Part shown: one piece after another, positions 1 to 64,000 of the stretch
How the letters are laid out: each line of letters starts with the position of its first letter
How positions within the stretch are numbered: position 1 is the stretch's first letter
Assembly (NCBI GenBank): GCA_001604385.1
Contig: LVBK01000021.1
Span: forward strand, 1-64,000
DNA length: 64,000 nt
Reading direction: 5' to 3'
Source of the DNA: Spirochaetales bacterium Spiro_09
GTDB lineage: Bacteria > Spirochaetota > Spirochaetia > Treponematales > Treponemataceae
Notes under the pieces: generated by a model
What the model was told of the DNA's origin: nothing
The model's input: the letters and a program-made list of their open reading frames with translations, nothing else
Database searches by the model: none
Program-made: the position numbers and the translations under genes

Positions 1-158
1 TTGTCCATAACAGCACCGACGCCGTCTTTACCGCGGACTTCATGGATCGCATGGATCTTGTTGCAGTAAAAAAGGATGCGTTCGGAAAGGGTTGTCTTTC
101 CCGAGTCAATGTGGGCGCTGATACCGATATTCCTCATCTTGGAAATATCAATAGCCAT
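1..158 (-). CDS. fusA: Elongation factor G, N-terminal fragment (mitochondrial-like type)
   Basis: The gene runs off the left edge; only the first 52 codons are present. EF-G is the GTPase that translocates tRNA and mRNA on the ribosome. The translation shows the P-loop AHIDSGKTT about residues 15-23, followed by [10 protein letters not shown] and a Met-Asp pair. Canonical bacterial EF-G has HDG-AATMD at this place; the [10 protein letters not shown] version is typical of mitochondrial EF-G1 and the related spirochaete/planctomycete proteins. The ATG at 158 follows GTGAGG at a good distance. It has its own promoter (230-258) and a leader of about 65 nt. Confidence 0.93.
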
Positions 159-182
159 ATAACTGTACCTCACTAATATAGA

Positions 183-201
183 TTTTGCGATAAACGCAAA
201 A
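183..201 (-). other. Hairpin in the fusA leader
   Basis: A perfect 7-bp inverted repeat (TTTTGCG / CGCAAAA) with a 5-nt loop lies in the predicted 5' leader of fusA, about 25 nt before the start codon. It is not followed by a U run before the Shine-Dalgarno sequence, so it does not look like a terminator. Its role is unknown; it may stabilise the leader. Confidence 0.45.
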
Positions 202-229
202 GTTTTCAAACAAACATGTATTCTTTTGC

Positions 230-258
230 AGTATATCGAAAAGAGCTGGGTGTGACAA
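230..258 (-). promoter_or_regulatory. Sigma-70-type promoter of fusA
   Basis: On the minus strand TTGTCA (258-253) and TATACT (235-230) are separated by 17 bases. The predicted start near 223 gives a leader of about 65 nt with a Shine-Dalgarno sequence. Confidence 0.75.
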
Positions 259-276
259 GACAACAAGACATGCTTG

Positions 277-1566
277 TCAGTGAAGGGTTATGTGTATGCC
301 CAATTTGATGAGTACGTCATTCGTTGCGCTGTTCCAATTCATTGTGCCTGTGGTTTCCATGCGCCGGGAATCCTTTTCCAGCGCGAAAGAATACGCAATA
401 TCATACGTTCCTTCACCCAGAGGGGAGAAACCCGGTGATCCGGTTTCATAGCCTGCCTCTATATGTGCCCGGCGGGAAAGGCTCATGCCCGTATACACAC
501 GGTTTGAGCCGCCTCTTTCATCCGGAATGCGTTCGGCAGATATTCCTCCATAGAAACGGATTGTGCCAACACTCCGCGTATACTCGGCCAATCCGCGCAG
601 TATTTCTCGCGTGTCCTTGTTGTATACCGATGCTTTTAGCTCGACCGTCTGTATGACTGCATGGACTTCTGTCCTCCAGGAGATTCTTTCACTATCCGGC
701 TCGCTCACCTCATCCCGACGGATTCTGTCCTTCCAGACAATGCCGCCGGCGCGAATGCGGACCGGAACATTCAAAAAACGGTTTGCGCGAACCGCAGCGG
801 CAATAAATTGTCGCGTAAGGACGGGGTTCATCTTTCCGTTCATATCGCGGAAATCTCTGTCCGAAGAATATACGCCGCATGAAAAGGAATGATATGTACC
901 GGTATGGGATATATCGCTTCTGAGCGCGAAGGAGAGGGGTTTGAGGGGATGATAATAGGCTAGTGCAAGTGTATTCGCGCCAAAACCCCTCCAGGCGGCA
1001 AGAAGCTCTGCCCCGCAGCTTATGAATCGCCGGGTCGTGTATGGTGTTTCGGCAAGCCACCAGGACGAGTCGTTACTATGGGACTCCGTAAATGTACCGG
1101 CAATCAGGGCTCCCGTCATGCGGATTCCCTTTTGTGAGCCCTTGACCAGCCGTGCGGAAATATGTAACCAGGAGGGCCGCTCGGCACCGTACAGGCCCGA
1201 TGTACGAAGGCCAAACCTGTTCAGTTCAAATGCAGCATTGGTGGTGTTCAAACCTGTCCCTGCCGATATGGTGCGAACCGGAACCGGCGCGAGCGGGTTA
1301 TAAAAGGAAGAGCCGAGCGGAAAGACGGGGTTGTGGGCCCGGGCTGGAAGACCATTCAGGCTGACCGCGCCGGTAAACACGGACAGACCGTGGACGGGAC
1401 TGAAACGGGCAAACCAGGACCGGATATCGGTGTTCTCCAGCTGTACGCGTGCTTCCGCAAATCCGAGGTTGATACTGCCTTTTGTTGTAAGGGAAAGGTG
1501 ACTGGTTTCGGTGTGTGCATGAAAGAGCGCAAATAAAAGGAACAGCGTAATAGAAGGGGTTTTCAT
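277..1566 (-). CDS. Putative outer-membrane beta-barrel protein, unknown function
   Basis: This 429-residue protein begins with a signal peptide ([19 protein letters not shown]). Its body is made of short alternating hydrophobic/polar segments rich in aromatic, Gly and Arg residues, for example [14 protein letters not shown], as expected of beta strands. It ends LGIHITLH, a strand-like C-terminus. I do not recognise a family; similar anonymous barrels are common in treponemes. It is the last gene of the polA-coaE-SPOR-barrel run, 36 nt after the SPOR gene. The start codon is unusual: it lies in the loop of a perfect 11-bp hairpin (1550-1577) whose 5' arm holds the AAGGGG sequence. An alternative is a periplasmic beta-rich protein. 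Confidence 0.6.
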
Positions 1567-1577
1567 ACCCCTTCTAT
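1550..1577 (-). promoter_or_regulatory. Hairpin enclosing a start codon
   Basis: The minus-strand RNA would form a perfect 11-bp stem (1577-1567 with 1560-1550) closing the 6-nt loop AUGAAA. That AUG is the start codon of the 277-1566 gene. The 5' arm contains AAGGGG, the only Shine-Dalgarno-like sequence, only one base from the AUG. The fold would hide the ribosome binding site. Whether it regulates translation is inference. Confidence 0.5.
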
Positions 1578-1602
1578 ATGCTCAAAAAGACGGGTTTGCC
1601 CG

Positions 1603-2463
1603 TTAGCGGCTTGTCTTTACCTCGGACACATAACTCGTGGCAAAATCAGGCTGCGCTTTTACCGAGGCGAGCCAGTATTCCGCTTCCGACTTTGCCTTAT
1701 AGGGACCAACGCGAACCCGGTAGTGGATTTTTCCCTTCGTTTCGCGGGTAAAGATTTCCGCATTCATATAGCGTGCTTTCAAAGTATCCCGTGCCTTTTC
1801 AGCATTGAGCTTGTCGGTGAATGAGCCGGTTTGAATCCAGTACTCGGTAATTTGAGTTCGTCTCGGTGCCGGCTCTGCTTGCTGGCGGGGCGAGGTCGTT
1901 GTTTGAGCGGCAGCGGAAACGCTTCGTGCCGGTTGGGAGGCTTTTTCTACAGTGCCGGCGCTTTCCACCCTGCGGGGTGCTTCGCTTTGTCTTGAGGGCT
2001 CGGCGACCGGTTCTGCCGGTGCCGGGGAGCTGCCTGCAAGGCGTGAAACATCAAGCGCATTATATTGGCTTGAATGCGTATCAGCATTGACAATGGTCAG
2101 GTTTATCTGCTGTGGCGGTGCCTGAACCGGATTTCCGGGTCCGGGAGCGCTTGCAGGATCCTTGACCCAGGCATCCGGATCCGCGGGCATGGTTTCCGTC
2201 ACGCCTGCTACGTTTCCTCCCGCAGTATCGGACTGAGCCTCCGGAGAAATCGGTGCATCGCTTGTGTTGCCTGCTGTGGAAACGGCGTTGCCAACCTCGG
2301 CCGACGCTGTACCCGCTGCCGTCCGGTTTGGCGTCAGAGCAGCCTGTTGAATTCCCGAACTGGTACTTTTTGACGGTGAGTAAAGAAAAAGGGCCGTAGC
2401 GAAAATGATGAGCAAAAAGGAGCTTACGGCGACGATTATCCACAAAATCTTTTTCTGTTCCAT
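1603..2463 (-). CDS. Membrane-anchored SPOR-domain protein
   Basis: The product is 286 residues. It has a short cytoplasmic N-terminus (MEQKKI), one transmembrane helix (about residues 5-27), a long low-complexity Ala/Pro/Ser/Gln linker (about 30-200) and a C-terminal SPOR domain (about 205-285; EYWIQTGSFTDKLNAEKA, RVRVGPYKAKSEAEYW). SPOR domains bind denuded septal peptidoglycan, so a role at the division septum or in wall remodelling is likely. The ATG at 2463 follows GAGG by 6 nt; an in-frame TTG at 2475 is less likely. It begins 8 nt after coaE ends and is probably cotranscribed with polA-coaE. Confidence 0.85.
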   Translation of the reverse strand: MEQKKILWIIVAVSSFLLIIFATALFLYSPSKSTSSGIQQAALTPNRTAAGTASAEVGNAVSTAGNTSDAPISPEAQSDTAGGNVAGVTETMPADPDAWVKDPASAPGPGNPVQAPPQQINLTIVNADTHSSQYNALDVSRLAGSSPAPAEPVAEPSRQSEAPRRVESAGTVEKASQPARSVSAAAQTTTSPRQQAEPAPRRTQITEYWIQTGSFTDKLNAEKARDTLKARYMNAEIFTRETKGKIHYRVRVGPYKAKSEAEYWLASVKAQPDFATSYVSEVKTSR

Positions 2464-2471
2464 ATCAATCC

Positions 2472-3116
2472 TCAATAACCCTTGAGCGAGAGTAATTGTA
2501 CGAGCTTCCTTTCCAGGGCCCGGACGCTTGCGCGGTTATGTACTCTCACAATATCGACATTTTTGGAAAGATATTGAGAAAAGAGATGTTTTTGTGCGGA
2601 AAAACGCTGTAAAACAAGGCGAATCGGCATGTTATCGCGCCGGATCGCGCGAATAAGGCGTAAACAGGCCGGTGCGTCGATATACAGGACGAATGAGCAG
2701 CGGTCCAGCAAGACCGGAGCCTTGTGCAGGGTCGGCGCGTTGAGGATGACTCCCCTGCAGGAACCTTCGGCCGAATCCTTGCACGTTCCCCCCTCAATCT
2801 CGTTCATGATCAATTCGCTGATTTTCGGAAAGATGATCCGTTCGTGCCTGGACAGGAGCTCCTGGTCGGCAAAAAGGAGACTGCCCAGGGCCCGGCGATC
2901 CAGACTTCCGTCCGGGCTCACGAGGGGCACAGACCGAGCGCGGGCTTCACCCGAAAATGCGGCAAGTACCTGATCCTTGACCTGTTCCAGGGCTTTGTGC
3001 GCTATTTTGTCGGCATCGATATGGTGGAACCCCTCTTTTTCCAGTATCGCTGCTGCCTCGTTCTTTCCCGCGCACATCGGTCCAGTAAGCCCGATGACCG
3101 GAATCCGTGTCTTCAT
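2472..3116 (-). CDS. coaE: Dephospho-CoA kinase
   Basis: CoaE phosphorylates the 3' hydroxyl of dephospho-CoA, the last step of coenzyme A synthesis. The 214-residue product has the family length and begins IPVIGLTGPMCAGKN. The P-loop is odd: the usual GK-S/T is GKN here, with Cys-Ala before the Gly. The following features are normal: HHIDADKIAH after the first strand and a 'lid' region with basic residues (IRRDNMPIRLVLQRF). The start codon shares one base with the polA stop (TGATG), so translation is probably coupled. A longer upstream frame exists but overlaps polA and has no family similarity. Confidence 0.82.
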   Translation of the reverse strand: MKTRIPVIGLTGPMCAGKNEAAAILEKEGFHHIDADKIAHKALEQVKDQVLAAFSGEARARSVPLVSPDGSLDRRALGSLLFADQELLSRHERIIFPKISELIMNEIEGGTCKDSAEGSCRGVILNAPTLHKAPVLLDRCSFVLYIDAPACLRLIRAIRRDNMPIRLVLQRFSAQKHLFSQYLSKNVDIVRVHNRASVRALERKLVQLLSLKGY

Positions 3117-5953
3117 CAATGGAAATCCCCCCAGCTCGGACCGGATTCGACGCTGGCGCGCAGGGGCACGGCAAGCTGAACCACCGCTTCCATTTCGCGC
3201 TGTACCAGAACGCGCACTTCCATCACCTTGTCCGAGGGGCATTCAAGTATCAGTTCGTCATGGACTTGCAACAAGAGGCGCGCGCTTGTGAGCGACTGCG
3301 AAAGGGCGCGGTCAACCCGTATCATGGCGGTTTTTACTATGTCGGCTGCGGAACCCTGGATGGGCGTGTTGACCGCGATGCGTTCGGCTCCCGCCTGTTC
3401 CAACTTGTTTGCGCTGGCGATTCCCCTGATATAGCGCCTGCGTCCCATCAGGGTCTCGACGTACCCCTGCGCGCGCGCACGCTCCTTCGTTTCCGCAATA
3501 AACGCGTTCACCCCGGCATAGGTTTCGAAGTAGGTATTGATAAAGCTTGCTGCCTGTCCTCGGGGAATTCGAAGCTCATTGGCAAGACGGAAGGCGCTCA
3601 TGCCGTACATGACGCCGAAGTTGATCGTTTTCGCTACGCGTCTCATGTCGGCGGTAACATCGTCATAGTCAACGGCGAAAATAAGGCTGGCTGTCCGGCG
3701 GTGGACGTCGACTCCTTCGTTGAACGCCGCCATGAGATTCGTGTCCCTCGACAGGTGGGCAAGTATGACAAGCTCGATCTGGGAATAATCCGCGGAAACC
3801 AGCAAAAAACCGTCCGCCGCCCGGAAGGCACGGCGAATACGCCGACCGTTCTGGTCACGCACGGGAATGTTCTGCAAGTTGGGGTCACGGCTCGAAAGAC
3901 GGCCGGTCGCGGTGCCGGTTTGTATAAAACTGGTGTGAACGCGGCCTTCCCGGTCAGCAAGGGCGGGAAGGGCGTCGACATAGGTGGATTTCAGCTTGGC
4001 AAGCGCGCGATAGTCGAGAATCTTGCCCGGAAGAATGTCCTCCGAGGCCAGGTCTTCCAGAACGGAGGTGTCGGTCGAGTACCCTGTTTTGGTTTTCTTG
4101 CCGGGTTGCAGTTTGCGTTCGACAAAAAGAATCTCTTGCAGCTGTTTGGGGGAGGCGATATTGAATTCGTGCCCGGTGATAGAAAAAATCTCGGTTTCGG
4201 TTGCGCGGATTTCCCGTTCAAGCTCGACCGAAAAAGATGCCAATTCCTCCCGCACAAGCCGGATTCCGGCACTTTCCATGTCCGCAAGAATGGCGACCAG
4301 GGGCATTTCCATGGAACGAAACAGCGTTTCAGCTCCCGCTTCGGAGAGCTTCGGGCGGAACAGGTGATAGAGCTTGAGCGTCAGGTCGGTGTCTTCCGCC
4401 GCATACTGCGTTGCCGCATCGACACTGACATCGGCGAAGGTTTTTCCCTTCGGCACGACCTCCGCATAGGAGCGGGTTTCCAGTCCCAGATGGCTGAGTG
4501 CAAGCGATTCGAGAGAAAACGAACCCCAGTCAGGGTCAAGAAGCCAGGCTGCCAGCATGGTGTCAAAAAGGACGCATTCAGGCCGTCCGTTTTTCATGCT
4601 GCCGAACACGCCGGCGCGTGAAAGCACCTGCAGGTCAAATTTTGCATTATGAAGAATAACTTCTGTCGATGAAGAGACAAACAGACGTGACAGTTCGTGC
4701 ATGGCATCCTGCATGTCCATGACAGGCGGACTCTCCTCTCCCAGTTCGGCTTGCGGAGCACGCAGGGGAATGTACCAGCCCGTTCCCGGTGTCAGTGAAA
4801 GGGAAAACCCGACAAGGGTGTCGCTATGGACGGATAAACCGGTGGTTTCGCAGTCGAATGCGGCATGACCCTGGCTGATTGCCGCATCGATCAGTGCGGC
4901 TAGTTCTGTCCGGCTGGTCAGTGTCCGGTAGTCGCCCGCATTAACCGTGGGTGCCGTTTGGGGCAGATCGATCGAAAGCGGTGCTATAAACCGTCCTGGT
5001 TCTGCAGGGGTTCCGGGCATCGCGATCCTCGAGGTATGAGCCGTTCCGGTCTCTTGCGCGGAAGGGGTTCCCTCCGCCTCGATTGTGTCTTTCCCTCCAA
5101 ATTGGCGGGCGACGGTGGGTAATCCCTCCCGCATCATGATGCGCGAGGCTGCAACAAAATCCAGACTTGCGCAGGCGTAGGAATCGAGGGATGCGTCAAT
5201 GGGTACTTCGGGGCACAACGTGACAAGTTTTTTCGAAAAATATGCCATGTCCCGTCCGTCTCGTATCTTGTGGCCCAGTGCGCCGGCTATGGTATCTGCG
5301 TTCTCGTAGATGCCGTCGAGAGTTCCGTATTCGGCCAGCAGCTTCAGAGCTGTCTTGTCTCCGACTCCCTTGACTCCGGGAATATTGTCCGAGGCATCCC
5401 CTGTCAGGGACAGGAGATCGAGCATGCGGTTTGGCGGTATGCCCCACTCGTTTTCAACGCCCCGGGCGTCAATCTTCTCCCAGCCTCCGGTTTTTGCCGG
5501 TTTTAGTATCGAAACATGGTCTGCGACAAGCTGCATCAGGTCCTTGTCGCCGGAAATAATGACGCATTTCCGGTCTTCCTCGGTACACCGGCGGGCCACC
5601 GAGGCAATAATGTCGTCTGCCTCGAAACCGTCCTGGCGGATTATTGCAATGCCAAGTGCTCCGAGTATTTCTTCGATTACCGGAATTTGTGCGTGGAGAT
5701 CTTCTGGAGTCTTCAGGCGGTTTGCCTTGTATTGGTCGTACATTTCATGGCGGAATGTGGGTGTGCGCGAGTCAAAGGCGGCAATAAAGATTTCCGGCTT
5801 GAAATCCTGAATGAGTGCATGCAGGTTCCGGAAAAAACCGAAAATGGCGGACACATTGTTACCGGCCTGGTTGGTCAAGGGGCGTGAAATAAAGGCAAAA
5901 TAGGAACGGTAAATAAGCCCGTAGGCATCAAGAATATAGACAGGTTTCTTCAT
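3116..5953 (-). CDS. polA: DNA polymerase I
   Basis: This 945-residue protein has all three domains. The N-terminal 5'-3' exonuclease is about residues 1-290. The 3'-5' proofreading domain looks active: DCETTGL (Exo I), LHNAKFD (Exo II) and YAAEDTD (Exo III). The C-terminal polymerase has motif A SADYSQIEL, motif B RRVAKTINFGVMYG and motif C QVHDELILE. It acts in Okazaki fragment maturation and excision repair. The ATG at 5953 has no Shine-Dalgarno sequence; an extended -10 box ends 6 nt upstream, so the mRNA may be leaderless. It heads the run polA-coaE-SPOR-barrel. Confidence 0.97.
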   Translation of the reverse strand: MKKPVYILDAYGLIYRSYFAFISRPLTNQAGNNVSAIFGFFRNLHALIQDFKPEIFIAAFDSRTPTFRHEMYDQYKANRLKTPEDLHAQIPVIEEILGALGIAIIRQDGFEADDIIASVARRCTEEDRKCVIISGDKDLMQLVADHVSILKPAKTGGWEKIDARGVENEWGIPPNRMLDLLSLTGDASDNIPGVKGVGDKTALKLLAEYGTLDGIYENADTIAGALGHKIRDGRDMAYFSKKLVTLCPEVPIDASLDSYACASLDFVAASRIMMREGLPTVARQFGGKDTIEAEGTPSAQETGTAHTSRIAMPGTPAEPGRFIAPLSIDLPQTAPTVNAGDYRTLTSRTELAALIDAAISQGHAAFDCETTGLSVHSDTLVGFSLSLTPGTGWYIPLRAPQAELGEESPPVMDMQDAMHELSRLFVSSSTEVILHNAKFDLQVLSRAGVFGSMKNGRPECVLFDTMLAAWLLDPDWGSFSLESLALSHLGLETRSYAEVVPKGKTFADVSVDAATQYAAEDTDLTLKLYHLFRPKLSEAGAETLFRSMEMPLVAILADMESAGIRLVREELASFSVELEREIRATETEIFSITGHEFNIASPKQLQEILFVERKLQPGKKTKTGYSTDTSVLEDLASEDILPGKILDYRALAKLKSTYVDALPALADREGRVHTSFIQTGTATGRLSSRDPNLQNIPVRDQNGRRIRRAFRAADGFLLVSADYSQIELVILAHLSRDTNLMAAFNEGVDVHRRTASLIFAVDYDDVTADMRRVAKTINFGVMYGMSAFRLANELRIPRGQAASFINTYFETYAGVNAFIAETKERARAQGYVETLMGRRRYIRGIASANKLEQAGAERIAVNTPIQGSAADIVKTAMIRVDRALSQSLTSARLLLQVHDELILECPSDKVMEVRVLVQREMEAVVQLAVPLRASVESGPSWGDFH

Positions 5954-5959
5954 GAGTCG

Positions 5960-5968
5960 AGTATAGCA
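5960..5968 (-). promoter_or_regulatory. Extended -10 promoter of polA (leaderless)
   Basis: On the minus strand TGC-TATACT ends at 5960, exactly 6 nt before the polA ATG. The -35 region is poor (TGAACA at an 18-nt spacing), as is usual when TGn precedes the -10. Initiation about 7 nt downstream would fall on the A of the ATG. Confidence 0.6.
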
Positions 5969-5978
5969 TGAATGGGCT

Positions 5979-6458
5979 TCAGGTGTTCAGATCGATTCGG
6001 GTAGCGGTGTGGGGATTGTCCGCATAGACACTGGTGCGTTTTGCGTACGGGTTTTTCAGTCCTGCAACTTTTTCACGGAGAACGGTCATATGCGACTTCA
6101 GGAGCTCGCGGTTTTTCTTGTTTTGCTCCAGAACTTCAGCTTTCAGACGGTCAAGGTCGGTTTTCAGGACAGGGATTTCCGTTTCACTCGCATCGGGGTG
6201 GGTGTCTTTCCACATTACTTCCAGGGGATCAATAACTTTCTGAATGGTATATAGTTCGCCTACAATCGACTGTTCCAGCTCGGTTTGTTGGACCATCGCA
6301 TCGACGTTTCCCGTTTCTATCATTCGCTCCTGTTTTTCAAGGACGGTCAGGTAGGAGCGGAACTTGGAACGCTGTTCTTCGAGTAGCTGGCGCAGGCGTT
6401 TGAGGATGGCAACGCGTTCGTCTATAACTTCCTGTGTCAACCCGTGTTCGTCAGCCAT
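5979..6458 (-). CDS. FlgN-like flagellar export chaperone
   Basis: This is a 159-residue, mostly helical acidic protein (AILKRLRQLLEEQRSKF, ETGNVDAMVQQTELEQSIV) with the size and coiled-coil character of FlgN, which escorts the hook-filament junction proteins FlgK and FlgL to the export gate. Similarity in sequence alone is weak. The call rests on its position 7 nt after fliS in the same transcript behind a sigma-28 promoter. An alternative is another small flagellar chaperone or regulator. Confidence 0.6.
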   Translation of the reverse strand: MADEHGLTQEVIDERVAILKRLRQLLEEQRSKFRSYLTVLEKQERMIETGNVDAMVQQTELEQSIVGELYTIQKVIDPLEVMWKDTHPDASETEIPVLKTDLDRLKAEVLEQNKKNRELLKSHMTVLREKVAGLKNPYAKRTSVYADNPHTATRIDLNT

Positions 6459-6465
6459 ACGGCGG

Positions 6466-6909
6466 TTAACCCGCGATATTTATGCCCGCGGGGGCATTTC
6501 GCTGGACCTGGGGGGCAGCGGCAGTGTTCACTATTTCCGCCCATGCGGCGCGCAGTTGCTCCATCATATCACGCACAAAGACCAGTTTTGTCGTGTTCTT
6601 TTCTATATTACCTTCCAACAGTTGCTGATTGAAATAGGTGTACAGTGAAAGAAGGTTTTTTGCGATTTCTCCACCTGCTTCGAGGTCAAGTGAGGCCATC
6701 AGTTCGGTAATGATTTCCTGGGATTTCAGAATAAAATTATTAAACCGCTCGATTCGCGCGGGTTCTTTCGAAAAATTGTCATCGTTCAGGGCTATGGCTT
6801 CCCCAATCTGCTTGATTGCCTCATCGTACAGCATAATAATCAAAGAGCCCTGGCTGGCTGTCCGTACGCGTGTTTCCCTGTATGCGCTTAACGCCTGATT
6901 GTAACTCAC
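6466..6909 (-). CDS. fliS: Flagellin chaperone FliS
   Basis: FliS binds the disordered C-terminus of flagellin in the cytoplasm, prevents early polymerisation and delivers it for export. The 147-residue product has the family signature near the N-terminus: YRETRVRTASQGSLIIMLYD, then AIKQIGEAI. The rest is four-helix-bundle-like. The start is GTG at 6909 behind GAGGGG. The upstream sigma-28 promoter fits late flagellar expression. In treponemes flagella are periplasmic, so the flagellin is exported to the periplasm. Confidence 0.9.
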   Translation of the reverse strand: MSYNQALSAYRETRVRTASQGSLIIMLYDEAIKQIGEAIALNDDNFSKEPARIERFNNFILKSQEIITELMASLDLEAGGEIAKNLLSLYTYFNQQLLEGNIEKNTTKLVFVRDMMEQLRAAWAEIVNTAAAPQVQRNAPAGINIAG

Positions 6910-6929
6910 AGTACACCCCTCTTTGTCAC

Positions 6930-6956
6930 TTATCGGCCATTCCTTTTTTTACTTTA
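6930..6956 (-). promoter_or_regulatory. Sigma-28 (FliA) promoter of fliS
   Basis: On the minus strand TAAAGTAA (6956-6949) and GCCGATAA (6937-6930) are separated by exactly 11 bases. This is nearly the full FliA consensus TAAAGTTT-N11-GCCGATAA. It gives a leader of about 15 nt with a Shine-Dalgarno sequence before the fliS GTG. Confidence 0.9.
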
Positions 6957-7030
6957 GATGAAAACGGGAGAAAATGCCAGAGAAAACTCGACTGGTTTCG
7001 CTCTTTGTTAGTATTATGTAGATAAGGCGG

Positions 7031-7036
7031 TATAAT
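7031..7036 (+). promoter_or_regulatory. Possible -10 box of ftsH
   Basis: TATAAT ends 6 nt before the ftsH ATG, the same spacing as other leaderless starts here. The -35 is unclear (TTGTTA at 7005-7010 would give a 20-nt spacer). GGCGG just upstream could instead be a distant Shine-Dalgarno sequence. Confidence 0.4.
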
Positions 7037-7042
7037 GAACTG

Positions 7043-9013
7043 ATGAATACAAATAATGACAATAAGAACAACGATCCATTCAATTTTCTGAAATTTGGAC
7101 CGGGCCCGGGTAATGGAGACAACCGCCCGAACTTTCCGAAGATTCCCGTATGGGCCATTATTTTGGCTCTTTTTGCCGTGCTTATGGTTGTTAATATGTC
7201 TATTGCCTCGCGGAATGACACTCTTATACCCTTTTCCGAGTTCAAGTCTAAAATTGAGGATGGGCAAATACGCCGGGTTGTCATGGGACAAACGTATTTT
7301 TTCGGGTATTCGGCCCCCTCCTCAGCCGTTCCGGCAGTACGAAATGACCAGTTGCGGAATCTGATGTTCACCGATCCGGCCTCCCGCTCCGTGACCGCGT
7401 GGAAGACAGTCGGTATCCTGTCCGAGGAATTTATAACCCTGCTGGATGCGCGCCAGATAGAATACTCCGTACAGGCCCAGGAACGGAACATGTTGCTGGA
7501 TTTTATATTTCAATGGATTCTTCCGTTTGCCATTTTCTTCCTGATGTGGCGCTTCCTGATGAAGAAGATGGGGGGTGGCCTGGGTGGCAGCCTGTTTTCC
7601 GCCGGTCAAACCCGTTCTGCTGCTGTTGAGGAAGGAAAGGTTACCACGCGCTTTTCCGACGTTGCCGGTGTTGACGAGGCAAAGGAAGAACTGGTCGAAG
7701 TGGTGGATTTTTTGAAATTCCCGCAAAAATATACGGCAATCGGCGGAAAAATTCCGCGGGGCGTGTTGCTTGTCGGCCCTCCCGGAACTGGCAAGACGCT
7801 GCTCGCTCGGGCTGTAGCGGGCGAGGCGGGCGTTCCCTTTTTCCGCATCAGCGGTTCCGACTTTGTCGAGATGTTTGTCGGTGTCGGAGCCTCCCGCGTA
7901 CGGGATTTGTTTAAACAGGCACGCGAAAAGGCTCCCTGTATCATCTTTATCGATGAGCTGGACGCTATCGGAAAGTCGCGTATCAACTCTATGTCCTCGA
8001 ATGACGAGCGCGAGCAAACCCTGAACCAGTTATTGGTGGAAATGGACGGGTTTGACGTTTCAAGCGGCCTGATTCTGCTGGCGGCCACAAACCGTCCCGA
8101 TGTACTTGATCCCGCCCTGCTGAGACCCGGCCGGTTTGACCGTCAGGTTGTCGTCGATCGCCCGGACGTAAAGGGGCGCGAGCAAATCCTGCGAATTCAC
8201 GCCCGATCAGTGAAAATTGCCAAAGAAGTGGATCTTGTGTCTATTGCCCGCACGACCAGCGGTTCTTCCGGTGCCGATCTTGCCAATATCATCAATGAGG
8301 CTGCCCTTCTTGCCGTTCGTGCCGGCCGCAAGGAAGTCATCATGGACGACCTGAACGAGGCCGTCGAGAAGGCTGTTGCCGGATTGCAAAAAAAGAGCCG
8401 GGTAATAAAGGAAGACGAGCGGAAAATTGTGGCGTTTCACGAAACCGGACACGCGCTTGCAGCGGCCTTTACCGAGGGCGCGGACCGTGTCCACAAGGTT
8501 TCGATCATTCCGCGCGGCATGGCGGCTTTGGGCTATACCATGCAAATGCCCGATGAAGACCGCTACCTGAAAACAGAAAAAGAACTTCTGGGTGAAATTG
8601 ACGTACTGCTGGGGGGCCGGGCCGCGGAGGATCTGGTTTATGGCTCCGTTTCGACCGGCGCGTCAAACGATCTTTCCCGGGCAACTGAAATTGTCCGCCG
8701 CATGATAACCGACTACGGTATGAGCGAGCGCTTTAGGAACGTCGCGCTCAGTCAGCACGGAGCGGGCTATGGCATGAGCGGAGACCCCAAACTGGTGCGC
8801 GACTATGCCGAAACCACCCAACAGTATATCGACGAAGAAATCGCACGGGTTATCAATACCCGGTATACGCATATCAAGTCCATACTTTCCGACAAGAAGG
8901 CTCTGCTTGAGTACATTGCTTCCCGGCTTCTGGAAAAGGAAATCATTGAGGGCGCAGAATTCAAGGAGATCATCGAGGCCGAGACACAGATGGCTTCGTC
9001 CGGAAACAATTGA
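7043..9013 (+). CDS. ftsH: ATP-dependent zinc metalloprotease FtsH
   Basis: FtsH is a hexameric inner-membrane protease that degrades misfolded membrane proteins and short-lived regulators. The 656-residue product has two transmembrane helices (about 33-55 and 152-173) around a periplasmic loop, an AAA domain with Walker A GPPGTGKT near residue 245, Walker [12 protein letters not shown] and the second-region-of-homology [19 protein letters not shown], and the zinc site HETGH near residue 465. Length and order are typical. It is followed closely by the LolA-like gene, which has its own predicted promoter overlapping the ftsH stop. Confidence 0.98.
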
Positions 9014-9038
9014 CGGAATACAGTCTTTCTGGTTTACT
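9010..9038 (+). promoter_or_regulatory. Promoter of the LolA-like gene (leaderless)
   Basis: TTGACG (9010-9015, containing the ftsH stop codon) and TTTACT (9033-9038) are 17 bases apart, and the -10 ends exactly 6 nt before the ATG at 9045. The nearby GGGAG is only one base from the ATG, too close for a normal Shine-Dalgarno sequence. Confidence 0.5.
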
Positions 9039-9044
9039 GGGAGC

Positions 9045-9746
9045 ATGAATAGGTCTATGCCCGGCCGCCTGTTGGCGGTATTGTTCGTGCTCTCCGGTTT
9101 CCAGCAAATGGTCAGTTCCCAGACTATCACCACTGCAGATACCTTTTTTAACTCCGTTTCCGATGTGTATCAGCAGTTAAGCGACTATTCGGTCAATATG
9201 GCCATTCAAAACATATCGACGCAGGCAACCTCCGTTATGAAGGGCCGCGCCTTGTTCAAGAAGCCCAATCTTCTGCGCGTAGATTTTACCCAGCCGGACG
9301 AACAAACCATTGTCTTCATTGATGACACCTTGACCATTTATCTTCCGGCATACAATGTAGTGCTCCAGCAACAGGTAGAAAAATCGGCCAGTTCGTCCGG
9401 TGCGTCCCTTGCGACGCCGCAGGGACTGGCCCTGTTGCGCAGGTATTACACCATTGCCTATGAAACAGGCCCTGATCCGGTCGGCCTTGAGGAAGGTTCG
9501 CGTGAACAGGTGATTATTCTGACGCTTGCACGTCGATCCACCACTGAAGTCTTCCGGACTATCCGGCTCATGATTTCCCCGGATACCCGGCTTATTCGAA
9601 GAATTGACGCACGAACGATTACCGGCGAACAAATTATCTTTGATTTTACCTCGTATGCACTGAATCAGGGTATACTGGATAATCGGTTCATATATGACTC
9701 GCCGCGTTCTGCAAACACGTTCAACAATTTTCTGTTCAACGAGTAA
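9045..9746 (+). CDS. LolA-like periplasmic lipoprotein carrier
   Basis: The 233-residue product has a signal peptide (about residues 1-26; LLAVLFVLSGFQQMVSSQ) and a LolA-type body: an early helix with 'VYQQLSDYSVNM', then 'MKGRALFKKPNLLRVDFTQP' and 'TIVFIDDTLTIYLPAYNVV', matching the pattern of a beta-half-barrel that reads 'G.l..kkP.klR.ey..P..q'. LolA carries lipoproteins from the inner to the outer membrane. Spirochaete lipoproteins are abundant and many are predicted in this window, which fits. The family also includes general outer-membrane lipoprotein-sorting proteins, so the exact cargo is not certain. Confidence 0.75.
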   Translation: MNRSMPGRLLAVLFVLSGFQQMVSSQTITTADTFFNSVSDVYQQLSDYSVNMAIQNISTQATSVMKGRALFKKPNLLRVDFTQPDEQTIVFIDDTLTIYLPAYNVVLQQQVEKSASSSGASLATPQGLALLRRYYTIAYETGPDPVGLEEGSREQVIILTLARRSTTEVFRTIRLMISPDTRLIRRIDARTITGEQIIFDFTSYALNQGILDNRFIYDSPRSANTFNNFLFNE

Positions 9747-9796
9747 GACTATGTATGTAACTTACTTTTGTACGGTTAACGGAGCATAAAACTATT

Positions 9797-10948
9797 ATGG
9801 AAGCATTCGGTAAAAAACTGAAAGACACTCGGGAACAGAAGGGTTTGGATTTCGAGCAGATCGCCCGTGAAACAAATATCGCGCGCCGGTATCTGGAAGC
9901 CCTCGAAGAGGAAAATTTTGACGCCTTTCCCGGTGAACCGTATTTGCTCGGATTCTTGCGGAATTATTGCGAGTACCTTGGTGTGAACAGCTCCGAAATG
10001 ATCAGCGCGTACCGGAATCTGAAAATCCAGGAAGCGCCAATACCGCTCAAAGAATTGATGCCCAAGCGGCCTCTGTCGGAAAAATTACTCGGGAATCGTT
10101 TTACTCCCCGTTTACTCATTATTACAGCAACCATCGCTATTGTTGCCGGTATAGTCTACACAGGCATAAAAGTTGGCGGTGTGCTGCTTGAAACAAAACC
10201 TGTAATTGCCGGGGAAACGGAAGTTCGCGTTCCGACAGTGTATAAGGTCTCGGGCGATACGTTCCGCCAGCGGGTCTTTGCCGGCGACAGTCTGGAAATT
10301 AAAACCGCCTCGGGCGATTTTACCGTCACCGTTGCCGCGACCGCGCCAGCCCTGAAACTTGAAACGCCGGTTGGCCCCCGCCTCGTTGAACTGGGCCAGG
10401 ACTTGATGATTGACCTCTCTAACGACAATCAACCCGACATAATCGTGTTTGTGGCCGACCTCTTTAAAAGCGACCCGACCAAAGGCGCTGATATCCACAT
10501 ATCCACCGGTGAATCCGTGGTGCTGACTGCGACCGCCGAAGCGGCTGCCGTTGAGCCGGAAGCTGCCGATGTAATCGTCGCAACCGCGGAATCGACCGCG
10601 CCGGCCGGGACAGCGAACCGTCAGCAGGTGTTGTTCGAGGGCGGCTCCGCGTATCCGGTAACCATGAACGCAACCTTCCGGGGTTTTTGCCTGTTTCGCT
10701 ACGAGGCCGATCGCGGTCGCCGGGAAGAGCGGTATTATCAAAAATCGGAATTGCTGACGGTACAGGCCCAAAACGGCATACGCGTATGGGCGTCAAACGG
10801 GAACGCGGTTAAACTCCAGATGGTCGCCGGCGGAAAAACCGTCGATATCGAGCTGAGCCGTCCCGGAGAGGTAATCGTCAGGGATTTGAAATGGGTTCGT
10901 GACGAGGATACCGGACGCTTCAAGTTCGTCGTGCTCGACGTAGATTAA
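9797..10948 (+). CDS. RodZ-like helix-turn-helix membrane protein
   Basis: The 383-residue product starts with a Cro/RodZ-type helix-turn-helix (about 1-75; KKLKDTREQKGLDFEQIARE, then LEEENFDAFPGEPYLLGFLR), followed by one transmembrane helix (about 112-132) and a large beta-rich extracytoplasmic part that includes the C-terminal DUF4115-like domain (RQQVLFEGGSAYPVTMNATF). RodZ links MreB to the wall-elongation machinery and sets cell shape. The Ala/Glu/Val-rich stretch about 245-280 is a linker. The start has GGAG about 12 nt upstream. It is followed 2 nt later by rimO. Confidence 0.8.
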   Translation: MEAFGKKLKDTREQKGLDFEQIARETNIARRYLEALEEENFDAFPGEPYLLGFLRNYCEYLGVNSSEMISAYRNLKIQEAPIPLKELMPKRPLSEKLLGNRFTPRLLIITATIAIVAGIVYTGIKVGGVLLETKPVIAGETEVRVPTVYKVSGDTFRQRVFAGDSLEIKTASGDFTVTVAATAPALKLETPVGPRLVELGQDLMIDLSNDNQPDIIVFVADLFKSDPTKGADIHISTGESVVLTATAEAAAVEPEAADVIVATAESTAPAGTANRQQVLFEGGSAYPVTMNATFRGFCLFRYEADRGRREERYYQKSELLTVQAQNGIRVWASNGNAVKLQMVAGGKTVDIELSRPGEVIVRDLKWVRDEDTGRFKFVVLDVD

Positions 10949-10950
10949 CC

Positions 10951-12396
10951 ATGCTTTTTTTTATCGATCAGCACGGCTGTGCCAAAAACCAGGTAGACGC
11001 AGAACTTCTTGTGGGCATCTTGCGCGACAGGGGCTGGCAGTCGGCCGCTTCGCCCGATGACGCCGACCTTATCATCGTCAATTCCTGCGGCTTTATCAAT
11101 TCGGCAAAAAAGGAATCCATCGACGCGGTTATCACGGCTCGTACCGCCTATCCCAAGGCAAAGGTTTTACTCGCAGGCTGTCTTTCCGAGCGGTACGCGG
11201 AGGATCTTGCAGAAAATCTGGTCGAGGCTGACGCCTTTTTCGGCAACGGGGATCTTTCCCGCCTTCCCGAGATTCTGGATACGCTGTTTCCCCCGAAAGA
11301 GGGAAAAAACACCTCACATTCCCTTGTCCGGCCGGTACTCAAGCCGGCGCAAACCGGTGTGTGCGGCGGGAACCGGCCCGAACTTCTGAACTTTCCCCGA
11401 TCGGCCTATGTGAAAATAACTGAAGGTTGCGACAACTGGTGCTCGTTTTGCGCAATCCCGATTATCCGGGGCGCCCTGCGGAGCCGTCCGATATCTGACA
11501 TCGTCGCCGAATGTGCCGCCCTTGTTGCCCGTAATGTCTGGGAACTCAATCTGATAGGCCAGGATCTTGCCGCCTATGGTACCGGCTCCGGTGATGCCGT
11601 GTCGAAAGACACCGGTTCGGTAAGCCCGCTTTCGCGCCTGCTTCAGGCCATTTCGGCCCTCAGGGGAGACTTCCGTGTCCGCCTGTTATACATCCATCCC
11701 GATCATTTCCCCCGGGACATTTTGCCGGTTATGACCGCCGACAGCCGCTTTTTTCCGTACTTCGACATACCCTTTCAGTCCGGCGACCGGGAAATTATCC
11801 ACGCGATGAACCGGAAGGGAGACCCCGACTCGTACCGCCAACTGGTATCAGATATACGGAGCGCCTTTGAAACGCCGGACAACCCCTACGGCCGTATTGC
11901 GCTGCGGACAACCCTGTTGACCGGCTTTCCCGGCGAAACGGACGAGGCCTTTGAACGCACCGCACGCTTTCTGTCCGACATCCGGAGCACCTGGTCCGGT
12001 TCCTTTGTCTGGTCGCGCGAGGAGGGCACTGCCGCGGACTCCATGAAGAAACGGGTTTCCGGCAAACAGGCAAAAGAGCGACAGGACGTGCTCAAGGCCA
12101 TTCAGGAGCGTATTACCCCGGAAGAATTGACTTATTTTGTCGGTAAACAGGTCGAGGTGCTGGTTGAAGAATTGATACCGCTCGACGAGGAGCCTTCCGA
12201 TGGCGCAGATATTCCCGCTTCCCGGCTAGCACTTGGCCGAAGCTGGTTTCAGGCTCCCGATGTGGACGGTTCGGTCGTGTTGCAATACGAGGATACGCAC
12301 CGGGACCTCTCGGGTTCTCCTGTCGCCGCAGGCTCGGTTGTTCGCGCGCTTGTTACCGCCGTCAACGGGGTAGACGTGCAAGCGGTGGTGCGATGA
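10951..12396 (+). CDS. rimO: Ribosomal protein uS12 methylthiotransferase RimO
   Basis: This is a radical-SAM enzyme that methylthiolates the conserved Asp of ribosomal protein S12. The 481-residue product has the N-terminal UPF0004 domain with its three cluster cysteines (HGCAKNQVD, NSCGFIN, AGCLSERY), the radical-SAM motif CDNWCSFCAIPIIRG and RSRP, and a C-terminal TRAM-like domain. HGCAKNQVD and 'SFCAIPIIRG' favour RimO over its relative MiaB. The start is 2 nt after the RodZ-like stop with no Shine-Dalgarno sequence, suggesting coupled translation; the stop overlaps the helicase start (ATGA). Confidence 0.92.
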   Translation: MLFFIDQHGCAKNQVDAELLVGILRDRGWQSAASPDDADLIIVNSCGFINSAKKESIDAVITARTAYPKAKVLLAGCLSERYAEDLAENLVEADAFFGNGDLSRLPEILDTLFPPKEGKNTSHSLVRPVLKPAQTGVCGGNRPELLNFPRSAYVKITEGCDNWCSFCAIPIIRGALRSRPISDIVAECAALVARNVWELNLIGQDLAAYGTGSGDAVSKDTGSVSPLSRLLQAISALRGDFRVRLLYIHPDHFPRDILPVMTADSRFFPYFDIPFQSGDREIIHAMNRKGDPDSYRQLVSDIRSAFETPDNPYGRIALRTTLLTGFPGETDEAFERTARFLSDIRSTWSGSFVWSREEGTAADSMKKRVSGKQAKERQDVLKAIQERITPEELTYFVGKQVEVLVEELIPLDEEPSDGADIPASRLALGRSWFQAPDVDGSVVLQYEDTHRDLSGSPVAAGSVVRALVTAVNGVDVQAVVR

Positions 12397-14711
12397 ATGA
12401 AAAAAACTATCTTTCAGTACTGAATCCCGAACAGCTTCAGGCGGTAACGCACGAGGGCTCCCCCCTTCTGATTCTGGCAGGGGCCGGTTCGGGTAAGACG
12501 CGCGTGATTACCACCAAGATTGCCTGGCTTATTGGCGAGCGAGGCTGCGATCCCCGCTCGATATTGGCGGTCACCTTTACCAACAAGGCTGCCCGTGAGA
12601 TGGCAGAGCGGGCGACCCGCCTTGAAAGCCGTGCCTCGGACTGTGTGCTTCGCACCTTTCACTCGTTCGGTGCCTGGCTTCTCAGGCGGAATGCGGCTCT
12701 TGCCGGCCTTGACCCCAACTTTACCATTTATGACGATGATGACGCGGTGACCCTCTTGTCAAAGGCCCTGCCGGCCCTGACCCGACAGCAGGTTTCCTCC
12801 GCGGTGCATAAAATCTCCCGGGCAAAGGATTACTGCCTTGGCCCCGACAGTCCGCTCCTGGGCGAAATTGATCCTGATCCCGACTTTGCCGAGGTATACG
12901 GTATTTACGAAAAACGGCTTCGCGAGACGGGAAACCTTGATTTTGGTGACCTGATCCTGCTTCCGGTACGCCTCCTCCGTCAGCATGAGGAAGTGCGCTC
13001 CCGACTTCACGAGCGGTTTTCGGTGGTCATGGTAGACGAGTATCAGGATTCCAACGTTGCCCAGTTCGAGCTTCTCAAGGCCATTACGGGAGAGCGAACC
13101 TATCTGTGCGTGGTCGGCGACGACGATCAGTCTATCTATCGTTTTCGGGGTGCGGAGGTTCGTAACATTCTGACCTTCCAGGACAGCTTTCCCGGTACCA
13201 CTATCATCCGTCTTGAACGGAATTACCGCTCCATTGCGCCTATTCTGTCGGTTGCGGGCCAAATTGTCTCCCGGAACGAGGGCCGACTGGGAAAAACCCT
13301 GCAAGCCGAGCGGCAGGGGAACAAAAAACCGGTATTGCTCTTCCTTGCGAATCAGGACGAAGAAGCCTCCCTTTGTGCGGAATTGATTGTGAGTGCCAAA
13401 AAAAAGGGAGTCCCCTTTGCTGACTGGGCCGTCCTCTATCGCATGAATGCCCAGTCTTTGGGTCTTGAAACCGAGTTTTTGCACCGGAAGATACCCTACC
13501 GGGTGGTGGGTTCGCTCAAATTTTACGAGCGCGAGGAAATCAAGGATGCCATTGCCTTTTTGGCTCTGACCGCGAATGGCCGAGACGAAATAGCCTTTCG
13601 GCGCATTGTGAACAAGCCGGCGCGGGGACTTGGCGAGGTAACCCAGGATAAAATCGTGAACGAGGCCCGCCGGATTCTCTTTGGAGACAACCAGAGCGAC
13701 GGTGAACTGGTATTCGAGGAACAGACCAACCTCCTGTCGGCAGCCCGGCGCGTTCTGGACAGTCTGCCCAAACGTGCCCGCTCGGGTCTGGCAGAGTTCC
13801 TGCATGTCATGGAAACCCTTGAGCATCTTCTGGATGCCGGTACCGGTGACGTCTCTGCTTCCGAAGACCTGTTTCCGGACGAACCGCCCCCATCCGGTAA
13901 AAAGCGGTCGAAGGGCGCGGTGGGACTCGCTGTTTTTGTCGAAAAGTGCATTGAATCCTCCGGGCTCCTTGTCTATCATCAGGGGCAGGATGAAATTGCC
14001 GGCACCCAGCGCACGGCAAACCTTGAGGAATTGGTGAACGCGGCAAGCCTTTATCCCATGAGCCGCGACGGCTTGCTGGAATTTCTTGAGCATATCGAGC
14101 TTGACCGTTCCATGGCCAACGAAGAGGACAATCCGGACTCGGTTACCCTCATCACCGTGCACAATACCAAGGGGCTGGAATTTCGCCGCGTCATTATTAC
14201 CGGCCTTGAATCCGGTGTTTTTCCCCGCGATGACAAGCGGGGCGACGATCTGGAAGAAGAGCGCCGCCTGATGTATGTCGGCTGTACCCGGGCCATGGAT
14301 GAACTGTATTTGACCAGTTGCGCGGCGCGCCGGCTCTATGGCCGTACCGCCTTTATGGAACCAAGCCCCTTTCTCTCGGAAATGGACAGCGACTCCGTAG
14401 AAATTCTGGGAAAGGCGCCGCGCTCCTTCCTGTCCCGATCCCCGCGTTCTGCTGCCGGTTTTTCTGCCGCACCCTCAAACGGCCGCGGTGAATCCTTCGG
14501 AACCCCTGCGGCAAACACGCAGGAGGCGGCCCTTCTCGAGCGCTGGCGCGTTGGCCGCGTTCTTTTTCACGACGATTACGGCTACGGCCGCATCACGAAG
14601 TCTTTTATGGCCGAAGACAATCTGGTTATTCTGGTTTCGTTTGAATCGGGCGGCCAGAAACGGTTCTTGCCGCGCTATCAGGCAAAAGACCTTCTTCTGG
14701 TCGAGGAATAG
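12393..14711 (+). CDS. UvrD/PcrA/Rep-type superfamily I DNA helicase
   Basis: A 3'-5' helicase of the UvrD family, used in repair and in clearing replication forks. The 772-residue product contains the Q motif LNPEQLQAVTH, motif I AGAGSGKT, Ia TFTNKAAREM, II VDEYQDSN, III GDDDQSIYRFRGA, IV ERNYRS, V TVHNTKGLEF and VI EERRLMYVGCTRA. After residue about 650 there is a Ser/Pro-rich linker and a C-terminal beta domain (HDDYGYGRITKSF) like the Tudor-type tail that binds RNA polymerase in PcrA. It overlaps rimO by 4 nt. Confidence 0.95.
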   Translation: MNEKNYLSVLNPEQLQAVTHEGSPLLILAGAGSGKTRVITTKIAWLIGERGCDPRSILAVTFTNKAAREMAERATRLESRASDCVLRTFHSFGAWLLRRNAALAGLDPNFTIYDDDDAVTLLSKALPALTRQQVSSAVHKISRAKDYCLGPDSPLLGEIDPDPDFAEVYGIYEKRLRETGNLDFGDLILLPVRLLRQHEEVRSRLHERFSVVMVDEYQDSNVAQFELLKAITGERTYLCVVGDDDQSIYRFRGAEVRNILTFQDSFPGTTIIRLERNYRSIAPILSVAGQIVSRNEGRLGKTLQAERQGNKKPVLLFLANQDEEASLCAELIVSAKKKGVPFADWAVLYRMNAQSLGLETEFLHRKIPYRVVGSLKFYEREEIKDAIAFLALTANGRDEIAFRRIVNKPARGLGEVTQDKIVNEARRILFGDNQSDGELVFEEQTNLLSAARRVLDSLPKRARSGLAEFLHVMETLEHLLDAGTGDVSASEDLFPDEPPPSGKKRSKGAVGLAVFVEKCIESSGLLVYHQGQDEIAGTQRTANLEELVNAASLYPMSRDGLLEFLEHIELDRSMANEEDNPDSVTLITVHNTKGLEFRRVIITGLESGVFPRDDKRGDDLEEERRLMYVGCTRAMDELYLTSCAARRLYGRTAFMEPSPFLSEMDSDSVEILGKAPRSFLSRSPRSAAGFSAAPSNGRGESFGTPAANTQEAALLERWRVGRVLFHDDYGYGRITKSFMAEDNLVILVSFESGGQKRFLPRYQAKDLLLVEE

Positions 14712-14730
14712 GATTCCGTCCAAAAAAGAC

Positions 14731-14758
14731 TTGCACAAAGCCCAGAAAGCGGTACAAT
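14731..14758 (+). promoter_or_regulatory. Promoter of the 14768 gene (near-leaderless)
   Basis: TTGCAC (14731-14736) and TACAAT (14753-14758) with a 16-bp spacer; the -10 ends 9 nt before the ATG, giving a leader of about 3 nt. No Shine-Dalgarno sequence is present. Confidence 0.55.
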
Positions 14759-14767
14759 CAAATAATT

Positions 14768-15703
14768 ATGGGTCAATTCTCCACACTGGATCTCCGGACT
14801 GAAGTAAAAGAACGTTTCGGCGCCGTTCGCCGCGCCTACGATTACCATTTGTATACCGCGAAGGGCAAGCGCCTGCTCGATATGTATCAGGAAGGCGGCG
14901 CCGCCATTCTGGGCTGGCGGCAGGGAAAATCGAAACTGGCCTTCAAAAACGCCCTGGACCGGGGCATAACGGGCTCCTTCTATACCGAAATCGAGGACGA
15001 GCTGGTCCGCGCTGTGCAGGAAGTCCTTCCGCAATATCGCACCGTACGCTGGTATGCCTCGCGCGAGAGGGCCCGCCTTGCCTGCGCGTCCTGGCTTGGC
15101 CTGTGGAGCGATATGCCCCTTATCGAGAGCCCGCTGTTGCATCCGGAGGCCTCGATTGACATTGGTCCGTCCGGCGACTCTCCCGGTTCGGCTGCCCGCT
15201 CCATTCACGGTATTCCGCTGTGGCGGCCCTGGCTTGACGACGCCTATTACAGTATGAGCGACCGCCTCGATTCAGCTTTCTTGCGTACGGCGAATGATAC
15301 CCTGTCCACGATGGTGCTTGTTTCTCCCTATCCCTTTGCGGGTGGCTGTACGCTTGCCGTTTTTGCGGATAATCAGGATGATGAGGAGAGCGCTCGAGAC
15401 AGGGGCGCCATCTTGCCGTCCGATCCGGTCGCGCCGCCGTTGTTGGCCGCGCTTTCGCGTGCCCTGTTTGATTTGTCCGCCGCCCTCTGCGAGCGCACGG
15501 AATCCGACTGGTCACGCTTTGACTCCGTGTTGTTGAAGCACTGGGACCGCCGCGGCCCCTATCTGGTTCCCAAGATCCGCAAGTCGAAGTACCCCGATTT
15601 TTTCCGTTCGTGCCTGGATAAGGGTATTGTGATTTCTCCCGACTACGATACTCCTTCCATTGTTCCGGCAACTGCCGATTCAGGCGAGTTCAAGGCCTTA
15701 TGA
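14768..15703 (+). CDS. Degenerate class III aminotransferase-like protein
   Basis: The 311-residue product resembles the two ends of class III (glutamate-1-semialdehyde-like) PLP aminotransferases. The N-terminus has YHLYTAKGKRLLDMYQEG, AAILGWRQGKSKLAFKNAL and TEIEDELVRAVQEVLPQ; the C-terminus has FFRSCLDKGIVISPDY and PSIVPATADSGEF. The central part is about 120 residues shorter than in the family and I see neither the Asp that holds the PLP ring nor the Schiff-base Lys motif. It therefore probably does not transaminate. It ends in a 4-nt overlap with a small membrane protein, suggesting joint function. Function unknown. Confidence 0.55.
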   Translation: MGQFSTLDLRTEVKERFGAVRRAYDYHLYTAKGKRLLDMYQEGGAAILGWRQGKSKLAFKNALDRGITGSFYTEIEDELVRAVQEVLPQYRTVRWYASRERARLACASWLGLWSDMPLIESPLLHPEASIDIGPSGDSPGSAARSIHGIPLWRPWLDDAYYSMSDRLDSAFLRTANDTLSTMVLVSPYPFAGGCTLAVFADNQDDEESARDRGAILPSDPVAPPLLAALSRALFDLSAALCERTESDWSRFDSVLLKHWDRRGPYLVPKIRKSKYPDFFRSCLDKGIVISPDYDTPSIVPATADSGEFKAL

Positions 15704-16014
15704 GCCAGGTTTCCCCGTTCCTGACGAACGGCACTGTGGTGGAGCTGTTGGTATCCCTCTCTCTTGGCGGGTTTGCGTCGTTTGTGGCCATTATTTCCTG
15801 GCGGAAAAGCAGAACCCTTTCGTGGATTTTTGTGGTTGCGGGCATTCTTTCGCTGTATGCGGAAAATTTGTATGCGGCGCTTCGCGCGTTTGGCCTCCTG
15901 TCAGGTCCCGAGCTGCGTGTTTTTGGCGCCTCGCTAGCCAATCTGGTGACTGACAATCTTTCTCTGGTGTTTTTTTCCCTAGCCTGTATTGTGCACGCCC
16001 GTGCCGGAAAATGA
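15700..16014 (+). CDS. Small three-helix membrane protein, unknown
   Basis: The 104-residue product has three predicted membrane segments (about 12-33, 40-62 and 75-98) separated by a basic loop (SWRKSRTLS). No family recognised. Its ATG overlaps the stop of the aminotransferase-like gene (ATGA), so the two are translationally coupled and may act together at the membrane. The strong overlap and a membrane-helix pattern support a real gene. Confidence 0.7.
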   Translation: MSQVSPFLTNGTVVELLVSLSLGGFASFVAIISWRKSRTLSWIFVVAGILSLYAENLYAALRAFGLLSGPELRVFGASLANLVTDNLSLVFFSLACIVHARAGK

Positions 16015-16066
16015 CAAAAAATGCTGTTTTTGTCATGGTTATCGAGCCGATTTGTATAAAAAAAAC

Positions 16067-16095
16067 TTGACGGCTCTAAAAAGCACAGATATACT
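16067..16095 (+). promoter_or_regulatory. Strong sigma-70-type promoter of the porin-like gene
   Basis: TTGACG (16067-16072), 17 bases, TATACT (16090-16095), preceded by an A-rich stretch (16058-16065) that could act as an UP element. Start predicted near 16102, giving a leader of about 67 nt that ends in AAGGAGG. Confidence 0.85.
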
Positions 16096-16168
16096 GAATC
16101 AAAAGATAGGGGCAATAAGGTAAACCGTTGGTCTGCCTGCCTCAAAACTTTAAGGAGGAAATTCTTAA

Positions 16169-17275
16169 ATGAAGAAAGCTCTTGCAATTCTTATGGTGCT
16201 CGCTATTATTGGCGGCGCCGCATTCGCTCAGCCCAAAATTGGCGCATGGGGCCGCGCTATTATCGCACCGGTAAATAATGGTGATGATACCTTCCTGGTA
16301 TCAGGAAAGTCATGGGACGGATTCCCCGGTACAAGCCGTGGTCGTGTTGGTTTCAATATCAGCGGAAGCGGAGACCAGATTGGTTTCTCTGCAGCTACCA
16401 CTGCTGATACCGCTACTGATAGTAGCGGTGATGTAGGTCCATTTTTGAACATTGATGGTTACCAGATCTGGGCAAAACCGATCGAGCAGGTTACCTTCCG
16501 CTATGGTATGACCTCTGACGATACCCTTCGCGGTAACGCAGCATTCGGTTCGTTCAACTGGATCCGTGCTCTCGGAGCCGGAGAAGGTGAAGATGTAACC
16601 TTTACACGCCTTGGCGAACGCTGGGGTGGAATCAACCTCCGCCGCAACAACAACTTCTTCATCACCGCAAAACCCATTGATCCCCTGTTTGTTGGTATCA
16701 TGTTCGGTAACCTCGAAGCTGCACAGCTTTTCGAAGATGCAGTGAAGAACTTTGCCCAGTACCAGATCGGTTACACAATCGACGGTGTTGGACTTGCCCG
16801 CTTCCAGTATGGTGCCCAGGACGATGGTACAACCAACAATTCCAAGATTGAAGCTGCGTTCAAGCTGACCGCTGTTGAAAACCTCTATGCCGACTTCGGT
16901 TTCCGCATGAATGTTGACAGCGATGTAAGTTCTGACAAGACCATCAGTGCATATGCCAAGTACAATGTTTCCGGCATGAATGTTCACGGAATCGCAATCG
17001 TTGTTCTTAACGACGATGTAGATGCCAAGATGAACGTTGGTGTTGGCGTTGACAAGGGTCTCGATGGCGGCCTGACTGTGGAAGCTGATGTTCGCTTCTA
17101 CAATGACATCTGGGCTGGTCTTGATTCAGAAGCTGAAGAAGCAATGAAGATCACCGCTTTTGCCGGTGTAACCAAGGGACTTGGAAACGGCAAGATGGGC
17201 GTTGGCTTCCAGCTTGCTAACCATGGTGCTGACACTGTATGGGCACTCCCCATACTCATGGAATACTGGTTCTAA
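16169..17275 (+). CDS. Abundant porin-like outer-membrane protein
   Basis: The 368-residue product has a clear signal peptide (cleavage after AFA, about residue 20) and a body of amphipathic beta strands rich in Gly, Asn and aromatic residues. It ends in EYWF, a C-terminal Phe typical of barrels inserted by the BAM machinery. The gene sits alone between a near-consensus promoter, an ideal AAGGAGG Shine-Dalgarno sequence and a strong terminator. Its codon use is more restricted than that of its neighbours (many AAC, GGT, CGC, ATC), as in highly expressed genes. I infer a major outer-membrane porin. No specific family is recognised. Confidence 0.75.
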   Translation: MKKALAILMVLAIIGGAAFAQPKIGAWGRAIIAPVNNGDDTFLVSGKSWDGFPGTSRGRVGFNISGSGDQIGFSAATTADTATDSSGDVGPFLNIDGYQIWAKPIEQVTFRYGMTSDDTLRGNAAFGSFNWIRALGAGEGEDVTFTRLGERWGGINLRRNNNFFITAKPIDPLFVGIMFGNLEAAQLFEDAVKNFAQYQIGYTIDGVGLARFQYGAQDDGTTNNSKIEAAFKLTAVENLYADFGFRMNVDSDVSSDKTISAYAKYNVSGMNVHGIAIVVLNDDVDAKMNVGVGVDKGLDGGLTVEADVRFYNDIWAGLDSEAEEAMKITAFAGVTKGLGNGKMGVGFQLANHGADTVWALPILMEYWF

Positions 17276-17306
17276 TTGCTGAAAGGCAAGTAAAGCTTGT
17301 ATCAAG

Positions 17307-17334
17307 GGCCCGGACGAAAGTCCGGGCCTTTTTT
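17307..17334 (+). terminator. Rho-independent terminator of the porin-like gene
   Basis: A perfect 9-bp GC-rich stem (GGCCCGGAC / GTCCGGGCC) with a GAAA tetraloop is followed by six T residues. Confidence 0.95.
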
Positions 17335-17335
17335 A

Positions 17336-17364
17336 TTGCGTAAACAAGATCAAACTGATAATAT
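17336..17364 (+). promoter_or_regulatory. Promoter of the 17371 lipoprotein (leaderless)
   Basis: TTGCGT (17336-17341), 17 bases, TAATAT (17359-17364), ending exactly 6 nt before the ATG. No Shine-Dalgarno sequence is present. It starts two bases after the preceding terminator. Confidence 0.5.
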
Positions 17365-17370
17365 GATAGA

Positions 17371-18060
17371 ATGAAAAGAATCCTTATTACTGTATGCGTG
17401 CTTTGTGCACTTTTTTTGTCTGCCTGCGCCAGCTCGAAATCTGTAAAAACCTACGACATTGTCTTTGCGGATATTGATCCCTTTGAACTGACTTCCGTGC
17501 CAGTATTCATAAACGGACTCTTGCCAAGTTCGATCAACCAAACCCAGGCCTTATTGGTATTAGATCCGCGTACTGGGGTGCTTGATGTGGAAGTTCGCTA
17601 TCAGAGCGTAAAAGTGGTGTGGTCCTGCGATGAACCGGTACGAAATGCCTTTATCCAGGCCATTGATAAGTACTCGGGTGAATTCGATAACAGGACTCTT
17701 GATCCGCGGGGACGAAAACGTGCTTCTTATGGAAAGGTTCCGGTTCCCATCCAATGGGGGCTTCTTTTCATGAACGGGGCGGGGACGGCAAGTATTGAAA
17801 AAGGCTATATCTTTGTGGATTCCGCCCCTTATTTTACCCTGACCATGCCGGTTACCGATAACCGTCTTGCAACAGTGGACGATGTTAGTATTCCGCCGAA
17901 ATCGCCGTATGTGTCGCTTTCCTTTACCCGGGCTCAGGCAGAGCGGTTCAGTGAGGTATTGTCACGGGAATATATCCAGGAAGCGGTGGACAGCCTGAAA
18001 CTTGAATCGCATCTTTTGCCGGGCGGAGAAGTAAACATTAACACACCGGACAAGTATTGA
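17371..18060 (+). CDS. Predicted lipoprotein, unknown function
   Basis: The 229-residue product has a type II signal peptide with lipobox LSAC (Cys at residue 19), so it should be lipidated. The mature part is mixed alpha/beta (SVPVFINGLLP, VEVRYQSVKVVW, TMPVTDNRLATVDDVSIP) with no motif I know. It stands between two terminators as a single-gene unit. It has no Shine-Dalgarno sequence; a promoter placed 6 nt upstream predicts a leaderless mRNA. Confidence 0.75.
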   Translation: MKRILITVCVLCALFLSACASSKSVKTYDIVFADIDPFELTSVPVFINGLLPSSINQTQALLVLDPRTGVLDVEVRYQSVKVVWSCDEPVRNAFIQAIDKYSGEFDNRTLDPRGRKRASYGKVPVPIQWGLLFMNGAGTASIEKGYIFVDSAPYFTLTMPVTDNRLATVDDVSIPPKSPYVSLSFTRAQAERFSEVLSREYIQEAVDSLKLESHLLPGGEVNINTPDKY

Positions 18061-18071
18061 TACGAAATGGA

Positions 18072-18098
18072 AAGGCAGCAGAGAATGCTGCCTTTTTT
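18072..18098 (+). terminator. Rho-independent terminator after the 17371 lipoprotein
   Basis: The 9-bp stem AAGGCAGCA / TGCTGCCTT with loop GAGAA runs into six T residues. Confidence 0.9.
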
Positions 18099-18116
18099 AT
18101 TAGTTGTGCGACTTTG

Positions 18117-18434
18117 TTAGTGAACGATATTAAAACGAGTATGTCCACGGAACGTGGCAGGGTGGCGGATAATCGCGTTGACCCTGGAGAGGGGAGGACC
18201 CTGTTCAAGTTCACTCTGGAAGGCTGCAAGGGCGCTAGCGTCGCCTTCGGCATGAAGCTCTACGGAACCGTCTGACGTATTGCGTACCCAGCCGGTTATG
18301 CCAAAGAATCGGGCGCGAGACGCCGTCCAGGCGCGGAAACCGACACCCTGGACGCGGCCCGTAACCAGAAAGGCGGCGGCTTCACGCTCAGTCGACGAGG
18401 ACCGACCAGTTGAAAGTGTCAGGTTCGGTGCCAT
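18117..18434 (-). CDS. acyP: Acylphosphatase
   Basis: A small enzyme that hydrolyses carboxyl-phosphate bonds such as acetyl phosphate. The product is 105 residues; the core has both signature motifs, GRVQGVGFRAW (with the catalytic Arg) and GWVRNTSDGSVELHAEG (with the catalytic Asn). The N-terminus (first 17 or so residues) is longer than usual because the gene starts inside ilvE: the ATG at 18434 follows AAGGG by 8 nt and the two genes overlap by 47 nt in different frames. No other usable start precedes the conserved core. Acetyl phosphate is the likely link to ackA elsewhere in the window. Confidence 0.88.
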   Translation of the reverse strand: MAPNLTLSTGRSSSTEREAAAFLVTGRVQGVGFRAWTASRARFFGITGWVRNTSDGSVELHAEGDASALAAFQSELEQGPPLSRVNAIIRHPATFRGHTRFNIVH

Positions 18435-19476
18435 ACTGAATACCCTTGAGGTGCGCCTGGAGCCGCTTGCCGAGCTCTCCGGGGGTGCGGTTATTGAAGA
18501 CGTATTCGCGGCCTTTCCAGGTAATGCTTTCGATGGGGGTAATACCCGCTGCGGTTCCGGTTACGAAACACTCCACGCATTTCGCGGCTACTTCTTTCAT
18601 GGAAATTTTCCGTTCGCTGACGCGAAGCCCCTCGGAACGCGCAAGCTCGATAATCGAGGAACGGGTGATGCCGGGAAGAATGGTGTCGCCCAGCTCGGGA
18701 GTCACGAGCTCGCCAGACTTGAGGCGGAAAAACACATTGCAGGACGAACCTTCCTCAAGATACTTCCGCTTGGTCGCGTCAAGATACAGGACTTCCATAA
18801 AGCCTGCGTCCTCGGCCTCTTTCTTGGCCAGGGCGGAAACGACATAGTTCGAGGCGCACTTGATCCAGCCGGTACCCCTGGGTGTCGCCCGGATACGGTC
18901 GGTAATAATTGCCTTGGTGTTGCTCCCCTTGAAGTAGGACGACACAGTTGTCGCGCAAATGACAACATAGGGAGCCTTGCTCATACCGATGCCGATCGCG
19001 CCTTCGGAGTACATAAAGGGCCGCATATAGACCGCGCTTGCCGAGGCGAAGGTGTCCTTCTCCCATTCAGCGGAATAGGCGGGTATATAGCCGAGCTCGC
19101 GGTTTCTCTTCAGGAATTCATGACTTGCTTTCAAATACAGATCCTCAGGGAAAGCGGGCGCGTAGAGGCCGGCCATGGAATCCCTGAAGCGTTTGGCATT
19201 CCGGTCCGGACGGAAAATGGCCAGGCTGCCGTCCTTGCGGGGATAGGCTTTCATGCCTTCGAAACAGCCCAGGGCGTATTGGGTGGTATAATTGACAAGG
19301 GGAAGGGGGAACCGGTTTCGGTTGGTATATACCTCGTTCCGCTGCGCCTCGTCCATCTTCATCAGTTCGGTATAGGTAATTGAATCCGGCTGGAACCATT
19401 GTTCGTCCCAATTTCCGGTTTGACTGTTATACTGGGCAACATAGGACACCGGGTACATAGCGAGGTTAAAGGCCAT
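18388..19476 (-). CDS. ilvE: Branched-chain amino acid aminotransferase
   Basis: This PLP enzyme (fold type IV) interconverts Leu, Ile and Val with their 2-oxo acids. The 362-residue product matches the larger BCAT form: YMRPFMYSEG, the lysine region GTGWIKCASNYV (Lys as Schiff base), EEGSSCNVFF, the phosphate-site ILPGITRSSI, and CFVTGTAAGITPI. The ATG at 19476 is preceded by GGAGG at 9 nt; the open frame upstream has no similarity. The promoter at 19578-19606 gives a leader of about 95 nt. acyP overlaps its 3' end. Confidence 0.95.
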   Translation of the reverse strand: MAFNLAMYPVSYVAQYNSQTGNWDEQWFQPDSITYTELMKMDEAQRNEVYTNRNRFPLPLVNYTTQYALGCFEGMKAYPRKDGSLAIFRPDRNAKRFRDSMAGLYAPAFPEDLYLKASHEFLKRNRELGYIPAYSAEWEKDTFASASAVYMRPFMYSEGAIGIGMSKAPYVVICATTVSSYFKGSNTKAIITDRIRATPRGTGWIKCASNYVVSALAKKEAEDAGFMEVLYLDATKRKYLEEGSSCNVFFRLKSGELVTPELGDTILPGITRSSIIELARSEGLRVSERKISMKEVAAKCVECFVTGTAAGITPIESITWKGREYVFNNRTPGELGKRLQAHLKGIQYGTEPDTFNWSVLVD

Positions 19477-19577
19477 AGAATGATTCCTCCGTTTGTGACA
19501 TACGGGTACCGTTGAAAAACCGGTGAAGTAATCCGTTTTCGGTGGTGCCCAGCGCTTCTTTGCAACGAGCGTGCATA

Positions 19578-19606
19578 AATATACCATTTTGATGTATATA
19601 TGTAAA
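19578..19606 (-). promoter_or_regulatory. Promoter of ilvE
   Basis: On the minus strand TTTACA (19606-19601), 17 bases, TATATT (19583-19578) preceded by TGG as an extended -10. The start near 19571 leaves a leader of about 95 nt. Confidence 0.65.
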
Positions 19607-19690
19607 GTTGCTGAAGCCACGCTGCATAGTTTCTTTCCAGTGCTTGATACAGGGCCAGTCTCCGGGTACAATGACAGGCAAGAGGATCTT

Positions 19691-20800
19691 ATGGCAATCA
19701 ACTGTGGTATCGTCGGACTTCCGAATGTCGGGAAGTCCACTATTTTTTCCGCGCTCACGAGCGCTCCCGCCGAAGCGGCGAATTATCCCTTTTGCACTAT
19801 CAATCCGAATATCGGAATTGTTGATGTTCCCGACCCCCGTTTGCTCCGTCTGGCCGACTCCTTCAAGCCCAAGAAAGTAATTCCCGCAACGGTAGAGTTT
19901 GTCGATATTGCCGGGCTCGTCAAGGGCGCTTCCAAGGGCGAAGGCTTGGGAAACCAGTTCTTGTCCCATATACGGGAAGTCGGCGTTATTGCCCAGGTTG
20001 TCCGCTGCTTTGAAAATCAGGACATCATTCACGTAAACAACAAGGTCGATCCGGCAAGCGACATCGAGACCATCAATATCGAGCTTGCGTTGGCTGACCT
20101 CGATACAATCGACAAGCGTGCCGACCGCGCGCAACGGGCTGCCCGCGTGCAGGGTAAGGATGCGCAAAAAGAATCTGCGGTTGTTATGTCCGCCATCGGA
20201 AAAATCCGGCCCCTTCTGGAAGACGGCAAGGCCGCCCGCCATGCTGATTTGACCGATGAAGAGCGCGCTGCCATCTATGACTGTCATTTGATAACGATGA
20301 AGCCGCTCATGTATGTATGCAATGTCGATGAGGCGGGCATGAAAAACGGAAACGCCCACATAGAAACCGTGCGGGCCATTGCGGACGCCGAGGGCGCCGA
20401 CACGGTGGTCATTTGCGGTAAATTCGAGGCCGAGCTTGCCGATCTTGAAAGTCAGGAAGAGCGGCTTGCCTTTCTGGAAGAGATCGGTTTGACCGAGTCC
20501 GGATTAACCTCCCTTGCGCGCGCCGCCTTTCATTTGCTGGGACTCCGTACCTATTTTACCGCCGGAGAGGACGAATGCCGGGCCTGGACCATTCATGCCG
20601 GTGACACCGCTCCCAAGGCGGCGGGTGTTATCCATACCGATTTTGAACGGGGCTTTATCAAGGCAGAAGTCTATTCGTTCGATGATTTTGTAACCTATGG
20701 AACCGAGCAGAAAATCCGCGAGGCGGGACGGTACCGCATGGAAGGCAAGGACTATATTGTCGCCGACGGCGATATAATGTTTTTCAAATTCAATGTGTAA
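19691..20800 (+). CDS. ychF: YchF/OLA1-family ATPase
   Basis: A universally conserved P-loop protein of the Obg family that prefers ATP and binds ribosomes. The 369-residue product has GLPNVGKSTIFSALT (P-loop), NYPFCTINPN (switch), DIAGLVKGASKGEGLGNQFL, the non-canonical base-recognition region NVDEAG, and the C-terminal TGS domain (TYFTAGEDECRAWTIHAG). The ATG at 19691 is chosen because AGAGGA lies just upstream and homologues begin with this MxxNCGIVG pattern; the frame extends 40 codons further upstream without similarity. Confidence 0.97.
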   Translation: MAINCGIVGLPNVGKSTIFSALTSAPAEAANYPFCTINPNIGIVDVPDPRLLRLADSFKPKKVIPATVEFVDIAGLVKGASKGEGLGNQFLSHIREVGVIAQVVRCFENQDIIHVNNKVDPASDIETINIELALADLDTIDKRADRAQRAARVQGKDAQKESAVVMSAIGKIRPLLEDGKAARHADLTDEERAAIYDCHLITMKPLMYVCNVDEAGMKNGNAHIETVRAIADAEGADTVVICGKFEAELADLESQEERLAFLEEIGLTESGLTSLARAAFHLLGLRTYFTAGEDECRAWTIHAGDTAPKAAGVIHTDFERGFIKAEVYSFDDFVTYGTEQKIREAGRYRMEGKDYIVADGDIMFFKFNV

Positions 20801-20828
20801 GAGACCGAAGAGATAGTAAGGAGGAAAC

Positions 20829-21656
20829 ATGACTAATTCTGGTGTCCGCTATTATCCGTTTGCAATTGTTTGCGCTGTCATTATGCTGTCGGTGCTATCG
20901 TGTTCCGCGATGGAGGAGCCAGCGGTATCCGCTGTGCCCGAAGGAATGGAGCTTGTCTGGTCGGACGAGTTCGATGTTGACGGCGCCCCTGACGAAAGCA
21001 AGTGGAATTACTCCACGGGCGGCAATGGATGGGGAAACGGGGAGGCGCAACGCTATACGAATACACGGGATAATTCGTTTATCAAAAACGGGATATTGAA
21101 TCTTGTCGCCATAAATGACGGCGGTTTGTGGACCAGCGCGCGGCTGAAGACGGAATACCGGGCGCAATGGACCTATGGATATTTCGAGATTCGCGCCCGC
21201 GTCCCGGACGGTGTCGGGACCTGGCCCGCCCTCTGGATGCTGCCCGTGTATAATCAGTACGGAACCTGGCCCCGTTCCGGCGAGATCGATATTATGGAGC
21301 ACGTCGGTCATGACCCCGATGTGATTCACACGACCATTCATACCCGCGCCTTCAATCATGCCATTGGTACCCAAAAGGGACATCATGAGCGTATTGCCGG
21401 AGCGAGAAAAAAATTCCAGGTATATGCGATGGAATGGGATGAAAACTATATCCAGTGGTATATAAACGGAAAACCGTTTTATCGATACGATAATCCCGCA
21501 TTGGGAACCCCTGAATGGCCCTTCGATATTCCATATTACCTGATCATGAACCTGGCTATCGGCGGAAGCTGGGGCGGACAAAAGGGCATTGACCCAAAGA
21601 TGAAAAAAGCGGTATTTGAGGTCGATTACGTGCGGGTGTACCAGAAAGCCCCCTGA
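20829..21656 (+). CDS. GH16 family beta-glucanase lipoprotein
   Basis: An endo-beta-1,3(4)-glucanase (laminarinase/lichenase type) by fold and active site. The 275-residue product has a signal sequence ending in LSVLSC, probably a lipobox (Cys about residue 26), then the GH16 jelly roll: ELVWSDEFD, NGWGNGEAQRYT, YGYFEIRARVPDG, GTWPALWMLP, and the catalytic GEIDIMEHVGH with both Glu and the Asp of the ExDxxE motif. AAGGAGG precedes the ATG. A surface lipoprotein that degrades plant or algal glucans suggests a free-living or gut lifestyle, not an obligate pathogen. Confidence 0.92.
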   Translation: MTNSGVRYYPFAIVCAVIMLSVLSCSAMEEPAVSAVPEGMELVWSDEFDVDGAPDESKWNYSTGGNGWGNGEAQRYTNTRDNSFIKNGILNLVAINDGGLWTSARLKTEYRAQWTYGYFEIRARVPDGVGTWPALWMLPVYNQYGTWPRSGEIDIMEHVGHDPDVIHTTIHTRAFNHAIGTQKGHHERIAGARKKFQVYAMEWDENYIQWYINGKPFYRYDNPALGTPEWPFDIPYYLIMNLAIGGSWGGQKGIDPKMKKAVFEVDYVRVYQKAP

Positions 21657-21723
21657 TACTTTTTCCTTCCTGTTACGGGCAAAACAGTATATCCTGATAC
21701 ATAGAAAGCCGGGGGTAGTCGAG

Positions 21724-22722
21724 ATGATTCACCGGCTTTTTTTTGTTTGTATGTGTATTTCTCTGTGTTCCTGTGCCTGTACCATCGGGTTTGACGAGGG
21801 ACGGTTTCCTGTCAATAACGCGCGACGGGTGGTTGTAATGACCTACAACACGCAGCTATTGTTTGATGCGGTCGATGAAGGGACTGAATTCCCCGAGTAT
21901 TCAGTGGCTTCGGGCTCATGGTCGGCCGAAAAATATGCCGCTCGCCTTGACCGTTTGGCCCAAACGCTTCATCTTGCCGGCGCTGCCGCCGGGTATCCGA
22001 AAAACGGGAGCCCGGATATTGTGGTGCTGCAGGAGGTGGAAAACGTTCAGGTTTTGCTGGACCTGTGTAACCGGCTCCCGGCCGCTTCCCTCTATGAATC
22101 GGCTCTCTGCGTGCGCTCCGATGACAATGATGCCTTCGGCATCGGAATTCTGTCCCGTTTTCCCGTCCTTTCCTGTGTCTCGCATGCCGTATGGTCGGAG
22201 GATGCGTCCCCGCGGCCGCTTGTGGAGTGCGACATCGACACACCCTTGGGCCAATTGACCGTGTTCGCCGTTCACTGGAAATCGAAGTCCGGAGCGGATG
22301 ACGGAGCGGGTGCGCGGTTGTCCCAGGAAGCAGTCCTTGCCAGGCGTATCGGGGAACGGGGTGCCGCCGGGGATCTGTTTCACTGGATTGCCTGCGGCGA
22401 CTTTAATCAAACCCCGCAGGAGTTTTCACTTTTGGGCGACAGGTTCAATCCATGGCTAGAGCCCCTTCCCGTTGCCTCGGCGGTGAACCCGCTTCCACAG
22501 AGCGGTTCCTATTGGTATCAGGGGCAATGGGAACAGATAGACCACTTCTTTTTGTCCGAGGATCTGGTTGATGGTTCGGGAGTGGATGCCCGGGAGTTTT
22601 GGTGCCTTGATTCCTCGCCGCTCGTGCGCGCAGACGGCACGCCGGACCGGTATGAGGTCTTCAATGGAACGGGATACTCGGACCATCTGCCCCTCCTTCT
22701 CGAGGTATACCGGTATCAATAA
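21724..22722 (+). CDS. Endonuclease/exonuclease/phosphatase-family lipoprotein
   Basis: The 332-residue product has a signal peptide with LCSC/CAC near residue 16, so it is probably a lipoprotein. The EEP fold motifs are all present: MTYNTQLLFD, VVLQEVEN (metal-binding Glu), FAVHWKSKSG, GDFNQTP (Asp, Asn) and YSDHLPLLLE (Asp-His). The family includes DNases, sphingomyelinases and inositol phosphatases, and the substrate cannot be told. Secretion favours scavenging of extracellular DNA or phosphoesters. The ATG at 21724 follows GGGGGT at some distance. Another start in the same frame at 21616 lies inside the previous gene and is unlikely. Confidence 0.82.
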   Translation: MIHRLFFVCMCISLCSCACTIGFDEGRFPVNNARRVVVMTYNTQLLFDAVDEGTEFPEYSVASGSWSAEKYAARLDRLAQTLHLAGAAAGYPKNGSPDIVVLQEVENVQVLLDLCNRLPAASLYESALCVRSDDNDAFGIGILSRFPVLSCVSHAVWSEDASPRPLVECDIDTPLGQLTVFAVHWKSKSGADDGAGARLSQEAVLARRIGERGAAGDLFHWIACGDFNQTPQEFSLLGDRFNPWLEPLPVASAVNPLPQSGSYWYQGQWEQIDHFFLSEDLVDGSGVDAREFWCLDSSPLVRADGTPDRYEVFNGTGYSDHLPLLLEVYRYQ

Positions 22723-22757
22723 AAAAAACGGCCCGGTTAGAAACCGGACCGTTTTGT
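22721..22757. terminator. Bidirectional terminator between converging genes
   Basis: An 11-bp stem (ACGGCCCGGTT / AACCGGACCGT, one non-Watson-Crick pair) lies between the EEP gene and pckG. On the minus strand the odd pair is a G-U wobble and the stem runs into eight U, so it mainly serves pckG; on the plus strand it runs into TTTT. Confidence 0.85.
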
Positions 22758-22784
22758 GCTTTTGCGAATTGACGCGGCGGAATG

Positions 22785-24602
22785 TTAGCCGTTCAGCCGG
22801 CTTTCCAGTCCTTCCATTTCAGCCATCAGCTCTTTGGGAAGCTTGTCGCCGAACTTGGGATAGTGGTTTGCGCGAACGTCCGCAATTTCCTTCTTCCAGC
22901 CTTCAACATCGACGGAAAGAAGGTCCTTCATGATTTCGGGCTTTACATCGAGACCGGTCAGGTTGAGGTTTTCAACCTTGGGCATCCAGCCGATCTGTGT
23001 CTTGACGGCATTATCCTTGCCTTCGCAGCGGTCGAAAATCCAGGCGAGAACGCGGCTGTTTTCGCCGTATCCGGGCCATGCAAACTTTCCTTCCGGAGTC
23101 TTGCGGAACCAGTTGACGAAGAAAATCTTGGGAAGCTTGTCTTCCGTGCTCTTCTTGCCGAGGTTGATCCAGTGCTGGAAGTATTCGCCCATGTTGTATC
23201 CGCAGAAGGGAATCATGGCGAAGGGGTCGCGGCGGATTGTTCCGGCCTTGAGGTCGAGAGCGGCCGCGGTGATTTCGGAACCGACGATCGAACCGAGGAA
23301 TACGCCGTGGTTCCAGCTTGTTGCCTGGTGTACCAGCGGAATGGTGCTGGGGCGGCGTCCACCGAAGAGGATCGCGTCAATCGGAACACCGGCAGGATCA
23401 TCCCATTCTTTTGCAATGGCCGGGCAGTTCTTTGCGATTGCGGTAAAGCGGGCATTCGGGTGGGCAGCAGGTTCCTGGGCCTTGTTAGCCTTGTCCTGTA
23501 CCCACTTGTTTCCTTTCCAGTCAACGAGCGGTCCGGGAGCATCGTAACCGATCTGTTCCCACCAGATGTCTCCGTCTTCGGTAAGGGCGCAGTTGGTGAA
23601 GATGGTATCCTTCTTGATTGAATCCATTGCGCTCTTGTTTGACTCTTCGTTGGTTCCGGGTGCAACACCGAAGAAACCGGCTTCGGGATTGATTGCATAC
23701 AGGCGTCCGTCCTTGCCGAACTTCATCCAGGCAATGTCGTCACCGACTGTTTCAACCTTCCATCCGGGGATGGTGGGGATGAGCATGGCGAGGTTTGTCT
23801 TTCCGCATGCCGAGGGGAAGGCACCGGCAACATACTTGACCTTGCCTTCGGGATTGGTAAGCTTGAGGATGAGCATGTGCTCGGCAAGCCAGCCTTCTTC
23901 GTGGGCAATGACCGATGCGATGCGGAGGGCAAAGCATTTCTTGCCGAGGAGGGCGTTTCCGCCGTAACCTGAACCGTATGACCAGATGGTCCGTTCTTCC
24001 GGGAAGTGGGAAATATACTTCTTGTCGATGTCCGCGCAGGGCCACTGACCATTGTCGCTTTCACCGGCTGCAAGGGGCTTGCCGACAGAGTGAAGGCAGG
24101 GAACGTACTCACCGTTGGTGCCGAGTACGTCAAGAACCTTGGATCCCACGCGGGTCATGATGTCCATATTGACGACGACGTATTCAGAATCGGTAATCTC
24201 GATACCGATTTTTGCGATGTCGGATCCGACAGGTCCCATGGAGAAGGGGATGACGTACATGGTGCGTCCCTTCATGCAACCATTGTACAGGTTCTTCATG
24301 GTTTCCTTGAGTCCGGCGGGATCGATCCAGTTATTGGTCGGTCCTGCAGCTTCCTGTGTCTTGGATGCGATATAGGTCCGGTTTTCAACGCGTGCTACGT
24401 CTGAAGGTTGGGAGCGGAAAAGGTAGCTGTTCGGGCGCTTCTTGAGGGGGGTGGCCATGCCGCAATCAACCAATTTCTTGATCATTGCATCGTATTCAGC
24501 CTGTGAACCGTCACAGACATGTACGCTGTCGGGCTGGCACATCTTGGCGACTTCTTCGACCCACGCTTTGATCTTGGGGTGCTTGATGTCATTAATCGTC
24601 AT
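22785..24602 (-). CDS. pckG: Phosphoenolpyruvate carboxykinase (GTP)
   Basis: Interconverts oxaloacetate and PEP with GTP/GDP or a similar nucleotide. In anaerobes it often runs in the CO2-fixing direction to feed fumarate/succinate formation. The 605-residue product has the GTP-type P-loop [12 protein letters not shown], the hallmark motif of this class (the ATP-type enzyme is shorter and has a different loop). Other motifs: WNHGVFLGS, and [11 protein letters not shown]. The ATG at 24602 follows AAGGAG by 5 nt; the upstream extension of the frame is not similar to the family. Promoter at 24671-24699, terminator at 22721-22757: a single-gene unit. Confidence 0.96.
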
Positions 24603-24670
24603 AATTGCTCCTTGAGAGAAATATCGCGGAATACCTTCCGGACGGAGATACTTTTTCTCCAATCGATAAT

Positions 24671-24699
24671 AAAGTAGCGGAAAACGGGTTTTTGTGCAA
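24671..24699 (-). promoter_or_regulatory. Promoter of pckG
   Basis: TTGCAC (24699-24694), 17 bases, TACTTT (24676-24671) on the minus strand. Predicted leader about 62 nt, ending in AAGGAG. I see no known riboswitch in the leader. Confidence 0.6.
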
Positions 24700-24833
24700 G
24701 ATAAGTAAGAATAAGTTGACAAATGAGGCTGCAGGTAAAGGCGGAACCGTAAAATATGCGGGTTACCGCTCATCTATTCTCTTAAAAAAATCGATGAGAT
24801 GGTTTCAACAATATTGATAGCAGTATAAAAGGG

Positions 24834-25226
24834 CTACGCTACCAGATTGATGACCGTCCCCCCCATCGGGAGTACCGGTTTGTAGTCAAGATTTGAGGCA
24901 ATGGCTGTCGCGGTGGAAACCTGTTCCTGATACTGGGTGATCAGGGCATCCAGCTGCTTGTCGCTCAGCTCTCCCCGCGCACCGATGCGCGGATGAATAT
25001 CTTTTTGTTTCATTGAAACAAGTTGATCTATGAGCGTATTGAGAATTTTCAGTTTGTCGACGGAAACGCCTTGTTGGCCGTTTTTGGCAGGAAACCCGGC
25101 AACATACTTGAATTGGGAGTACATGAACTGGCTTGCCTTGACCGGCACGCTCGTGCGCCCGCCGGCTGAAACAACGCTCGCAAGAGAATACGATAATGTG
25201 CGCAATGGATACGTATTTGAAATCAT
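24834..25226 (-). CDS. Small protein of unknown function
   Basis: The 130-residue product (MISNTYPLR...) has no signal peptide or membrane helix. It looks soluble: a Lys/Gln-rich helical middle (KLKILNTLIDQLVSMKQKD) and a hydrophobic tail (PMGGTVINLVA). I do not recognise it. The ATG at 25226 follows GAGGGTG; a longer start at 25271 is less likely. It lies 78 nt downstream of the solute-binding lipoprotein gene on the same strand and may be cotranscribed. Confidence 0.6.
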   Translation of the reverse strand: MISNTYPLRTLSYSLASVVSAGGRTSVPVKASQFMYSQFKYVAGFPAKNGQQGVSVDKLKILNTLIDQLVSMKQKDIHPRIGARGELSDKQLDALITQYQEQVSTATAIASNLDYKPVLPMGGTVINLVA

Positions 25227-25304
25227 GGCGATACACCCTCTGCATACAATATCGGATGCGGCTGCCGTCACGATGAGAGTTTTTTTGTGGATATAGTGGT
25301 GTGG

Positions 25305-26567
25305 TCAGTGCGTTTTAATCCATTCCGAAAGACGCTCGGCGATGGATGCCGGCTGTTTGCTGTCTTTTGGTGCAGAGGTTGCTTCTATTAGCCATGGCAT
25401 TATTATTTCCGCCTTCATACTTTTCCAGTTATAGGGCAGGATACGGGGCGCCGAAAGGGATTCTGCGGGCGGAATATGTCCCAAAAGGGCCGGATAGAAG
25501 AGGGGGAATATTTTTTCGTTGACCGGTCTAAGGGATGAAAAACCTCCGGCTATCCCGAAACTGTGAGCAGCAATACCCATGGCAAGACTTCTTTCAAGCA
25601 TGCTCCGCTGGTTCTTTTCGTTGAAGAACCAGATGATAAATTGCTCTGCGGCTTCCAGATTCTTGCTTTTCCGGGGAATTCCCAAGTAGATAATTTCATC
25701 CTGGACCGGTACGTTGCCATTTCGTGATATCCAGCGAAATTCTAGGTTTGCCATTTTCTCCTGTGGGAGCACGAAGAGTTTTTCGCTGGGAATCATTGAA
25801 AAGAGGTTCCTTCCCTTAAGAACAAGCGTGTATGGCGGATCGTATAAATATTTGAACTCGAAATCGTCCTCGGCGCGGACTGAGGTGTTTGCTGTCTGTG
25901 TCCAGTCGCGCAAATAGTGAATCAGCTCATCCGCAGCCTGTTGATTCCAATTAAATAAACGCGTTGATTCTTCGAACCGTACGTTGAAAAGACGGGTTGT
26001 CAGGTACAGAAACTCCGGCTCCCATCGGGGGGAAAAGCCCATTCGGGTGTGGATACCGTTTTTTTCTTCATTAAAGGATTGCCCGATGGACCTAATTTCT
26101 TCGACTGATATGGTAAAGTCTCCGGGAATGCGTGTTTGATGTTCAGGCGAAAAAATGATGGCTGGCAGGTTGAAACTGACTGGCAGCAGAAATTGCCGAC
26201 CTTTAATGTGACCGAGTTCCAGAATTGAGGGGTAAAAATTGCCCGAATTTATGCGAAGCTCGTTGAAAAGGTAGTCGACCGGGACCAGCCGATTTCTCGG
26301 TTTCTCTGATTTCAGCCAGGGGCCAATGACAATGTCTGGGGGATTGACGGCATTCACCAGAGCTTCTGCGGGATTCGCGCGGTATTCCACATGAACCCGG
26401 TATTTACTCTGGCTATTGTTGAACGCTTCCGCATATACGGCAAATTCGCTCCTGTCAGTCCATATGATAGCGATATGCGATTTTTTCGGTCCGCAAGACC
26501 ATATGGTTGCCAGGCAGATGCCGGCAAGAAGACACCGGATTATCTTGATGCTCTGAAAGTTATGCAT
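25305..26567 (-). CDS. Orphan extracellular solute-binding lipoprotein
   Basis: The 420-residue product has a type II signal peptide with Cys at residue 25 (TIWSC) and the two-lobe pattern of family 1 (sugar/oligosaccharide-type) ABC binding proteins: an early strand HIAIIWTDRSEFAVYAEAFN, YRVHVEYRANPAEALVNA, PDIVIGPWL, EIIYLGIPRKSKNLEAAEQF, and FFNEKNQRSMLERS. No permease or ATPase gene is adjacent, so its transport partner is elsewhere or it is a sensor. The promoter (26574-26602) ends 6 nt before the ATG and there is no Shine-Dalgarno sequence, predicting a leaderless mRNA. Confidence 0.75.
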   Translation of the reverse strand: MHNFQSIKIIRCLLAGICLATIWSCGPKKSHIAIIWTDRSEFAVYAEAFNNSQSKYRVHVEYRANPAEALVNAVNPPDIVIGPWLKSEKPRNRLVPVDYLFNELRINSGNFYPSILELGHIKGRQFLLPVSFNLPAIIFSPEHQTRIPGDFTISVEEIRSIGQSFNEEKNGIHTRMGFSPRWEPEFLYLTTRLFNVRFEESTRLFNWNQQAADELIHYLRDWTQTANTSVRAEDDFEFKYLYDPPYTLVLKGRNLFSMIPSEKLFVLPQEKMANLEFRWISRNGNVPVQDEIIYLGIPRKSKNLEAAEQFIIWFFNEKNQRSMLERSLAMGIAAHSFGIAGGFSSLRPVNEKIFPLFYPALLGHIPPAESLSAPRILPYNWKSMKAEIIMPWLIEATSAPKDSKQPASIAERLSEWIKTH

Positions 26568-26573
26568 GGGTCA

Positions 26574-26602
26574 ACTGTATGGGCGCACCCGCCGATTGTC
26601 AA
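26574..26602 (-). promoter_or_regulatory. Leaderless promoter of the solute-binding lipoprotein
   Basis: TTGACA (26602-26597), 17 bases, TACAGT (26579-26574) on the minus strand; the -10 ends exactly 6 nt before the ATG at 26567. The -35 box overlaps the -35 of the opposite promoter by 5 bases. Confidence 0.7.
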
Positions 26603-26624
26603 TCCCGTATTCTGCGGGTATAAT
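26596..26624 (+). promoter_or_regulatory. Leaderless promoter of the 26631 gene
   Basis: TTGTCA (26596-26601), 17 bases, TATAAT (26619-26624), ending exactly 6 nt before the ATG at 26631. Initiation would fall on the A of the start codon. Confidence 0.75.
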
Positions 26625-26630
26625 CAACAA

Positions 26631-27116
26631 ATGATGATCAAAGATTCGGCAATTGCCGAATGCGTGCAAAAGCTGGCCGACCATTTCAATACTAATATCG
26701 CAACCCGTTTTCTGCGCCCCCTGTTGGCCGGAATTCTGGCAGATAATGAATTATCCCGCCATATTTCCGATTTGACCGATCATGCGGATATGTTCAGTTC
26801 CCAGGGGACGCATATCGACGAGCTGTACCAACAAATTATCGCGATGGCGCGTTTTGTCTATCTTGTGCGAATCGATGTTCTTCCGAACATTCGCCATCTT
26901 GGCGGCTCTTCATCGGCGCAGGATGTCAACAAGGTGTTCCGCGATATGGCCGTGAATAATTTCGGCGCGAATATGAAGGTGCTGGCGGATATCGTCAACG
27001 AGCTGTATGTCCTGACCATCAATTATGACCGCCTGAACTCCCCCAAGGGAGGCCGTCCCGTATACAAGGGAATACCGGCCCTGGACGAGATCGGCAGATA
27101 CCTGATCAGCAGGTAG
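26631..27116 (+). CDS. Helical soluble protein of unknown function
   Basis: The 161-residue product (MMIKDSAIAE...) is predicted to be nearly all helical (QKLADHFNTNIATRFLRPLL, DELYQQIIAMARFVYLVRID, ANMKVLADIVNELYVLTIN). It has no signal peptide, membrane segment or motif I can name. Two ATG codons stand in tandem (26631, 26634) with no Shine-Dalgarno sequence; the TATAAT box 6 nt upstream supports a leaderless mRNA that begins at the first ATG. The frame continues upstream but into the opposite gene's promoter. It is transcribed away from the solute-binding lipoprotein gene. Confidence 0.7.
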   Translation: MMIKDSAIAECVQKLADHFNTNIATRFLRPLLAGILADNELSRHISDLTDHADMFSSQGTHIDELYQQIIAMARFVYLVRIDVLPNIRHLGGSSSAQDVNKVFRDMAVNNFGANMKVLADIVNELYVLTINYDRLNSPKGGRPVYKGIPALDEIGRYLISR

Positions 27117-27166
27117 GGTCTCTTGCCCGCATCGTTCGGTGTGTGCGCAAGCATCTGCTTCATCGG

Positions 27167-27206
27167 CAAAAAAAAAGGCCGTCCGGCAATTACGTGCCGG
27201 ACAGCC
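27167..27206 (-). terminator. Terminator of the 27229 aminotransferase gene
   Basis: On the minus strand GGCTGTCCGGCA pairs with TGCCGGACGGCC (one U-G wobble) across a 6-nt loop and runs into nine U. Confidence 0.92.
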
Positions 27207-27228
27207 CCTGTAGGGTTGTATCAGTCAG

Positions 27229-28539
27229 TTATTTGACCATTTCCTCTGCCGTGGCGAAGATTTGGCGGAAAACAGACTCAAGCTTTTCGGTATCCACCGA
27301 CGAAAACGCCACGCGCAGGTGATTCGCGTCAATCGCAATGGTTCCGATACCGTGCTCATGCAGCAGTTTTACCCGAAGGGCTTCCGCCCCCACACCACGA
27401 CACTCCATGCTCATAAAATAGCCCGAGTTGAAGGGGAGCGCCTTCAGAACCGGATGCTGCTTGTGTGTATCGATGAATTTGCGTACTACCCGATAGCGCT
27501 CTTCGAGCAGTTTTCTCAAAACTTCTTTTTCGCCTTCGGTTCTCGGGTCATCCATCAGTTTCAGCATGACCGACTGGGAGGGAGTTGCCGCGCACGATAC
27601 CGACGAACGGATTGCGCCCATCAGTTTTTTTACCAACGCGTCGTATTGAGCGGTATTCATCCCCTTCGAACCAAAGGTAAGGAATCCGGTTCGAAGTCCC
27701 CATACGTAGTCTTCCTTGGTCGGTCCATCGATTTTAACCGCAAGGATTCTTTCGTGCGCGTTCGCAAGCCAGGCGAACAGAGACTGGCGCTCAATATTGT
27801 CTTCGTAATCCAGCCCGAAATAGGCATCATCGCACCATACCATGACATCGGTGCCTGCCTCGGCGGTTTCCTGGATTATGCCGATAATGGCGCGCGCTTC
27901 TTCCTTCGTCGGGGTATAGCCTGACGGATTTTGCGGAAAGTTGAGGAGCATGCGGATGGCTCCCTTTTGCGCTTCCTTTTTGACTGCGGCGCGAAAGCCT
28001 TCCACGTCAAAACCGTCTTCCTTGAATACGGGAAAGCCGGTAAGGGTTGCGTTGCGGCGGGCTTCCACGATCAGTACATAATTATCCCAGGCCGGCGCGC
28101 CGGTGAGAAGAACAATTTCTTCGCCAAGAAAAAGGTCTGCCAGGTAGGAAATACCCGCGGTCAAGCCAGGAACCAGAACCGGAACCGAAACTTCTGCCGA
28201 GCCGAGGGTCGGGTTCTTTTCCCTGATAGCCTGGAGCCATCGCTTTCTCAGATCATCATTACCCGCGGTTGGGGCATACGCGACAGCTTCTCCTGCGCTC
28301 AAGGTGGGAAAATGATCCTTCAGGGGCGAAAGTACGACCGGTTTACCGTCCTTGACGGCCATGCCGATAGTGGCGTTCGCGGTTTTTCCGTGAATTTTTG
28401 CTTCTCCGCTCTGTGCTATAATTCCCTTGGGAAAATACAGCCGTGTTCCGAGATCCGACAGGAGCCGTCCGGCGATGGTTGGTGCCAGGATGGCATTGAG
28501 TTCCTCTGCTAAAGGGTTAATGCGTTGATTGTTAGCCAT
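27229..28539 (-). CDS. Class I/II PLP-dependent aminotransferase
   Basis: The 436-residue product has the fold type I pattern: APTAGNDDLRKRWLQ near the N-terminus, LVPGLTAGISYLADLF, the Asn-Pro motif NFPQNPSGYTPTKEE, the Asp-Tyr pair WCDDAYFGLDYED and Lys in AVKIDGPTKEDYVWGLRTGF, with Arg-binding 'HLRVAFSS' at the end. The substrate cannot be told; aspartate or aromatic acids are possible. The ATG at 28539 is used because the promoter -10 ends 9 nt upstream and there is no Shine-Dalgarno sequence; the alternative at 28557 would be TTG. Confidence 0.85.
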   Translation of the reverse strand: MANNQRINPLAEELNAILAPTIAGRLLSDLGTRLYFPKGIIAQSGEAKIHGKTANATIGMAVKDGKPVVLSPLKDHFPTLSAGEAVAYAPTAGNDDLRKRWLQAIREKNPTLGSAEVSVPVLVPGLTAGISYLADLFLGEEIVLLTGAPAWDNYVLIVEARRNATLTGFPVFKEDGFDVEGFRAAVKKEAQKGAIRMLLNFPQNPSGYTPTKEEARAIIGIIQETAEAGTDVMVWCDDAYFGLDYEDNIERQSLFAWLANAHERILAVKIDGPTKEDYVWGLRTGFLTFGSKGMNTAQYDALVKKLMGAIRSSVSCAATPSQSVMLKLMDDPRTEGEKEVLRKLLEERYRVVRKFIDTHKQHPVLKALPFNSGYFMSMECRGVGAEALRVKLLHEHGIGTIAIDANHLRVAFSSVDTEKLESVFRQIFATAEEMVK

Positions 28540-28548
28540 GGTATCTAT

Positions 28549-28578
28549 CGTATACAACGTTCATTTACCGGTTGTCAA
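28549..28578 (-). promoter_or_regulatory. Near-leaderless promoter of the 27229 aminotransferase
   Basis: TTGACA (28578-28573), 18 bases, TATACG (28554-28549) on the minus strand, ending 9 nt before the ATG: leader about 3 nt. The -35 overlaps the -35 of the opposite moxR promoter by 5 bases. Confidence 0.55.
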
Positions 28579-28600
28579 TTGCCGCGAAGGCACGTACAAT
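28572..28600 (+). promoter_or_regulatory. Promoter of the moxR-bat operon
   Basis: TTGTCA (28572-28577), 17 bases, TACAAT (28595-28600). The predicted leader is about 30 nt and carries GCGGAG before the moxR ATG. Confidence 0.65.
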
Positions 28601-28635
28601 GAAAAAATATACAGTTTTTTGCGGAGAAATGCATA

Positions 28636-29634
28636 ATGAATGAAAATAATGACGGAATTGCTGGCAGCCTTGAACGAATTTCAACCTTTCGCGCGGGGAT
28701 GGCACAGCGAATTGTCGGACAAAAGGCGCTCGTTGACGGCATCCTGATGGCCTGTATCGCCGGCGGACACATCCTTCTGGAAGGAGTTCCGGGACTCGCG
28801 AAGACACTGGCGGTAAAGACATTTGCCGAAATGGCGTCCCTTTCGTTCAAGCGTATCCAGTTTACCCCGGACTTGTTGCCGGCGGATCTTGTCGGAACCC
28901 TTGTCTTCGAACAGCAGACTGCCTCTTTTTCGGTGAAGAAAGGTCCTGTTTTTGCGAATCTGGTTCTTGCCGATGAAATAAACCGTGCTCCGGCGAAGGT
29001 TCAGTCTGCCCTGCTGGAAGCGATGGCCGAACGTCAGGTAACAATCGGCGAGACTACCCATGCACTGCCTGATCCTTTTTTCGTTCTGGCAACCCAGAAC
29101 CCCATTGAACAGGAAGGTACGTATACGCTTCCGGAAGCAGAGCTTGACCGCTTTTTATTGAAGTTATCGGTACCATACCCCTCGATGGAGGAAGAATCCG
29201 TCATTGTTCGTTCGTCCCTGCAGGAAGTGCGTACGTCCTCCGGAACTTCCTCCCCGTTTTCATCCCGCGATATAGCCTTCTTGCGGGGCGAGGCACAGAA
29301 GATCAGAATCGACGACAGCGTGATCGGCTATATTGTCTCTCTTGTTGCCGCAACGCGCCCCGCATCGGATTCACGAAAGGATCGCCGACTTCGATCGGAT
29401 TATTTAAAGTATATCTCGTTTGGCGCGTCTCCGCGGGCAAGTATTGCCCTGGGACTGTGTGCGCGAATACAGGCTTTGTTCAATGGCAGGGATTTTGTTA
29501 TTCCCGAGGATGTAAAAGCGGTCGCCCTTCCCGTGTTGCGTCATCGGCTCGTGCTTTCGTACGAAGCGGGAGCGGATGGACTTTCGTCCGATGATGTTGT
29601 GTCCACTATCCTGAACGTGGTGCCTGTGCCTTGA
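28636..29634 (+). CDS. MoxR-family AAA ATPase
   Basis: MoxR ATPases act as chaperones that insert cofactors or assemble complexes, usually with von Willebrand A partners. The 332-residue product has Walker A GVPGLAKT (ending in KT), [13 protein letters not shown], Walker [23 protein letters not shown], sensor 1 [23 protein letters not shown], and a C-terminal lid. It is the first gene of a seven-gene operon with DUF58, BatA, BatB, TPR and BatD proteins, the standard neighbourhood of this subfamily. Confidence 0.95.
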
Positions 29635-30503
29635 TGGAAAACAGGTATATTGCCGAACGGGCCCGCTATTTGCGTCTTGCCTCTCTTTCCGTGTCCGAGG
29701 GTTTACGCTTCGGCGGCTTCCGGTCGGCGTTTCGCGGTCAGGGTATGGAATTCGATTCCGTACGCGAGTATCAGCGGGGCGACGATATCCGCTCGATTGA
29801 CCGGAATGTGACTGCCCGTACGGGAACACCGCATGTCAAACTGTATCGCGAAGAACGGGAACTGACCGTGTTTCTGGTGGTTGACCTGTCCCTGTCCATG
29901 AGCTGTCCCGAAGCCTCCGGGAGCAAGAGACAGACTGCCCTTGATGTGGCCGGTTTGCTTGCTTTTGCGTGCGAGCATGACGCGAGCCCGCTCGGTTCAG
30001 TGGTCTTTGACGCAAAGACGGGCCGGGTGTTCCGCCCGCGGACAGGGGCGGATCACGTACTGTCGGTGTTGGCATCCCTTGAAAACCATCAAACCACAGA
30101 AGGGGGCAGCGCGCTTTCTGCGGCCTTGTCCGGAGCGTGCCGCATTTTGCGGAACAAGTCCCTCGTCGTCGTTATTTCCGACTTCAGGGCTACTGACTAT
30201 GACAAGCCGCTGGGATTGCTGGCCCGTCGCCATGATGTGATCGCCTGCCGTATTGTGTCGCCGTTTGACGGCCTGTTGCCCTCCGCGGGAGTCCTTCCGT
30301 TCCGGGACAGCGAATCGAACCTTATTGTAGAGCTTCCCACGTCAAGTTCCTCCTTCCGGGCAGAATGGACGCGCTCCCAGGAAGAACGCCTTTCCCGCTG
30401 GGAACAAACCTGCAAAAGGCGCGGGGCCTTTCCGCTTGTCCTGTCAACTTCCGGGGATCCACTGCGGAGCCTCTGCGCCTTCTTTTCCGGAGTACGCAGA
30501 TGA
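29634..30503 (+). CDS. DUF58-domain protein
   Basis: The 289-residue product has the DUF58 hallmark GMEFDSVREYQRGDDIRSID (about residues 36-55) and a vWA-like fold with a complete MIDAS start, VVDLSLSMS (Asp-x-Ser-x-Ser). The partner of MoxR ATPases. It is predicted soluble. The ATG shares one base with the moxR stop (TGATG), so it is translationally coupled; the TTG three bases earlier is a worse start. It overlaps the next gene by 4 nt. Confidence 0.9.
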   Translation: MENRYIAERARYLRLASLSVSEGLRFGGFRSAFRGQGMEFDSVREYQRGDDIRSIDRNVTARTGTPHVKLYREERELTVFLVVDLSLSMSCPEASGSKRQTALDVAGLLAFACEHDASPLGSVVFDAKTGRVFRPRTGADHVLSVLASLENHQTTEGGSALSAALSGACRILRNKSLVVVISDFRATDYDKPLGLLARRHDVIACRIVSPFDGLLPSAGVLPFRDSESNLIVELPTSSSSFRAEWTRSQEERLSRWEQTCKRRGAFPLVLSTSGDPLRSLCAFFSGVRR

Positions 30504-31432
30504 AGCCGCTCTCCTGTATCCTGTTATGTGCCGCTCTTTCCTGTTCCCTGTTTGCCTTTGACGGGGAAGAGGGTGTGTTAGTCCCCCGCGAGGTCTTTCC
30601 CGGCGATGAGGCGATATTTACGGTCCCTGTTCCTTCATTTACCGACAAGCTTGCAGGGACTTCCGAACGGATCCTTTCGGTCGAACCCGATCTCGTTCAT
30701 CCGGATATTACTATCAGCGCGGTTCGGCTCTCCCTCGATCCCGCCGGTTCCTCTTCCGGTTCCGCCATTCTTTCCATATCCTTCATTCCCTGGGCAAGCG
30801 GTGAATTGCCGCTTCCCCCCATTCATTTCGAGGGTCTTGTCTTCCAGCCATCTTCGGTTACCGTTTTGTCCCTGCTTGACCGTACCGGGATTCGTGACTT
30901 GCAGCCAGTCCGTCCGCCGGTGCTTGTTCCCGGAACCGTATGGCGTCTGTACGGCGGTATAGCGCTTGCGTTGCTTGGTATCATTCTGTCAGTTACGGCA
31001 ATCAGGGTGGCTCGTGCATCCCGCACTGTCAAGGGCGACTCTCGCCGTGCCGCACGACGGATCAAAAAACTTGCCTCGGACCTGAAGCGGTTGGAGAAGA
31101 AGATAGCCGGCGAGGATATACTGCTGTGGTATCTCAGGCTTTCCACTCTGGTCCGTTCCTATCTGGAATGCGTATGCGGCCGTGACGCGGGGTCCTTCAA
31201 GCCGCTTGTGACGTCCGAAATTATTGAGCGCGTACATGAGGTCTGCGGCGCGGAGGACCGGCGTCTGAAGCCCGGTTTTGAGTCAATTTTACAACGCATT
31301 GACCAGGCGCGGTTCAGCGGCAGGGAGCCGACTCTCGCGCAGGCGGACGAAATTGGGGCGGTGCGAACCGCGTCCCGTTTTCTTGAGGAAATTCTTTTGG
31401 AAAGAAGGAATGCAGATGCTGAACTTCACTAA
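30500..31432 (+). CDS. Membrane protein of the bat operon, DUF4381-like
   Basis: The 310-residue product has a signal peptide (about 1-20), an extracytoplasmic beta-rich domain (about 21-150), one transmembrane helix (about 156-176, GGIALALLGIILSVTAI), then a basic, helical cytoplasmic tail (KKLASDLKRLEKKI, YLRLSTLVRSYLECV). This is the layout of the protein that sits between DUF58 and BatA in many bat clusters and is often annotated as DUF4381 or hypothetical. It starts inside the DUF58 stop (ATGA). The role in the complex is unknown. Confidence 0.7.
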   Translation: MKPLSCILLCAALSCSLFAFDGEEGVLVPREVFPGDEAIFTVPVPSFTDKLAGTSERILSVEPDLVHPDITISAVRLSLDPAGSSSGSAILSISFIPWASGELPLPPIHFEGLVFQPSSVTVLSLLDRTGIRDLQPVRPPVLVPGTVWRLYGGIALALLGIILSVTAIRVARASRTVKGDSRRAARRIKKLASDLKRLEKKIAGEDILLWYLRLSTLVRSYLECVCGRDAGSFKPLVTSEIIERVHEVCGAEDRRLKPGFESILQRIDQARFSGREPTLAQADEIGAVRTASRFLEEILLERRNADAELH

Positions 31433-32417
31433 ACCCTTGTTTTTGTTGCTTGCCCTTTTTTTGCCGTTCTATGCCTGGGCGAAGGGTCGAGGTTTCTTCA
31501 GGCGATTTTCCATTCCCGTGACCCTCTGCGACTGGAGGGAAGCTCCGCCAAGGCTGCAATCAACCGTTCACCGGTTTCTCTCGTTTGTGTCGGTTTTCCT
31601 GCTTTCCGTGTCCTGGATACTGCTTTCCGCCGCAGCCGCGGGCCCAGTGGTATACCATCAGGAAGCGGTATGGAGCGGCGGGGGAAATCCGGTAATCTTC
31701 GCCCTGGACATCAGCCCGTCCATGGCAGCCCTCGATATGGACGGACTTACCCGTTTCGAGAGCGCGCGTACCCTTATTCGCGGGTTTGTCGGCGCCCGCG
31801 GCGGCGATTCTTTCGGCCTTGTGGCCCTTGGATCCGATGCCGCCCTGCTGGTTCCCCCGACGCGGGATCACGCGCTGTTTCTTGGACGGCTTGATAGCCT
31901 GCGCATCGGAGAATTGGGCGAGGGTACCGCCCTCGGTCTTGCCCTCGCGGTGGCAGTTGCCCATCTGGGAGATACCGCTTCGGACAGGGCGACGGTCGTG
32001 CTGTTGACAGACGGGGAAAACAATGCGGGTTCCATTCATCCGCACCGGGCGGCCAGACTCTATCCGGAAAGGGGTATCAATCTTCATGTCGTGGGTATTG
32101 GCAGCAGGGGTACCGTTCCCCTGTCCTGGACGGATCCCCTGAGCGGTACCAGTTACTCCGGCTTGCTGGAGTCCGATTTTGACGAGGCGGCGCTTCGTTC
32201 AATCGCCGATGAGGCGGGAGGTTCCTATACTCACGCGACAAGTCGGGACGCGCTTGAGCGGATCTTTGCATCCCTTGAGGAATCGGTACCCCCGGCGGTT
32301 TCCCGCTGGTCCCGGACCGTCGAAGAGCCGCTTGAATATGCTTTCGTTGTCGTCGTATTGATTTGTGCGTCCCTTGCCTGGTTCCTCAGGCGTGTTGTTG
32401 TGGGAGCCATACTATGA
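31416..32417 (+). CDS. batA: BatA-like von Willebrand A membrane protein
   Basis: The 333-residue product has two N-terminal membrane helices (about 3-20 and 47-70), a periplasm/cytoplasm-facing vWA domain with MIDAS FALDISPSMAALDMDG and LLTDGENNAG, and a C-terminal helix (about 310-330). The ATG at 31416 is preferred because AAGGA lies 6 nt upstream; the ATG two codons earlier is only one base from it. It overlaps the previous gene by 17 nt and the next by 4 nt. Bat proteins were linked to aerotolerance in Bacteroides; the mechanism is not known. Confidence 0.88.
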   Translation: MLNFTKPLFLLLALFLPFYAWAKGRGFFRRFSIPVTLCDWREAPPRLQSTVHRFLSFVSVFLLSVSWILLSAAAAGPVVYHQEAVWSGGGNPVIFALDISPSMAALDMDGLTRFESARTLIRGFVGARGGDSFGLVALGSDAALLVPPTRDHALFLGRLDSLRIGELGEGTALGLALAVAVAHLGDTASDRATVVLLTDGENNAGSIHPHRAARLYPERGINLHVVGIGSRGTVPLSWTDPLSGTSYSGLLESDFDEAALRSIADEAGGSYTHATSRDALERIFASLEESVPPAVSRWSRTVEEPLEYAFVVVVLICASLAWFLRRVVVGAIL

Positions 32418-33391
32418 GCGGCTTTTTTGAACGACCGAACTTTCTGTATCTCTCGTTAGTCCTGTTCCCCGCGCTTGTATTCTCGTATCGGCGGATCGTT
32501 CTGACGGAGCGCGCTTTTTCCCTCTTTTCCGCAGCCTGGTTTGTCTCCCATAAGCGGCGGCTTTTCCAGAGATCGCTGTGTTATGCCCTTTCCTGGGTGT
32601 TTTTGTGCGTTGCCGTTGCCGGCCCCCGTTTCGGATCGACCGTCGTATCCGTCAGGGAGGATGGCCATTCGGTACTCTTTGTTATGGATATTTCCCGGAG
32701 CATGACGGTGGTCGACGGCCCGTCCTCCCGCCTTGCGCTCGCCTCCCGGTATGCGCTCATGCTTGCGGAACGACTTGAAAACATACCCTGCGGTCTTGTG
32801 CTGGTGAAGGGATCGGCCGTCCTCTCCGTGCCGCTGACGCTGGACCGTTCGACGCTGAATAGCGCATTGCTGTCCCTGTCCCCGGCCCTCTTGAGCGCTC
32901 CCGGCTCGGGTCTCGCCTCCGGCATACAGCGCGCGCTCGAATCGTTTCCGTCGTCGAGTCCCGCCTCCCGTACCATTATTCTGTGTACGGACGGCGATGA
33001 AACGCATCTGTCCCTTGAACACTCGGCCCGCATGGCTCGTTCGTCCGGAGTCCGCTTGATAATTGTCGGCTTTGGCAGCACCGCGGGTGCCGACATAGAG
33101 CTGTATCCTGCCCGGGAAAAAGGCGAGTTGCGCCGTACCATGCTACGGGAAGACTTATTGCGAAGGAGTGCGGCCGTTTCGGGAGAAAAGGGGGTCTATG
33201 TACACGCGCTTGAAAACGCGTCGGCCACCCGCATTTTGGCGGAATTCGATTCCCGTGAGCGCGGTTTTCAGCTGGTACCGTCGAGCCGACCGGTAAGCAG
33301 GTATAGCGAGGCCATTGTTCTGTGCCTGTTCTTTTTTGGAGCAGGATTGATGGGAGGGAGGGCCACATGGCAAGAAAAAGGGTCGCACTGA
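32414..33391 (+). CDS. batB: BatB-like von Willebrand A membrane protein
   Basis: The 325-residue product is paralogous to BatA: N-terminal helices (about 10-28 and 52-72), then vWA with MIDAS FVMDISRSMTVVDG and ILCTDGDETHLS, and one helix at the C-terminus (about 298-315). It starts at the ATGA overlap with batA, and its last 25 nt overlap the TPR gene, so the operon is tightly coupled. Confidence 0.88.
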   Translation: MSGFFERPNFLYLSLVLFPALVFSYRRIVLTERAFSLFSAAWFVSHKRRLFQRSLCYALSWVFLCVAVAGPRFGSTVVSVREDGHSVLFVMDISRSMTVVDGPSSRLALASRYALMLAERLENIPCGLVLVKGSAVLSVPLTLDRSTLNSALLSLSPALLSAPGSGLASGIQRALESFPSSSPASRTIILCTDGDETHLSLEHSARMARSSGVRLIIVGFGSTAGADIELYPAREKGELRRTMLREDLLRRSAAVSGEKGVYVHALENASATRILAEFDSRERGFQLVPSSRPVSRYSEAIVLCLFFFGAGLMGGRATWQEKGSH

Positions 33392-33963
33392 CGGTCGCTC
33401 TCTGTGCCTTGATAGTCTCATCCTGTTCTGACAGCATCCTGTCGGGAACCTTGGCCTGGGCCCGTAAAGACTGGACGTCGGCAGTGGTTTCATTCTTGAC
33501 CGCCGAAACGGAATTCAGCGAACGCGGTGATGAGACTGGCCGACAATTCGCGTTGTATGGACTGGCTTCGGCATATCTTGCACAGGATGAATATGACGCC
33601 GCCCTGCAGCGTCTCGAGATGCTTTCTCCCGCGGCTCCCGATACGCTGACAGCCTCTGCCTGGTATCAGCGTGGAATTGCCGCGTTCAGGCAGGGCCGAT
33701 TCGCCGAGGCCGAACACAGTTTCCGCAAAACGCTGGAAATTGACAAAAGCGCCTTCGACGCTCGCATAAATCTTGAATTGAGCCGCCGCGCGTCCGCCGA
33801 GCAACGCGCGCCCTCCCATCAATCCGGAAGTCCCCTGTCTTTCAATGAAACCGGAGAGCCGGGAGCGGATGAGCAGATTTTTACGATGATACGCAAAAAG
33901 GAACAGGACCGATGGAAAAACCAGGAAGACGATTCCGTGGAAAGCAGTATTGCCGATTACTGA
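33367..33963 (+). CDS. BatC-like TPR lipoprotein
   Basis: The 198-residue product has a signal peptide ending in VSSC (lipobox-like, Cys about residue 20) and two or three TPR-like helical repeats (WTSAVVSFLTAETEF, GLASAYLAQDEYDAALQRLE, YQRGIAAFRQGRFAEAEHSF), then a charged tail (MIRKKEQDRWKNQ). BatC proteins are TPR proteins between BatB and BatD. GGGAGG precedes the ATG. It overlaps batB by 25 nt and batD by 52 nt. Confidence 0.8.
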   Translation: MARKRVALTVALCALIVSSCSDSILSGTLAWARKDWTSAVVSFLTAETEFSERGDETGRQFALYGLASAYLAQDEYDAALQRLEMLSPAAPDTLTASAWYQRGIAAFRQGRFAEAEHSFRKTLEIDKSAFDARINLELSRRASAEQRAPSHQSGSPLSFNETGEPGADEQIFTMIRKKEQDRWKNQEDDSVESSIADY

Positions 33964-35270
33964 TATGCGCGCTGTTGTGTTTGTGTGCCCTCCCTCTGTG
34001 GGCGCAACGGGCCGAGGTTACACTGTCCTCGCCCGAGGTGTATCCCGGTGAAACGGTAGTACTTGAATTATTCATTTACGGGGTGCTTCCCGCCGAGGTA
34101 TCGCTCGAGATGCCCTCGCCGCAGTCGGTTACGGGAAAGTCGTCGCGCAAGGAATTGCGTCGAACAGTTTTTGACAGCGCCACCGTGTATATTTCCGAAT
34201 GGGAGTCCTCGGTGCCCGGCTCCCATGCGTTGGGCCCCTTTTTGCTTACTGTCCGGGACGGAGAGCGAATAATCCTTGATCCGGTGTATTTTACCGTCAT
34301 TTCGCCCGAAAGGGACCGCGAGCCGGCCTCCGTACGCTGGTTTATTGAAGGTAGGGCAGAGACGATCCGTCAGGGCGACGAGGTTTCCCTGCTTCTCGCC
34401 GCTGTTTTCTCGGGAGAAGTGACGGATATACGCTGTCCGGTAACCGAAGATTCCCTGCTTGAGGGCCCCTTTGCCGTTGACACGGGGCCGGCAGGGTATC
34501 GACCGCTTGGCCGATGGGTGTGGACACCCCTTGGGGCGGGAACCCGCATACTGCCGCAAGCCCGCGTCCGTTGGCGCGATGACGGGGGGCAGGAGCGCGA
34601 AATGTATACCCCGGAGCTGAGTCGCGAGGTTTTGCCCTCCGTGACCCGACCTTCCGGCGCTTCTTCGGTGCCGGAACTGGACGTGGCTCTTGCCTCAGCG
34701 TTCAGCGATACCGGCCGGGATTCCGTTCCGGACGGCTTTCTTCCCGCGTCGACGGAGGAACGGGACGCTCTGGTGCGGCGCCTTGCCGCCCTTCGCAGCG
34801 AGGAATACCGGCTTTTGTTTTCTTCCGGCGTACGGGCCGAGCGGCTCGCGCTGGAAGCGGAGCTGAATGTGGCCTCATCGTTTCCCGTTCCTCCAGCTGC
34901 CTGGAAGCATCCCCTGTTCTTTATGACAGTGGCCTGCGCTTTTTTGTGTGTCATTGCGGCTCTGGTGATGCGCCGGAGGTCGGGGAGAGCCCTTTCCCAT
35001 GTTTTTTTGTTACTAACGGTGGTCCTCGCTTTTTTTACCGTAAGCGTGTATATTCGTGACCGGTACCGGCAGGCTGTTATTTTCCGCTCGGATTTTACGC
35101 AGGTTCCGGAAAAGGATTCCCGGGTTATCGAATCTTTCCCGGGCGGTACCTCTGTGCGGATTTTGCGTTCTGCAGGCCAGTGGTTTTACGCAGAAACTCC
35201 TTCCGGTTTTCGCGGGTGGGTACCTGCTTCCCGGGCGCTGGTAACCGGTTCTGCTGACCAGGGTGAATAG
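33912..35270 (+). CDS. batD: BatD-like protein with C-terminal SH3-like domain
   Basis: The 452-residue product has a signal peptide (about 12-32, CALLCLCALPLWA), an Ig-like extracytoplasmic region starting SPEVYPGETVVLELFIYG as in BatD, a helical region, two transmembrane helices (about 330-350 and 360-380, FFMTVACAFLCVIAALVM and HVFLLLTVVLAFFTVSVY), then a C-terminal bacterial SH3 domain (about 390-450; SVRILRSAGQWFYAETPSGFRGWV). An SH3 tail on BatD suggests contact with peptidoglycan or a partner. It begins inside the TPR gene; AAGGA lies a few bases upstream. Confidence 0.8.
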   Translation: MEKPGRRFRGKQYCRLLICALLCLCALPLWAQRAEVTLSSPEVYPGETVVLELFIYGVLPAEVSLEMPSPQSVTGKSSRKELRRTVFDSATVYISEWESSVPGSHALGPFLLTVRDGERIILDPVYFTVISPERDREPASVRWFIEGRAETIRQGDEVSLLLAAVFSGEVTDIRCPVTEDSLLEGPFAVDTGPAGYRPLGRWVWTPLGAGTRILPQARVRWRDDGGQEREMYTPELSREVLPSVTRPSGASSVPELDVALASAFSDTGRDSVPDGFLPASTEERDALVRRLAALRSEEYRLLFSSGVRAERLALEAELNVASSFPVPPAAWKHPLFFMTVACAFLCVIAALVMRRRSGRALSHVFLLLTVVLAFFTVSVYIRDRYRQAVIFRSDFTQVPEKDSRVIESFPGGTSVRILRSAGQWFYAETPSGFRGWVPASRALVTGSADQGE

Positions 35271-35308
35271 CGGGAAATGTATGTGTTCTTTGGGTGGAGT
35301 TATTGATA

Positions 35309-35857
35309 ATGGATTTTGGCGATATACTGGATCAATGGGAAGAGGAAACGGCCCGCTCGTGGGGAAAAAAGCGCATTGTCAAGGATGAGCGGAAGAAGGC
35401 GGAGGCTCTTGAACGTGATGCACGCGAGGCTGCTCTTGAAAACCGGCCTCCCCGTGATCCTGAGACCCTGTTGCCCAAAGCCCATCCGATGGATGTATGG
35501 ATGCGGAGAAACGGTATCGAGGACAAGGATGCCTTTGTTCGTACTGAATATGAATACGAGTCGGCTGCGGAACGCAGAAGGCGCTTGCGTCTGGCCCGAC
35601 CCGATGCGAGTGTCGATCTGCACGGGTTGAACCGGGAAGATGCCTGGCTCAGGCTGGATGCCTTTTTTGCCGATTGCGTCCGCAAGGGCTTTGAAAAAGT
35701 TGTCATTATTCACGGAAAGGGAACGCATTCGGGACAGGACCCGGTATTGAAGCGCATGGTGCGCCAGTATCTTGAGCAAAACCCCCATGCGGGCGAAAGC
35801 GATTTTTCCGCCCGGGATGCCGGAGGATCGGGATCGACCTGGGTTATTCTGAAGTAA
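35309..35857 (+). CDS. Smr-domain protein
   Basis: The 182-residue product has a charged, coiled N-terminal half (KKRIVKDERKKAEALERDAR) and a C-terminal Smr domain (about residues 95-182) with VDLHGLNREDAWLRLDAFF and HGKGTHSG, the LDxHG and HGxG motifs. Free-standing Smr domains are nucleases linked to DNA repair and ribosome rescue. Start: the ATG at 35309 follows GGAG by 9 nt; an in-frame GTG five codons earlier is possible. Confidence 0.88.
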   Translation: MDFGDILDQWEEETARSWGKKRIVKDERKKAEALERDAREAALENRPPRDPETLLPKAHPMDVWMRRNGIEDKDAFVRTEYEYESAAERRRRLRLARPDASVDLHGLNREDAWLRLDAFFADCVRKGFEKVVIIHGKGTHSGQDPVLKRMVRQYLEQNPHAGESDFSARDAGGSGSTWVILK

Positions 35858-35879
35858 CCGGATATGGCCCTTTTTTCTC

Positions 35880-35908
35880 TTGTAACCCGGCGGTAAAAAC
35901 GGTACTTT
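35880..35908 (+). promoter_or_regulatory. Near-leaderless promoter of the DnaJ-like gene
   Basis: TTGTAA (35880-35885), 17 bases, TACTTT (35903-35908), ending 8 nt before the ATG; no Shine-Dalgarno sequence. Confidence 0.5.
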
Positions 35909-35916
35909 AAAGACGT

Positions 35917-36450
35917 ATGAAAACCAATGATTATTATGAAACGCTTGGTGTTCCCCGGAATGCCGACGCCGAACAGATAAAAAAAGCATATCGGGAAAAG
36001 GCCTTCAGGTATCATCCTGACCGGAATCCCGGCGATCTGCATGCAGAAGAAGAATTCAAAAAAATCAGCGAAGCCTATACCGTTTTGGGCGACAGTGAAA
36101 AACGCAGAATGTATGACATGAACCCGAACGGATACGCTCCCCGGCAGGACGGCGGCTTTGATCCCTTTGCCGGTTATGGAACCTCGCGAGGATTTGAGGA
36201 ATCGCCGTTTGGAAACTATACCTGGAGTTGGAGCGGTCCTTTTGGAACGTCCGGTCAGCCTGAGTTTACCCGCAAGGATGCCCTTGAAATGCTCCTGAAA
36301 AATGCAATGACCGCATTGATCGGTGTGTTCCTGTTCAGGGTGTCTTTGTTTTTCGGAATATTGGGTTTGATTATCTGCACAACCATGATCGCCAGGGGCG
36401 TTATCAATTCCCTGCGGGCGATCAAAATGTTATTTACATTGAAGGAATGA
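35917..36450 (+). CDS. J-domain membrane protein
   Basis: The 177-residue product has an N-terminal J domain (about 1-70; [29 protein letters not shown] with the catalytic HPD) but no zinc-finger or CTD of DnaJ. A Gly/Phe/Trp-rich middle ([16 protein letters not shown]) is followed by a hydrophobic stretch (about 130-160, [21 protein letters not shown]) likely to be one or two membrane helices. It probably recruits DnaK to a membrane site. It converges on infA with a 10-nt gap. Confidence 0.85.
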
Positions 36451-36460
36451 TGGTCGGGAT

Positions 36461-36679
36461 TTATCTTTCGCGGTAGATGATGCGTCCGCGATTCAGGTCA
36501 TAGGGAGAAAGAGCTACTTTTACGCTATCTCCGGGAACTATTCTGATGTAGTGTTTGCGCATTTTGCCGGAAAGATGAGCCAGAATAACGTGCCCGTTTT
36601 GCAGTTCCACGCGGAACATGGTGTTTGGAAGGGATTCTTTCACAATACCTTCAACTTCGATAGCCTCTTCTTTAGCCAC
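36461..36679 (-). CDS. infA: Translation initiation factor IF-1
   Basis: The 72-residue product is full length and shows the OB-fold signature: [52 protein letters not shown]. The start codon is GTG (36679) with GGAGG 5 nt upstream. IF-1 sits in the A site during initiation. It is divergent from the DksA-like gene with 109 nt between them. Confidence 0.97.
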
Positions 36680-36717
36680 AGTGCCTCCAAAAATAATATG
36701 AAATCTTCAAAATTTAT

Positions 36718-36746
36718 TTGCCTTTTGCGGATTTCGTTCGTATAAT
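36718..36746 (+). promoter_or_regulatory. Promoter of the DksA-like gene
   Basis: TTGCCT (36718-36723), 17 bases, TATAAT (36741-36746). Leader about 36 nt with GGAG before the ATG. Confidence 0.7.
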
Positions 36747-36788
36747 TCTATGGTCTATCATAACATTTGTCAACTGGAGTGGATTGCC

Positions 36789-37145
36789 ATGGATGCTGAA
36801 TTTAGCGAGCGGATGAAAGAGTCGCTTTTTACCCTCAAGAAAGAAATTATCAATACACTTATAGCTAATAATGAAGATTTCAGGGCAATTGTTGAAGGTA
36901 TTGATCCCAAGGATTTTGCCGACATCGCTTCCGACGACATGGACCGGAAAATGCTTGAAACTATCGGTTCCAAGGACATGAAGCGTATGCGCCTGATAGA
37001 TTCTGCCATAACCCGCATTGAGCAGGGCAAGTATGGCTCATGCATGAAATGCGGAAAGAAGATTCCCAAAGAGCGGCTCGAGGCCATTCCCTACGCGCTG
37101 ATGTGCATTGAATGCCAAAGCGCTGACGAGCGGCGCAATCGATAA
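36789..37145 (+). CDS. DksA/TraR-family zinc-finger protein
   Basis: The 118-residue product has a helical coiled-coil-like N-terminal part (FSERMKESLFTLKKEIINTL) with an acidic PKDFADIASDDMD stretch near the tip, and a C-terminal C4 zinc finger (CMKCGKKIPKERLEAIPYAL then CIEC). DksA-type proteins bind the RNA polymerase secondary channel and modulate initiation, often with ppGpp. It is shorter than E. coli DksA (151 residues). The ATG at 36789 follows GGAG by 9 nt. Confidence 0.85.
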   Translation: MDAEFSERMKESLFTLKKEIINTLIANNEDFRAIVEGIDPKDFADIASDDMDRKMLETIGSKDMKRMRLIDSAITRIEQGKYGSCMKCGKKIPKERLEAIPYALMCIECQSADERRNR

Positions 37146-37162
37146 CGAACGTCTCTCTTTAT

Positions 37163-38029
37163 TCACCGAATCCTGAACGCAACGCCGATTCCCCAGGTAT
37201 TTTTGGACGTGTTGCCCAGAATGCGGAACATATCGAAGGCATAGGCGTTGTGTACCCATACCCGGGCGCGGTCTGCCTCCACGGAAAAATACCAGTGCAT
37301 GAGGGTGTTTCGCTCGCTTTCCGATGAAAAAGGATTGTGTTCCATAGAGTAACTTCTGATACCCAGACTCAGGGAGATTCTGTCCGAGGGGCTGACGCAT
37401 ACGCCGTTATGAAGTCCGAAGCCCGCCTGAATGCCGTTCGGAGATATGTTCTGGACGTAATCGTATTCTGTGGCGTCCTCGTCCGCGGCAATGGCTTTTC
37501 GTTTATCGAACCACTGTCCCCGATCAAAGGAGATAATGGCGGATGGTCCCGCGAAATATCTGAGTAAGGCCTGTTTCGATGTAATGCTGAAACTTGCGTC
37601 GGTTTGAAGCGTTCCACCCCAGGCGCTTCCCGAAAAATCGGCCTCGCTCAGGGTTGTTTCCGTGTCGTTTGTAATGGACGAGTAAAAGCCGCTCGCTGCC
37701 AGCGCGCCGCCGAGGAAAAAATTGTCCGAGATTTTAATGCCCTTGCTGACCGTCAGACCGGCATTTGCGTGAAGGTCATTATATCCCGGATCCTCGAACT
37801 CTTCGCTATTGGTTCGAAGCCAGGTAGTCGAGACGCTTGCGAAGGCTTCAATCGAGCTGCGTGCCTGTGCTCCCTCCGGAGACAGGTCTACGGCATCGGG
37901 AAGCGGCGTTATGTTATTGGCGAACTGTGAACCGGTATACGAGGTGACGCACCCGGTTGCGAGAAACATACAGCCCACAGACAACACGCTGATGCGGATA
38001 ATGCTTTGTAGCGGATTCATTTTCATCAT
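37163..38029 (-). CDS. Outer-membrane-like lipoprotein, unknown function
   Basis: The 288-residue product (start MMKMN) has lipobox LATGC (Cys about residue 26). The mature part is rich in alternating beta strands (LTVSKGIKISDNFFLGGALA, LQTDASFSITSKQALLRYF, ISLSLGIRSYSMEHN) and ends GIGVAFRIR, so it may be a small barrel or beta-sandwich at the outer membrane. Three in-frame ATG codons lie close together (38029, 38026, 38020) and none has a Shine-Dalgarno sequence. It is the last gene of the regulator-kinase-PHP-sua5 run. Confidence 0.65.
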   Translation of the reverse strand: MMKMNPLQSIIRISVLSVGCMFLATGCVTSYTGSQFANNITPLPDAVDLSPEGAQARSSIEAFASVSTTWLRTNSEEFEDPGYNDLHANAGLTVSKGIKISDNFFLGGALAASGFYSSITNDTETTLSEADFSGSAWGGTLQTDASFSITSKQALLRYFAGPSAIISFDRGQWFDKRKAIAADEDATEYDYVQNISPNGIQAGFGLHNGVCVSPSDRISLSLGIRSYSMEHNPFSSESERNTLMHWYFSVEADRARVWVHNAYAFDMFRILGNTSKNTWGIGVAFRIR

Positions 38030-38052
38030 GCGGTTTATGATAGCACACTTTT

Positions 38053-39066
38053 TTAAATTGTGTACTCTGCGGCTTTTTTCAGGCGGTTTTGAAGGGCCTC
38101 GGCGATGCCCGTGCTCTCGATCGGGGTGTGCACCAGAATGTGCGTGCATTCTTCGATGTCGCACCGGTGAAAGTCGCTGTAGAGGTTCCGGGCAAGGGCT
38201 TTCCAGTCAGCATAGGAATAGACCTGCCGGGCCTTTGTGCGCCTTCTGACTTCCGCTTCAACCGATGACAGGCAGAGTACGGCCATTATGTTTTCTGCCC
38301 CGATTCCCGCAGACAGAAGGTTATCATCGGTCAGGTCAGCGGGGTCGGTAAAGAGGATGACCTTTCCCCGGGGTTTGTAGTGTGGATGCCGTGTTCCCGG
38401 GGAGCGGACGGCAAGCTTGTCGCTCTGTGGCAGGATCGAGTCCTCCAGCAGGTCTTCGATAACTTCCGCAAGCTGTTCCCGGGTGACCGAGCCCGGCCGT
38501 AAAATGTTCCAGCGCTTTCCGTCCCATGCGATAACCGTGGATTCGAGACCGCTTTCGCAGGCTCCTCCGTCCAGTATTCCGGCCACTCTGCCGTTCATCG
38601 CCTCGCAGGCCATGGCGAAGTTGGTCGGGCTTGGCTTTCCCGACCGGTTGGCGGATGGAGCCGCGACGGGTGTTCCCGCTGATCGGAGAAAGGCGCGCGC
38701 AACCGGGTGGCTCGGCATTCTTACCCCGATGGTATCCAGTGACGCCGAAACTACTGCGGAAACGTCCGGTCGCTTGGGCAGCACCAGGGTCAGCGGGCCG
38801 GGCCAAAAACACCTGATCAGATCCTGGCTGCCCGGGGGGAGGGCGGTAACCAGCGCATGGAGCTGTTCGCGGTCATGTATATGCGTGATAAGGGGATTGT
38901 CCTGGGGGCGACCTTTGGCGGTAAAAATGTGTTTGCAGGCGTCTTCGTTGAAGACATCGGCACCCAGTCCGTACACTGTTTCGGTGGGGAACACCACAAG
39001 ATGCCCCTCCCTGATCAGCGATCCTGCCAGGGCTGCCTCATGGGCTGAAAAAAGTTGTGTGTCCAT
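38053..39066 (-). CDS. L-threonylcarbamoyladenylate synthase (Sua5 type)
   Basis: Sua5/YwlC makes threonylcarbamoyl-AMP for the t6A37 modification of tRNAs that read ANN codons. The 337-residue product has the YrdC domain (about 10-200): GHLVVFPTETVYGLGADVFN, KGRPQDNPLITHI, RMPSHPVARAFL, APSANRSGKPSPTNF, and a C-terminal Sua5 domain (about 225-337). The start is 3 nt after the PHP gene ends. Confidence 0.93.
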   Translation of the reverse strand: MDTQLFSAHEAALAGSLIREGHLVVFPTETVYGLGADVFNEDACKHIFTAKGRPQDNPLITHIHDREQLHALVTALPPGSQDLIRCFWPGPLTLVLPKRPDVSAVVSASLDTIGVRMPSHPVARAFLRSAGTPVAAPSANRSGKPSPTNFAMACEAMNGRVAGILDGGACESGLESTVIAWDGKRWNILRPGSVTREQLAEVIEDLLEDSILPQSDKLAVRSPGTRHPHYKPRGKVILFTDPADLTDDNLLSAGIGAENIMAVLCLSSVEAEVRRRTKARQVYSYADWKALARNLYSDFHRCDIEECTHILVHTPIESTGIAEALQNRLKKAAEYTI

Positions 39067-39069
39067 GAC

Positions 39070-39924
39070 TCAGAGGCTCTCCTCGATCCATCCTTGATGT
39101 GTCAATCTTTTGATTGAGCGGTATCCTGCGTCAACAAGGGCCTCGCGGGCTCGGTCGTAAGCGCAGGAGATGCGTTCCGGATAATGGGCATCGGAATTGA
39201 CGGTGACGGGTACACCTTTTTTCTGGAGGAGGTACAACATCTCTTGTGAAGGATACAGGCTGTCCATTGCTCCGTTTGCGATGGCACCGGTGCTTATTTC
39301 AACTATTTTGCCCGAGGCGGCTACCACGTTCGCGGTTTTTACCAGTTCGCGGCGATACCAGGGAGCTGTTTCGGAAAAGAAGGAAATGCGCGCATTGTGT
39401 TTTCGGACGAGGTCGATATGGGCAATGATATCGAAGTCGCATTGCGCGGCCATCTCCCGTATACGCTGCCAATAGAGCCGCACGGCCCGTTTTCCGTCAC
39501 CGCCGAAGATAGTCCTGATTCCCTCCTCGACCTCCTGTGCGGGAGCGTCAATGGCAAGCGGCGGTATGTCCACCCGTGATGGGGGGGAAGGCACAATGTA
39601 GTGAACCGAACCGACAAGATAGTCGGGTTTGAACTGCCGGTACAGGGTTTTGTCGGGAGCGGTGATACCCGGAATAAAGTCTGCCTCGAACCCGCAAAAT
39701 ATATCCATGCGTCCCTTCCATTCGCCGGCAAGCGATCGGACTTCCCGGGTATACCGGTCATAGTCATCCGCATTCATATGCCATTGTGTCGAGAAGGGCC
39801 AGGCGGCATGCGAGGAAAATCCGAGCGTCGAAAAGCCTGCGCCGTATGCCGCCTCGGCCATTTCGGCAAGCTCGGCCTTTCCGTCGCAAAACGTGCTGTG
39901 TACATGGTAGCTTGCAAGTTTCAC
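39070..39924 (-). CDS. Histidinol-phosphatase-like PHP hydrolase
   Basis: A metal-dependent phosphoesterase of the HisJ/HisK type. The 284-residue product has YHVHSTFCDGKAEL (metal-binding HxH), GFSSHAAWPF, FCGFEADFIPG, DYLVGSVHYI, IAHIDLVRKHN and TVNSDAHYPERI, the five metal-binding segments. The start codon is GTG within a 4-nt GTGA overlap with the kinase stop. No other his genes are near, so another substrate is possible. Confidence 0.85.
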   Translation of the reverse strand: MKLASYHVHSTFCDGKAELAEMAEAAYGAGFSTLGFSSHAAWPFSTQWHMNADDYDRYTREVRSLAGEWKGRMDIFCGFEADFIPGITAPDKTLYRQFKPDYLVGSVHYIVPSPPSRVDIPPLAIDAPAQEVEEGIRTIFGGDGKRAVRLYWQRIREMAAQCDFDIIAHIDLVRKHNARISFFSETAPWYRRELVKTANVVAASGKIVEISTGAIANGAMDSLYPSQEMLYLLQKKGVPVTVNSDAHYPERISCAYDRAREALVDAGYRSIKRLTHQGWIEESL

Positions 39925-42335
39925 AGCGCATACCCCCGGGCCGTGAGTGTTGCGGTGAGCTGCGAAAATTCTGCCTCAAGCGTGTGCAACAGTTCATCGA
40001 GACGGTCTCGGGTGCATTTTGCAGCCGTTTTTTCCAGTTCCAGACAAATCGAGGCGAAGGTACGGGCGGTTACGTTGAGCGCGCTTCCCTTGAGTAAATG
40101 AGCCGTTCTCATTATATGTTCGCGGTCATCGTTACGTATATGTTCCGCCAGAATTTCCAGGTGGCTTCTGGTTTGGGTCGTATATTCCGAGATCAGCATG
40201 CGCGCTGTTTCATCGTCGCCCCCCATTATTTCCATATATTCGGCCTGATCGAAACGTTCCTGCACGTTGGTCTCGTTGTTCGTCATTCTGTGTTCCTTTC
40301 CGGCCTGTTCTGCAAGACCGGTTTTACCCTCCGGGGCAATTTTTCTGATCATATCACCGACTTCCTTTTTTCGGTAGGGTTTCGGCAATATTTCCGTCAT
40401 TCCGATAGAAAGGCAACGTTCACGTTCATCGGACTGGGCGCTGGCCGTACAGGCGATTATGGGCTGGGCATAGCCTCGGGAGCGCATCCAGATAGCAGCC
40501 TCGTAGCCATTCATCCGCGGCATCTGGATGTCCATGAACACCATGTCAATCTGTTGTTTCTGGACAAGTTCAATTGCCTGTTCGCCGTCTTCCGCCAGGA
40601 AAACCTGCGCTCCCTCCTTTTCCAGGAATATTTTAAGGAGTTTGCTGTTGACCGGATGGTCCTCCGCAACCAGTATGTTCATTCCCCCGGCTGCGGGCGC
40701 ACTTGTTTCTTCTTCGAGGGGCTCAAGCAGTTCTGGTTCACTGTCTTTCTTGAGCGCTGCTTCCTGTTCATCAACGACCTCCAGATCGATTGATGACTGC
40801 CAATGTTCCTCGAGCAGCTCCACAAGCCTGCGGCGCTTGACCGGCTTGTACAGGTAGCCATTGAACCACTCCAGCAGTTTCATTTTTGCGTCTGCCCCGA
40901 AACCGCCCTCGGGGACCATGAGATACATTTGTACCTGGTTGATGTCCCTGTTTTTATTGATTTCCGCCGCCAGACGCCACCCGTCCATTTCGGGCATGAT
41001 CATATCGATGAGGACAATGTCGAAGGGCCATTTTGCCTGATGAGCCGAACGAAGCATGGCGAGCGCGAACATGCCGGAGGTAGCCTGCGCGACATTGTGA
41101 AAGCCGAGACTGGCTAACAGCCGGGAAAGAACCTCGAGAGTCTGGGTATTGTCGTCAACAAGCAAGAAACGTGTTCCCGGATCAAGGGCCAGCTTTTTCT
41201 TCGGTGCCTGGACCGGTGCGCTCTTCAGGGGAAGATCAAACCAGAAAATGGATCCTCCGGAGGGGTTTTCCCTGACTCCAATATCGCCGTCCATCAATTG
41301 GACCAGGTTTCGTGAAATGGCCAAACCAAGCCCCGTGCCGCCATATTTGCGGGTTGTCGATGAATCGGCCTGAAAGAATTGGGTGAACAGTTTGTTTCGC
41401 GCCTCTTCAGGAATGCCAATACCGGTATCGATGACCTCTATGTGTAAAAACTGCGAATCGACCTCGGATAATGAAAGGTGATTTTTTTGGATGATACGCG
41501 CTGAAACCTCGATAAACCCCTTTTCAGTGAATTTGACTGCGTTTTTTACCAAATTGAGGATAATTTGCTGGATGCGTCCGGGGTCTCCGATGTGTACCTC
41601 CGGTATATCGTCCGATATGTCTATGAGTACTTCAAGGCCCTTTTTGTGCGCTTCCATCGAAACCAGATCGACCGTCCGTTCGACCGTATCGATCAAGTCA
41701 AAATTGATTTTCTCTATTTTCAGCTGACCTGCTTCCACCTTTGAAATGTCGAGAATGTCGTTGATAAGCGTCAGCATGACGTCTGCGCTGAAACGGACCT
41801 GCCGTGCGTATTCGGTTTGTTCTTCGTCCAGTCTGGTGTCCGCCATCAATTCCATCATGCCTATAATGGTTTGTATGGGGGTGCGTATTTCATGGCTGAT
41901 GTTGGCAAGAAACTGGCTTCTGCTGCTGCTTGCCCGTTCCGCACTTTCCTTCGCATGGACCAAATGCGTTTCTTTGAGCTTTTGCCCGGTCATGTCCTGT
42001 ACGATAGCGAAATAATTGCCGTCGGATTGCCGGTCCACGTTGATACGGCACCATTGGAAGAGGTCCTGCGGCGTTTGGGGCGGGGAAAATTCAAGAGAAA
42101 AATGGTTAGTCCCGCTTTCCAGAAAGTATTCAAGTTTGACAAGGTCTTCTGATTGCTGTTTCCCGACTATCAGGGTGCGGATATCCACGTCAGGGGAGCC
42201 GGCTGTGTCGAGAACGGGGAAGAGGGCCTTTGCCGCCGTGTTGCTGGCCGTTACCCGGCCGTCCTGCGAAAAGATCAGGAAGGGAATCCGCGAATCAATA
42301 AGATAGGATCCTGCTGTTTCAATTGAATCTTTCAT
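39921..42335 (-). CDS. Cytosolic hybrid histidine kinase (PAS-HisKA-HATPase-REC-REC-Hpt)
   Basis: The 804-residue product has no membrane helix. Domains: PAS-like (about 10-120), HisKA with the phospho-accepting His148 (FLANISHEIRTP), HATPase (about 255-370; DTGIGIPEEARNKLF, GTGLGLAIS), receiver 1 (about 385-505; IVLIDMIMPEMDGW), receiver 2 (about 545-665; MVFMDIQMPRMNGY) and a C-terminal Hpt (about 700-800; AHLLKGSALNVTA). All phospho-acceptors look intact. It starts 3 nt after the REC-STAS-REC regulator ends, and its stop overlaps the PHP gene start. It can run a full phosphorelay on its own. Confidence 0.93.
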   Translation of the reverse strand: MKDSIETAGSYLIDSRIPFLIFSQDGRVTASNTAAKALFPVLDTAGSPDVDIRTLIVGKQQSEDLVKLEYFLESGTNHFSLEFSPPQTPQDLFQWCRINVDRQSDGNYFAIVQDMTGQKLKETHLVHAKESAERASSSRSQFLANISHEIRTPIQTIIGMMELMADTRLDEEQTEYARQVRFSADVMLTLINDILDISKVEAGQLKIEKINFDLIDTVERTVDLVSMEAHKKGLEVLIDISDDIPEVHIGDPGRIQQIILNLVKNAVKFTEKGFIEVSARIIQKNHLSLSEVDSQFLHIEVIDTGIGIPEEARNKLFTQFFQADSSTTRKYGGTGLGLAISRNLVQLMDGDIGVRENPSGGSIFWFDLPLKSAPVQAPKKKLALDPGTRFLLVDDNTQTLEVLSRLLASLGFHNVAQATSGMFALAMLRSAHQAKWPFDIVLIDMIMPEMDGWRLAAEINKNRDINQVQMYLMVPEGGFGADAKMKLLEWFNGYLYKPVKRRRLVELLEEHWQSSIDLEVVDEQEAALKKDSEPELLEPLEEETSAPAAGGMNILVAEDHPVNSKLLKIFLEKEGAQVFLAEDGEQAIELVQKQQIDMVFMDIQMPRMNGYEAAIWMRSRGYAQPIIACTASAQSDERERCLSIGMTEILPKPYRKKEVGDMIRKIAPEGKTGLAEQAGKEHRMTNNETNVQERFDQAEYMEIMGGDDETARMLISEYTTQTRSHLEILAEHIRNDDREHIMRTAHLLKGSALNVTARTFASICLELEKTAAKCTRDRLDELLHTLEAEFSQLTATLTARGYAL

Positions 42336-42338
42336 GGG

Positions 42339-43583
42339 TTAAAAAGCTGTTTGCAATACCTCTATTGTTTTTTTCAGGATGGTGTCCGGTTTGAGCGGTT
42401 TGATCATATAACTTTTTACTCCCGTTGAAAGGACTTTCAGAACCGCTTCCCGTTGGCTGACGGCAGATAATACAATGATCGGGGTTTGGACTCCCTGCGC
42501 GCGCAAATTCCTGAGTACCTCGAAACCGTTCATGCCGGGCATCATAAGATCCAGAAATACCAGGTCGAACTTTCCCGTTATTCCCTGTGGAAGGAATCGG
42601 TCTCCGGATTCAAATTGTTCAACTTTCGCCTTGATGGCCTGAAAAGTCTTTGTCAGCACTGTCCGTATTACCACGTCGTCATCGACCACGGCAATACGGA
42701 TGTCCCTGCCCGAGGAGGCGATTGCTTCAACCTCGGAACGGAAACGCATTTCCAGGGAGGAGCCTTTTTTTAGCTGTGTTTCGTCGACGGACAGTATCCT
42801 CTCGGAAATGAGGGTCGATGCGTCATCGGTCGGTAACACGTCCTTCAGAAGCGAATCTATCGCCTTGGTCAGGTCCGTTACAATCTGAATGTCGGCATAT
42901 TCCTTGTTTCCGCACAGGAATTCACGAATAAAACTGTCCAGCGTAAGAATCTTCAAATTACGATTTTTGATATTGACGGAACTGGTGATGTTGTTCATGA
43001 GCAGCTCAAGATTCGGTGCATCCACGAAGGATAGCGAAAGGTCTGTCATCATGACCAGAATCTTGGGATAGGGGATGTTGTACAGGTCGATCAGTTCCCG
43101 AATGCGGAATTTAAGGAGATCAATTTTATCGCGGTTCAATCCCTGTGCGATCTCGATAAAGATAATGTTGTCATTCACCCGTGCTTCAAGGATGCAGGGT
43201 GTTTCATCAATATCAAAATCGATGCCGAGGATGGATGTCATTTCCGATAGCAGTTGGTCTATTTTCAGCGGTTTGGAGATTATTTTCTTGATGCCGTATT
43301 CTGAAAGGCGAACAATTTCTCTCTTTTCTATCTTTTGTGCAAGAAGAAAGACCGGAACATCCCGTGCGTTGGGATCCTTTCTCTTCATTTCGAGGACATC
43401 AAGCAAAAAATTCCTGCTTGAGGTGAAATCGATGATGATCAGATCGGGCATTATTGAACGAATTTTAGAAATGCTGTCGAGTTGGCCAAGGCCGATATTC
43501 AATCCTATATGATGAGACTCAAGTTTTTCCTTGAGGTAGTCCCTGAAAACAGCGGAATCGTCTATTAACAATACTTGTTTCAT
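42339..43583 (-). CDS. REC-STAS-like-REC response regulator
   Basis: The 414-residue product has an N-terminal receiver (about 1-120; Asp52 in LIIIDF), a middle domain (about 130-250) and a C-terminal receiver (about 295-414; IRIAVVDDDVVI, Asp345 in VFLDLMMPGMNG). The middle part (DNIIFIEIAQGLNRDKIDLL, KILVMMTDLSLSFVDAPNLE) looks like a STAS domain, the fold of anti-sigma-factor antagonists; this is a tentative reading. No DNA-binding or enzymatic output domain is present. It leads the operon with the hybrid kinase. There is no Shine-Dalgarno sequence; TATAAT ends 8 nt upstream of the ATG. Confidence 0.8.
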   Translation of the reverse strand: MKQVLLIDDSAVFRDYLKEKLESHHIGLNIGLGQLDSISKIRSIMPDLIIIDFTSSRNFLLDVLEMKRKDPNARDVPVFLLAQKIEKREIVRLSEYGIKKIISKPLKIDQLLSEMTSILGIDFDIDETPCILEARVNDNIIFIEIAQGLNRDKIDLLKFRIRELIDLYNIPYPKILVMMTDLSLSFVDAPNLELLMNNITSSVNIKNRNLKILTLDSFIREFLCGNKEYADIQIVTDLTKAIDSLLKDVLPTDDASTLISERILSVDETQLKKGSSLEMRFRSEVEAIASSGRDIRIAVVDDDVVIRTVLTKTFQAIKAKVEQFESGDRFLPQGITGKFDLVFLDLMMPGMNGFEVLRNLRAQGVQTPIIVLSAVSQREAVLKVLSTGVKSYMIKPLKPDTILKKTIEVLQTAF

Positions 43584-43591
43584 ATTGTACC

Positions 43592-43597
43592 ATTATA
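43592..43597 (-). promoter_or_regulatory. -10 box of the REC-STAS-REC gene (near-leaderless)
   Basis: TATAAT on the minus strand ends 8 nt before the ATG. TTTAAA (43620-43615) lies 17 bases upstream as a weak -35. Confidence 0.5.
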
Positions 43598-43620
43598 GCT
43601 CCGCACCGGTAATCTTTAAA

Positions 43621-43628
43621 GGGGGGGG
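43621..43628 (+). repeat. G8 homopolymer before the DJ-1 gene
   Basis: Eight consecutive G residues lie 6 nt before the ATG at 43635 in the ribosome-binding region. Such tracts can change length by slippage. Confidence 0.8.
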
Positions 43629-43634
43629 CACGGG

Positions 43635-44183
43635 ATGAAAAGCGCATGGATCATATTGGCTGACGGATTTGAAGAGGTTGAGGCGGTAACACCGCTCGAT
43701 TATTTACGCAGGGCGGGCATAGAGGTTTCTCTTGTCTCCCTGAGTTCACCAATGGTTGTTTCCGCGCGGAAGGTCTCCATTCTCTGCGATGCCCTCCTGT
43801 CAGATCTCTCCGGCCATCCCTTGCCGGATGCTTTAATCCTTCCCGGAGGCCTTCCGGGAAGCAAGCGCATTGCGGCCTCCGATGCGGTAAAGGCTCTCGC
43901 GATTCGCATGTTTGACGATAAGAGGCTAGTGGGCGCCATTTGCGCAGCCCCGGCCCTGTGCCTGGCTGCCTGGGGTCTTCTGGAAGACCGCGCGTGGACG
44001 TGTTATCCCGGTTTGGGAGACTCCTGTGTGCCCCTGCCGGTCGATAAACGAGTGGTGGTTGACGGGAATCTTATTACCGCCCGGGGTGCCGGTGTGGCGG
44101 AAGAATTTGCCCTTGCTCTGGTAACGGCCCTGTGCGGAATAGAAGAGGCTGAAAAGGTGTCGCGCGCAATCATTGCTCGTTGA
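43635..44183 (+). CDS. DJ-1/PfpI-family protein
   Basis: The 182-residue product has the family pattern: LADGFEEVEAVTPLDYLRRA (Glu of the cysteine-acid pair), ALILPGGLPGSKRI, and the nucleophile elbow GAICAAPALCLA with the conserved Cys. It resembles the YajL/DJ-1 branch (protein deglycase or chaperone activity has been claimed). Ribosome binding is probably through the GGGG tract and ACGGG before the ATG. It is oriented away from the regulator-kinase operon and converges on pfkB. Confidence 0.9.
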   Translation: MKSAWIILADGFEEVEAVTPLDYLRRAGIEVSLVSLSSPMVVSARKVSILCDALLSDLSGHPLPDALILPGGLPGSKRIAASDAVKALAIRMFDDKRLVGAICAAPALCLAAWGLLEDRAWTCYPGLGDSCVPLPVDKRVVVDGNLITARGAGVAEEFALALVTALCGIEEAEKVSRAIIAR

Positions 44184-44198
44184 GCGTTTTCCCGCGCC

Positions 44199-45221
44199 TC
44201 AGGTGTGGTTTGCGTTCCGCAGCAGTTCACTTTCGATGCGGCTTCCCGGAACCGACAGGGTGGCACGCGCAGCTCTGTCCGCGTTCTCGATGCACTCACG
44301 TTCTGTTTTCCCGTCCAGGAATCCGGAGAGCCAGACTCCGGCAAAGATATCTCCTGCGGCCGTATCGTCAAGCGGGTCCGAAACCGGTTCTCCCTGCGTC
44401 GTGATCCGCTGACTTCCGCTCCATACCGTAGCTCCCTCGGGACCCTGTTTCCTGACAAAAACAGGCGCGGTCTCGCTGTGTACGGCAAGCCAGGCGTATA
44501 CCAGCTCTTCCGGATCGGTACCCTGCTGTTTGGCGGGAGCGGGCAGTAGCTCGGCAAGGCGTACGGCCAGCGCGCGGGATTCGTCTGTGTTGGCGAATAT
44601 GATGCATCGTTGGTGGCGGATTATTTCCATTATTTCGGAAGCATGGCAGTGTGCAATCGAAGGGGCACAAAGGTCAATAGATACAGGAATTGAACAGGCA
44701 CGGCAGATATTCACTGTTTTATCGATGACGTCCTTATTCCGGAGAAGGTGTCCGTCGATGTGAACGACGCGCGCCCGTGATACCGTTTCCGGCTGAATCT
44801 GTTCCGGCCTGAGCGTCGGGGCGCAGCCGGGCGCGCAGGCTATGGTTTTCATTTGCCCCGGCATGTACAGAACAAGGCAGCGGCCGGTCGGACGGTTTCG
44901 TTTTTCAAAAGAAAGTGCGATACCCGTCGAGGAAAGGTCCTGCCGTATGATGCGCGCCCACTGATCGTCTTCCGCCTCGTCCATCCCGGTGCAACCGATA
45001 CACTGGCAGTCCATACCCAGCATTCCGGCGGCTTTCAGGCTGTTGGGCACGGAGCCGCCTGCGATATAGAGCGGATTCTGCACCCCCAACAGCATTTCAT
45101 TCAGGCGTTCCGGAGTGACATGGGAAGTGCTGTTGGGGTGTAACCCGAGGGGAAGGGCGCATTCCTCGTCCGAAAAACAAAAAATATCGAGCAATATGTT
45201 TCCGATCCCGAGGATATCCAT
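44199..45221 (-). CDS. PfkB-family sugar/nucleoside kinase
   Basis: The 340-residue product has the ribokinase fold: GIGNILLDIFCFSDE at the start, YIAGGSVPNSLKAAGMLG (substrate-binding Gly-Gly), TGRCLVLY, ANTDESRAL and the C-terminal catalytic motif DPLDDTAAGDIFAGVWL (anion hole and base Asp). Substrate unknown. It begins 8 nt after ackA ends, with AAGGGG before the ATG, so it is cotranscribed with ackA. Confidence 0.88.
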   Translation of the reverse strand: MDILGIGNILLDIFCFSDEECALPLGLHPNSTSHVTPERLNEMLLGVQNPLYIAGGSVPNSLKAAGMLGMDCQCIGCTGMDEAEDDQWARIIRQDLSSTGIALSFEKRNRPTGRCLVLYMPGQMKTIACAPGCAPTLRPEQIQPETVSRARVVHIDGHLLRNKDVIDKTVNICRACSIPVSIDLCAPSIAHCHASEIMEIIRHQRCIIFANTDESRALAVRLAELLPAPAKQQGTDPEELVYAWLAVHSETAPVFVRKQGPEGATVWSGSQRITTQGEPVSDPLDDTAAGDIFAGVWLSGFLDGKTERECIENADRAARATLSVPGSRIESELLRNANHT

Positions 45222-45229
45222 GGTGCCCC

Positions 45230-46573
45230 TTATGTGCGTGGTTTGACGATAATGTCCGCTAGCGCGGGATTCTTTTCCAGATCCCGTTTGAGACCCTCTG
45301 CCCGTCCCTTGTTCACGTAATCGGGTGACTGGAAGGTGTAGGTAAACTTTGTGTGAATGTCGTAGCTTCCTTTCATAAGCGCGTAGGAGTCTTCGGTCAA
45401 CACCAGTTCTTCGTCAGTCGGAATGACGAAAATCTTTATCGGCGAGTCATCGGTGCTGATGCAGGTTTCCGCGTTCCGGGTGCGGGCAATTTCGTTTTTT
45501 CGGGGGTCAAGTTTGATGCCAAGGTGTTCGAGGCCCTTGCAAATGCCCGCTCTGACAATGTGGTGAAACTCGCCGACGCCGGCGGTAAAGATCAGGGCGT
45601 CGGGTTTTGTCTCCAGGGCTGCCATGTAGGCGCCGATGTACTTGCGTACGCGGTAGGTTTCAATCTTGTAGGCCAGTTCGGAGCGTTTGTCCCCTTCTTC
45701 CATAGCCTTTGATACGTCGCGGCGGTCGGCGTATTTGCCGGTAATGCCCAACAGCCCTGATTTCTTGTTCAGGGCTGAATCGACCTCGTCAACGGATAAG
45801 CCTGCCTTGCGCATCATGTAGAAGGCAAGCGCCGGATCACAGTCCCCCGACCGGGTCCCCATGACAAGCCCTTCGAGCGGGGTAATTCCCATGCTCGTGT
45901 CAAAGCTGACCCCGTTTTTGACGCAGCACATTGAGGCGCCGTTGCCGATATGGGCAATAATGACATTCGTTTCGGAGGGCTTTTTGCCTAGAATAACCGA
46001 GGCGCGTTTTGCGGTATACAAAAAACTGGTGCCATGAAAGCCATACCGGCGCACGTCATAGTCTGTGTACCATTCATAGGGCACGGCATACATAAAACTG
46101 GTGTCGGGCATGGTTTGGTGCCAGGCGGTATCCATGATGGCGCAATGGGGGACGTTAGGCAGCACTTTTTGGGCGGCCTCGATGCCCAGAATGTTCGCGG
46201 GATTGTGGAGTGGGCCCAGATCCTGAACGGCACGGAAGGTTTCAATAACTTCAGGGGTAACAATAACCGATTTCGAGAATTTGTTGCCGCCGTGAACCAC
46301 GCGGTGGCCGACAACCTTGATGACGCTCATGTCCGAGATTACACCCACTTCCGGATCGGTCAGCGTGCGTATGATCAGCTCCACCGCGATGGTGTGATTG
46401 GGACATTCATGGTTCATCTTGTATTCATTTTTTCCCCTGGCGTTATGGGTGATTGACCCGCCTTCCTGGGTTACCCGTTCCACGACGCCCGAGGCGATAA
46501 CATCTTTGTTATTCCAGTCGAAAACCTGATACTTTGCGGATGAACTGCCGCAGTTGAGCGTAAGAATTACCAT
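45230..46573 (-). CDS. ackA: Acetate kinase
   Basis: Makes ATP from acetyl phosphate, the energy-yielding last step of acetate fermentation. The 447-residue product has [17 protein letters not shown] at the N-terminus, [13 protein letters not shown], the family signature [26 protein letters not shown] and [11 protein letters not shown]. It is a little longer than the usual 400 residues: there is an extra Gly-free C-terminal tail (about 410-447). The ATG at 46573 follows AGGAG by 8 nt. No pta is seen nearby. Confidence 0.97.
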
Positions 46574-46668
46574 ACTGTATACTCCTGAAATGTATTGTGT
46601 GACGTTTTTTTTGCAGTGTTTTGCGGAATAGCTGCCTGACGGTTTCGTTCGCGGCACTGTATGCATTC

Positions 46669-46697
46669 AGTATAGGAAGAATGTGGTATACTTTCAA
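46669..46697 (-). promoter_or_regulatory. Promoter of ackA-pfkB
   Basis: TTGAAA (46697-46692), 17 bases, TATACT (46674-46669) on the minus strand. The predicted leader is about 90 nt. It overlaps the opposite promoter of the methyltransferase. Confidence 0.65.
46684..46692 (+). promoter_or_regulatory. Extended -10 promoter of the methyltransferase
   Basis: TGG-TATACT on the plus strand; the -35 region is poor. Predicted leader about 28 nt with GGGGGG before the ATG. It lies inside the ackA promoter. Confidence 0.45.
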
Positions 46698-46726
46698 GCT
46701 GCAAAAGTATCTGGGGGGTTAACAAA

Positions 46727-47476
46727 ATGACAAAGAAACAGGATTGGTTCGAAAATGAATCTTTTTGGGCTCAATACGCCCCGGTTCTTTTCGATGCCCA
46801 GCGGTGGGCCGAGGCGCCGACCGTTGCCGAGCATATTCTGAAAATTATTGGGACCGAGCCGGTCTCGATTCTCGACGCGGGCTGTGGTCCGGGGCGTATT
46901 GCGGTCGAACTTGCCGTTCGGGGCGCGCGAGTGACCGGTGTCGATCTTATACGTCCTTTTTTGAATGCGGCCCATGACAGCGCGGTTGACGAGGGCGTGG
47001 AGCTTGACCTGGTTCAGGCCGATCTTCGTTCGTTTTCACGGCCGGACACCTATGATGCCGCCATAAGCCTGTATACCAGTTTCGGCTATTGCGACACCAT
47101 CGAGGAAGACTTGCAAATTCTTAAAAATATCGCCCTTTCTGTAAAAGCGGGCGGCTGGTTCATTCTGGAAATGACCGGCCGTGAAATAGCCGTGCGTGAT
47201 TTTACCGAAGGAGAATGGTTCGAGCGGGGCGGATTTACCGTGTTGACCGAATTCTCTGTCGAGGGAGCCTGGGAGGGTTTGCGGTCGCGCTGGATGCTCA
47301 TTGACGAGAATGGCCGCAAAATTGATCACGTGTTCGTGCAACGGCTGTATTCCGCGGTTGAATTGAAGCGCCTGATGATGGCAAGCGGTTTTTCCTCCGT
47401 AGAGATTTACGGAGATTTCGATTTTTCGCCCTACAATGAAAAAGCGCGAACCATGGTGTTGGTCGCGCGGAAATAA
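46727..47476 (+). CDS. SAM-dependent methyltransferase
   Basis: The 249-residue class I methyltransferase has motif I SILDAGCGPGRIAVELAVRG, the acidic end of strand 2 VTGVDLIRP, motif II VQADLRSF, and YDAAISLYTSFGYCDTIEED. After this comes a beta-rich C-terminal region. The substrate is unknown; small-molecule or tRNA methylation are both possible. A GGGGGG run 8 nt upstream serves as Shine-Dalgarno sequence. Confidence 0.88.
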   Translation: MTKKQDWFENESFWAQYAPVLFDAQRWAEAPTVAEHILKIIGTEPVSILDAGCGPGRIAVELAVRGARVTGVDLIRPFLNAAHDSAVDEGVELDLVQADLRSFSRPDTYDAAISLYTSFGYCDTIEEDLQILKNIALSVKAGGWFILEMTGREIAVRDFTEGEWFERGGFTVLTEFSVEGAWEGLRSRWMLIDENGRKIDHVFVQRLYSAVELKRLMMASGFSSVEIYGDFDFSPYNEKARTMVLVARK

Positions 47477-47512
47477 AAAGGGCCGCCCGGAATGGTATCC
47501 GGAGGGCCCTTT
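47475..47512 (-). terminator. Terminator of the OmpA-domain gene
   Basis: On the minus strand AAAGGGCC..CCGGA pairs with TCCGG..GGCCCTTT (small internal loop) and runs into UUUUUA. Confidence 0.8.
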
Positions 47513-47524
47513 GGAGGGAAGGGG

Positions 47525-47569
47525 GCGGGAAGGGAATCCTTTGGAAAGGTTCCCGTCCCGCTTTTTTTT
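47525..47569 (+). terminator. Terminator of the methyltransferase gene
   Basis: GCGGGAAGGGAA pairs with TTCCCGTCCCGC (one mismatch) across a 13-nt loop and runs into eight T. Confidence 0.92.
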
Positions 47570-50500
47570 ATTTGATCAGAATGAACTCGACACGGCGGTT
47601 TTTCCACCAGTTCTCCCGGTCGGACCGCTGGGCAACCGGTTTCGTTCCGCCCAGGCCGATTGTTGACAGTCGGGAGGCGTCAACTCCGTTACGCACCAGG
47701 AAGGTCCTGACCGCTTCCGCACGTTGGCGGGAAAGCGGAATCAGCTCGGCCTCTTCCTCCCGCTGCGTTCCGGTTACGTTGTTTGCGTGTCCTTCAACCT
47801 GAACCTTGTAATCGCGGAATTTGTTCAGAATTTCGGCGATACGGCGCAGGACCTGCGTGTTCTTGTCGACCACTTCCGTCGCCAGACCGTTAAAGTCTGC
47901 TGCATTTTCGCGGAATATAATGGAGGGAACGGCAATCTTGAGCCGGTCTCCGTCGCGGATGACCAGTACGTCTACCGGAATATAGCCGCGTATGACGGAG
48001 GTCATTCCGACATCGTCCTTGACCGTGAAGGTGAAGGGGTAGTCGGTAGCCGCCTGTACCAGCTCGCCGCGGAGCGATCTTCCGTCCCAGATGATGCGTT
48101 CGGTTATGGTGCCCGTTCCGCCGGTTCTCCAGAATACATTACCCGCTGTGCCCTCCGGTTCCCGGATTTCAAAGGACCAATCCGCAAAGCCCGACAGGGA
48201 TTGAGCCGAGAGGTTTATGAAAAGTTCATCGTCGATGCCGTCATTGTCCGGACTGAACCATCGGGGCATGAGCCGTACATTGAGCGCCGGCGGTACCGCG
48301 TTGGCCAGGAATGCGGGGGTTGCCGCTGTGATCCTGTCACCCTTGGTGTAATTGAGGCTCAGTTCGGCGGTATACATTCCCTGTGCCGTTTGGCCAGAGT
48401 CTGTTTTTCCGTCCCAGTTGATAACGGCGGGAAGGTTGCCGGCGGAGCCGGATTCCCAGCTTCTCACTGGCGTTTTTGTGCCTTCCGGTACAATACGTAC
48501 CGACCAGGATTCAAGGCCTTCCGGAATGCTCGTCACGATGGAGAGCCGCTGACTGTCCTTTACCGTGTCCGCGTTCGGCGAGAAGGCCGGAAGTTCCGCG
48601 GTGATAAAGGCCTTCGGGATGCGTGCATCTACCCGGATACCGGTGATACTTCCGGTTGTGGTATTTCCGGCACGGTCTTCTGTCTGAATGGTATAGGTGT
48701 AGTTTCCATCAGAAACGGGATTACCCGAATCATCCGTGGCATTCCAGGTAAAGGTTTCGGCGCGTCCGTTCCATTTGAGCGTTCTTACCGCCTTTCCCGC
48801 CTGATTCGCAATGATGCCCGTCCACAATTCTTCTGCTGAAGAATTCTGGGTAAATTGCAGATTGTCCCGGTTACCGTCACCATTCGGCGAGAATACGGTC
48901 CAGGGCGTCGATACCTCTATGGTGGGGTAGACGGTGTCAAGGAGGAATTCAGGCGCCTGCGACCGCGAGGCTTGCTGGTTTATCAACGTGACTTCAAGAG
49001 AAGCTGTGTACAAGCCGTCAGGACTGCGTTCGCCGGTTGCCGCTTCTCCTGCGGGGTCGGCCGTTCCATTCCAGCTGATAGTTGCCGGAACACGGCCGGT
49101 TCCCCGGATGGTGCGAACTGCCTTGTTCGCGCGGTCGGATATGGTAAGAACCCAGCTCGAAACAGGGGTTGTCGCCTTGAGAATCGGGGTGAAGACAATT
49201 GTGTCCTTGATGCCGTCGCCGTTGGGCGAGAAGGCTGCAAGGTTTGCCTGGAGGATGAGGTCTGCCTTTTCGGTATTCAGTTCCACGCGTGCAATGTTCG
49301 AGAAGCCGGTGTTTCCGGCCATATCTGTACTCGTCAACCGGTAACCGTATACGCCGTCGCCGGCAAGTTTGCCGCTGTCATCCCGGCCGTCCCATATTAC
49401 CGATGTTTCGGGCTTTGCGCCGAGCCGGTATGTCCTGATAGCCTTTCCTGTGGGCATTCCGTCCTGTCCCAGGGCGAGCACCTCGCCTGTCCAGGATGTT
49501 TCCATACTGGTTTGCTGGGCAAAGGTTACCGTATCCAGCTTGCCGTCGCCTACCGGGGAGAACAGGGCGATTGACGCACGGGTTTGTGCTTCGGGTGCGG
49601 TCGTGTCCAGCGTGAAGAAGGGTGAACGTGCTTCCGGTGCATGGCCGTTGATATATCGCGCTGTTATGCGCGCCTGATAGTCACCCTCCGCAAGCATGCT
49701 GCCAGAATCATTTTTTCCGTCGAAGGCCATGACCGGCGGTTTTGACGTTCCGGTGAAGACTTTTCTGACTTCTCCGCCTCGTGTCTGTATGGTAATGCTC
49801 CATTCAATAAGACCGGTGGTAACCGGTATGCTTGGCTGAAGCGAAACGACATCCTTTATGCCGTCACCGTTGGGCGAGAAGAAATTGGTATCGATAGAAA
49901 TATTTATGGAAGGTTTATCCGTATCGACAATAATGTTGTTTACCGCTGTGCGAGCGCTGTTTCCGGCGCGATCCGTTGCCGCGATGCGATAGGAATAGAC
50001 ACCGTCATTGGTAATTGATCCGGAATCGGTTTTCCCGTCCCAGACAAAGGCTGTCGGTGCCGCATTGGGGGTATCGAGCGTTTTGACCGCGACTCCCGCG
50101 TTGTTGATCACCTCGGCCTTCCACAGGTCTTCGATAGAGCCGCTTTGGGCGATGGTGAAGGTATCCTTGTTTCCGTCTCCGTCAGGGCTGAAAATCATGG
50201 CATTTGCACCGGTGGGCGGCGAAATGGTGATTGAAGGAGGCGTATTGTCCAGGAAAACGACATGAGTCCCGGTTGTTGCAACATTGTCGTTATCGTCGCG
50301 AGCCGTAATGACAAAGCGGTATTCCCCGTCTGTGGCCAGTTCGCCTGAATCGGTGAAACCGTCCCATCTGAGGGTGTCGGGAAGGGCAATACCCTGTTTG
50401 GCACGGGTGACCAGTTTCCAGAACGACGCGATGCCCTCCATTTCGGGCCGGGCTTCCTTGTTCGCTATTGTGCGCACAACTGTCCCGTCCGAACCGGAAA

Positions 50501-51632
50501 TGGTAAAGTCCCAGGCTAAAATGTAGCGGTCATCCGTTATGCTGACCGGGAACGCAAGTTCATCTTGCACCCCGTCGTTGTTCGGTGAAAAATAGACCGG
50601 TTCGGGGTAGTCGATGGCAATCGCGGGCGGTTTACGGTCTATAACGCCCAGCTTGATGTTGACTCCCGCACCGGCTGCGTAAATGTCATTATAGAAGGGT
50701 TTTATTGCGACTGTCGGCGTCATTTCGCTCTTGTCCCAGCTGTTCCGCGCGAGGAAGGAGTCGGACTTGGCCGAATCCAGATTCAATTTGACTCCGAGCG
50801 CGAGTGAGGGAAGCCAGGTACTTGATTCATTGATCGCCTCTACCAGGTTCATGGACCAGCCGGTGGATACGGTTACCGTATCCTTTATCAGAATGTCCAT
50901 ACCGGTGTCGAATACCATGTTCTGGAATGTCGGAAAGGCAAGCCCTGCCGACGCCCCCAGCTTGACCGCTGCCGTGTCGACCAGTGTCGCAGCTATAGCG
51001 GTTCGGGGGGTAATCATGGAAAGGTAGCCGCTGGTACTTCCCCCGTTTACTCCCTCGGTGTCGGGCGTGAAGGGCCTTCCGATTCCGGTCAGACTGAAAC
51101 CGATTCGGGCATCGCGCATAAATCCGAGGTTACCGTACCGGTACAACATTCCCAGGTCTCCGACAATACCCCAGCCGGAGCCTGCTGCCGCGCTTATGCC
51201 GGCGCCCACAAACAATGTATCGCTTATATCCTTCGAAGCTGTCAGTCTGAGCGATCCTGCAGTCCCGAGCGGAAGGGAATCGAAGGGAGAGGTCAGGAAA
51301 TGAAGGCTGCCTCCAAAAACCGCCCAGCGAGTCGGATAGAGCATGCCCAGATTCAGTACATGACCGAGACCCGATTCGGTGCCATTGCTGAAAAGCGACA
51401 GGTAGGACAGATCCAGTACAATTCGCTGTTCTGCCGCCGCGAGCGCAGGATTTACCGCAAGCTCTCCGGGCAGGACCGGATCAAAGGCACCTCCGGCAAC
51501 ACTGGAATTTCCGCCGGCTAGCGAGGGTGAGAGCAATGCATGCGCCGACTCTCCTCCTGTTGGCGGATTATAGGCTCCCAAAAGTGCCAGTGTGATGCCC
51601 GCCAACATGACGAGACTGGTTATACGTTTCAT
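47568..51632 (-). CDS. Giant OmpA-domain envelope protein with FSPNGDG Ig-like repeats
   Basis: The 1,354-residue product has a signal peptide (about 1-20), a beta-barrel-like N-terminal part (about 40-340; membrane-strand texture), then eight repeats of about 100 residues, each opening with FSPNGDGxxD or a variant (FSPNNDGVQDE, FSPDGDGNKDT, FSPVGDGKLDT, FSPNADTVKDS) and containing a FlgD-like Ig fold (W-[DN]G[KR].DSG..). It ends in an OmpA C-terminal domain (about 1,240-1,354; KVQVEGHANNVT, LSRQRAEAVRTFLV, NRRVEFIL) that binds peptidoglycan. Start: GAGGAGG precedes the ATG. It may link outer membrane to the wall. Confidence 0.88.
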   Translation of the reverse strand: MKRITSLVMLAGITLALLGAYNPPTGGESAHALLSPSLAGGNSSVAGGAFDPVLPGELAVNPALAAAEQRIVLDLSYLSLFSNGTESGLGHVLNLGMLYPTRWAVFGGSLHFLTSPFDSLPLGTAGSLRLTASKDISDTLFVGAGISAAAGSGWGIVGDLGMLYRYGNLGFMRDARIGFSLTGIGRPFTPDTEGVNGGSTSGYLSMITPRTAIAATLVDTAAVKLGASAGLAFPTFQNMVFDTGMDILIKDTVTVSTGWSMNLVEAINESSTWLPSLALGVKLNLDSAKSDSFLARNSWDKSEMTPTVAIKPFYNDIYAAGAGVNIKLGVIDRKPPAIAIDYPEPVYFSPNNDGVQDELAFPVSITDDRYILAWDFTISGSDGTVVRTIANKEARPEMEGIASFWKLVTRAKQGIALPDTLRWDGFTDSGELATDGEYRFVITARDDNDNVATTGTHVVFLDNTPPSITISPPTGANAMIFSPDGDGNKDTFTIAQSGSIEDLWKAEVINNAGVAVKTLDTPNAAPTAFVWDGKTDSGSITNDGVYSYRIAATDRAGNSARTAVNNIIVDTDKPSINISIDTNFFSPNGDGIKDVVSLQPSIPVTTGLIEWSITIQTRGGEVRKVFTGTSKPPVMAFDGKNDSGSMLAEGDYQARITARYINGHAPEARSPFFTLDTTAPEAQTRASIALFSPVGDGKLDTVTFAQQTSMETSWTGEVLALGQDGMPTGKAIRTYRLGAKPETSVIWDGRDDSGKLAGDGVYGYRLTSTDMAGNTGFSNIARVELNTEKADLILQANLAAFSPNGDGIKDTIVFTPILKATTPVSSWVLTISDRANKAVRTIRGTGRVPATISWNGTADPAGEAATGERSPDGLYTASLEVTLINQQASRSQAPEFLLDTVYPTIEVSTPWTVFSPNGDGNRDNLQFTQNSSAEELWTGIIANQAGKAVRTLKWNGRAETFTWNATDDSGNPVSDGNYTYTIQTEDRAGNTTTGSITGIRVDARIPKAFITAELPAFSPNADTVKDSQRLSIVTSIPEGLESWSVRIVPEGTKTPVRSWESGSAGNLPAVINWDGKTDSGQTAQGMYTAELSLNYTKGDRITAATPAFLANAVPPALNVRLMPRWFSPDNDGIDDELFINLSAQSLSGFADWSFEIREPEGTAGNVFWRTGGTGTITERIIWDGRSLRGELVQAATDYPFTFTVKDDVGMTSVIRGYIPVDVLVIRDGDRLKIAVPSIIFRENAADFNGLATEVVDKNTQVLRRIAEILNKFRDYKVQVEGHANNVTGTQREEEAELIPLSRQRAEAVRTFLVRNGVDASRLSTIGLGGTKPVAQRSDRENWWKNRRVEFILIK

Positions 51633-51782
51633 CGAAATCCTCCTCGGTGACTCATTCGTTCAGTAAAACAGATATTCAGGTATATTGTTACCATATTACG
51701 CATCCGGGAGAAAACCCAGCACTTTTTTTTCGCGCCTCCTCATTCGTGCAGTTTCAAATGGATAAAAAAAGCTCTGTTTGTA

Positions 51783-51811
51783 TTGACTCTGTGGTTACCG
51801 CACTATAGTAT
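51783..51811 (+). promoter_or_regulatory. Leaderless promoter of the rnf operon
   Basis: TTGACT (51783-51788), 17 bases, TAGTAT (51806-51811), ending exactly 6 nt before the rnfC ATG. TATAGT two bases earlier is an alternative -10 with a 15-nt spacer. No Shine-Dalgarno sequence is present. Confidence 0.6.
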
Positions 51812-51817
51812 TTGGCT

Positions 51818-53179
51818 ATGAGCAGCACATCATTCAAGGGTGGAGTCCATCCCCCCGAGCGTAAAGATCGCACCAAGGATCTTCCAGTAGAGGCCCTTGT
51901 CCCGTTTACCAAGACAGTCTGGATTCCGGTAACACAGGGCGGGGCTCCGAATACACCGATTGTCAAGGTCGGGGAAACGGTTGCCCGCGGGCAAAAGATT
52001 GCAGAAAGCGACGCCTTTATGTCAGTTCCCGTTCACGCATCAGTCGCGGGAACGGTTAAAAAGATAGAGACCCGTCTGGTCACCGGTAATATGGATGCCC
52101 TGTGCATCTGTATAGAAGCAGATGACTCGGGGGCGACCGTCTATATGCCGCCGCTTGATCCCTTTACCTGCAGCCGGGAGGAAGCTCTTGCCCGGGTGAG
52201 AGACGCAGGACTCGTCGGTGAGGGCGGGGCAGCATTCCCGACTCATGTCAAATTGAACCCGCCCAAGGGTTCCAAAATCGAGTATGTGATAGCGAACGGC
52301 GCTGAATGCGAGCCCTATTTGACCATAGATGCCCGCATTTTGCAGGAGCAGGCCCACAAGGTTGTGGATGGTCTTGCCATTGCCATGCATATTACAGGAG
52401 CCCGCACGGGCATTATCGCTCTTGAGGACAATAAGGCCGATTTGGCGGGTGTTCTCGAGAAGGCCATTGCCAACCAGCGATGTAATCCGGTAGGAGCCGG
52501 CGCCTGTGATATTTCGGTAGTGTTGTGCAAGACCAAGTATCCCCAGGGTGGCGAAAAAATGTTGATCACGGCGGTCACCGGCAGGGAAGTCCCGTCCGGT
52601 GCGTTGCCGGCGGCTGCGGGCTGTGTCGTGCAAAACGTCGGGACGCTCAAGGATATGTCGGAAGCCTTCCGGCAGGGCAAACCGCTCATTGACCGCGGTT
52701 TGACTGTATCGGGTTCTGCCTGTGCAACGGCGAAAAATATCGAGGTGCCGATCGGTACGCTGGTTGGAGACCTTATCCCGGCGAATATTACCCTGAATCC
52801 GGGTGTTATCAAAATTATCGCCGGTGGACCCATGATGGGTATCGCCATGAAAAGCGCGAACTTCCCGGTTCAAAAAAACACCTCCGGAGTTCTCTTTCTT
52901 TCGGCCCGCGAGACAAGCCTTGATGAGGAAGGCCCCTGTATCGGCTGTGGCCGCTGTATTCGCGCGTGCAGTTGCAGACTGACTCCCGTCCTGATGATGC
53001 GCGCCCTGAAGGGCGACAAACTGGATGAGTCAAAACGCTGCGGTTTGATGGACTGTATTGAATGCGGATCCTGTTCGTACGTATGTCCTGCACGTATTCC
53101 GCTTGTACAGTATTTCCGTCTTGGCAAGCAAAAGGTCCGGACCGAAATGCAAAAGCAGGCCGCTAAAGGAGTCAAGTAA
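51818..53179 (+). CDS. rnfC: Rnf complex subunit C
   Basis: RnfC is the cytoplasmic NADH/ferredoxin-side subunit of the Rnf complex, which couples ferredoxin:NAD oxidoreduction to Na+ or H+ pumping. The 453-residue product has the NADH/FMN region GLVGEGGAAFPTHVKL, ANGAECEPYLTID, and two C-terminal [4Fe-4S] motifs CIGCGRCIRAC and CIECGSCSYVCP. The ATG at 51818 (MSSTSF) is preferred over TTG at 51812. First gene of rnfCDGEAB; the next overlaps by 1 nt. Confidence 0.97.
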   Translation: MSSTSFKGGVHPPERKDRTKDLPVEALVPFTKTVWIPVTQGGAPNTPIVKVGETVARGQKIAESDAFMSVPVHASVAGTVKKIETRLVTGNMDALCICIEADDSGATVYMPPLDPFTCSREEALARVRDAGLVGEGGAAFPTHVKLNPPKGSKIEYVIANGAECEPYLTIDARILQEQAHKVVDGLAIAMHITGARTGIIALEDNKADLAGVLEKAIANQRCNPVGAGACDISVVLCKTKYPQGGEKMLITAVTGREVPSGALPAAAGCVVQNVGTLKDMSEAFRQGKPLIDRGLTVSGSACATAKNIEVPIGTLVGDLIPANITLNPGVIKIIAGGPMMGIAMKSANFPVQKNTSGVLFLSARETSLDEEGPCIGCGRCIRACSCRLTPVLMMRALKGDKLDESKRCGLMDCIECGSCSYVCPARIPLVQYFRLGKQKVRTEMQKQAAKGVK

Positions 53180-54195
53180 TGGCCGAATCAGACAAAAACG
53201 AAATATACCTTTCATCAAGCCCGCATTATCGGGCTACCGCCTCGACCCGGCAGGTAATGCTGGCCGTCGTAGTTTCCCTGATTCCGATTGCTGTTTACGG
53301 CGTATGGCTTTTTGGCCTTTCAGCCCTGATAACCCTCGTGGTCGCGGTTGTCTCCTGTGTCGCTTTCGAAGCGGTATTCAGGCTGGCAACAAAGCAGGAT
53401 CTTCGCATTGGTGATTTCTCCGCCGTAATTACCGGTTTGCTTCTTGCGATGGTCATGCCACCCGCCGCACCGGTGTGGATGACGGTTCTGGGATCCCTGT
53501 TCGCGATTGTTGTTGCCAAAGAGTTCTTCGGCGGTCTCGGCGCGAATGTGTTCAATCCGGCCCTCTCGGGACGTGCGTTCCTGGTTGTCAGTTTTACCAC
53601 ACCGATGACCACCTGGCTGGTTCCCCGGACGAGCAGCCCGCTCGATACGTTCACGTCCGCGACTCCTCTTGCTTATTTGAAGCCGGTGGACGGAATGGTA
53701 AACAGCGCAACAGCCCTTGCTGACCAGTTTGGAGAGTTCTCCGCGCTTGATGTGTACTGGAAAATGTTTACCGGTCAACGCGCCGGTTGTATCGGTGAAT
53801 CGGCAATTCCCTTCATTCTGCTTGCCTTTGTGCTTTTGACGATCATTCGCGTCATTGACTGGCGAGCGCCCCTTGCCATGATCGGTACCACGCTTGCGGT
53901 AACTGCCCTTGCCGGTATCGATCCCGTTATGACAGTGCTTTCGGGTGGATTGCTTTTCGGTGCGGTTTTCATGACCACCGATTACGCCACTTCTCCGGTA
54001 ACACCTGGCGGACGTCTTCTGTTCGGAGCTGGATGCGGATTGATTACCGCCCTGATCCGCGTCTTTGGCGGCTTCCCCGAGGGTGTTATGTTCAGCATTC
54101 TGATAATGAACGCTCTTGTTCCCTTCCTGAACAGGATCATTCCCCGTAAATACGGTTGGGTTCCCCCCGCGAAAAAAGGGAAGGTAGCGCAATGA
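53179..54195 (+). CDS. rnfD: Rnf complex subunit D
   Basis: The 338-residue product is an integral membrane protein with about eight or nine helices. It has STRQVMLAVVVSLIP near the N-terminus and TSATPLAYL (about residues 155-165), the position of the covalently bound flavin phosphate on Thr in RnfD/NqrB. YATSPVTPGGRLLFGAG is another conserved stretch. AAAGGAG precedes the ATG, which shares one base with the rnfC stop. Confidence 0.95.
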   Translation: MAESDKNEIYLSSSPHYRATASTRQVMLAVVVSLIPIAVYGVWLFGLSALITLVVAVVSCVAFEAVFRLATKQDLRIGDFSAVITGLLLAMVMPPAAPVWMTVLGSLFAIVVAKEFFGGLGANVFNPALSGRAFLVVSFTTPMTTWLVPRTSSPLDTFTSATPLAYLKPVDGMVNSATALADQFGEFSALDVYWKMFTGQRAGCIGESAIPFILLAFVLLTIIRVIDWRAPLAMIGTTLAVTALAGIDPVMTVLSGGLLFGAVFMTTDYATSPVTPGGRLLFGAGCGLITALIRVFGGFPEGVMFSILIMNALVPFLNRIIPRKYGWVPPAKKGKVAQ

Positions 54196-55322
54196 AACAA
54201 ACCATCAAATTATCCCTGACGCTTGCCGCGTATACCGTTGTTGCCTGTGTCGGTCTTGCCTTCGTGTATCGGGCCACCCAGCCGCTCATTCAGGCTGCCG
54301 CCGATCGTGAAGTGACTGCCGCCCTGTCTTTGCTGGTTGGCGAGGCTTCCTCGTTCGAACCGGTTACTGAAACGCTGTCGACCGGGGTCCCGTCAATCGT
54401 GATCGACCGGGCCTATGTCGCGAAAAAAGGAAATGAGGTAATCGGGCTCGTTGCCCAGGTGACCGGTCCGACCTATGCAAGCGCGACCATTCTTTTTTCC
54501 GTGAACATGGCCCGTCAGTTGGGTACCATCCAGTTCATGGCAATATCGGATACGCCCGGTCTGGGCACCAAGGTTACCGACGAGGCTTTCGCGGGCCAGT
54601 TTACCGGAAAGAGCCTCGATGACCAATTCAAGCTCGGTTCTGATCTGTCTGCCGTGTCCGGGGCGACCATTTCGTCCCGCGGGGTGTCAACCATGCTGCA
54701 GGTTGCTTCCTGGGCTGCCGGAGACTACCTTGCAGGTAAACACGGTGGAGCCTCAGGTTCCGGAAGCGCTCCGGTCGTAAAGGAAGCTGCTCCCGTCGAT
54801 GTGGAAACCGCCTTGCAGGAACTTTTCCCCGGAGCGACATTCACTGACGTTTCCGCCGACATAACCAACACGCTCGAGCGTTCTGTCGTCATTGACGGAG
54901 CCTGGCTTGCAACCGCCGACGGCACGGTTCTCGGTATCGCAGTTCAGACGAGCGGTCAGACCTATAAGGCCACGACCATGATGACCGGTGTCAAGACTGA
55001 CCGCACGCTTGCCGGCATCCGGATCAATACCTCGAGCGACACGCCCCGAATCGGTCTTGCCGCAATGGTTTCCGAATCGTTTTATGAGCTGTTCGCCGGA
55101 AAGAGCGTCGATGACGGATTCCTGGTGAACGCGAGCGGCTTCGGTCATGAGGGAGAAATGGACGCTGTCAGCGGTGCAACCATTTCAATGATGGGTGTGG
55201 CGAACATGGTGAAGATTTCGGCTCTTGAGGGTTCGGCATACCTTGCTGCCCGACATGGAGGGTCCGGAAGTTCTTCGGTACCGGACAGCATAGTCATGAA
55301 TCAAATTCCGGAAATGGAGTGA
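54192..55322 (+). CDS. rnfG: Rnf complex subunit G with duplicated FMN-binding domain
   Basis: RnfG carries covalent FMN on a Thr in the S-G-A-T motif. The product is 376 residues, nearly twice the usual 190-210. After one transmembrane helix (about 8-28) it has two FMN-binding domains: the first (about 40-180) with VSGATISSRG, the second (about 210-350) with VSGATISMMG, joined by a Gly/Ser/Ala linker. Both Thr are present. This suggests two flavins per RnfG. Alternatively one copy could be inactive. It overlaps rnfD by 4 nt. The flavin transferase ApbE is not in the window. Confidence 0.9.
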   Translation: MKQTIKLSLTLAAYTVVACVGLAFVYRATQPLIQAAADREVTAALSLLVGEASSFEPVTETLSTGVPSIVIDRAYVAKKGNEVIGLVAQVTGPTYASATILFSVNMARQLGTIQFMAISDTPGLGTKVTDEAFAGQFTGKSLDDQFKLGSDLSAVSGATISSRGVSTMLQVASWAAGDYLAGKHGGASGSGSAPVVKEAAPVDVETALQELFPGATFTDVSADITNTLERSVVIDGAWLATADGTVLGIAVQTSGQTYKATTMMTGVKTDRTLAGIRINTSSDTPRIGLAAMVSESFYELFAGKSVDDGFLVNASGFGHEGEMDAVSGATISMMGVANMVKISALEGSAYLAARHGGSGSSSVPDSIVMNQIPEME

Positions 55323-55333
55323 GAGGGGACATC

Positions 55334-55945
55334 ATGAAGAAATATCTTGCGTTATTTACCAACGGGCTGGTCAAGGAAAACCCCCTGCTCGTTTTGATGA
55401 TAGGACTGTGTTCCTCTCTGGCGGTTACCTCGAGCGTTGCAAACGGGTTGGGAATGGGCCTTGCGATGACCTTCGTTCTCTTGATGAGCGAGATCATAAT
55501 CAGTTTATTCCGTAAACTGATTCCCGATTCGATCCGCATTCCGGTATTCATTATCGTCATTGCATCCTTTACCACCATTGTGGATTTGCTGATGCAGGCT
55601 TTTACTCCCGATCTCTCCAAATCGATGGGACTTTTTATCTCGTTGATCGTCGTCAATTGCATCATTATGGGGCGGGTCGAATCCTTCGCTTCAAAGAGGC
55701 CGCTCGTCGATGTTATTTTCGACGCGCTTGGCATGGGCCTGGGCTTTACCTGGGTTCTGGTCGGTATTTCTTTTGTGCGGGAACTCCTCGGTGCGGGAAC
55801 CCTTCTGGGAACACGGATTATCCCGGAGGCCTACGCCGTAGGTTTTTTTGCCCGCTCTCCGGGAGGTTTCTTTGTGTTCGGTATGTTCATTTCCCTTAAC
55901 ATGGTAATGAAGAAAGCGTTTGAGTCAAAGAGGGGTGCGAAATGA
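55334..55945 (+). CDS. rnfE: Rnf complex subunit E
   Basis: The 203-residue membrane protein has six helices and the family pattern NPLLVLMIGLCSSLAVTSS, VNCIIMGRVESFAS, GRVE and GFTWVLVGISFVRELLG. RnfE and RnfA are paralogous, with opposite membrane topologies, and hold the membrane iron-sulfur site. The ATG at 55334 is preferred over GTG at 55319 because GAGAGGGG precedes it. It ends with a 4-nt overlap with rnfA. Confidence 0.95.
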   Translation: MKKYLALFTNGLVKENPLLVLMIGLCSSLAVTSSVANGLGMGLAMTFVLLMSEIIISLFRKLIPDSIRIPVFIIVIASFTTIVDLLMQAFTPDLSKSMGLFISLIVVNCIIMGRVESFASKRPLVDVIFDALGMGLGFTWVLVGISFVRELLGAGTLLGTRIIPEAYAVGFFARSPGGFFVFGMFISLNMVMKKAFESKRGAK

Positions 55946-56520
55946 ACGACATGTTCAAAATATTTTTGACTGCCATGCTTATCGAGAATGTTGTGCTCAT
56001 GCGCTTCCTTGCCCTGTGCCCGTTTATCGGCATGTCGACCGATGTGAAAAAATCGACCGGTATGGGCGCGGCGGTTCTCTTTGTCATGGTTATGGCGACC
56101 GCAGTTACCTATCCGTTGTATACCTTTGTTTTGATGCCGCTTGATCTGGGCTTTCTGAAAATTCTGACCTTCATTCTGGTAATTGCCAGTCTGGTTCAGC
56201 TGGTTGAATTTTATCTGAAAAAAATGGCACCTGCCCTCTACAGCTCAATGGGTGTCTATCTTGCGCTCATTACCACCAATTGCGCCATCCTTGCGGTAAC
56301 CTTCGACGTTATCACGAAGGGGTATTCGTTTCCCCAGGCGCTGGTATACTCGGCCGGTGGTGCGGTCGGTTTTCTGCTGTCAATGGTCCTTCTGGCGGGA
56401 ATCCGCGAGCGGATTAAAATTGCGCCGATACCGGCCTTCCTGAAGGGCACCCCCATTTTATTTGTCGCGGCAGCCCTGCTGTCAATGGCTTTCGGCGGTT
56501 TTGCCGGATTGATCAAGTAG
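55942..56520 (+). CDS. rnfA: Rnf complex subunit A
   Basis: The 192-residue membrane protein has six helices, IENVVLMRFLALCPFIGMST near the N-terminus, MGVYLALITTNCAILAV in the middle and a hydrophobic end, matching RnfA/NqrE. It starts at the ATGA overlap with rnfE. Confidence 0.96.
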   Translation: MNDMFKIFLTAMLIENVVLMRFLALCPFIGMSTDVKKSTGMGAAVLFVMVMATAVTYPLYTFVLMPLDLGFLKILTFILVIASLVQLVEFYLKKMAPALYSSMGVYLALITTNCAILAVTFDVITKGYSFPQALVYSAGGAVGFLLSMVLLAGIRERIKIAPIPAFLKGTPILFVAAALLSMAFGGFAGLIK

Positions 56521-56533
56521 GAGACCTGACGAT

Positions 56534-57349
56534 ATGGAAATTATCATTACAACATTGATCGTATCACTTGCTTTGGCTCTTATACTGGGTGTATTGCTCG
56601 GTGTTTTTAAAAAGGTGTTTCATGTTGAAACCGATCCTACGGTAGCCCGTGTTCGGGAAGCCCTGCCAGGAGCAAATTGCGGAGCCTGCGGATATCCCGG
56701 TTGCGACGGCCTTGCCGGCGCGATAGCCCGCGGTGATGCGGCCGTCAATGCCTGTACCGTTGGCGGTGCGCCCGTTGCTGCCGCTGTCGGCTCCATTATG
56801 GGTGTGACCGCTTCCGCAGAAACGAAGGCAAGCGTTTTATTGTGTCAGGGGGCGTTTGACAAATGTATGCCCAAGGCTGAATACGTCGGCATCCATACCT
56901 GTCGTGCTGCGAAATTATCCGTTAATGGAATTAAAATGTGCGACTACGGCTGTATCGGTTTCGGCGATTGCGAGCGGGTTTGTCCCTTTGATGCCATTCA
57001 TGTCGGGTCTGACGGCATATCTCGCGTGGATTATGCGAAATGTACCGGCTGCGGCCTGTGTGTGGCCGAATGTCCCCAAAAGATTCTGACCCTTGCTCCC
57101 GTGCAGCGCACCGGCGCCATCGCCCTGTGTTCCAACAGGAATCCGCGCAAGACACAGGTTATCAAGGACTGTAAAATTGGATGCATCAAGTGTCTCAAGT
57201 GCGAGAAGGTCTGTCCCCATCAGTGCATCAAGGTAATCGATGGCATACCGGTTGTGGACTATGCGCTCTGCGATTCCTGCGGCGAATGTGTGAAGAATTG
57301 CCCGACCAAGGTATTGGCCCTGCTTGAAAACATTGTGGTAACAGGCTAA
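56534..57349 (+). CDS. rnfB: Rnf complex subunit B (ferredoxin-like)
   Basis: The 271-residue product has one N-terminal membrane helix (about 5-25), the RnfB motif GANCGACGYPGCDGLAGAIA, and four further cysteine motifs: CDYGCIGFGDCERVCP, CTGCGLCVAECP, CIKCLKCEKVCP and CDSCGECVKNCP. It accepts electrons from reduced ferredoxin. TAGGAG precedes the ATG. The era promoter overlaps its stop codon. Confidence 0.96.
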   Translation: MEIIITTLIVSLALALILGVLLGVFKKVFHVETDPTVARVREALPGANCGACGYPGCDGLAGAIARGDAAVNACTVGGAPVAAAVGSIMGVTASAETKASVLLCQGAFDKCMPKAEYVGIHTCRAAKLSVNGIKMCDYGCIGFGDCERVCPFDAIHVGSDGISRVDYAKCTGCGLCVAECPQKILTLAPVQRTGAIALCSNRNPRKTQVIKDCKIGCIKCLKCEKVCPHQCIKVIDGIPVVDYALCDSCGECVKNCPTKVLALLENIVVTG

Positions 57350-57352
57350 TCT
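57324..57352 (+). promoter_or_regulatory. Near-leaderless promoter of era
   Basis: TTGAAA (57324-57329), 17 bases, TAATCT (57347-57352), ending 9 nt before the ATG at 57362; the -10 contains the rnfB stop codon. No Shine-Dalgarno sequence. Confidence 0.45.
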
Positions 57353-57361
57353 CTGCATTCT

Positions 57362-58294
57362 ATGCCTGATACTGAAAAAAAGGACGGCGCTCCGGCGCCG
57401 TCAGCTCTGCGCAAGTCCGCAGTTGTCGCGATTATCGGCCGGCCTTCAGCCGGCAAGTCTACCTTTTTGAATACCGCCTGCGGTGAAAAGGTTTCTATCG
57501 TTTCTCCGGTTCCCCAAACAACACGCAACGCGATTCGCGGTATCGTTAACGGAAGCCGCGGCCAGCTCGTATTTGTTGACACTCCCGGTTACCATGATTC
57601 CGATAAAAAGCTGAATCTTCGACTTAAATCCATTGCCCATGACCGTTTGGGCGAATCAGATGTCATCTTGTATTTGATCGACGCATCCCGGGAAGCGGGC
57701 AAAGAGGAAGAAACGATTGCGTCGCTTCTTGCGCCCGTGGCTGATCGCCTGGTCATTGCCATCAATAAAATCGATTTACCCGCGGCGAAACCCGTCATGA
57801 CACGCCTTTTTCTTTCACGGGTACTGCCTGCAGTTCCGGAAAGCCGTATTTTTGAAATTTCGGCGGAGAAGGACACGAATATCGATCCGCTCCTTATTGC
57901 GCTCTTCGATCTTTCACCGGAAGGTGAATGCCTGTACCCGACAGAGTTTTATACCGACCAGGACGTCGACTTCCGTATTGCGGAAGTAGTTCGCGAAAAG
58001 GCCATGCTCAATACCCGCGAGGAAATTCCCCATTCCCTGTATGTAGACATCTCCGATATGGAAATGCGGAAAAACGGCAAGGAATTATGGGTTCGTGCCT
58101 TTTTGATCGTTGAACGGGAAAGCCAGAAATCCATGGTTATTGGCAAGGGCGCGACCCTTATCAAGAAAATACGAACCGAGGCCTTGCACGATTTGAACAA
58201 GATATTCCCCTACCGTATTTATCTTGATTTACAGGTCAAGGTAAATAAAAACTGGCGGCAAAAAGATCCCATACTGGGCCGCATTTTACGCTAG
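57362..58294 (+). CDS. era: GTPase Era
   Basis: Era binds the 3' end of 16S rRNA and helps 30S assembly. The 310-residue product has G1 GRPSAGKSTFLN, G2/G3 VDTPGYHDSDKKLN, G4 NKIDLP, and a C-terminal KH domain (about 225-300; MVIGKGATLIKKIRTEAL). The start is 12 nt after rnfB. It converges on rpiA with a single base between the two stop codons and no terminator. Confidence 0.95.
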   Translation: MPDTEKKDGAPAPSALRKSAVVAIIGRPSAGKSTFLNTACGEKVSIVSPVPQTTRNAIRGIVNGSRGQLVFVDTPGYHDSDKKLNLRLKSIAHDRLGESDVILYLIDASREAGKEEETIASLLAPVADRLVIAINKIDLPAAKPVMTRLFLSRVLPAVPESRIFEISAEKDTNIDPLLIALFDLSPEGECLYPTEFYTDQDVDFRIAEVVREKAMLNTREEIPHSLYVDISDMEMRKNGKELWVRAFLIVERESQKSMVIGKGATLIKKIRTEALHDLNKIFPYRIYLDLQVKVNKNWRQKDPILGRILR

Positions 58295-58295
58295 T

Positions 58296-59027
58296 TTATC
58301 GTTTATCCACGGTTCCGTTTTCACGTGCAATATAGACAATCGGCTTTTTTGCGGTAAAAAAGCCGTTTTCGACCACGCCGACTATCCGGTTCAAGCGCTC
58401 TTCCATCTGTTCGGGGTCGATCGGCGCAGCTCCGTCTGCCCCTGCTTTCCAGCGGCAGTCCAGTATCAGATTTCCGTTGTCGGTAATAACCGGGCCGGCT
58501 TTGCGTACTCCTTCACGCAGCACCGGTTCCGCACCCAGCGAGCGGATTTCGGCCATAACACTGGTACGTGCCTCCGCAATAATTTCAACAGGCAGGGCAA
58601 AGCCTGTTCCCAGGGAGGGTACATCCTTGGTGGAATCTGCTACGATGACAAAGACCTTCGCATTATAGGCAACAATTTTCTCCCTTAAAAGGGCGGCTCC
58701 GCCACCCTTTATGGCGTTGTTCCCGGGATCAATCTCGTCCGCCCCGTCAATTGCCAGATCCAGCTGGCCGCCAATTTCTCGTGAGTTCATCGAGTACACG
58801 GGGATTCCAAGATTTTCACAGGCAATTGTGGTCTGGAAGCTGGTCGGGACTGCCCGGATATCGCTCAATGAACCGTCCCGTATCCGTTCGGCCAATCGTT
58901 CCACTGCCGGCATCGCGGTCGATCCGGTTCCCAGTCCTATTTTCATGCCGGAAAAAATGAGTCCATGTTTTATAAGGTCATCAATCGCGCTGACTGCAGC
59001 CAGATTCTTTTGTTCATTTAGTGTCAT
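58296..59027 (-). CDS. rpiA: Ribose-5-phosphate isomerase A
   Basis: Interconverts ribose 5-phosphate and ribulose 5-phosphate. The 243-residue product has KIGLGTGSTAMPAVERLAER (phosphate loop), IDGADEIDPGNNAIKGGGAA (catalytic Asp/Glu/Lys) and REKIVAYNAKVFVIVADSTK. The ATG at 59027 follows CGGAG by 6 nt and lies inside aroDE (14-nt overlap). Last gene of the def-fmt-PASTA-aroDE-rpiA run. Confidence 0.96.
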   Translation of the reverse strand: MTLNEQKNLAAVSAIDDLIKHGLIFSGMKIGLGTGSTAMPAVERLAERIRDGSLSDIRAVPTSFQTTIACENLGIPVYSMNSREIGGQLDLAIDGADEIDPGNNAIKGGGAALLREKIVAYNAKVFVIVADSTKDVPSLGTGFALPVEIIAEARTSVMAEIRSLGAEPVLREGVRKAGPVITDNGNLILDCRWKAGADGAAPIDPEQMEERLNRIVGVVENGFFTAKKPIVYIARENGTVDKR

Positions 59028-60504
59028 AATCAACTCCGGTGAATAACTTGTATTGTAGTTGAGCCTGATATTTGAGCATGGTGTATCCGTTACATGTCTT
59101 GCAGCCGGCCTTTTGGGCCCGTTTGAGCATCTTGGTCGTTTCCGGGTGATAGATGACATCGTAGACAGCCTCATGTCCGCTGAAGGTATAAAAGTCGACA
59201 GGATCGTCTTCGGTATTCGGGGACATTCCCACACTGGTTGTCTGAATGATGAGGTCTGACCAGGTTTCCAGAAGAATTCTGTTCGCCGGATCAAGAGTTG
59301 CCCACTTGAAGCCATACTGCACCGCCAGATCCCGTGCCTTGTCCGTGCTCCGGTTAAACACGCAGGCTTTTCCTCCCAGGTCCTTTACCGCATGGGCAAT
59401 GGCCTTCGCCGCGCCCCCCGCGCCAATGATCGCGACGCGCATTCGGCGCAAATCCCGTTTCCCCAGAAATTCCAGGAGTGCCCGGGAAAAGCCCGGCGCA
59501 TCGGTATTTTCTCCGTACCAGTGGTTGTCATGCCGGAAGATGGTATTACACGCGCCAATCTCGGCCGTATCCGCGGATATCCGCTCAAGGTTCGGAATGA
59601 CGGTTTCTTTGAAGGGAACGGTTACGGAAAGTCCGGTGATGCCGGTTTCCTCGGCGAATTCGAGGGCTTCCTCGATCGTTTCCGCCTTGAGCGGAAGATA
59701 CACTGCGTCGAGACCCTGCCGCCGGTAGGCAGTGTTGTGAATCATCGGGCTTGAGGTTGCGGTCAGGGGATTCCCGGTCACGCCGAATATCCTGGTTTTT
59801 TCGGTAATGGAGCGTATATTGTATAGTTCGTTAATGGTTACCGGATCGAGCTGGCCCAGCGTGTTCTGGCTTTGTCTGATGTTTTCTTCGCTGGTTACAA
59901 AGGTGATTGCCGAGCCGATAATCGGGGCAAGAATGCGCGAAGGCATTCCGAACGGTCCCATGGCGATGAGGATAAACTCTTCGCGGGTACATTGCTTTGC
60001 TTCGCGGAACAGATGGGTTACATCCGACAAATTGCGCGGCATAAAGGCGACCTTTGCAATTTCGTCACGGGTTCTTCTGAGCTGCTGGACCTTTTCCCGT
60101 ATATTCGGTTCCACTCCCGTCATGTTGTGCATGCTGCGAATAATGCGGGTACCAAATGCGCGGGCCGCTTCCTCTATACTGGGAACCCGCAGATCCTCTT
60201 CCAGGTCTATGTAGGAAAAGTTTTTGCGATGATCGGTATCCGCAAAGGCGAGTCCTTTTGCCAGCATGGCAATGCGGGATCCCTCGCCCTCAACGAATTT
60301 TCCTCCATCCGATTTACGCCTGATGGTCAGAATGCATGGCAATCCCGCCATTTCCGGAAATCTGCGGAAATTCAGGCGGTCCTGCGGCGACAGGCAGTCT
60401 ACCCGTAATTCCACAATATCAATCCAGTCCCGATACAGGTCTACCAGGGCCAAATCTTCGGCAATGGTGGGTGCGGTCAGTACGAGACAGATTTTCGTTT
60501 TCAT
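59014..60504 (-). CDS. aroDE: Bifunctional 3-dehydroquinate dehydratase/shikimate dehydrogenase
   Basis: Fusion of type I dehydroquinase (about 1-215) and shikimate dehydrogenase (about 228-496), two consecutive shikimate-pathway steps. Dehydroquinase: WIDIVELRVDCL, the His in RSMHNMTG, and the Schiff-base Lys in IAKVAFMP. Dehydrogenase: GVTGNPLTATSSPMIHN, LSVTVPFKETV, GENTDAPGF and the NAD(P) loop IGAGGAAKAIAHAV. The 496-residue length is that of plant and chlamydial AroDE. It overlaps the PASTA gene by 4 nt and rpiA by 14 nt. Confidence 0.93.
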   Translation of the reverse strand: MKTKICLVLTAPTIAEDLALVDLYRDWIDIVELRVDCLSPQDRLNFRRFPEMAGLPCILTIRRKSDGGKFVEGEGSRIAMLAKGLAFADTDHRKNFSYIDLEEDLRVPSIEEAARAFGTRIIRSMHNMTGVEPNIREKVQQLRRTRDEIAKVAFMPRNLSDVTHLFREAKQCTREEFILIAMGPFGMPSRILAPIIGSAITFVTSEENIRQSQNTLGQLDPVTINELYNIRSITEKTRIFGVTGNPLTATSSPMIHNTAYRRQGLDAVYLPLKAETIEEALEFAEETGITGLSVTVPFKETVIPNLERISADTAEIGACNTIFRHDNHWYGENTDAPGFSRALLEFLGKRDLRRMRVAIIGAGGAAKAIAHAVKDLGGKACVFNRSTDKARDLAVQYGFKWATLDPANRILLETWSDLIIQTTSVGMSPNTEDDPVDFYTFSGHEAVYDVIYHPETTKMLKRAQKAGCKTCNGYTMLKYQAQLQYKLFTGVDYDTK

Positions 60505-61553
60505 TCCTGGGCCTCATCGGCCTTGTCCGGCGCCTTGATCTCGTAGGTTCCCACTTCCCTGTTCAGGATAGTCAATACAAGGCTTGTTCCTTCCGGAAGT
60601 GCATAGGGGACGGTAAGCAATCCTCCGGGATGCTTCATGGAAACCAGTTCCCGCCGTTCTCCGTTGGTCAGGACGGTATCGATTTTTATCTGGAAGGGGT
60701 AGGGGTACAGCGGCAGGGTTTCGCTGAAGATGCCATACACCAGGTTGTTTGAGGACTTGACGGGCATCGCCACGACAGCCGCTATGCGCGATCCTGCGTT
60801 GACCGTTGATCCTCCGGTCGGCATTTGGGAGACAACAGTTCCTGCCTGCTCGGCGCCCTCGGGATCCCGGGCAGAAAAATCGAAAATGACCGGGGTTTTC
60901 GAGAGTTCCGCAAGACTCTGGGCAATTGTCTTGCCGGTCAGATCGGGTACCTGGACCCGGTCATTTTCCGGGCCTCTGCTGACTACCAGCTCTACCCTGA
61001 CCTGGCCGGTAATAGGTGTGTCAGGTGGCGGGTTTTGTTCGAGAATGGTACCGGCCGGCTCCGTGCTGAAGCGGTACATAAGCGGTTCATGTATCACGAT
61101 GAGCGGATTTGTCATGCCGGTGAAGAGGGTTTGTAAATGCATGCGCAGATCATTGATATTCTGGCCGACCAGATTTTCTACCCGGTCGACGATAATTCCC
61201 CTGCTGACTACCAGGTTGATTCGCCGTCCCGCCTTGACAATTGAGCCAGCAGAAGGGCTTTGCTCAAGAATAAAGCCCTTGTCCCCGGAGTTGTCGGAGT
61301 AGCGGAGCTGTATCCGCGGATACAGTTCCTTTGCCTGCATCTCAAGCATGGCAACGGACAGTTCCTTGCCGGTAATGTCGGGTACCATTACCTGCTCGCT
61401 GCTTTTCAGCGTCAGAAAAAACACGACAAGACATGCTGCCGTCGTTACCAAAAACATGACGACACTGGTCAGGAATATTGTACGGGCGTTTGCTGAAAAA
61501 CGCTCTGACAACGAGTCAATATCAATTCTGAAATTGGCCGGATTAAAACGCAT
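60501..61553 (-). CDS. Membrane-anchored PASTA-domain protein without kinase
   Basis: The 350-residue product has one transmembrane helix (about 26-48, TSVVMFLVTTAACLVVFFL) and three PASTA-like repeats (about 55-125, 127-195, 196-265; MVPDITGKELSVAM, EQSPSAGSIVKAGRRINLVV, VPDLTGKTIAQSLAEL) and a beta-rich C-terminus. PASTA domains bind muropeptides. Unlike PrkC/StkP there is no kinase domain. AAAGGA precedes the ATG, 15 nt after fmt. Confidence 0.88.
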   Translation of the reverse strand: MRFNPANFRIDIDSLSERFSANARTIFLTSVVMFLVTTAACLVVFFLTLKSSEQVMVPDITGKELSVAMLEMQAKELYPRIQLRYSDNSGDKGFILEQSPSAGSIVKAGRRINLVVSRGIIVDRVENLVGQNINDLRMHLQTLFTGMTNPLIVIHEPLMYRFSTEPAGTILEQNPPPDTPITGQVRVELVVSRGPENDRVQVPDLTGKTIAQSLAELSKTPVIFDFSARDPEGAEQAGTVVSQMPTGGSTVNAGSRIAAVVAMPVKSSNNLVYGIFSETLPLYPYPFQIKIDTVLTNGERRELVSMKHPGGLLTVPYALPEGTSLVLTILNREVGTYEIKAPDKADEAQE

Positions 61554-61568
61554 ATCGGTGTCCTTTGT

Positions 61569-62549
61569 TTACGGTGATAGTGGGCCGAGAAGGCTTCCTT
61601 CGAAGTCTCTCGTACCGTTCATGAAAGATTTCCAGTCAAGCGACTTTTTTGATTGCCATTGTAATTGTTCCATCGCGAGGATTCCGTTTCCCGTGCTGAC
61701 CAGGATTCCTTCTCCTTTCACTGCCTTTAAAACAGTTCCGGCAGCTGCCGGTTTCGTATCTTCCTGTCCTGCTTTTTCGTATATGTGGGCGCGGTGGATG
61801 ATGAGCATGGACGATCCCCGGTACGTGAAGGCTCCTGGCCAGGGGGTATATGCACGTATGTGCGCGTCTATCTCCCTTGCTGAACGGTTCCAGTCAATCT
61901 GTCCGTCTTCCTTGCAGAGCATTGAAGAATAGCTTGCCTCTTCGTCTTTTTGAGGAGTCCCGTCTGTTTCCCCGCGTTCAAAGCGGTTTACCGCATCGAC
62001 GAGCAAAGGGGCGCTTTCAAGAGCCGCGCGGTTCAAAAGTTCCTCTGCAGTTTCCCGGCCGGTCAGTTTCAGTTTTTTTTGGAGAATGATGTCTCCGGCG
62101 TCCATTTCCAGTGCCATCTTTTGAATTGTTACACCGGTTTCCGGTTCTCCGGCCAAAATCACCGCCGGTACCGGAGCGCAACCTCTCCATTTGGGCAGCA
62201 AGGAGGGGTGCACATTCAGCGCACCAAGGGGAAATAACGCAAGGGTTTTTGAGGAGAATATCTTTCCGTAGGCAAAACAGGCCATAATATCCGGCCCGGT
62301 TGCGTGAATCTTGGCTCTGACCTCGTCGGTTAACCGTTCCGGTTCCAGAACCGGAACCTCCGGTGCGATAAGGCCTTGTTGCTTCAGGCGTCCGGCTGCA
62401 AGCGCCACCGCGGTCTGTACCGGCTTGGAGGACCGTCCTGCCGGAGCCGGCGCATTGGTGAGGACTGCAACTATCGTATGTGCGGCGGCAAGTGCTTCCA
62501 GGGAAGGCACTGCACAGTCCGGACTGCCGGCAAACACAACCCTCAGCAT
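61569..62549 (-). CDS. fmt: Methionyl-tRNA formyltransferase
   Basis: Formylates initiator Met-tRNA. The 326-residue product has VFAGSPDCAVPSLEALA at the N-terminus and the catalytic NVHPSLLPKWRG with Asn and His, followed by EPETGVTIQKM and the Asp in MDAGDII. The usual RGAAPIQ after the catalytic loop is RGCAPVP, a noticeable substitution near the folate site. The ATG shares one base with the def stop (TAATG). Confidence 0.95.
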   Translation of the reverse strand: MLRVVFAGSPDCAVPSLEALAAAHTIVAVLTNAPAPAGRSSKPVQTAVALAAGRLKQQGLIAPEVPVLEPERLTDEVRAKIHATGPDIMACFAYGKIFSSKTLALFPLGALNVHPSLLPKWRGCAPVPAVILAGEPETGVTIQKMALEMDAGDIILQKKLKLTGRETAEELLNRAALESAPLLVDAVNRFERGETDGTPQKDEEASYSSMLCKEDGQIDWNRSAREIDAHIRAYTPWPGAFTYRGSSMLIIHRAHIYEKAGQEDTKPAAAGTVLKAVKGEGILVSTGNGILAMEQLQWQSKKSLDWKSFMNGTRDFEGSLLGPLSP

Positions 62550-63043
62550 TATAAACCTTGCTTCTCGGCGCGTTGTGCGAATTTTTGCTCGACTTTTGCT
62601 TTTGTCTTCGGATCAATGCGATCAATAAACAATATCCCGTCGAGGTGGTCGTTTTCATGCTGTATGACCCGGGCAAGAAGACCCTCTGCCTCGAGGGTAA
62701 ACGGTCTTCCCCGTTCGTTAAGCGCTTGCACGGTAATTCTTTCGGGTCGTACTACATCTTCATAGACAGAGGGAATGCTCAGGCATCCTTCTTCGTAACT
62801 GCACATTTCAGTCGAGGTTTGAAGAATTTGCGGGTTAATGAACACCCGGTCAATGCCATCGTCAGCTTTCACGATAAAAAGGCGCAGGCTCTGCCCTACC
62901 TGCGGAGCAGCCAGACCGATGCCGTCTTCCTCTTTCATGGTGACGAACATGTCCCGAATCAGTTCACGGATTTCATCCGTTACCTCCGGAACTGACACTG
63001 CTTTTTGTCGGAGAACCTCGTTCCCCAAGTGCAATACATTCAT
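62549..63043 (-). CDS. def: Peptide deformylase
   Basis: Removes the N-formyl group from new proteins. The 164-residue product has all three motifs: GIGLAAPQVG, EGCLSIP (metal Cys) and QHENDHLDG (metal His pair and catalytic Glu). Full length. There is no Shine-Dalgarno sequence; a TTGACC-17-TACTTT promoter ends exactly 6 nt before the ATG. First gene of the def-fmt-PASTA-aroDE-rpiA run. Confidence 0.97.
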   Translation of the reverse strand: MNVLHLGNEVLRQKAVSVPEVTDEIRELIRDMFVTMKEEDGIGLAAPQVGQSLRLFIVKADDGIDRVFINPQILQTSTEMCSYEEGCLSIPSVYEDVVRPERITVQALNERGRPFTLEAEGLLARVIQHENDHLDGILFIDRIDPKTKAKVEQKFAQRAEKQGL

Positions 63044-63049
63044 GGTATT

Positions 63050-63078
63050 AAAGTACCGATTTGGATATGGATGGTCAA
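63050..63078 (-). promoter_or_regulatory. Leaderless promoter of def
   Basis: TTGACC (63078-63073), 17 bases, TACTTT (63055-63050) on the minus strand; the -10 ends exactly 6 nt before the ATG at 63043. Confidence 0.65.
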
Positions 63079-63137
63079 TAACGGCACTGGCCGGGTCATG
63101 GCCTTGACAAAAGAATCATAAAAGGCCATTTTTTGGT

Positions 63138-63707
63138 ATGCAAATTTCTATCTTCGAGAACGATAATTCAATGCCCGAGGTTGTTAAACAGGCGGTAACC
63201 TCCATTCTGCCAGCCTTTGTCAAGACAACGGACGACACTGAAATCGCTTCACTGACTGTACAGCTTGCTCTTGCTTTCGGTGATCAGGGTTTGTTCCCTC
63301 CCGTAGTTGCGGCGAAAGATGCCGGCCGGGAAGAAGCGGAAAAAAAACTGGTCGCAAGTTTTCAGCGAAACCTTCAGCTTCTGGTTCAGAAAACCTGGGT
63401 TGAAAAAGCTGACGAGGCCATGAAAGAAGAAATGCTTCAGCGCATTGACGCGCTGTCGAAGAATCTTTTCAACCGCGATTATCACTCATCCCTTTCGGAT
63501 TTTCTTCCTGTTTTGCACGACGTTGTCTATCTTCTGTTCGGTACCCTTGCCCGCAGCGACTCCTTCCTTGAATACGCGGTGCGCATCGATCCGGATTTTG
63601 GTTTTTTCTGGTACTACATTAACAGCCTTCCTCCCCACAAGGAATGGTCCGAAGAGAAATGCCGCTCGGCGGTTTTGCTCGGAATCTGCTTCCTTGCCAA
63701 TTTTTAG
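63138..63707 (+). CDS. Soluble helical protein of unknown function
   Basis: The 189-residue product (MQISIFENDNSMP...) is acidic and mostly helical, with no signal peptide and no motif I recognise: EVVKQAVTSILPAFVKTT, EEAEKKLVASFQRNLQLLV, DALSKNLFNRDYHSSLSDFL. It ends in WYYINSLPPHKEW and a hydrophobic tail. TTGACA (63104-63109) upstream suggests a promoter but the -10 is weak. It lies 9 nt before proA. Confidence 0.65.
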   Translation: MQISIFENDNSMPEVVKQAVTSILPAFVKTTDDTEIASLTVQLALAFGDQGLFPPVVAAKDAGREEAEKKLVASFQRNLQLLVQKTWVEKADEAMKEEMLQRIDALSKNLFNRDYHSSLSDFLPVLHDVVYLLFGTLARSDSFLEYAVRIDPDFGFFWYYINSLPPHKEWSEEKCRSAVLLGICFLANF

Positions 63708-63716
63708 GAGCCAGCA

Positions 63717-64000
63717 ATGAATCTTGATGCCGTTTGTGCCGGTTTGCGGTCTGCCTCCGAGCGTCTCGCCCTGTGTACGGCGGATCAAAAGAACCGCTGC
63801 CTTGTGGCGGTTGCCGCGGCCCTTGACTCCGAGCGTAAAGCGATACTCTCGGCAAATGCCCTCGACGTGGCGGCAGCCCGTTCTGCCGGCATGAAGGAAA
63901 GCCTGATCGCCCGCCTTTCGCTCTCCGATGAAGGAATCGACGAGATTATTGAAGCCCTGCATAACCTTGCCGAACAAACCGATCCGATCGGTCAGGTAGT
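63717..64000 (+). CDS. proA: Glutamate-5-semialdehyde dehydrogenase, N-terminal fragment
   Basis: The gene runs off the right edge; 94 codons are present. ProA reduces gamma-glutamyl phosphate in proline synthesis. The fragment reads as the family N-terminus: Ala/Leu-rich helix SASERLALCTADQKN, NALDVAAARSAGM, LIARLSLSDEGIDEIIEAL and a final DPIGQV as in the conserved 'DPvG.v' turn. TAGGAG precedes the ATG. Confidence 0.85.
   Translation, partial: MNLDAVCAGLRSASERLALCTADQKNRCLVAVAAALDSERKAILSANALDVAAARSAGMKESLIARLSLSDEGIDEIIEALHNLAEQTDPIGQV

Follow-up and report, generated by a model that had tools for sequence, protein, structure and literature searches.

The intergenic region between two divergently transcribed genes of a Spirochaetales genome poses the question of how two promoters can be served by a single −35 box, and whether such an overlap operates as a switch between the genes. 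The window comprises 64 000 nt of the contig, and the preliminary description of this DNA had reported TTGACA-17-TACAGT and TTGTCA-17-TATAAT promoters lying back to back, with a five-base overlap of their −35 hexamers and each −10 box placed exactly 6 nt ahead of its ATG. Upon re-reading of positions 26565–26633, this account of divergent promoters with −35 boxes overlapping in TTGTCAA proves accurate, with the exact geometry borne out on both sides (Table 1). The hexamers overlap at positions 26597–26601, and the plus and minus promoters match the consensus at 11 and 10 of 12 bases, respectively; amongst the 11 promoter-like sites found within 18 kb, the former ranks first and the latter ties for second. 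The predicted starts, at 26567 and 26631, are about 64 bp apart, and the −10 boxes are separated by 45 bp. The nine-base sequence ATTGTCAAT has ATTGACAAT as its reverse complement and so is symmetric at all but the central position, which makes it an odd-length pseudo-palindrome.

Table 1. Positions of the promoter elements and genes at the divergent locus
Feature	Positions	Strand	Remarks
Plus −35	26596-26601	+	TTGTCA
Plus −10	26619-26624	+	TATAAT, 17 nt past −35, 6 nt ahead of ATG 26631
Minus −35	26602-26597	-	TTGACA
Minus −10	26579-26574	-	TACAGT, 17 nt past −35, 6 nt ahead of ATG 26567
Common near-palindromic −35 core TTGTCAA	26596-26602	both	51/67 paired loci vs 1/27 unpaired
Family-level extension TTGTCAATCCCG	26596-26607	none	Near-invariant, 13 family loci
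Lipoprotein-like gene, 420 aa	25305-26567	-	ORF; predicted leaderless start 26567
Helical protein, 161 aa	26631-27116	+	ORF; predicted leaderless start 26631

A second TTGTCAA is found in the window at 28539–28600, between an aminotransferase gene (minus strand) and a moxR gene (plus strand). Its plus side displays a clear TTGTCA-17-TACAAT, and the minus side offers only TACGAT at a poor spacing of 20 nt, 7 nt ahead of the ATG at 28539, making this a weaker candidate for a common −35 layout.

That both promoters would be leaderless, as originally described, is in keeping with the habits of this genome, which were assessed using 688 kb of its stretches together with pattern searches. The distance from the −10 box to the ATG for sigma70-like sites preceding open frames peaks sharply at exactly 6 nt, with 14 sites at this distance compared with no more than four at any other (in 688 kb chosen regardless of promoters). 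Similarly, the pattern TTGACA-16..18-TANNNT-5..7-ATG has 25 matches in the whole genome, versus none for the reversed control. Thus, the 6 nt seen on both sides is the standard leaderless geometry of the genome, and the predicted starts conform to it. Leaderless genes have been reported from Spirochaetes, and TA-led leaderless bacterial genes carry TANNNT about 10 bp ahead of the start codon (PMC3160421). Both genes resemble these in having TANNNT ahead of the start codon, the first T of each −10 box being 12 bp from its ATG; they differ in that the survey classifies single genes, whereas the present locus is a back-to-back pair with one −35.

The gene labels previously applied are correct in part. 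The plus-strand product is indeed helical and without a family: its structure model is confident (pLDDT 91.3) and all-helical, and comparison with Pfam, NCBIfam and solved folds (PDB) yielded no match. A DNA-binding fold was considered for this protein and dropped, as fold comparison gave no significant match. The protein occurs across the order, with nine residues invariant among 24 sequences. The label of solute-binding lipoprotein is less secure, in that the match to SBP_bac_1 (Pfam; E 0.0022, 18.5 bits) falls below the cut-off of 26; the product weakly resembles the solute-binding proteins of ABC transporters, and no sequence relative was found in the PDB at E 0.1. Orthologues of the plus gene belong to Treponema and to Spirochaetales metagenome-assembled genomes (MAGs), the named examples including Breznakiella and Gracilinema; the closest come from Spirochaetales MAGs and from one assigned to Treponema sp. 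The host belongs to the Spirochaetales, and is uncultured and Treponema-like.

The sequence, geometry, conservation and recurrence of the site are observed; we infer its start sites, exclusion and division of polymerase, and consider it probable that two leaderless genes are served here by one compact divergent promoter, in which one common dock would divide polymerase and no on/off switch is involved. TTGTCAA would act as one sigma70-type site, read as TTGACA towards the lipoprotein gene and as TTGTCA towards the helical-protein gene. In both orientations, sigma region 4 is expected to contact one and the same stretch of DNA, and only one promoter complex could therefore form at a time. Established knowledge of how polymerase engages promoters underlies this predicted exclusion, and steric considerations make it likely that the two promoters exclude each other at the binding step. 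The centre base would provide the consensus for one side only, that of the lipoprotein, and the helical-protein side would offset its weaker −35 by a better −10, keeping both promoters usable. The likely outcome is expression of both genes, with polymerase divided at the common dock. The mutually exclusive switch put forward in the preliminary description was a steric argument and is not upheld here, for in three congeners (L143, L144 and L146) the plus gene has a separate −35 of its own. In five bidirectional promoters of Escherichia coli, basal activity was too low for competition, and one direction was repressed only once the other had been substantially activated (PMC12825309). As competition there appears only under strong activation, the present site is read as a dock that may divide polymerase, and not as a demonstrated switch.

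With regard to conservation, 94 orthologous loci had sufficient upstream sequence, and in 67 of these the lipoprotein gene adjoins the plus gene divergently. TTGTCAA lies between the genes in 51 of the 67 paired loci, and hence the layout recurs when sought in related genomes, the cultured Breznakiella homolactica (L153) amongst them. Amongst these 51, a minus −10 (TANNNT) is found at 15–18 nt in 49, with the minus start codon a further 5–8 nt past it in 44; the hexamer doubles as the −35 of a leaderless plus promoter in 32, and both sides are leaderless from one box in 30. Column comparison within two separate groups reveals that the spacers drift, whilst TTGTCAAT and both −10 boxes are kept. 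The palindromic core reported earlier is therefore retained in orthologues as the seven bases TTGTCAA, which withstand the refutation proposed in the preliminary description (absence of the palindrome from orthologous loci), whereas the nine-base version is not retained: the outer A (26595) of ATTGTCAAT is G in the family of the host and C elsewhere. Base composition predicts about 0.001 two-sided leaderless layouts per genome, even with loose spacing, and at least two are observed in the host genome, on C11 (the present locus) and C63. The common −35 is not a product of chance.

The arrangement is also encountered well beyond this gene pair. The fixed geometry ANNNTA-16-TTGTCAA-16-TANNNT has 104 matches in 59 genomes of the order, versus six for the reversed pattern, although the matches include orthologous loci and the 104 are therefore not independent events; within the genus the counts are 24 and 0. 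When one promoter was kept and the other −10 was slid so that the gap became 10 or 24, 19 and 11 matches remained, about a third of the 19 appearing to represent one orthologous locus. A first count from the host's own DNA (eight of 385 TTGNCAA sites with a common −35) was biased, because most stretches had been chosen for leaderless promoters, and was replaced by these whole-genome counts with controls. Further sites in the host genome separate an isochorismatase-like gene from RNase Z and a NUDIX gene from a thioesterase gene, and another precedes secA.

Several of these sites merit individual description. At G000:C63:76341-76409 (in L090), the isochorismatase-like and RNase Z genes have a common TTGTCAA, and the spacing is leaderless for each of them. 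At G000:C3:28615-28674 (in L091), the leaderless promoter of secA has its −35 in common with a divergent −10; this block, AGGGTAGAATTCATTTTC...GCTTGTCAAC...TTTTAGTAGTAT, recurs by sequence, near-identically, in most congeners, and is conserved beyond what promoter function would need. Another block, of the form ATTATAG...GCTTGTCAACGA...TTCATGNTA, is repeated in different families of the order (G045, G048, G028, G001, G006, G037, G040 and others).

Where the partner is not adjacent, TTGTCAA is present in only one of 27 loci. In a neighbour-less Treponema group, TTG and the −10 of the plus gene are often preserved, and the CAA half has decayed, giving TTGCAA, TTGTAA or TTGTAT; decay of precisely this half once the partner is absent is what dual use of the box predicts. 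An uncorrected Fisher test relating the heptamer to the presence of an adjacent partner was set aside, as shared ancestry overstates its significance. Only two independent contrasts fall on well-supported branches of the tree, and with so few independent events the association is suggestive and not significant.

Amongst the alternatives, the one that fares best is pure compaction, in which leaderless genes would require little DNA between them, the promoters merely overlap, both are weak and exclusion is without consequence. We regard this as possible but doubtful. In L143, L144 and L146, which form a supported clade, additional DNA intervenes between the boxes and the plus gene has its own −35 (TTGCCA or TTGCCT) 17–18 nt ahead of the −10 (that of L144 being judged by eye), and the minus promoter is unchanged. 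Having separated the promoters, these congeners indicate that −35 sharing is dispensable, though widely kept, which agrees with compaction, as does the low basal activity of the five E. coli promoters (PMC12825309). Against it, several Treponema lineages have a longer plus leader with a Shine–Dalgarno sequence and still retain the common box (e.g. L173, L175 and L197), such that space is not minimal.

A further observation on the dock that would divide polymerase concerns the balance between its two sides. None of the paired loci carries TTGACAA (read on the plus strand), in which the centre base would be exchanged, the 16 that lack TTGTCAA having been checked; the lipoprotein side therefore always has the consensus TTGACA wherever the box is common. 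Conversely, the plus −10 is better than the minus −10 in 24 of 32 loci, equal in eight and worse in none, a count inflated by shared ancestry. We read the better plus −10 as a putative compensation that would leave both directions usable.

A regulated switch is a less probable explanation, and we hold it to be unlikely: a transcription factor on the asymmetric TTGTCAATCCCG would block or favour one orientation of polymerase, thereby selecting the gene. Its appeal lies in the CCCG extension, which is near-invariant across the 13 family loci and persists in L143 and L146 although the plus promoter there no longer uses the box; moreover, TTGTCAATCCCG is mostly locus-specific and usually present as a single copy per genome. 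Yet no dyad lies outside the −35 core, the extension does not persist beyond the family, no candidate regulator came to light, and fold comparison of the helical protein matched no DNA-binding structure. The possibility that TTGTCAATCCCG is a general extended −35 was rejected, given that there is usually one copy per genome and that two of the three other copies in the host genome lie inside long open frames. CCCG is not accounted for by promoter function, which counts against the dock reading, and a regulator site is possible. A broader proposal, that in Treponema-like spirochaetes the near-palindromic −35 is selected for inverse coupling of divergent leaderless pairs at several loci per genome, with a regulator on TTGTCAATCCCG setting direction here, strikes us as improbable. 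Finally, that only one promoter is real, with the other reflecting a symmetric hexamer that matches by chance, is very improbable, since both −10 boxes, the spacings and the 5–8 nt start distances are kept over 30 loci, and the slid controls drop five- to nine-fold.

As to known systems, bidirectional promoters are defined by divergent starts 7–25 bp apart with a −10 in common (PMC10268837). The E. coli and Salmonella examples (Warman et al. 2026, PMC12825309; PMC10268837) resemble the present locus in that the symmetry of a core element lets polymerase bind either way, as it would here; they differ in that their −10 is common, with starts 7–25 bp apart, whereas here it is the −35, with starts ~64 bp apart. 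By the definition of Warman et al. the locus thus lies outside the class, its −35 being common and its starts falling at 26567 and 26631. A further likeness is to the EcoRV and CfrBI restriction–modification systems, in which divergent genes have overlapping polymerase sites; the overlap couples transcription by competition, under control of a system-encoded C protein (PMC5333194). The five-base −35 overlap places the present locus amongst such overlapping divergent polymerase-binding sites. The differences are that a C protein controls theirs, whilst family and fold comparisons identify no DNA-binding protein encoded by the present pair, and that the C transcript of EcoRV, unlike those predicted here, has a leader. 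Phrase searches of the open-access literature, which are weak evidence, returned no direct precedent for a common −35. We call the geometry new (a −35 in common, with starts ~64 bp apart) and the kind known (overlapping divergent promoters).

The bacterial bidirectional promoters described in the accessible literature share a −10, and a recurrent, conserved class that shares a −35 would extend the idea of promoter symmetry to the second core element. The natural series found in these spirochaetes, in which the box is common, the partner is lost or the promoters have separated again, offers a test of whether polymerase competition is selected or tolerated.
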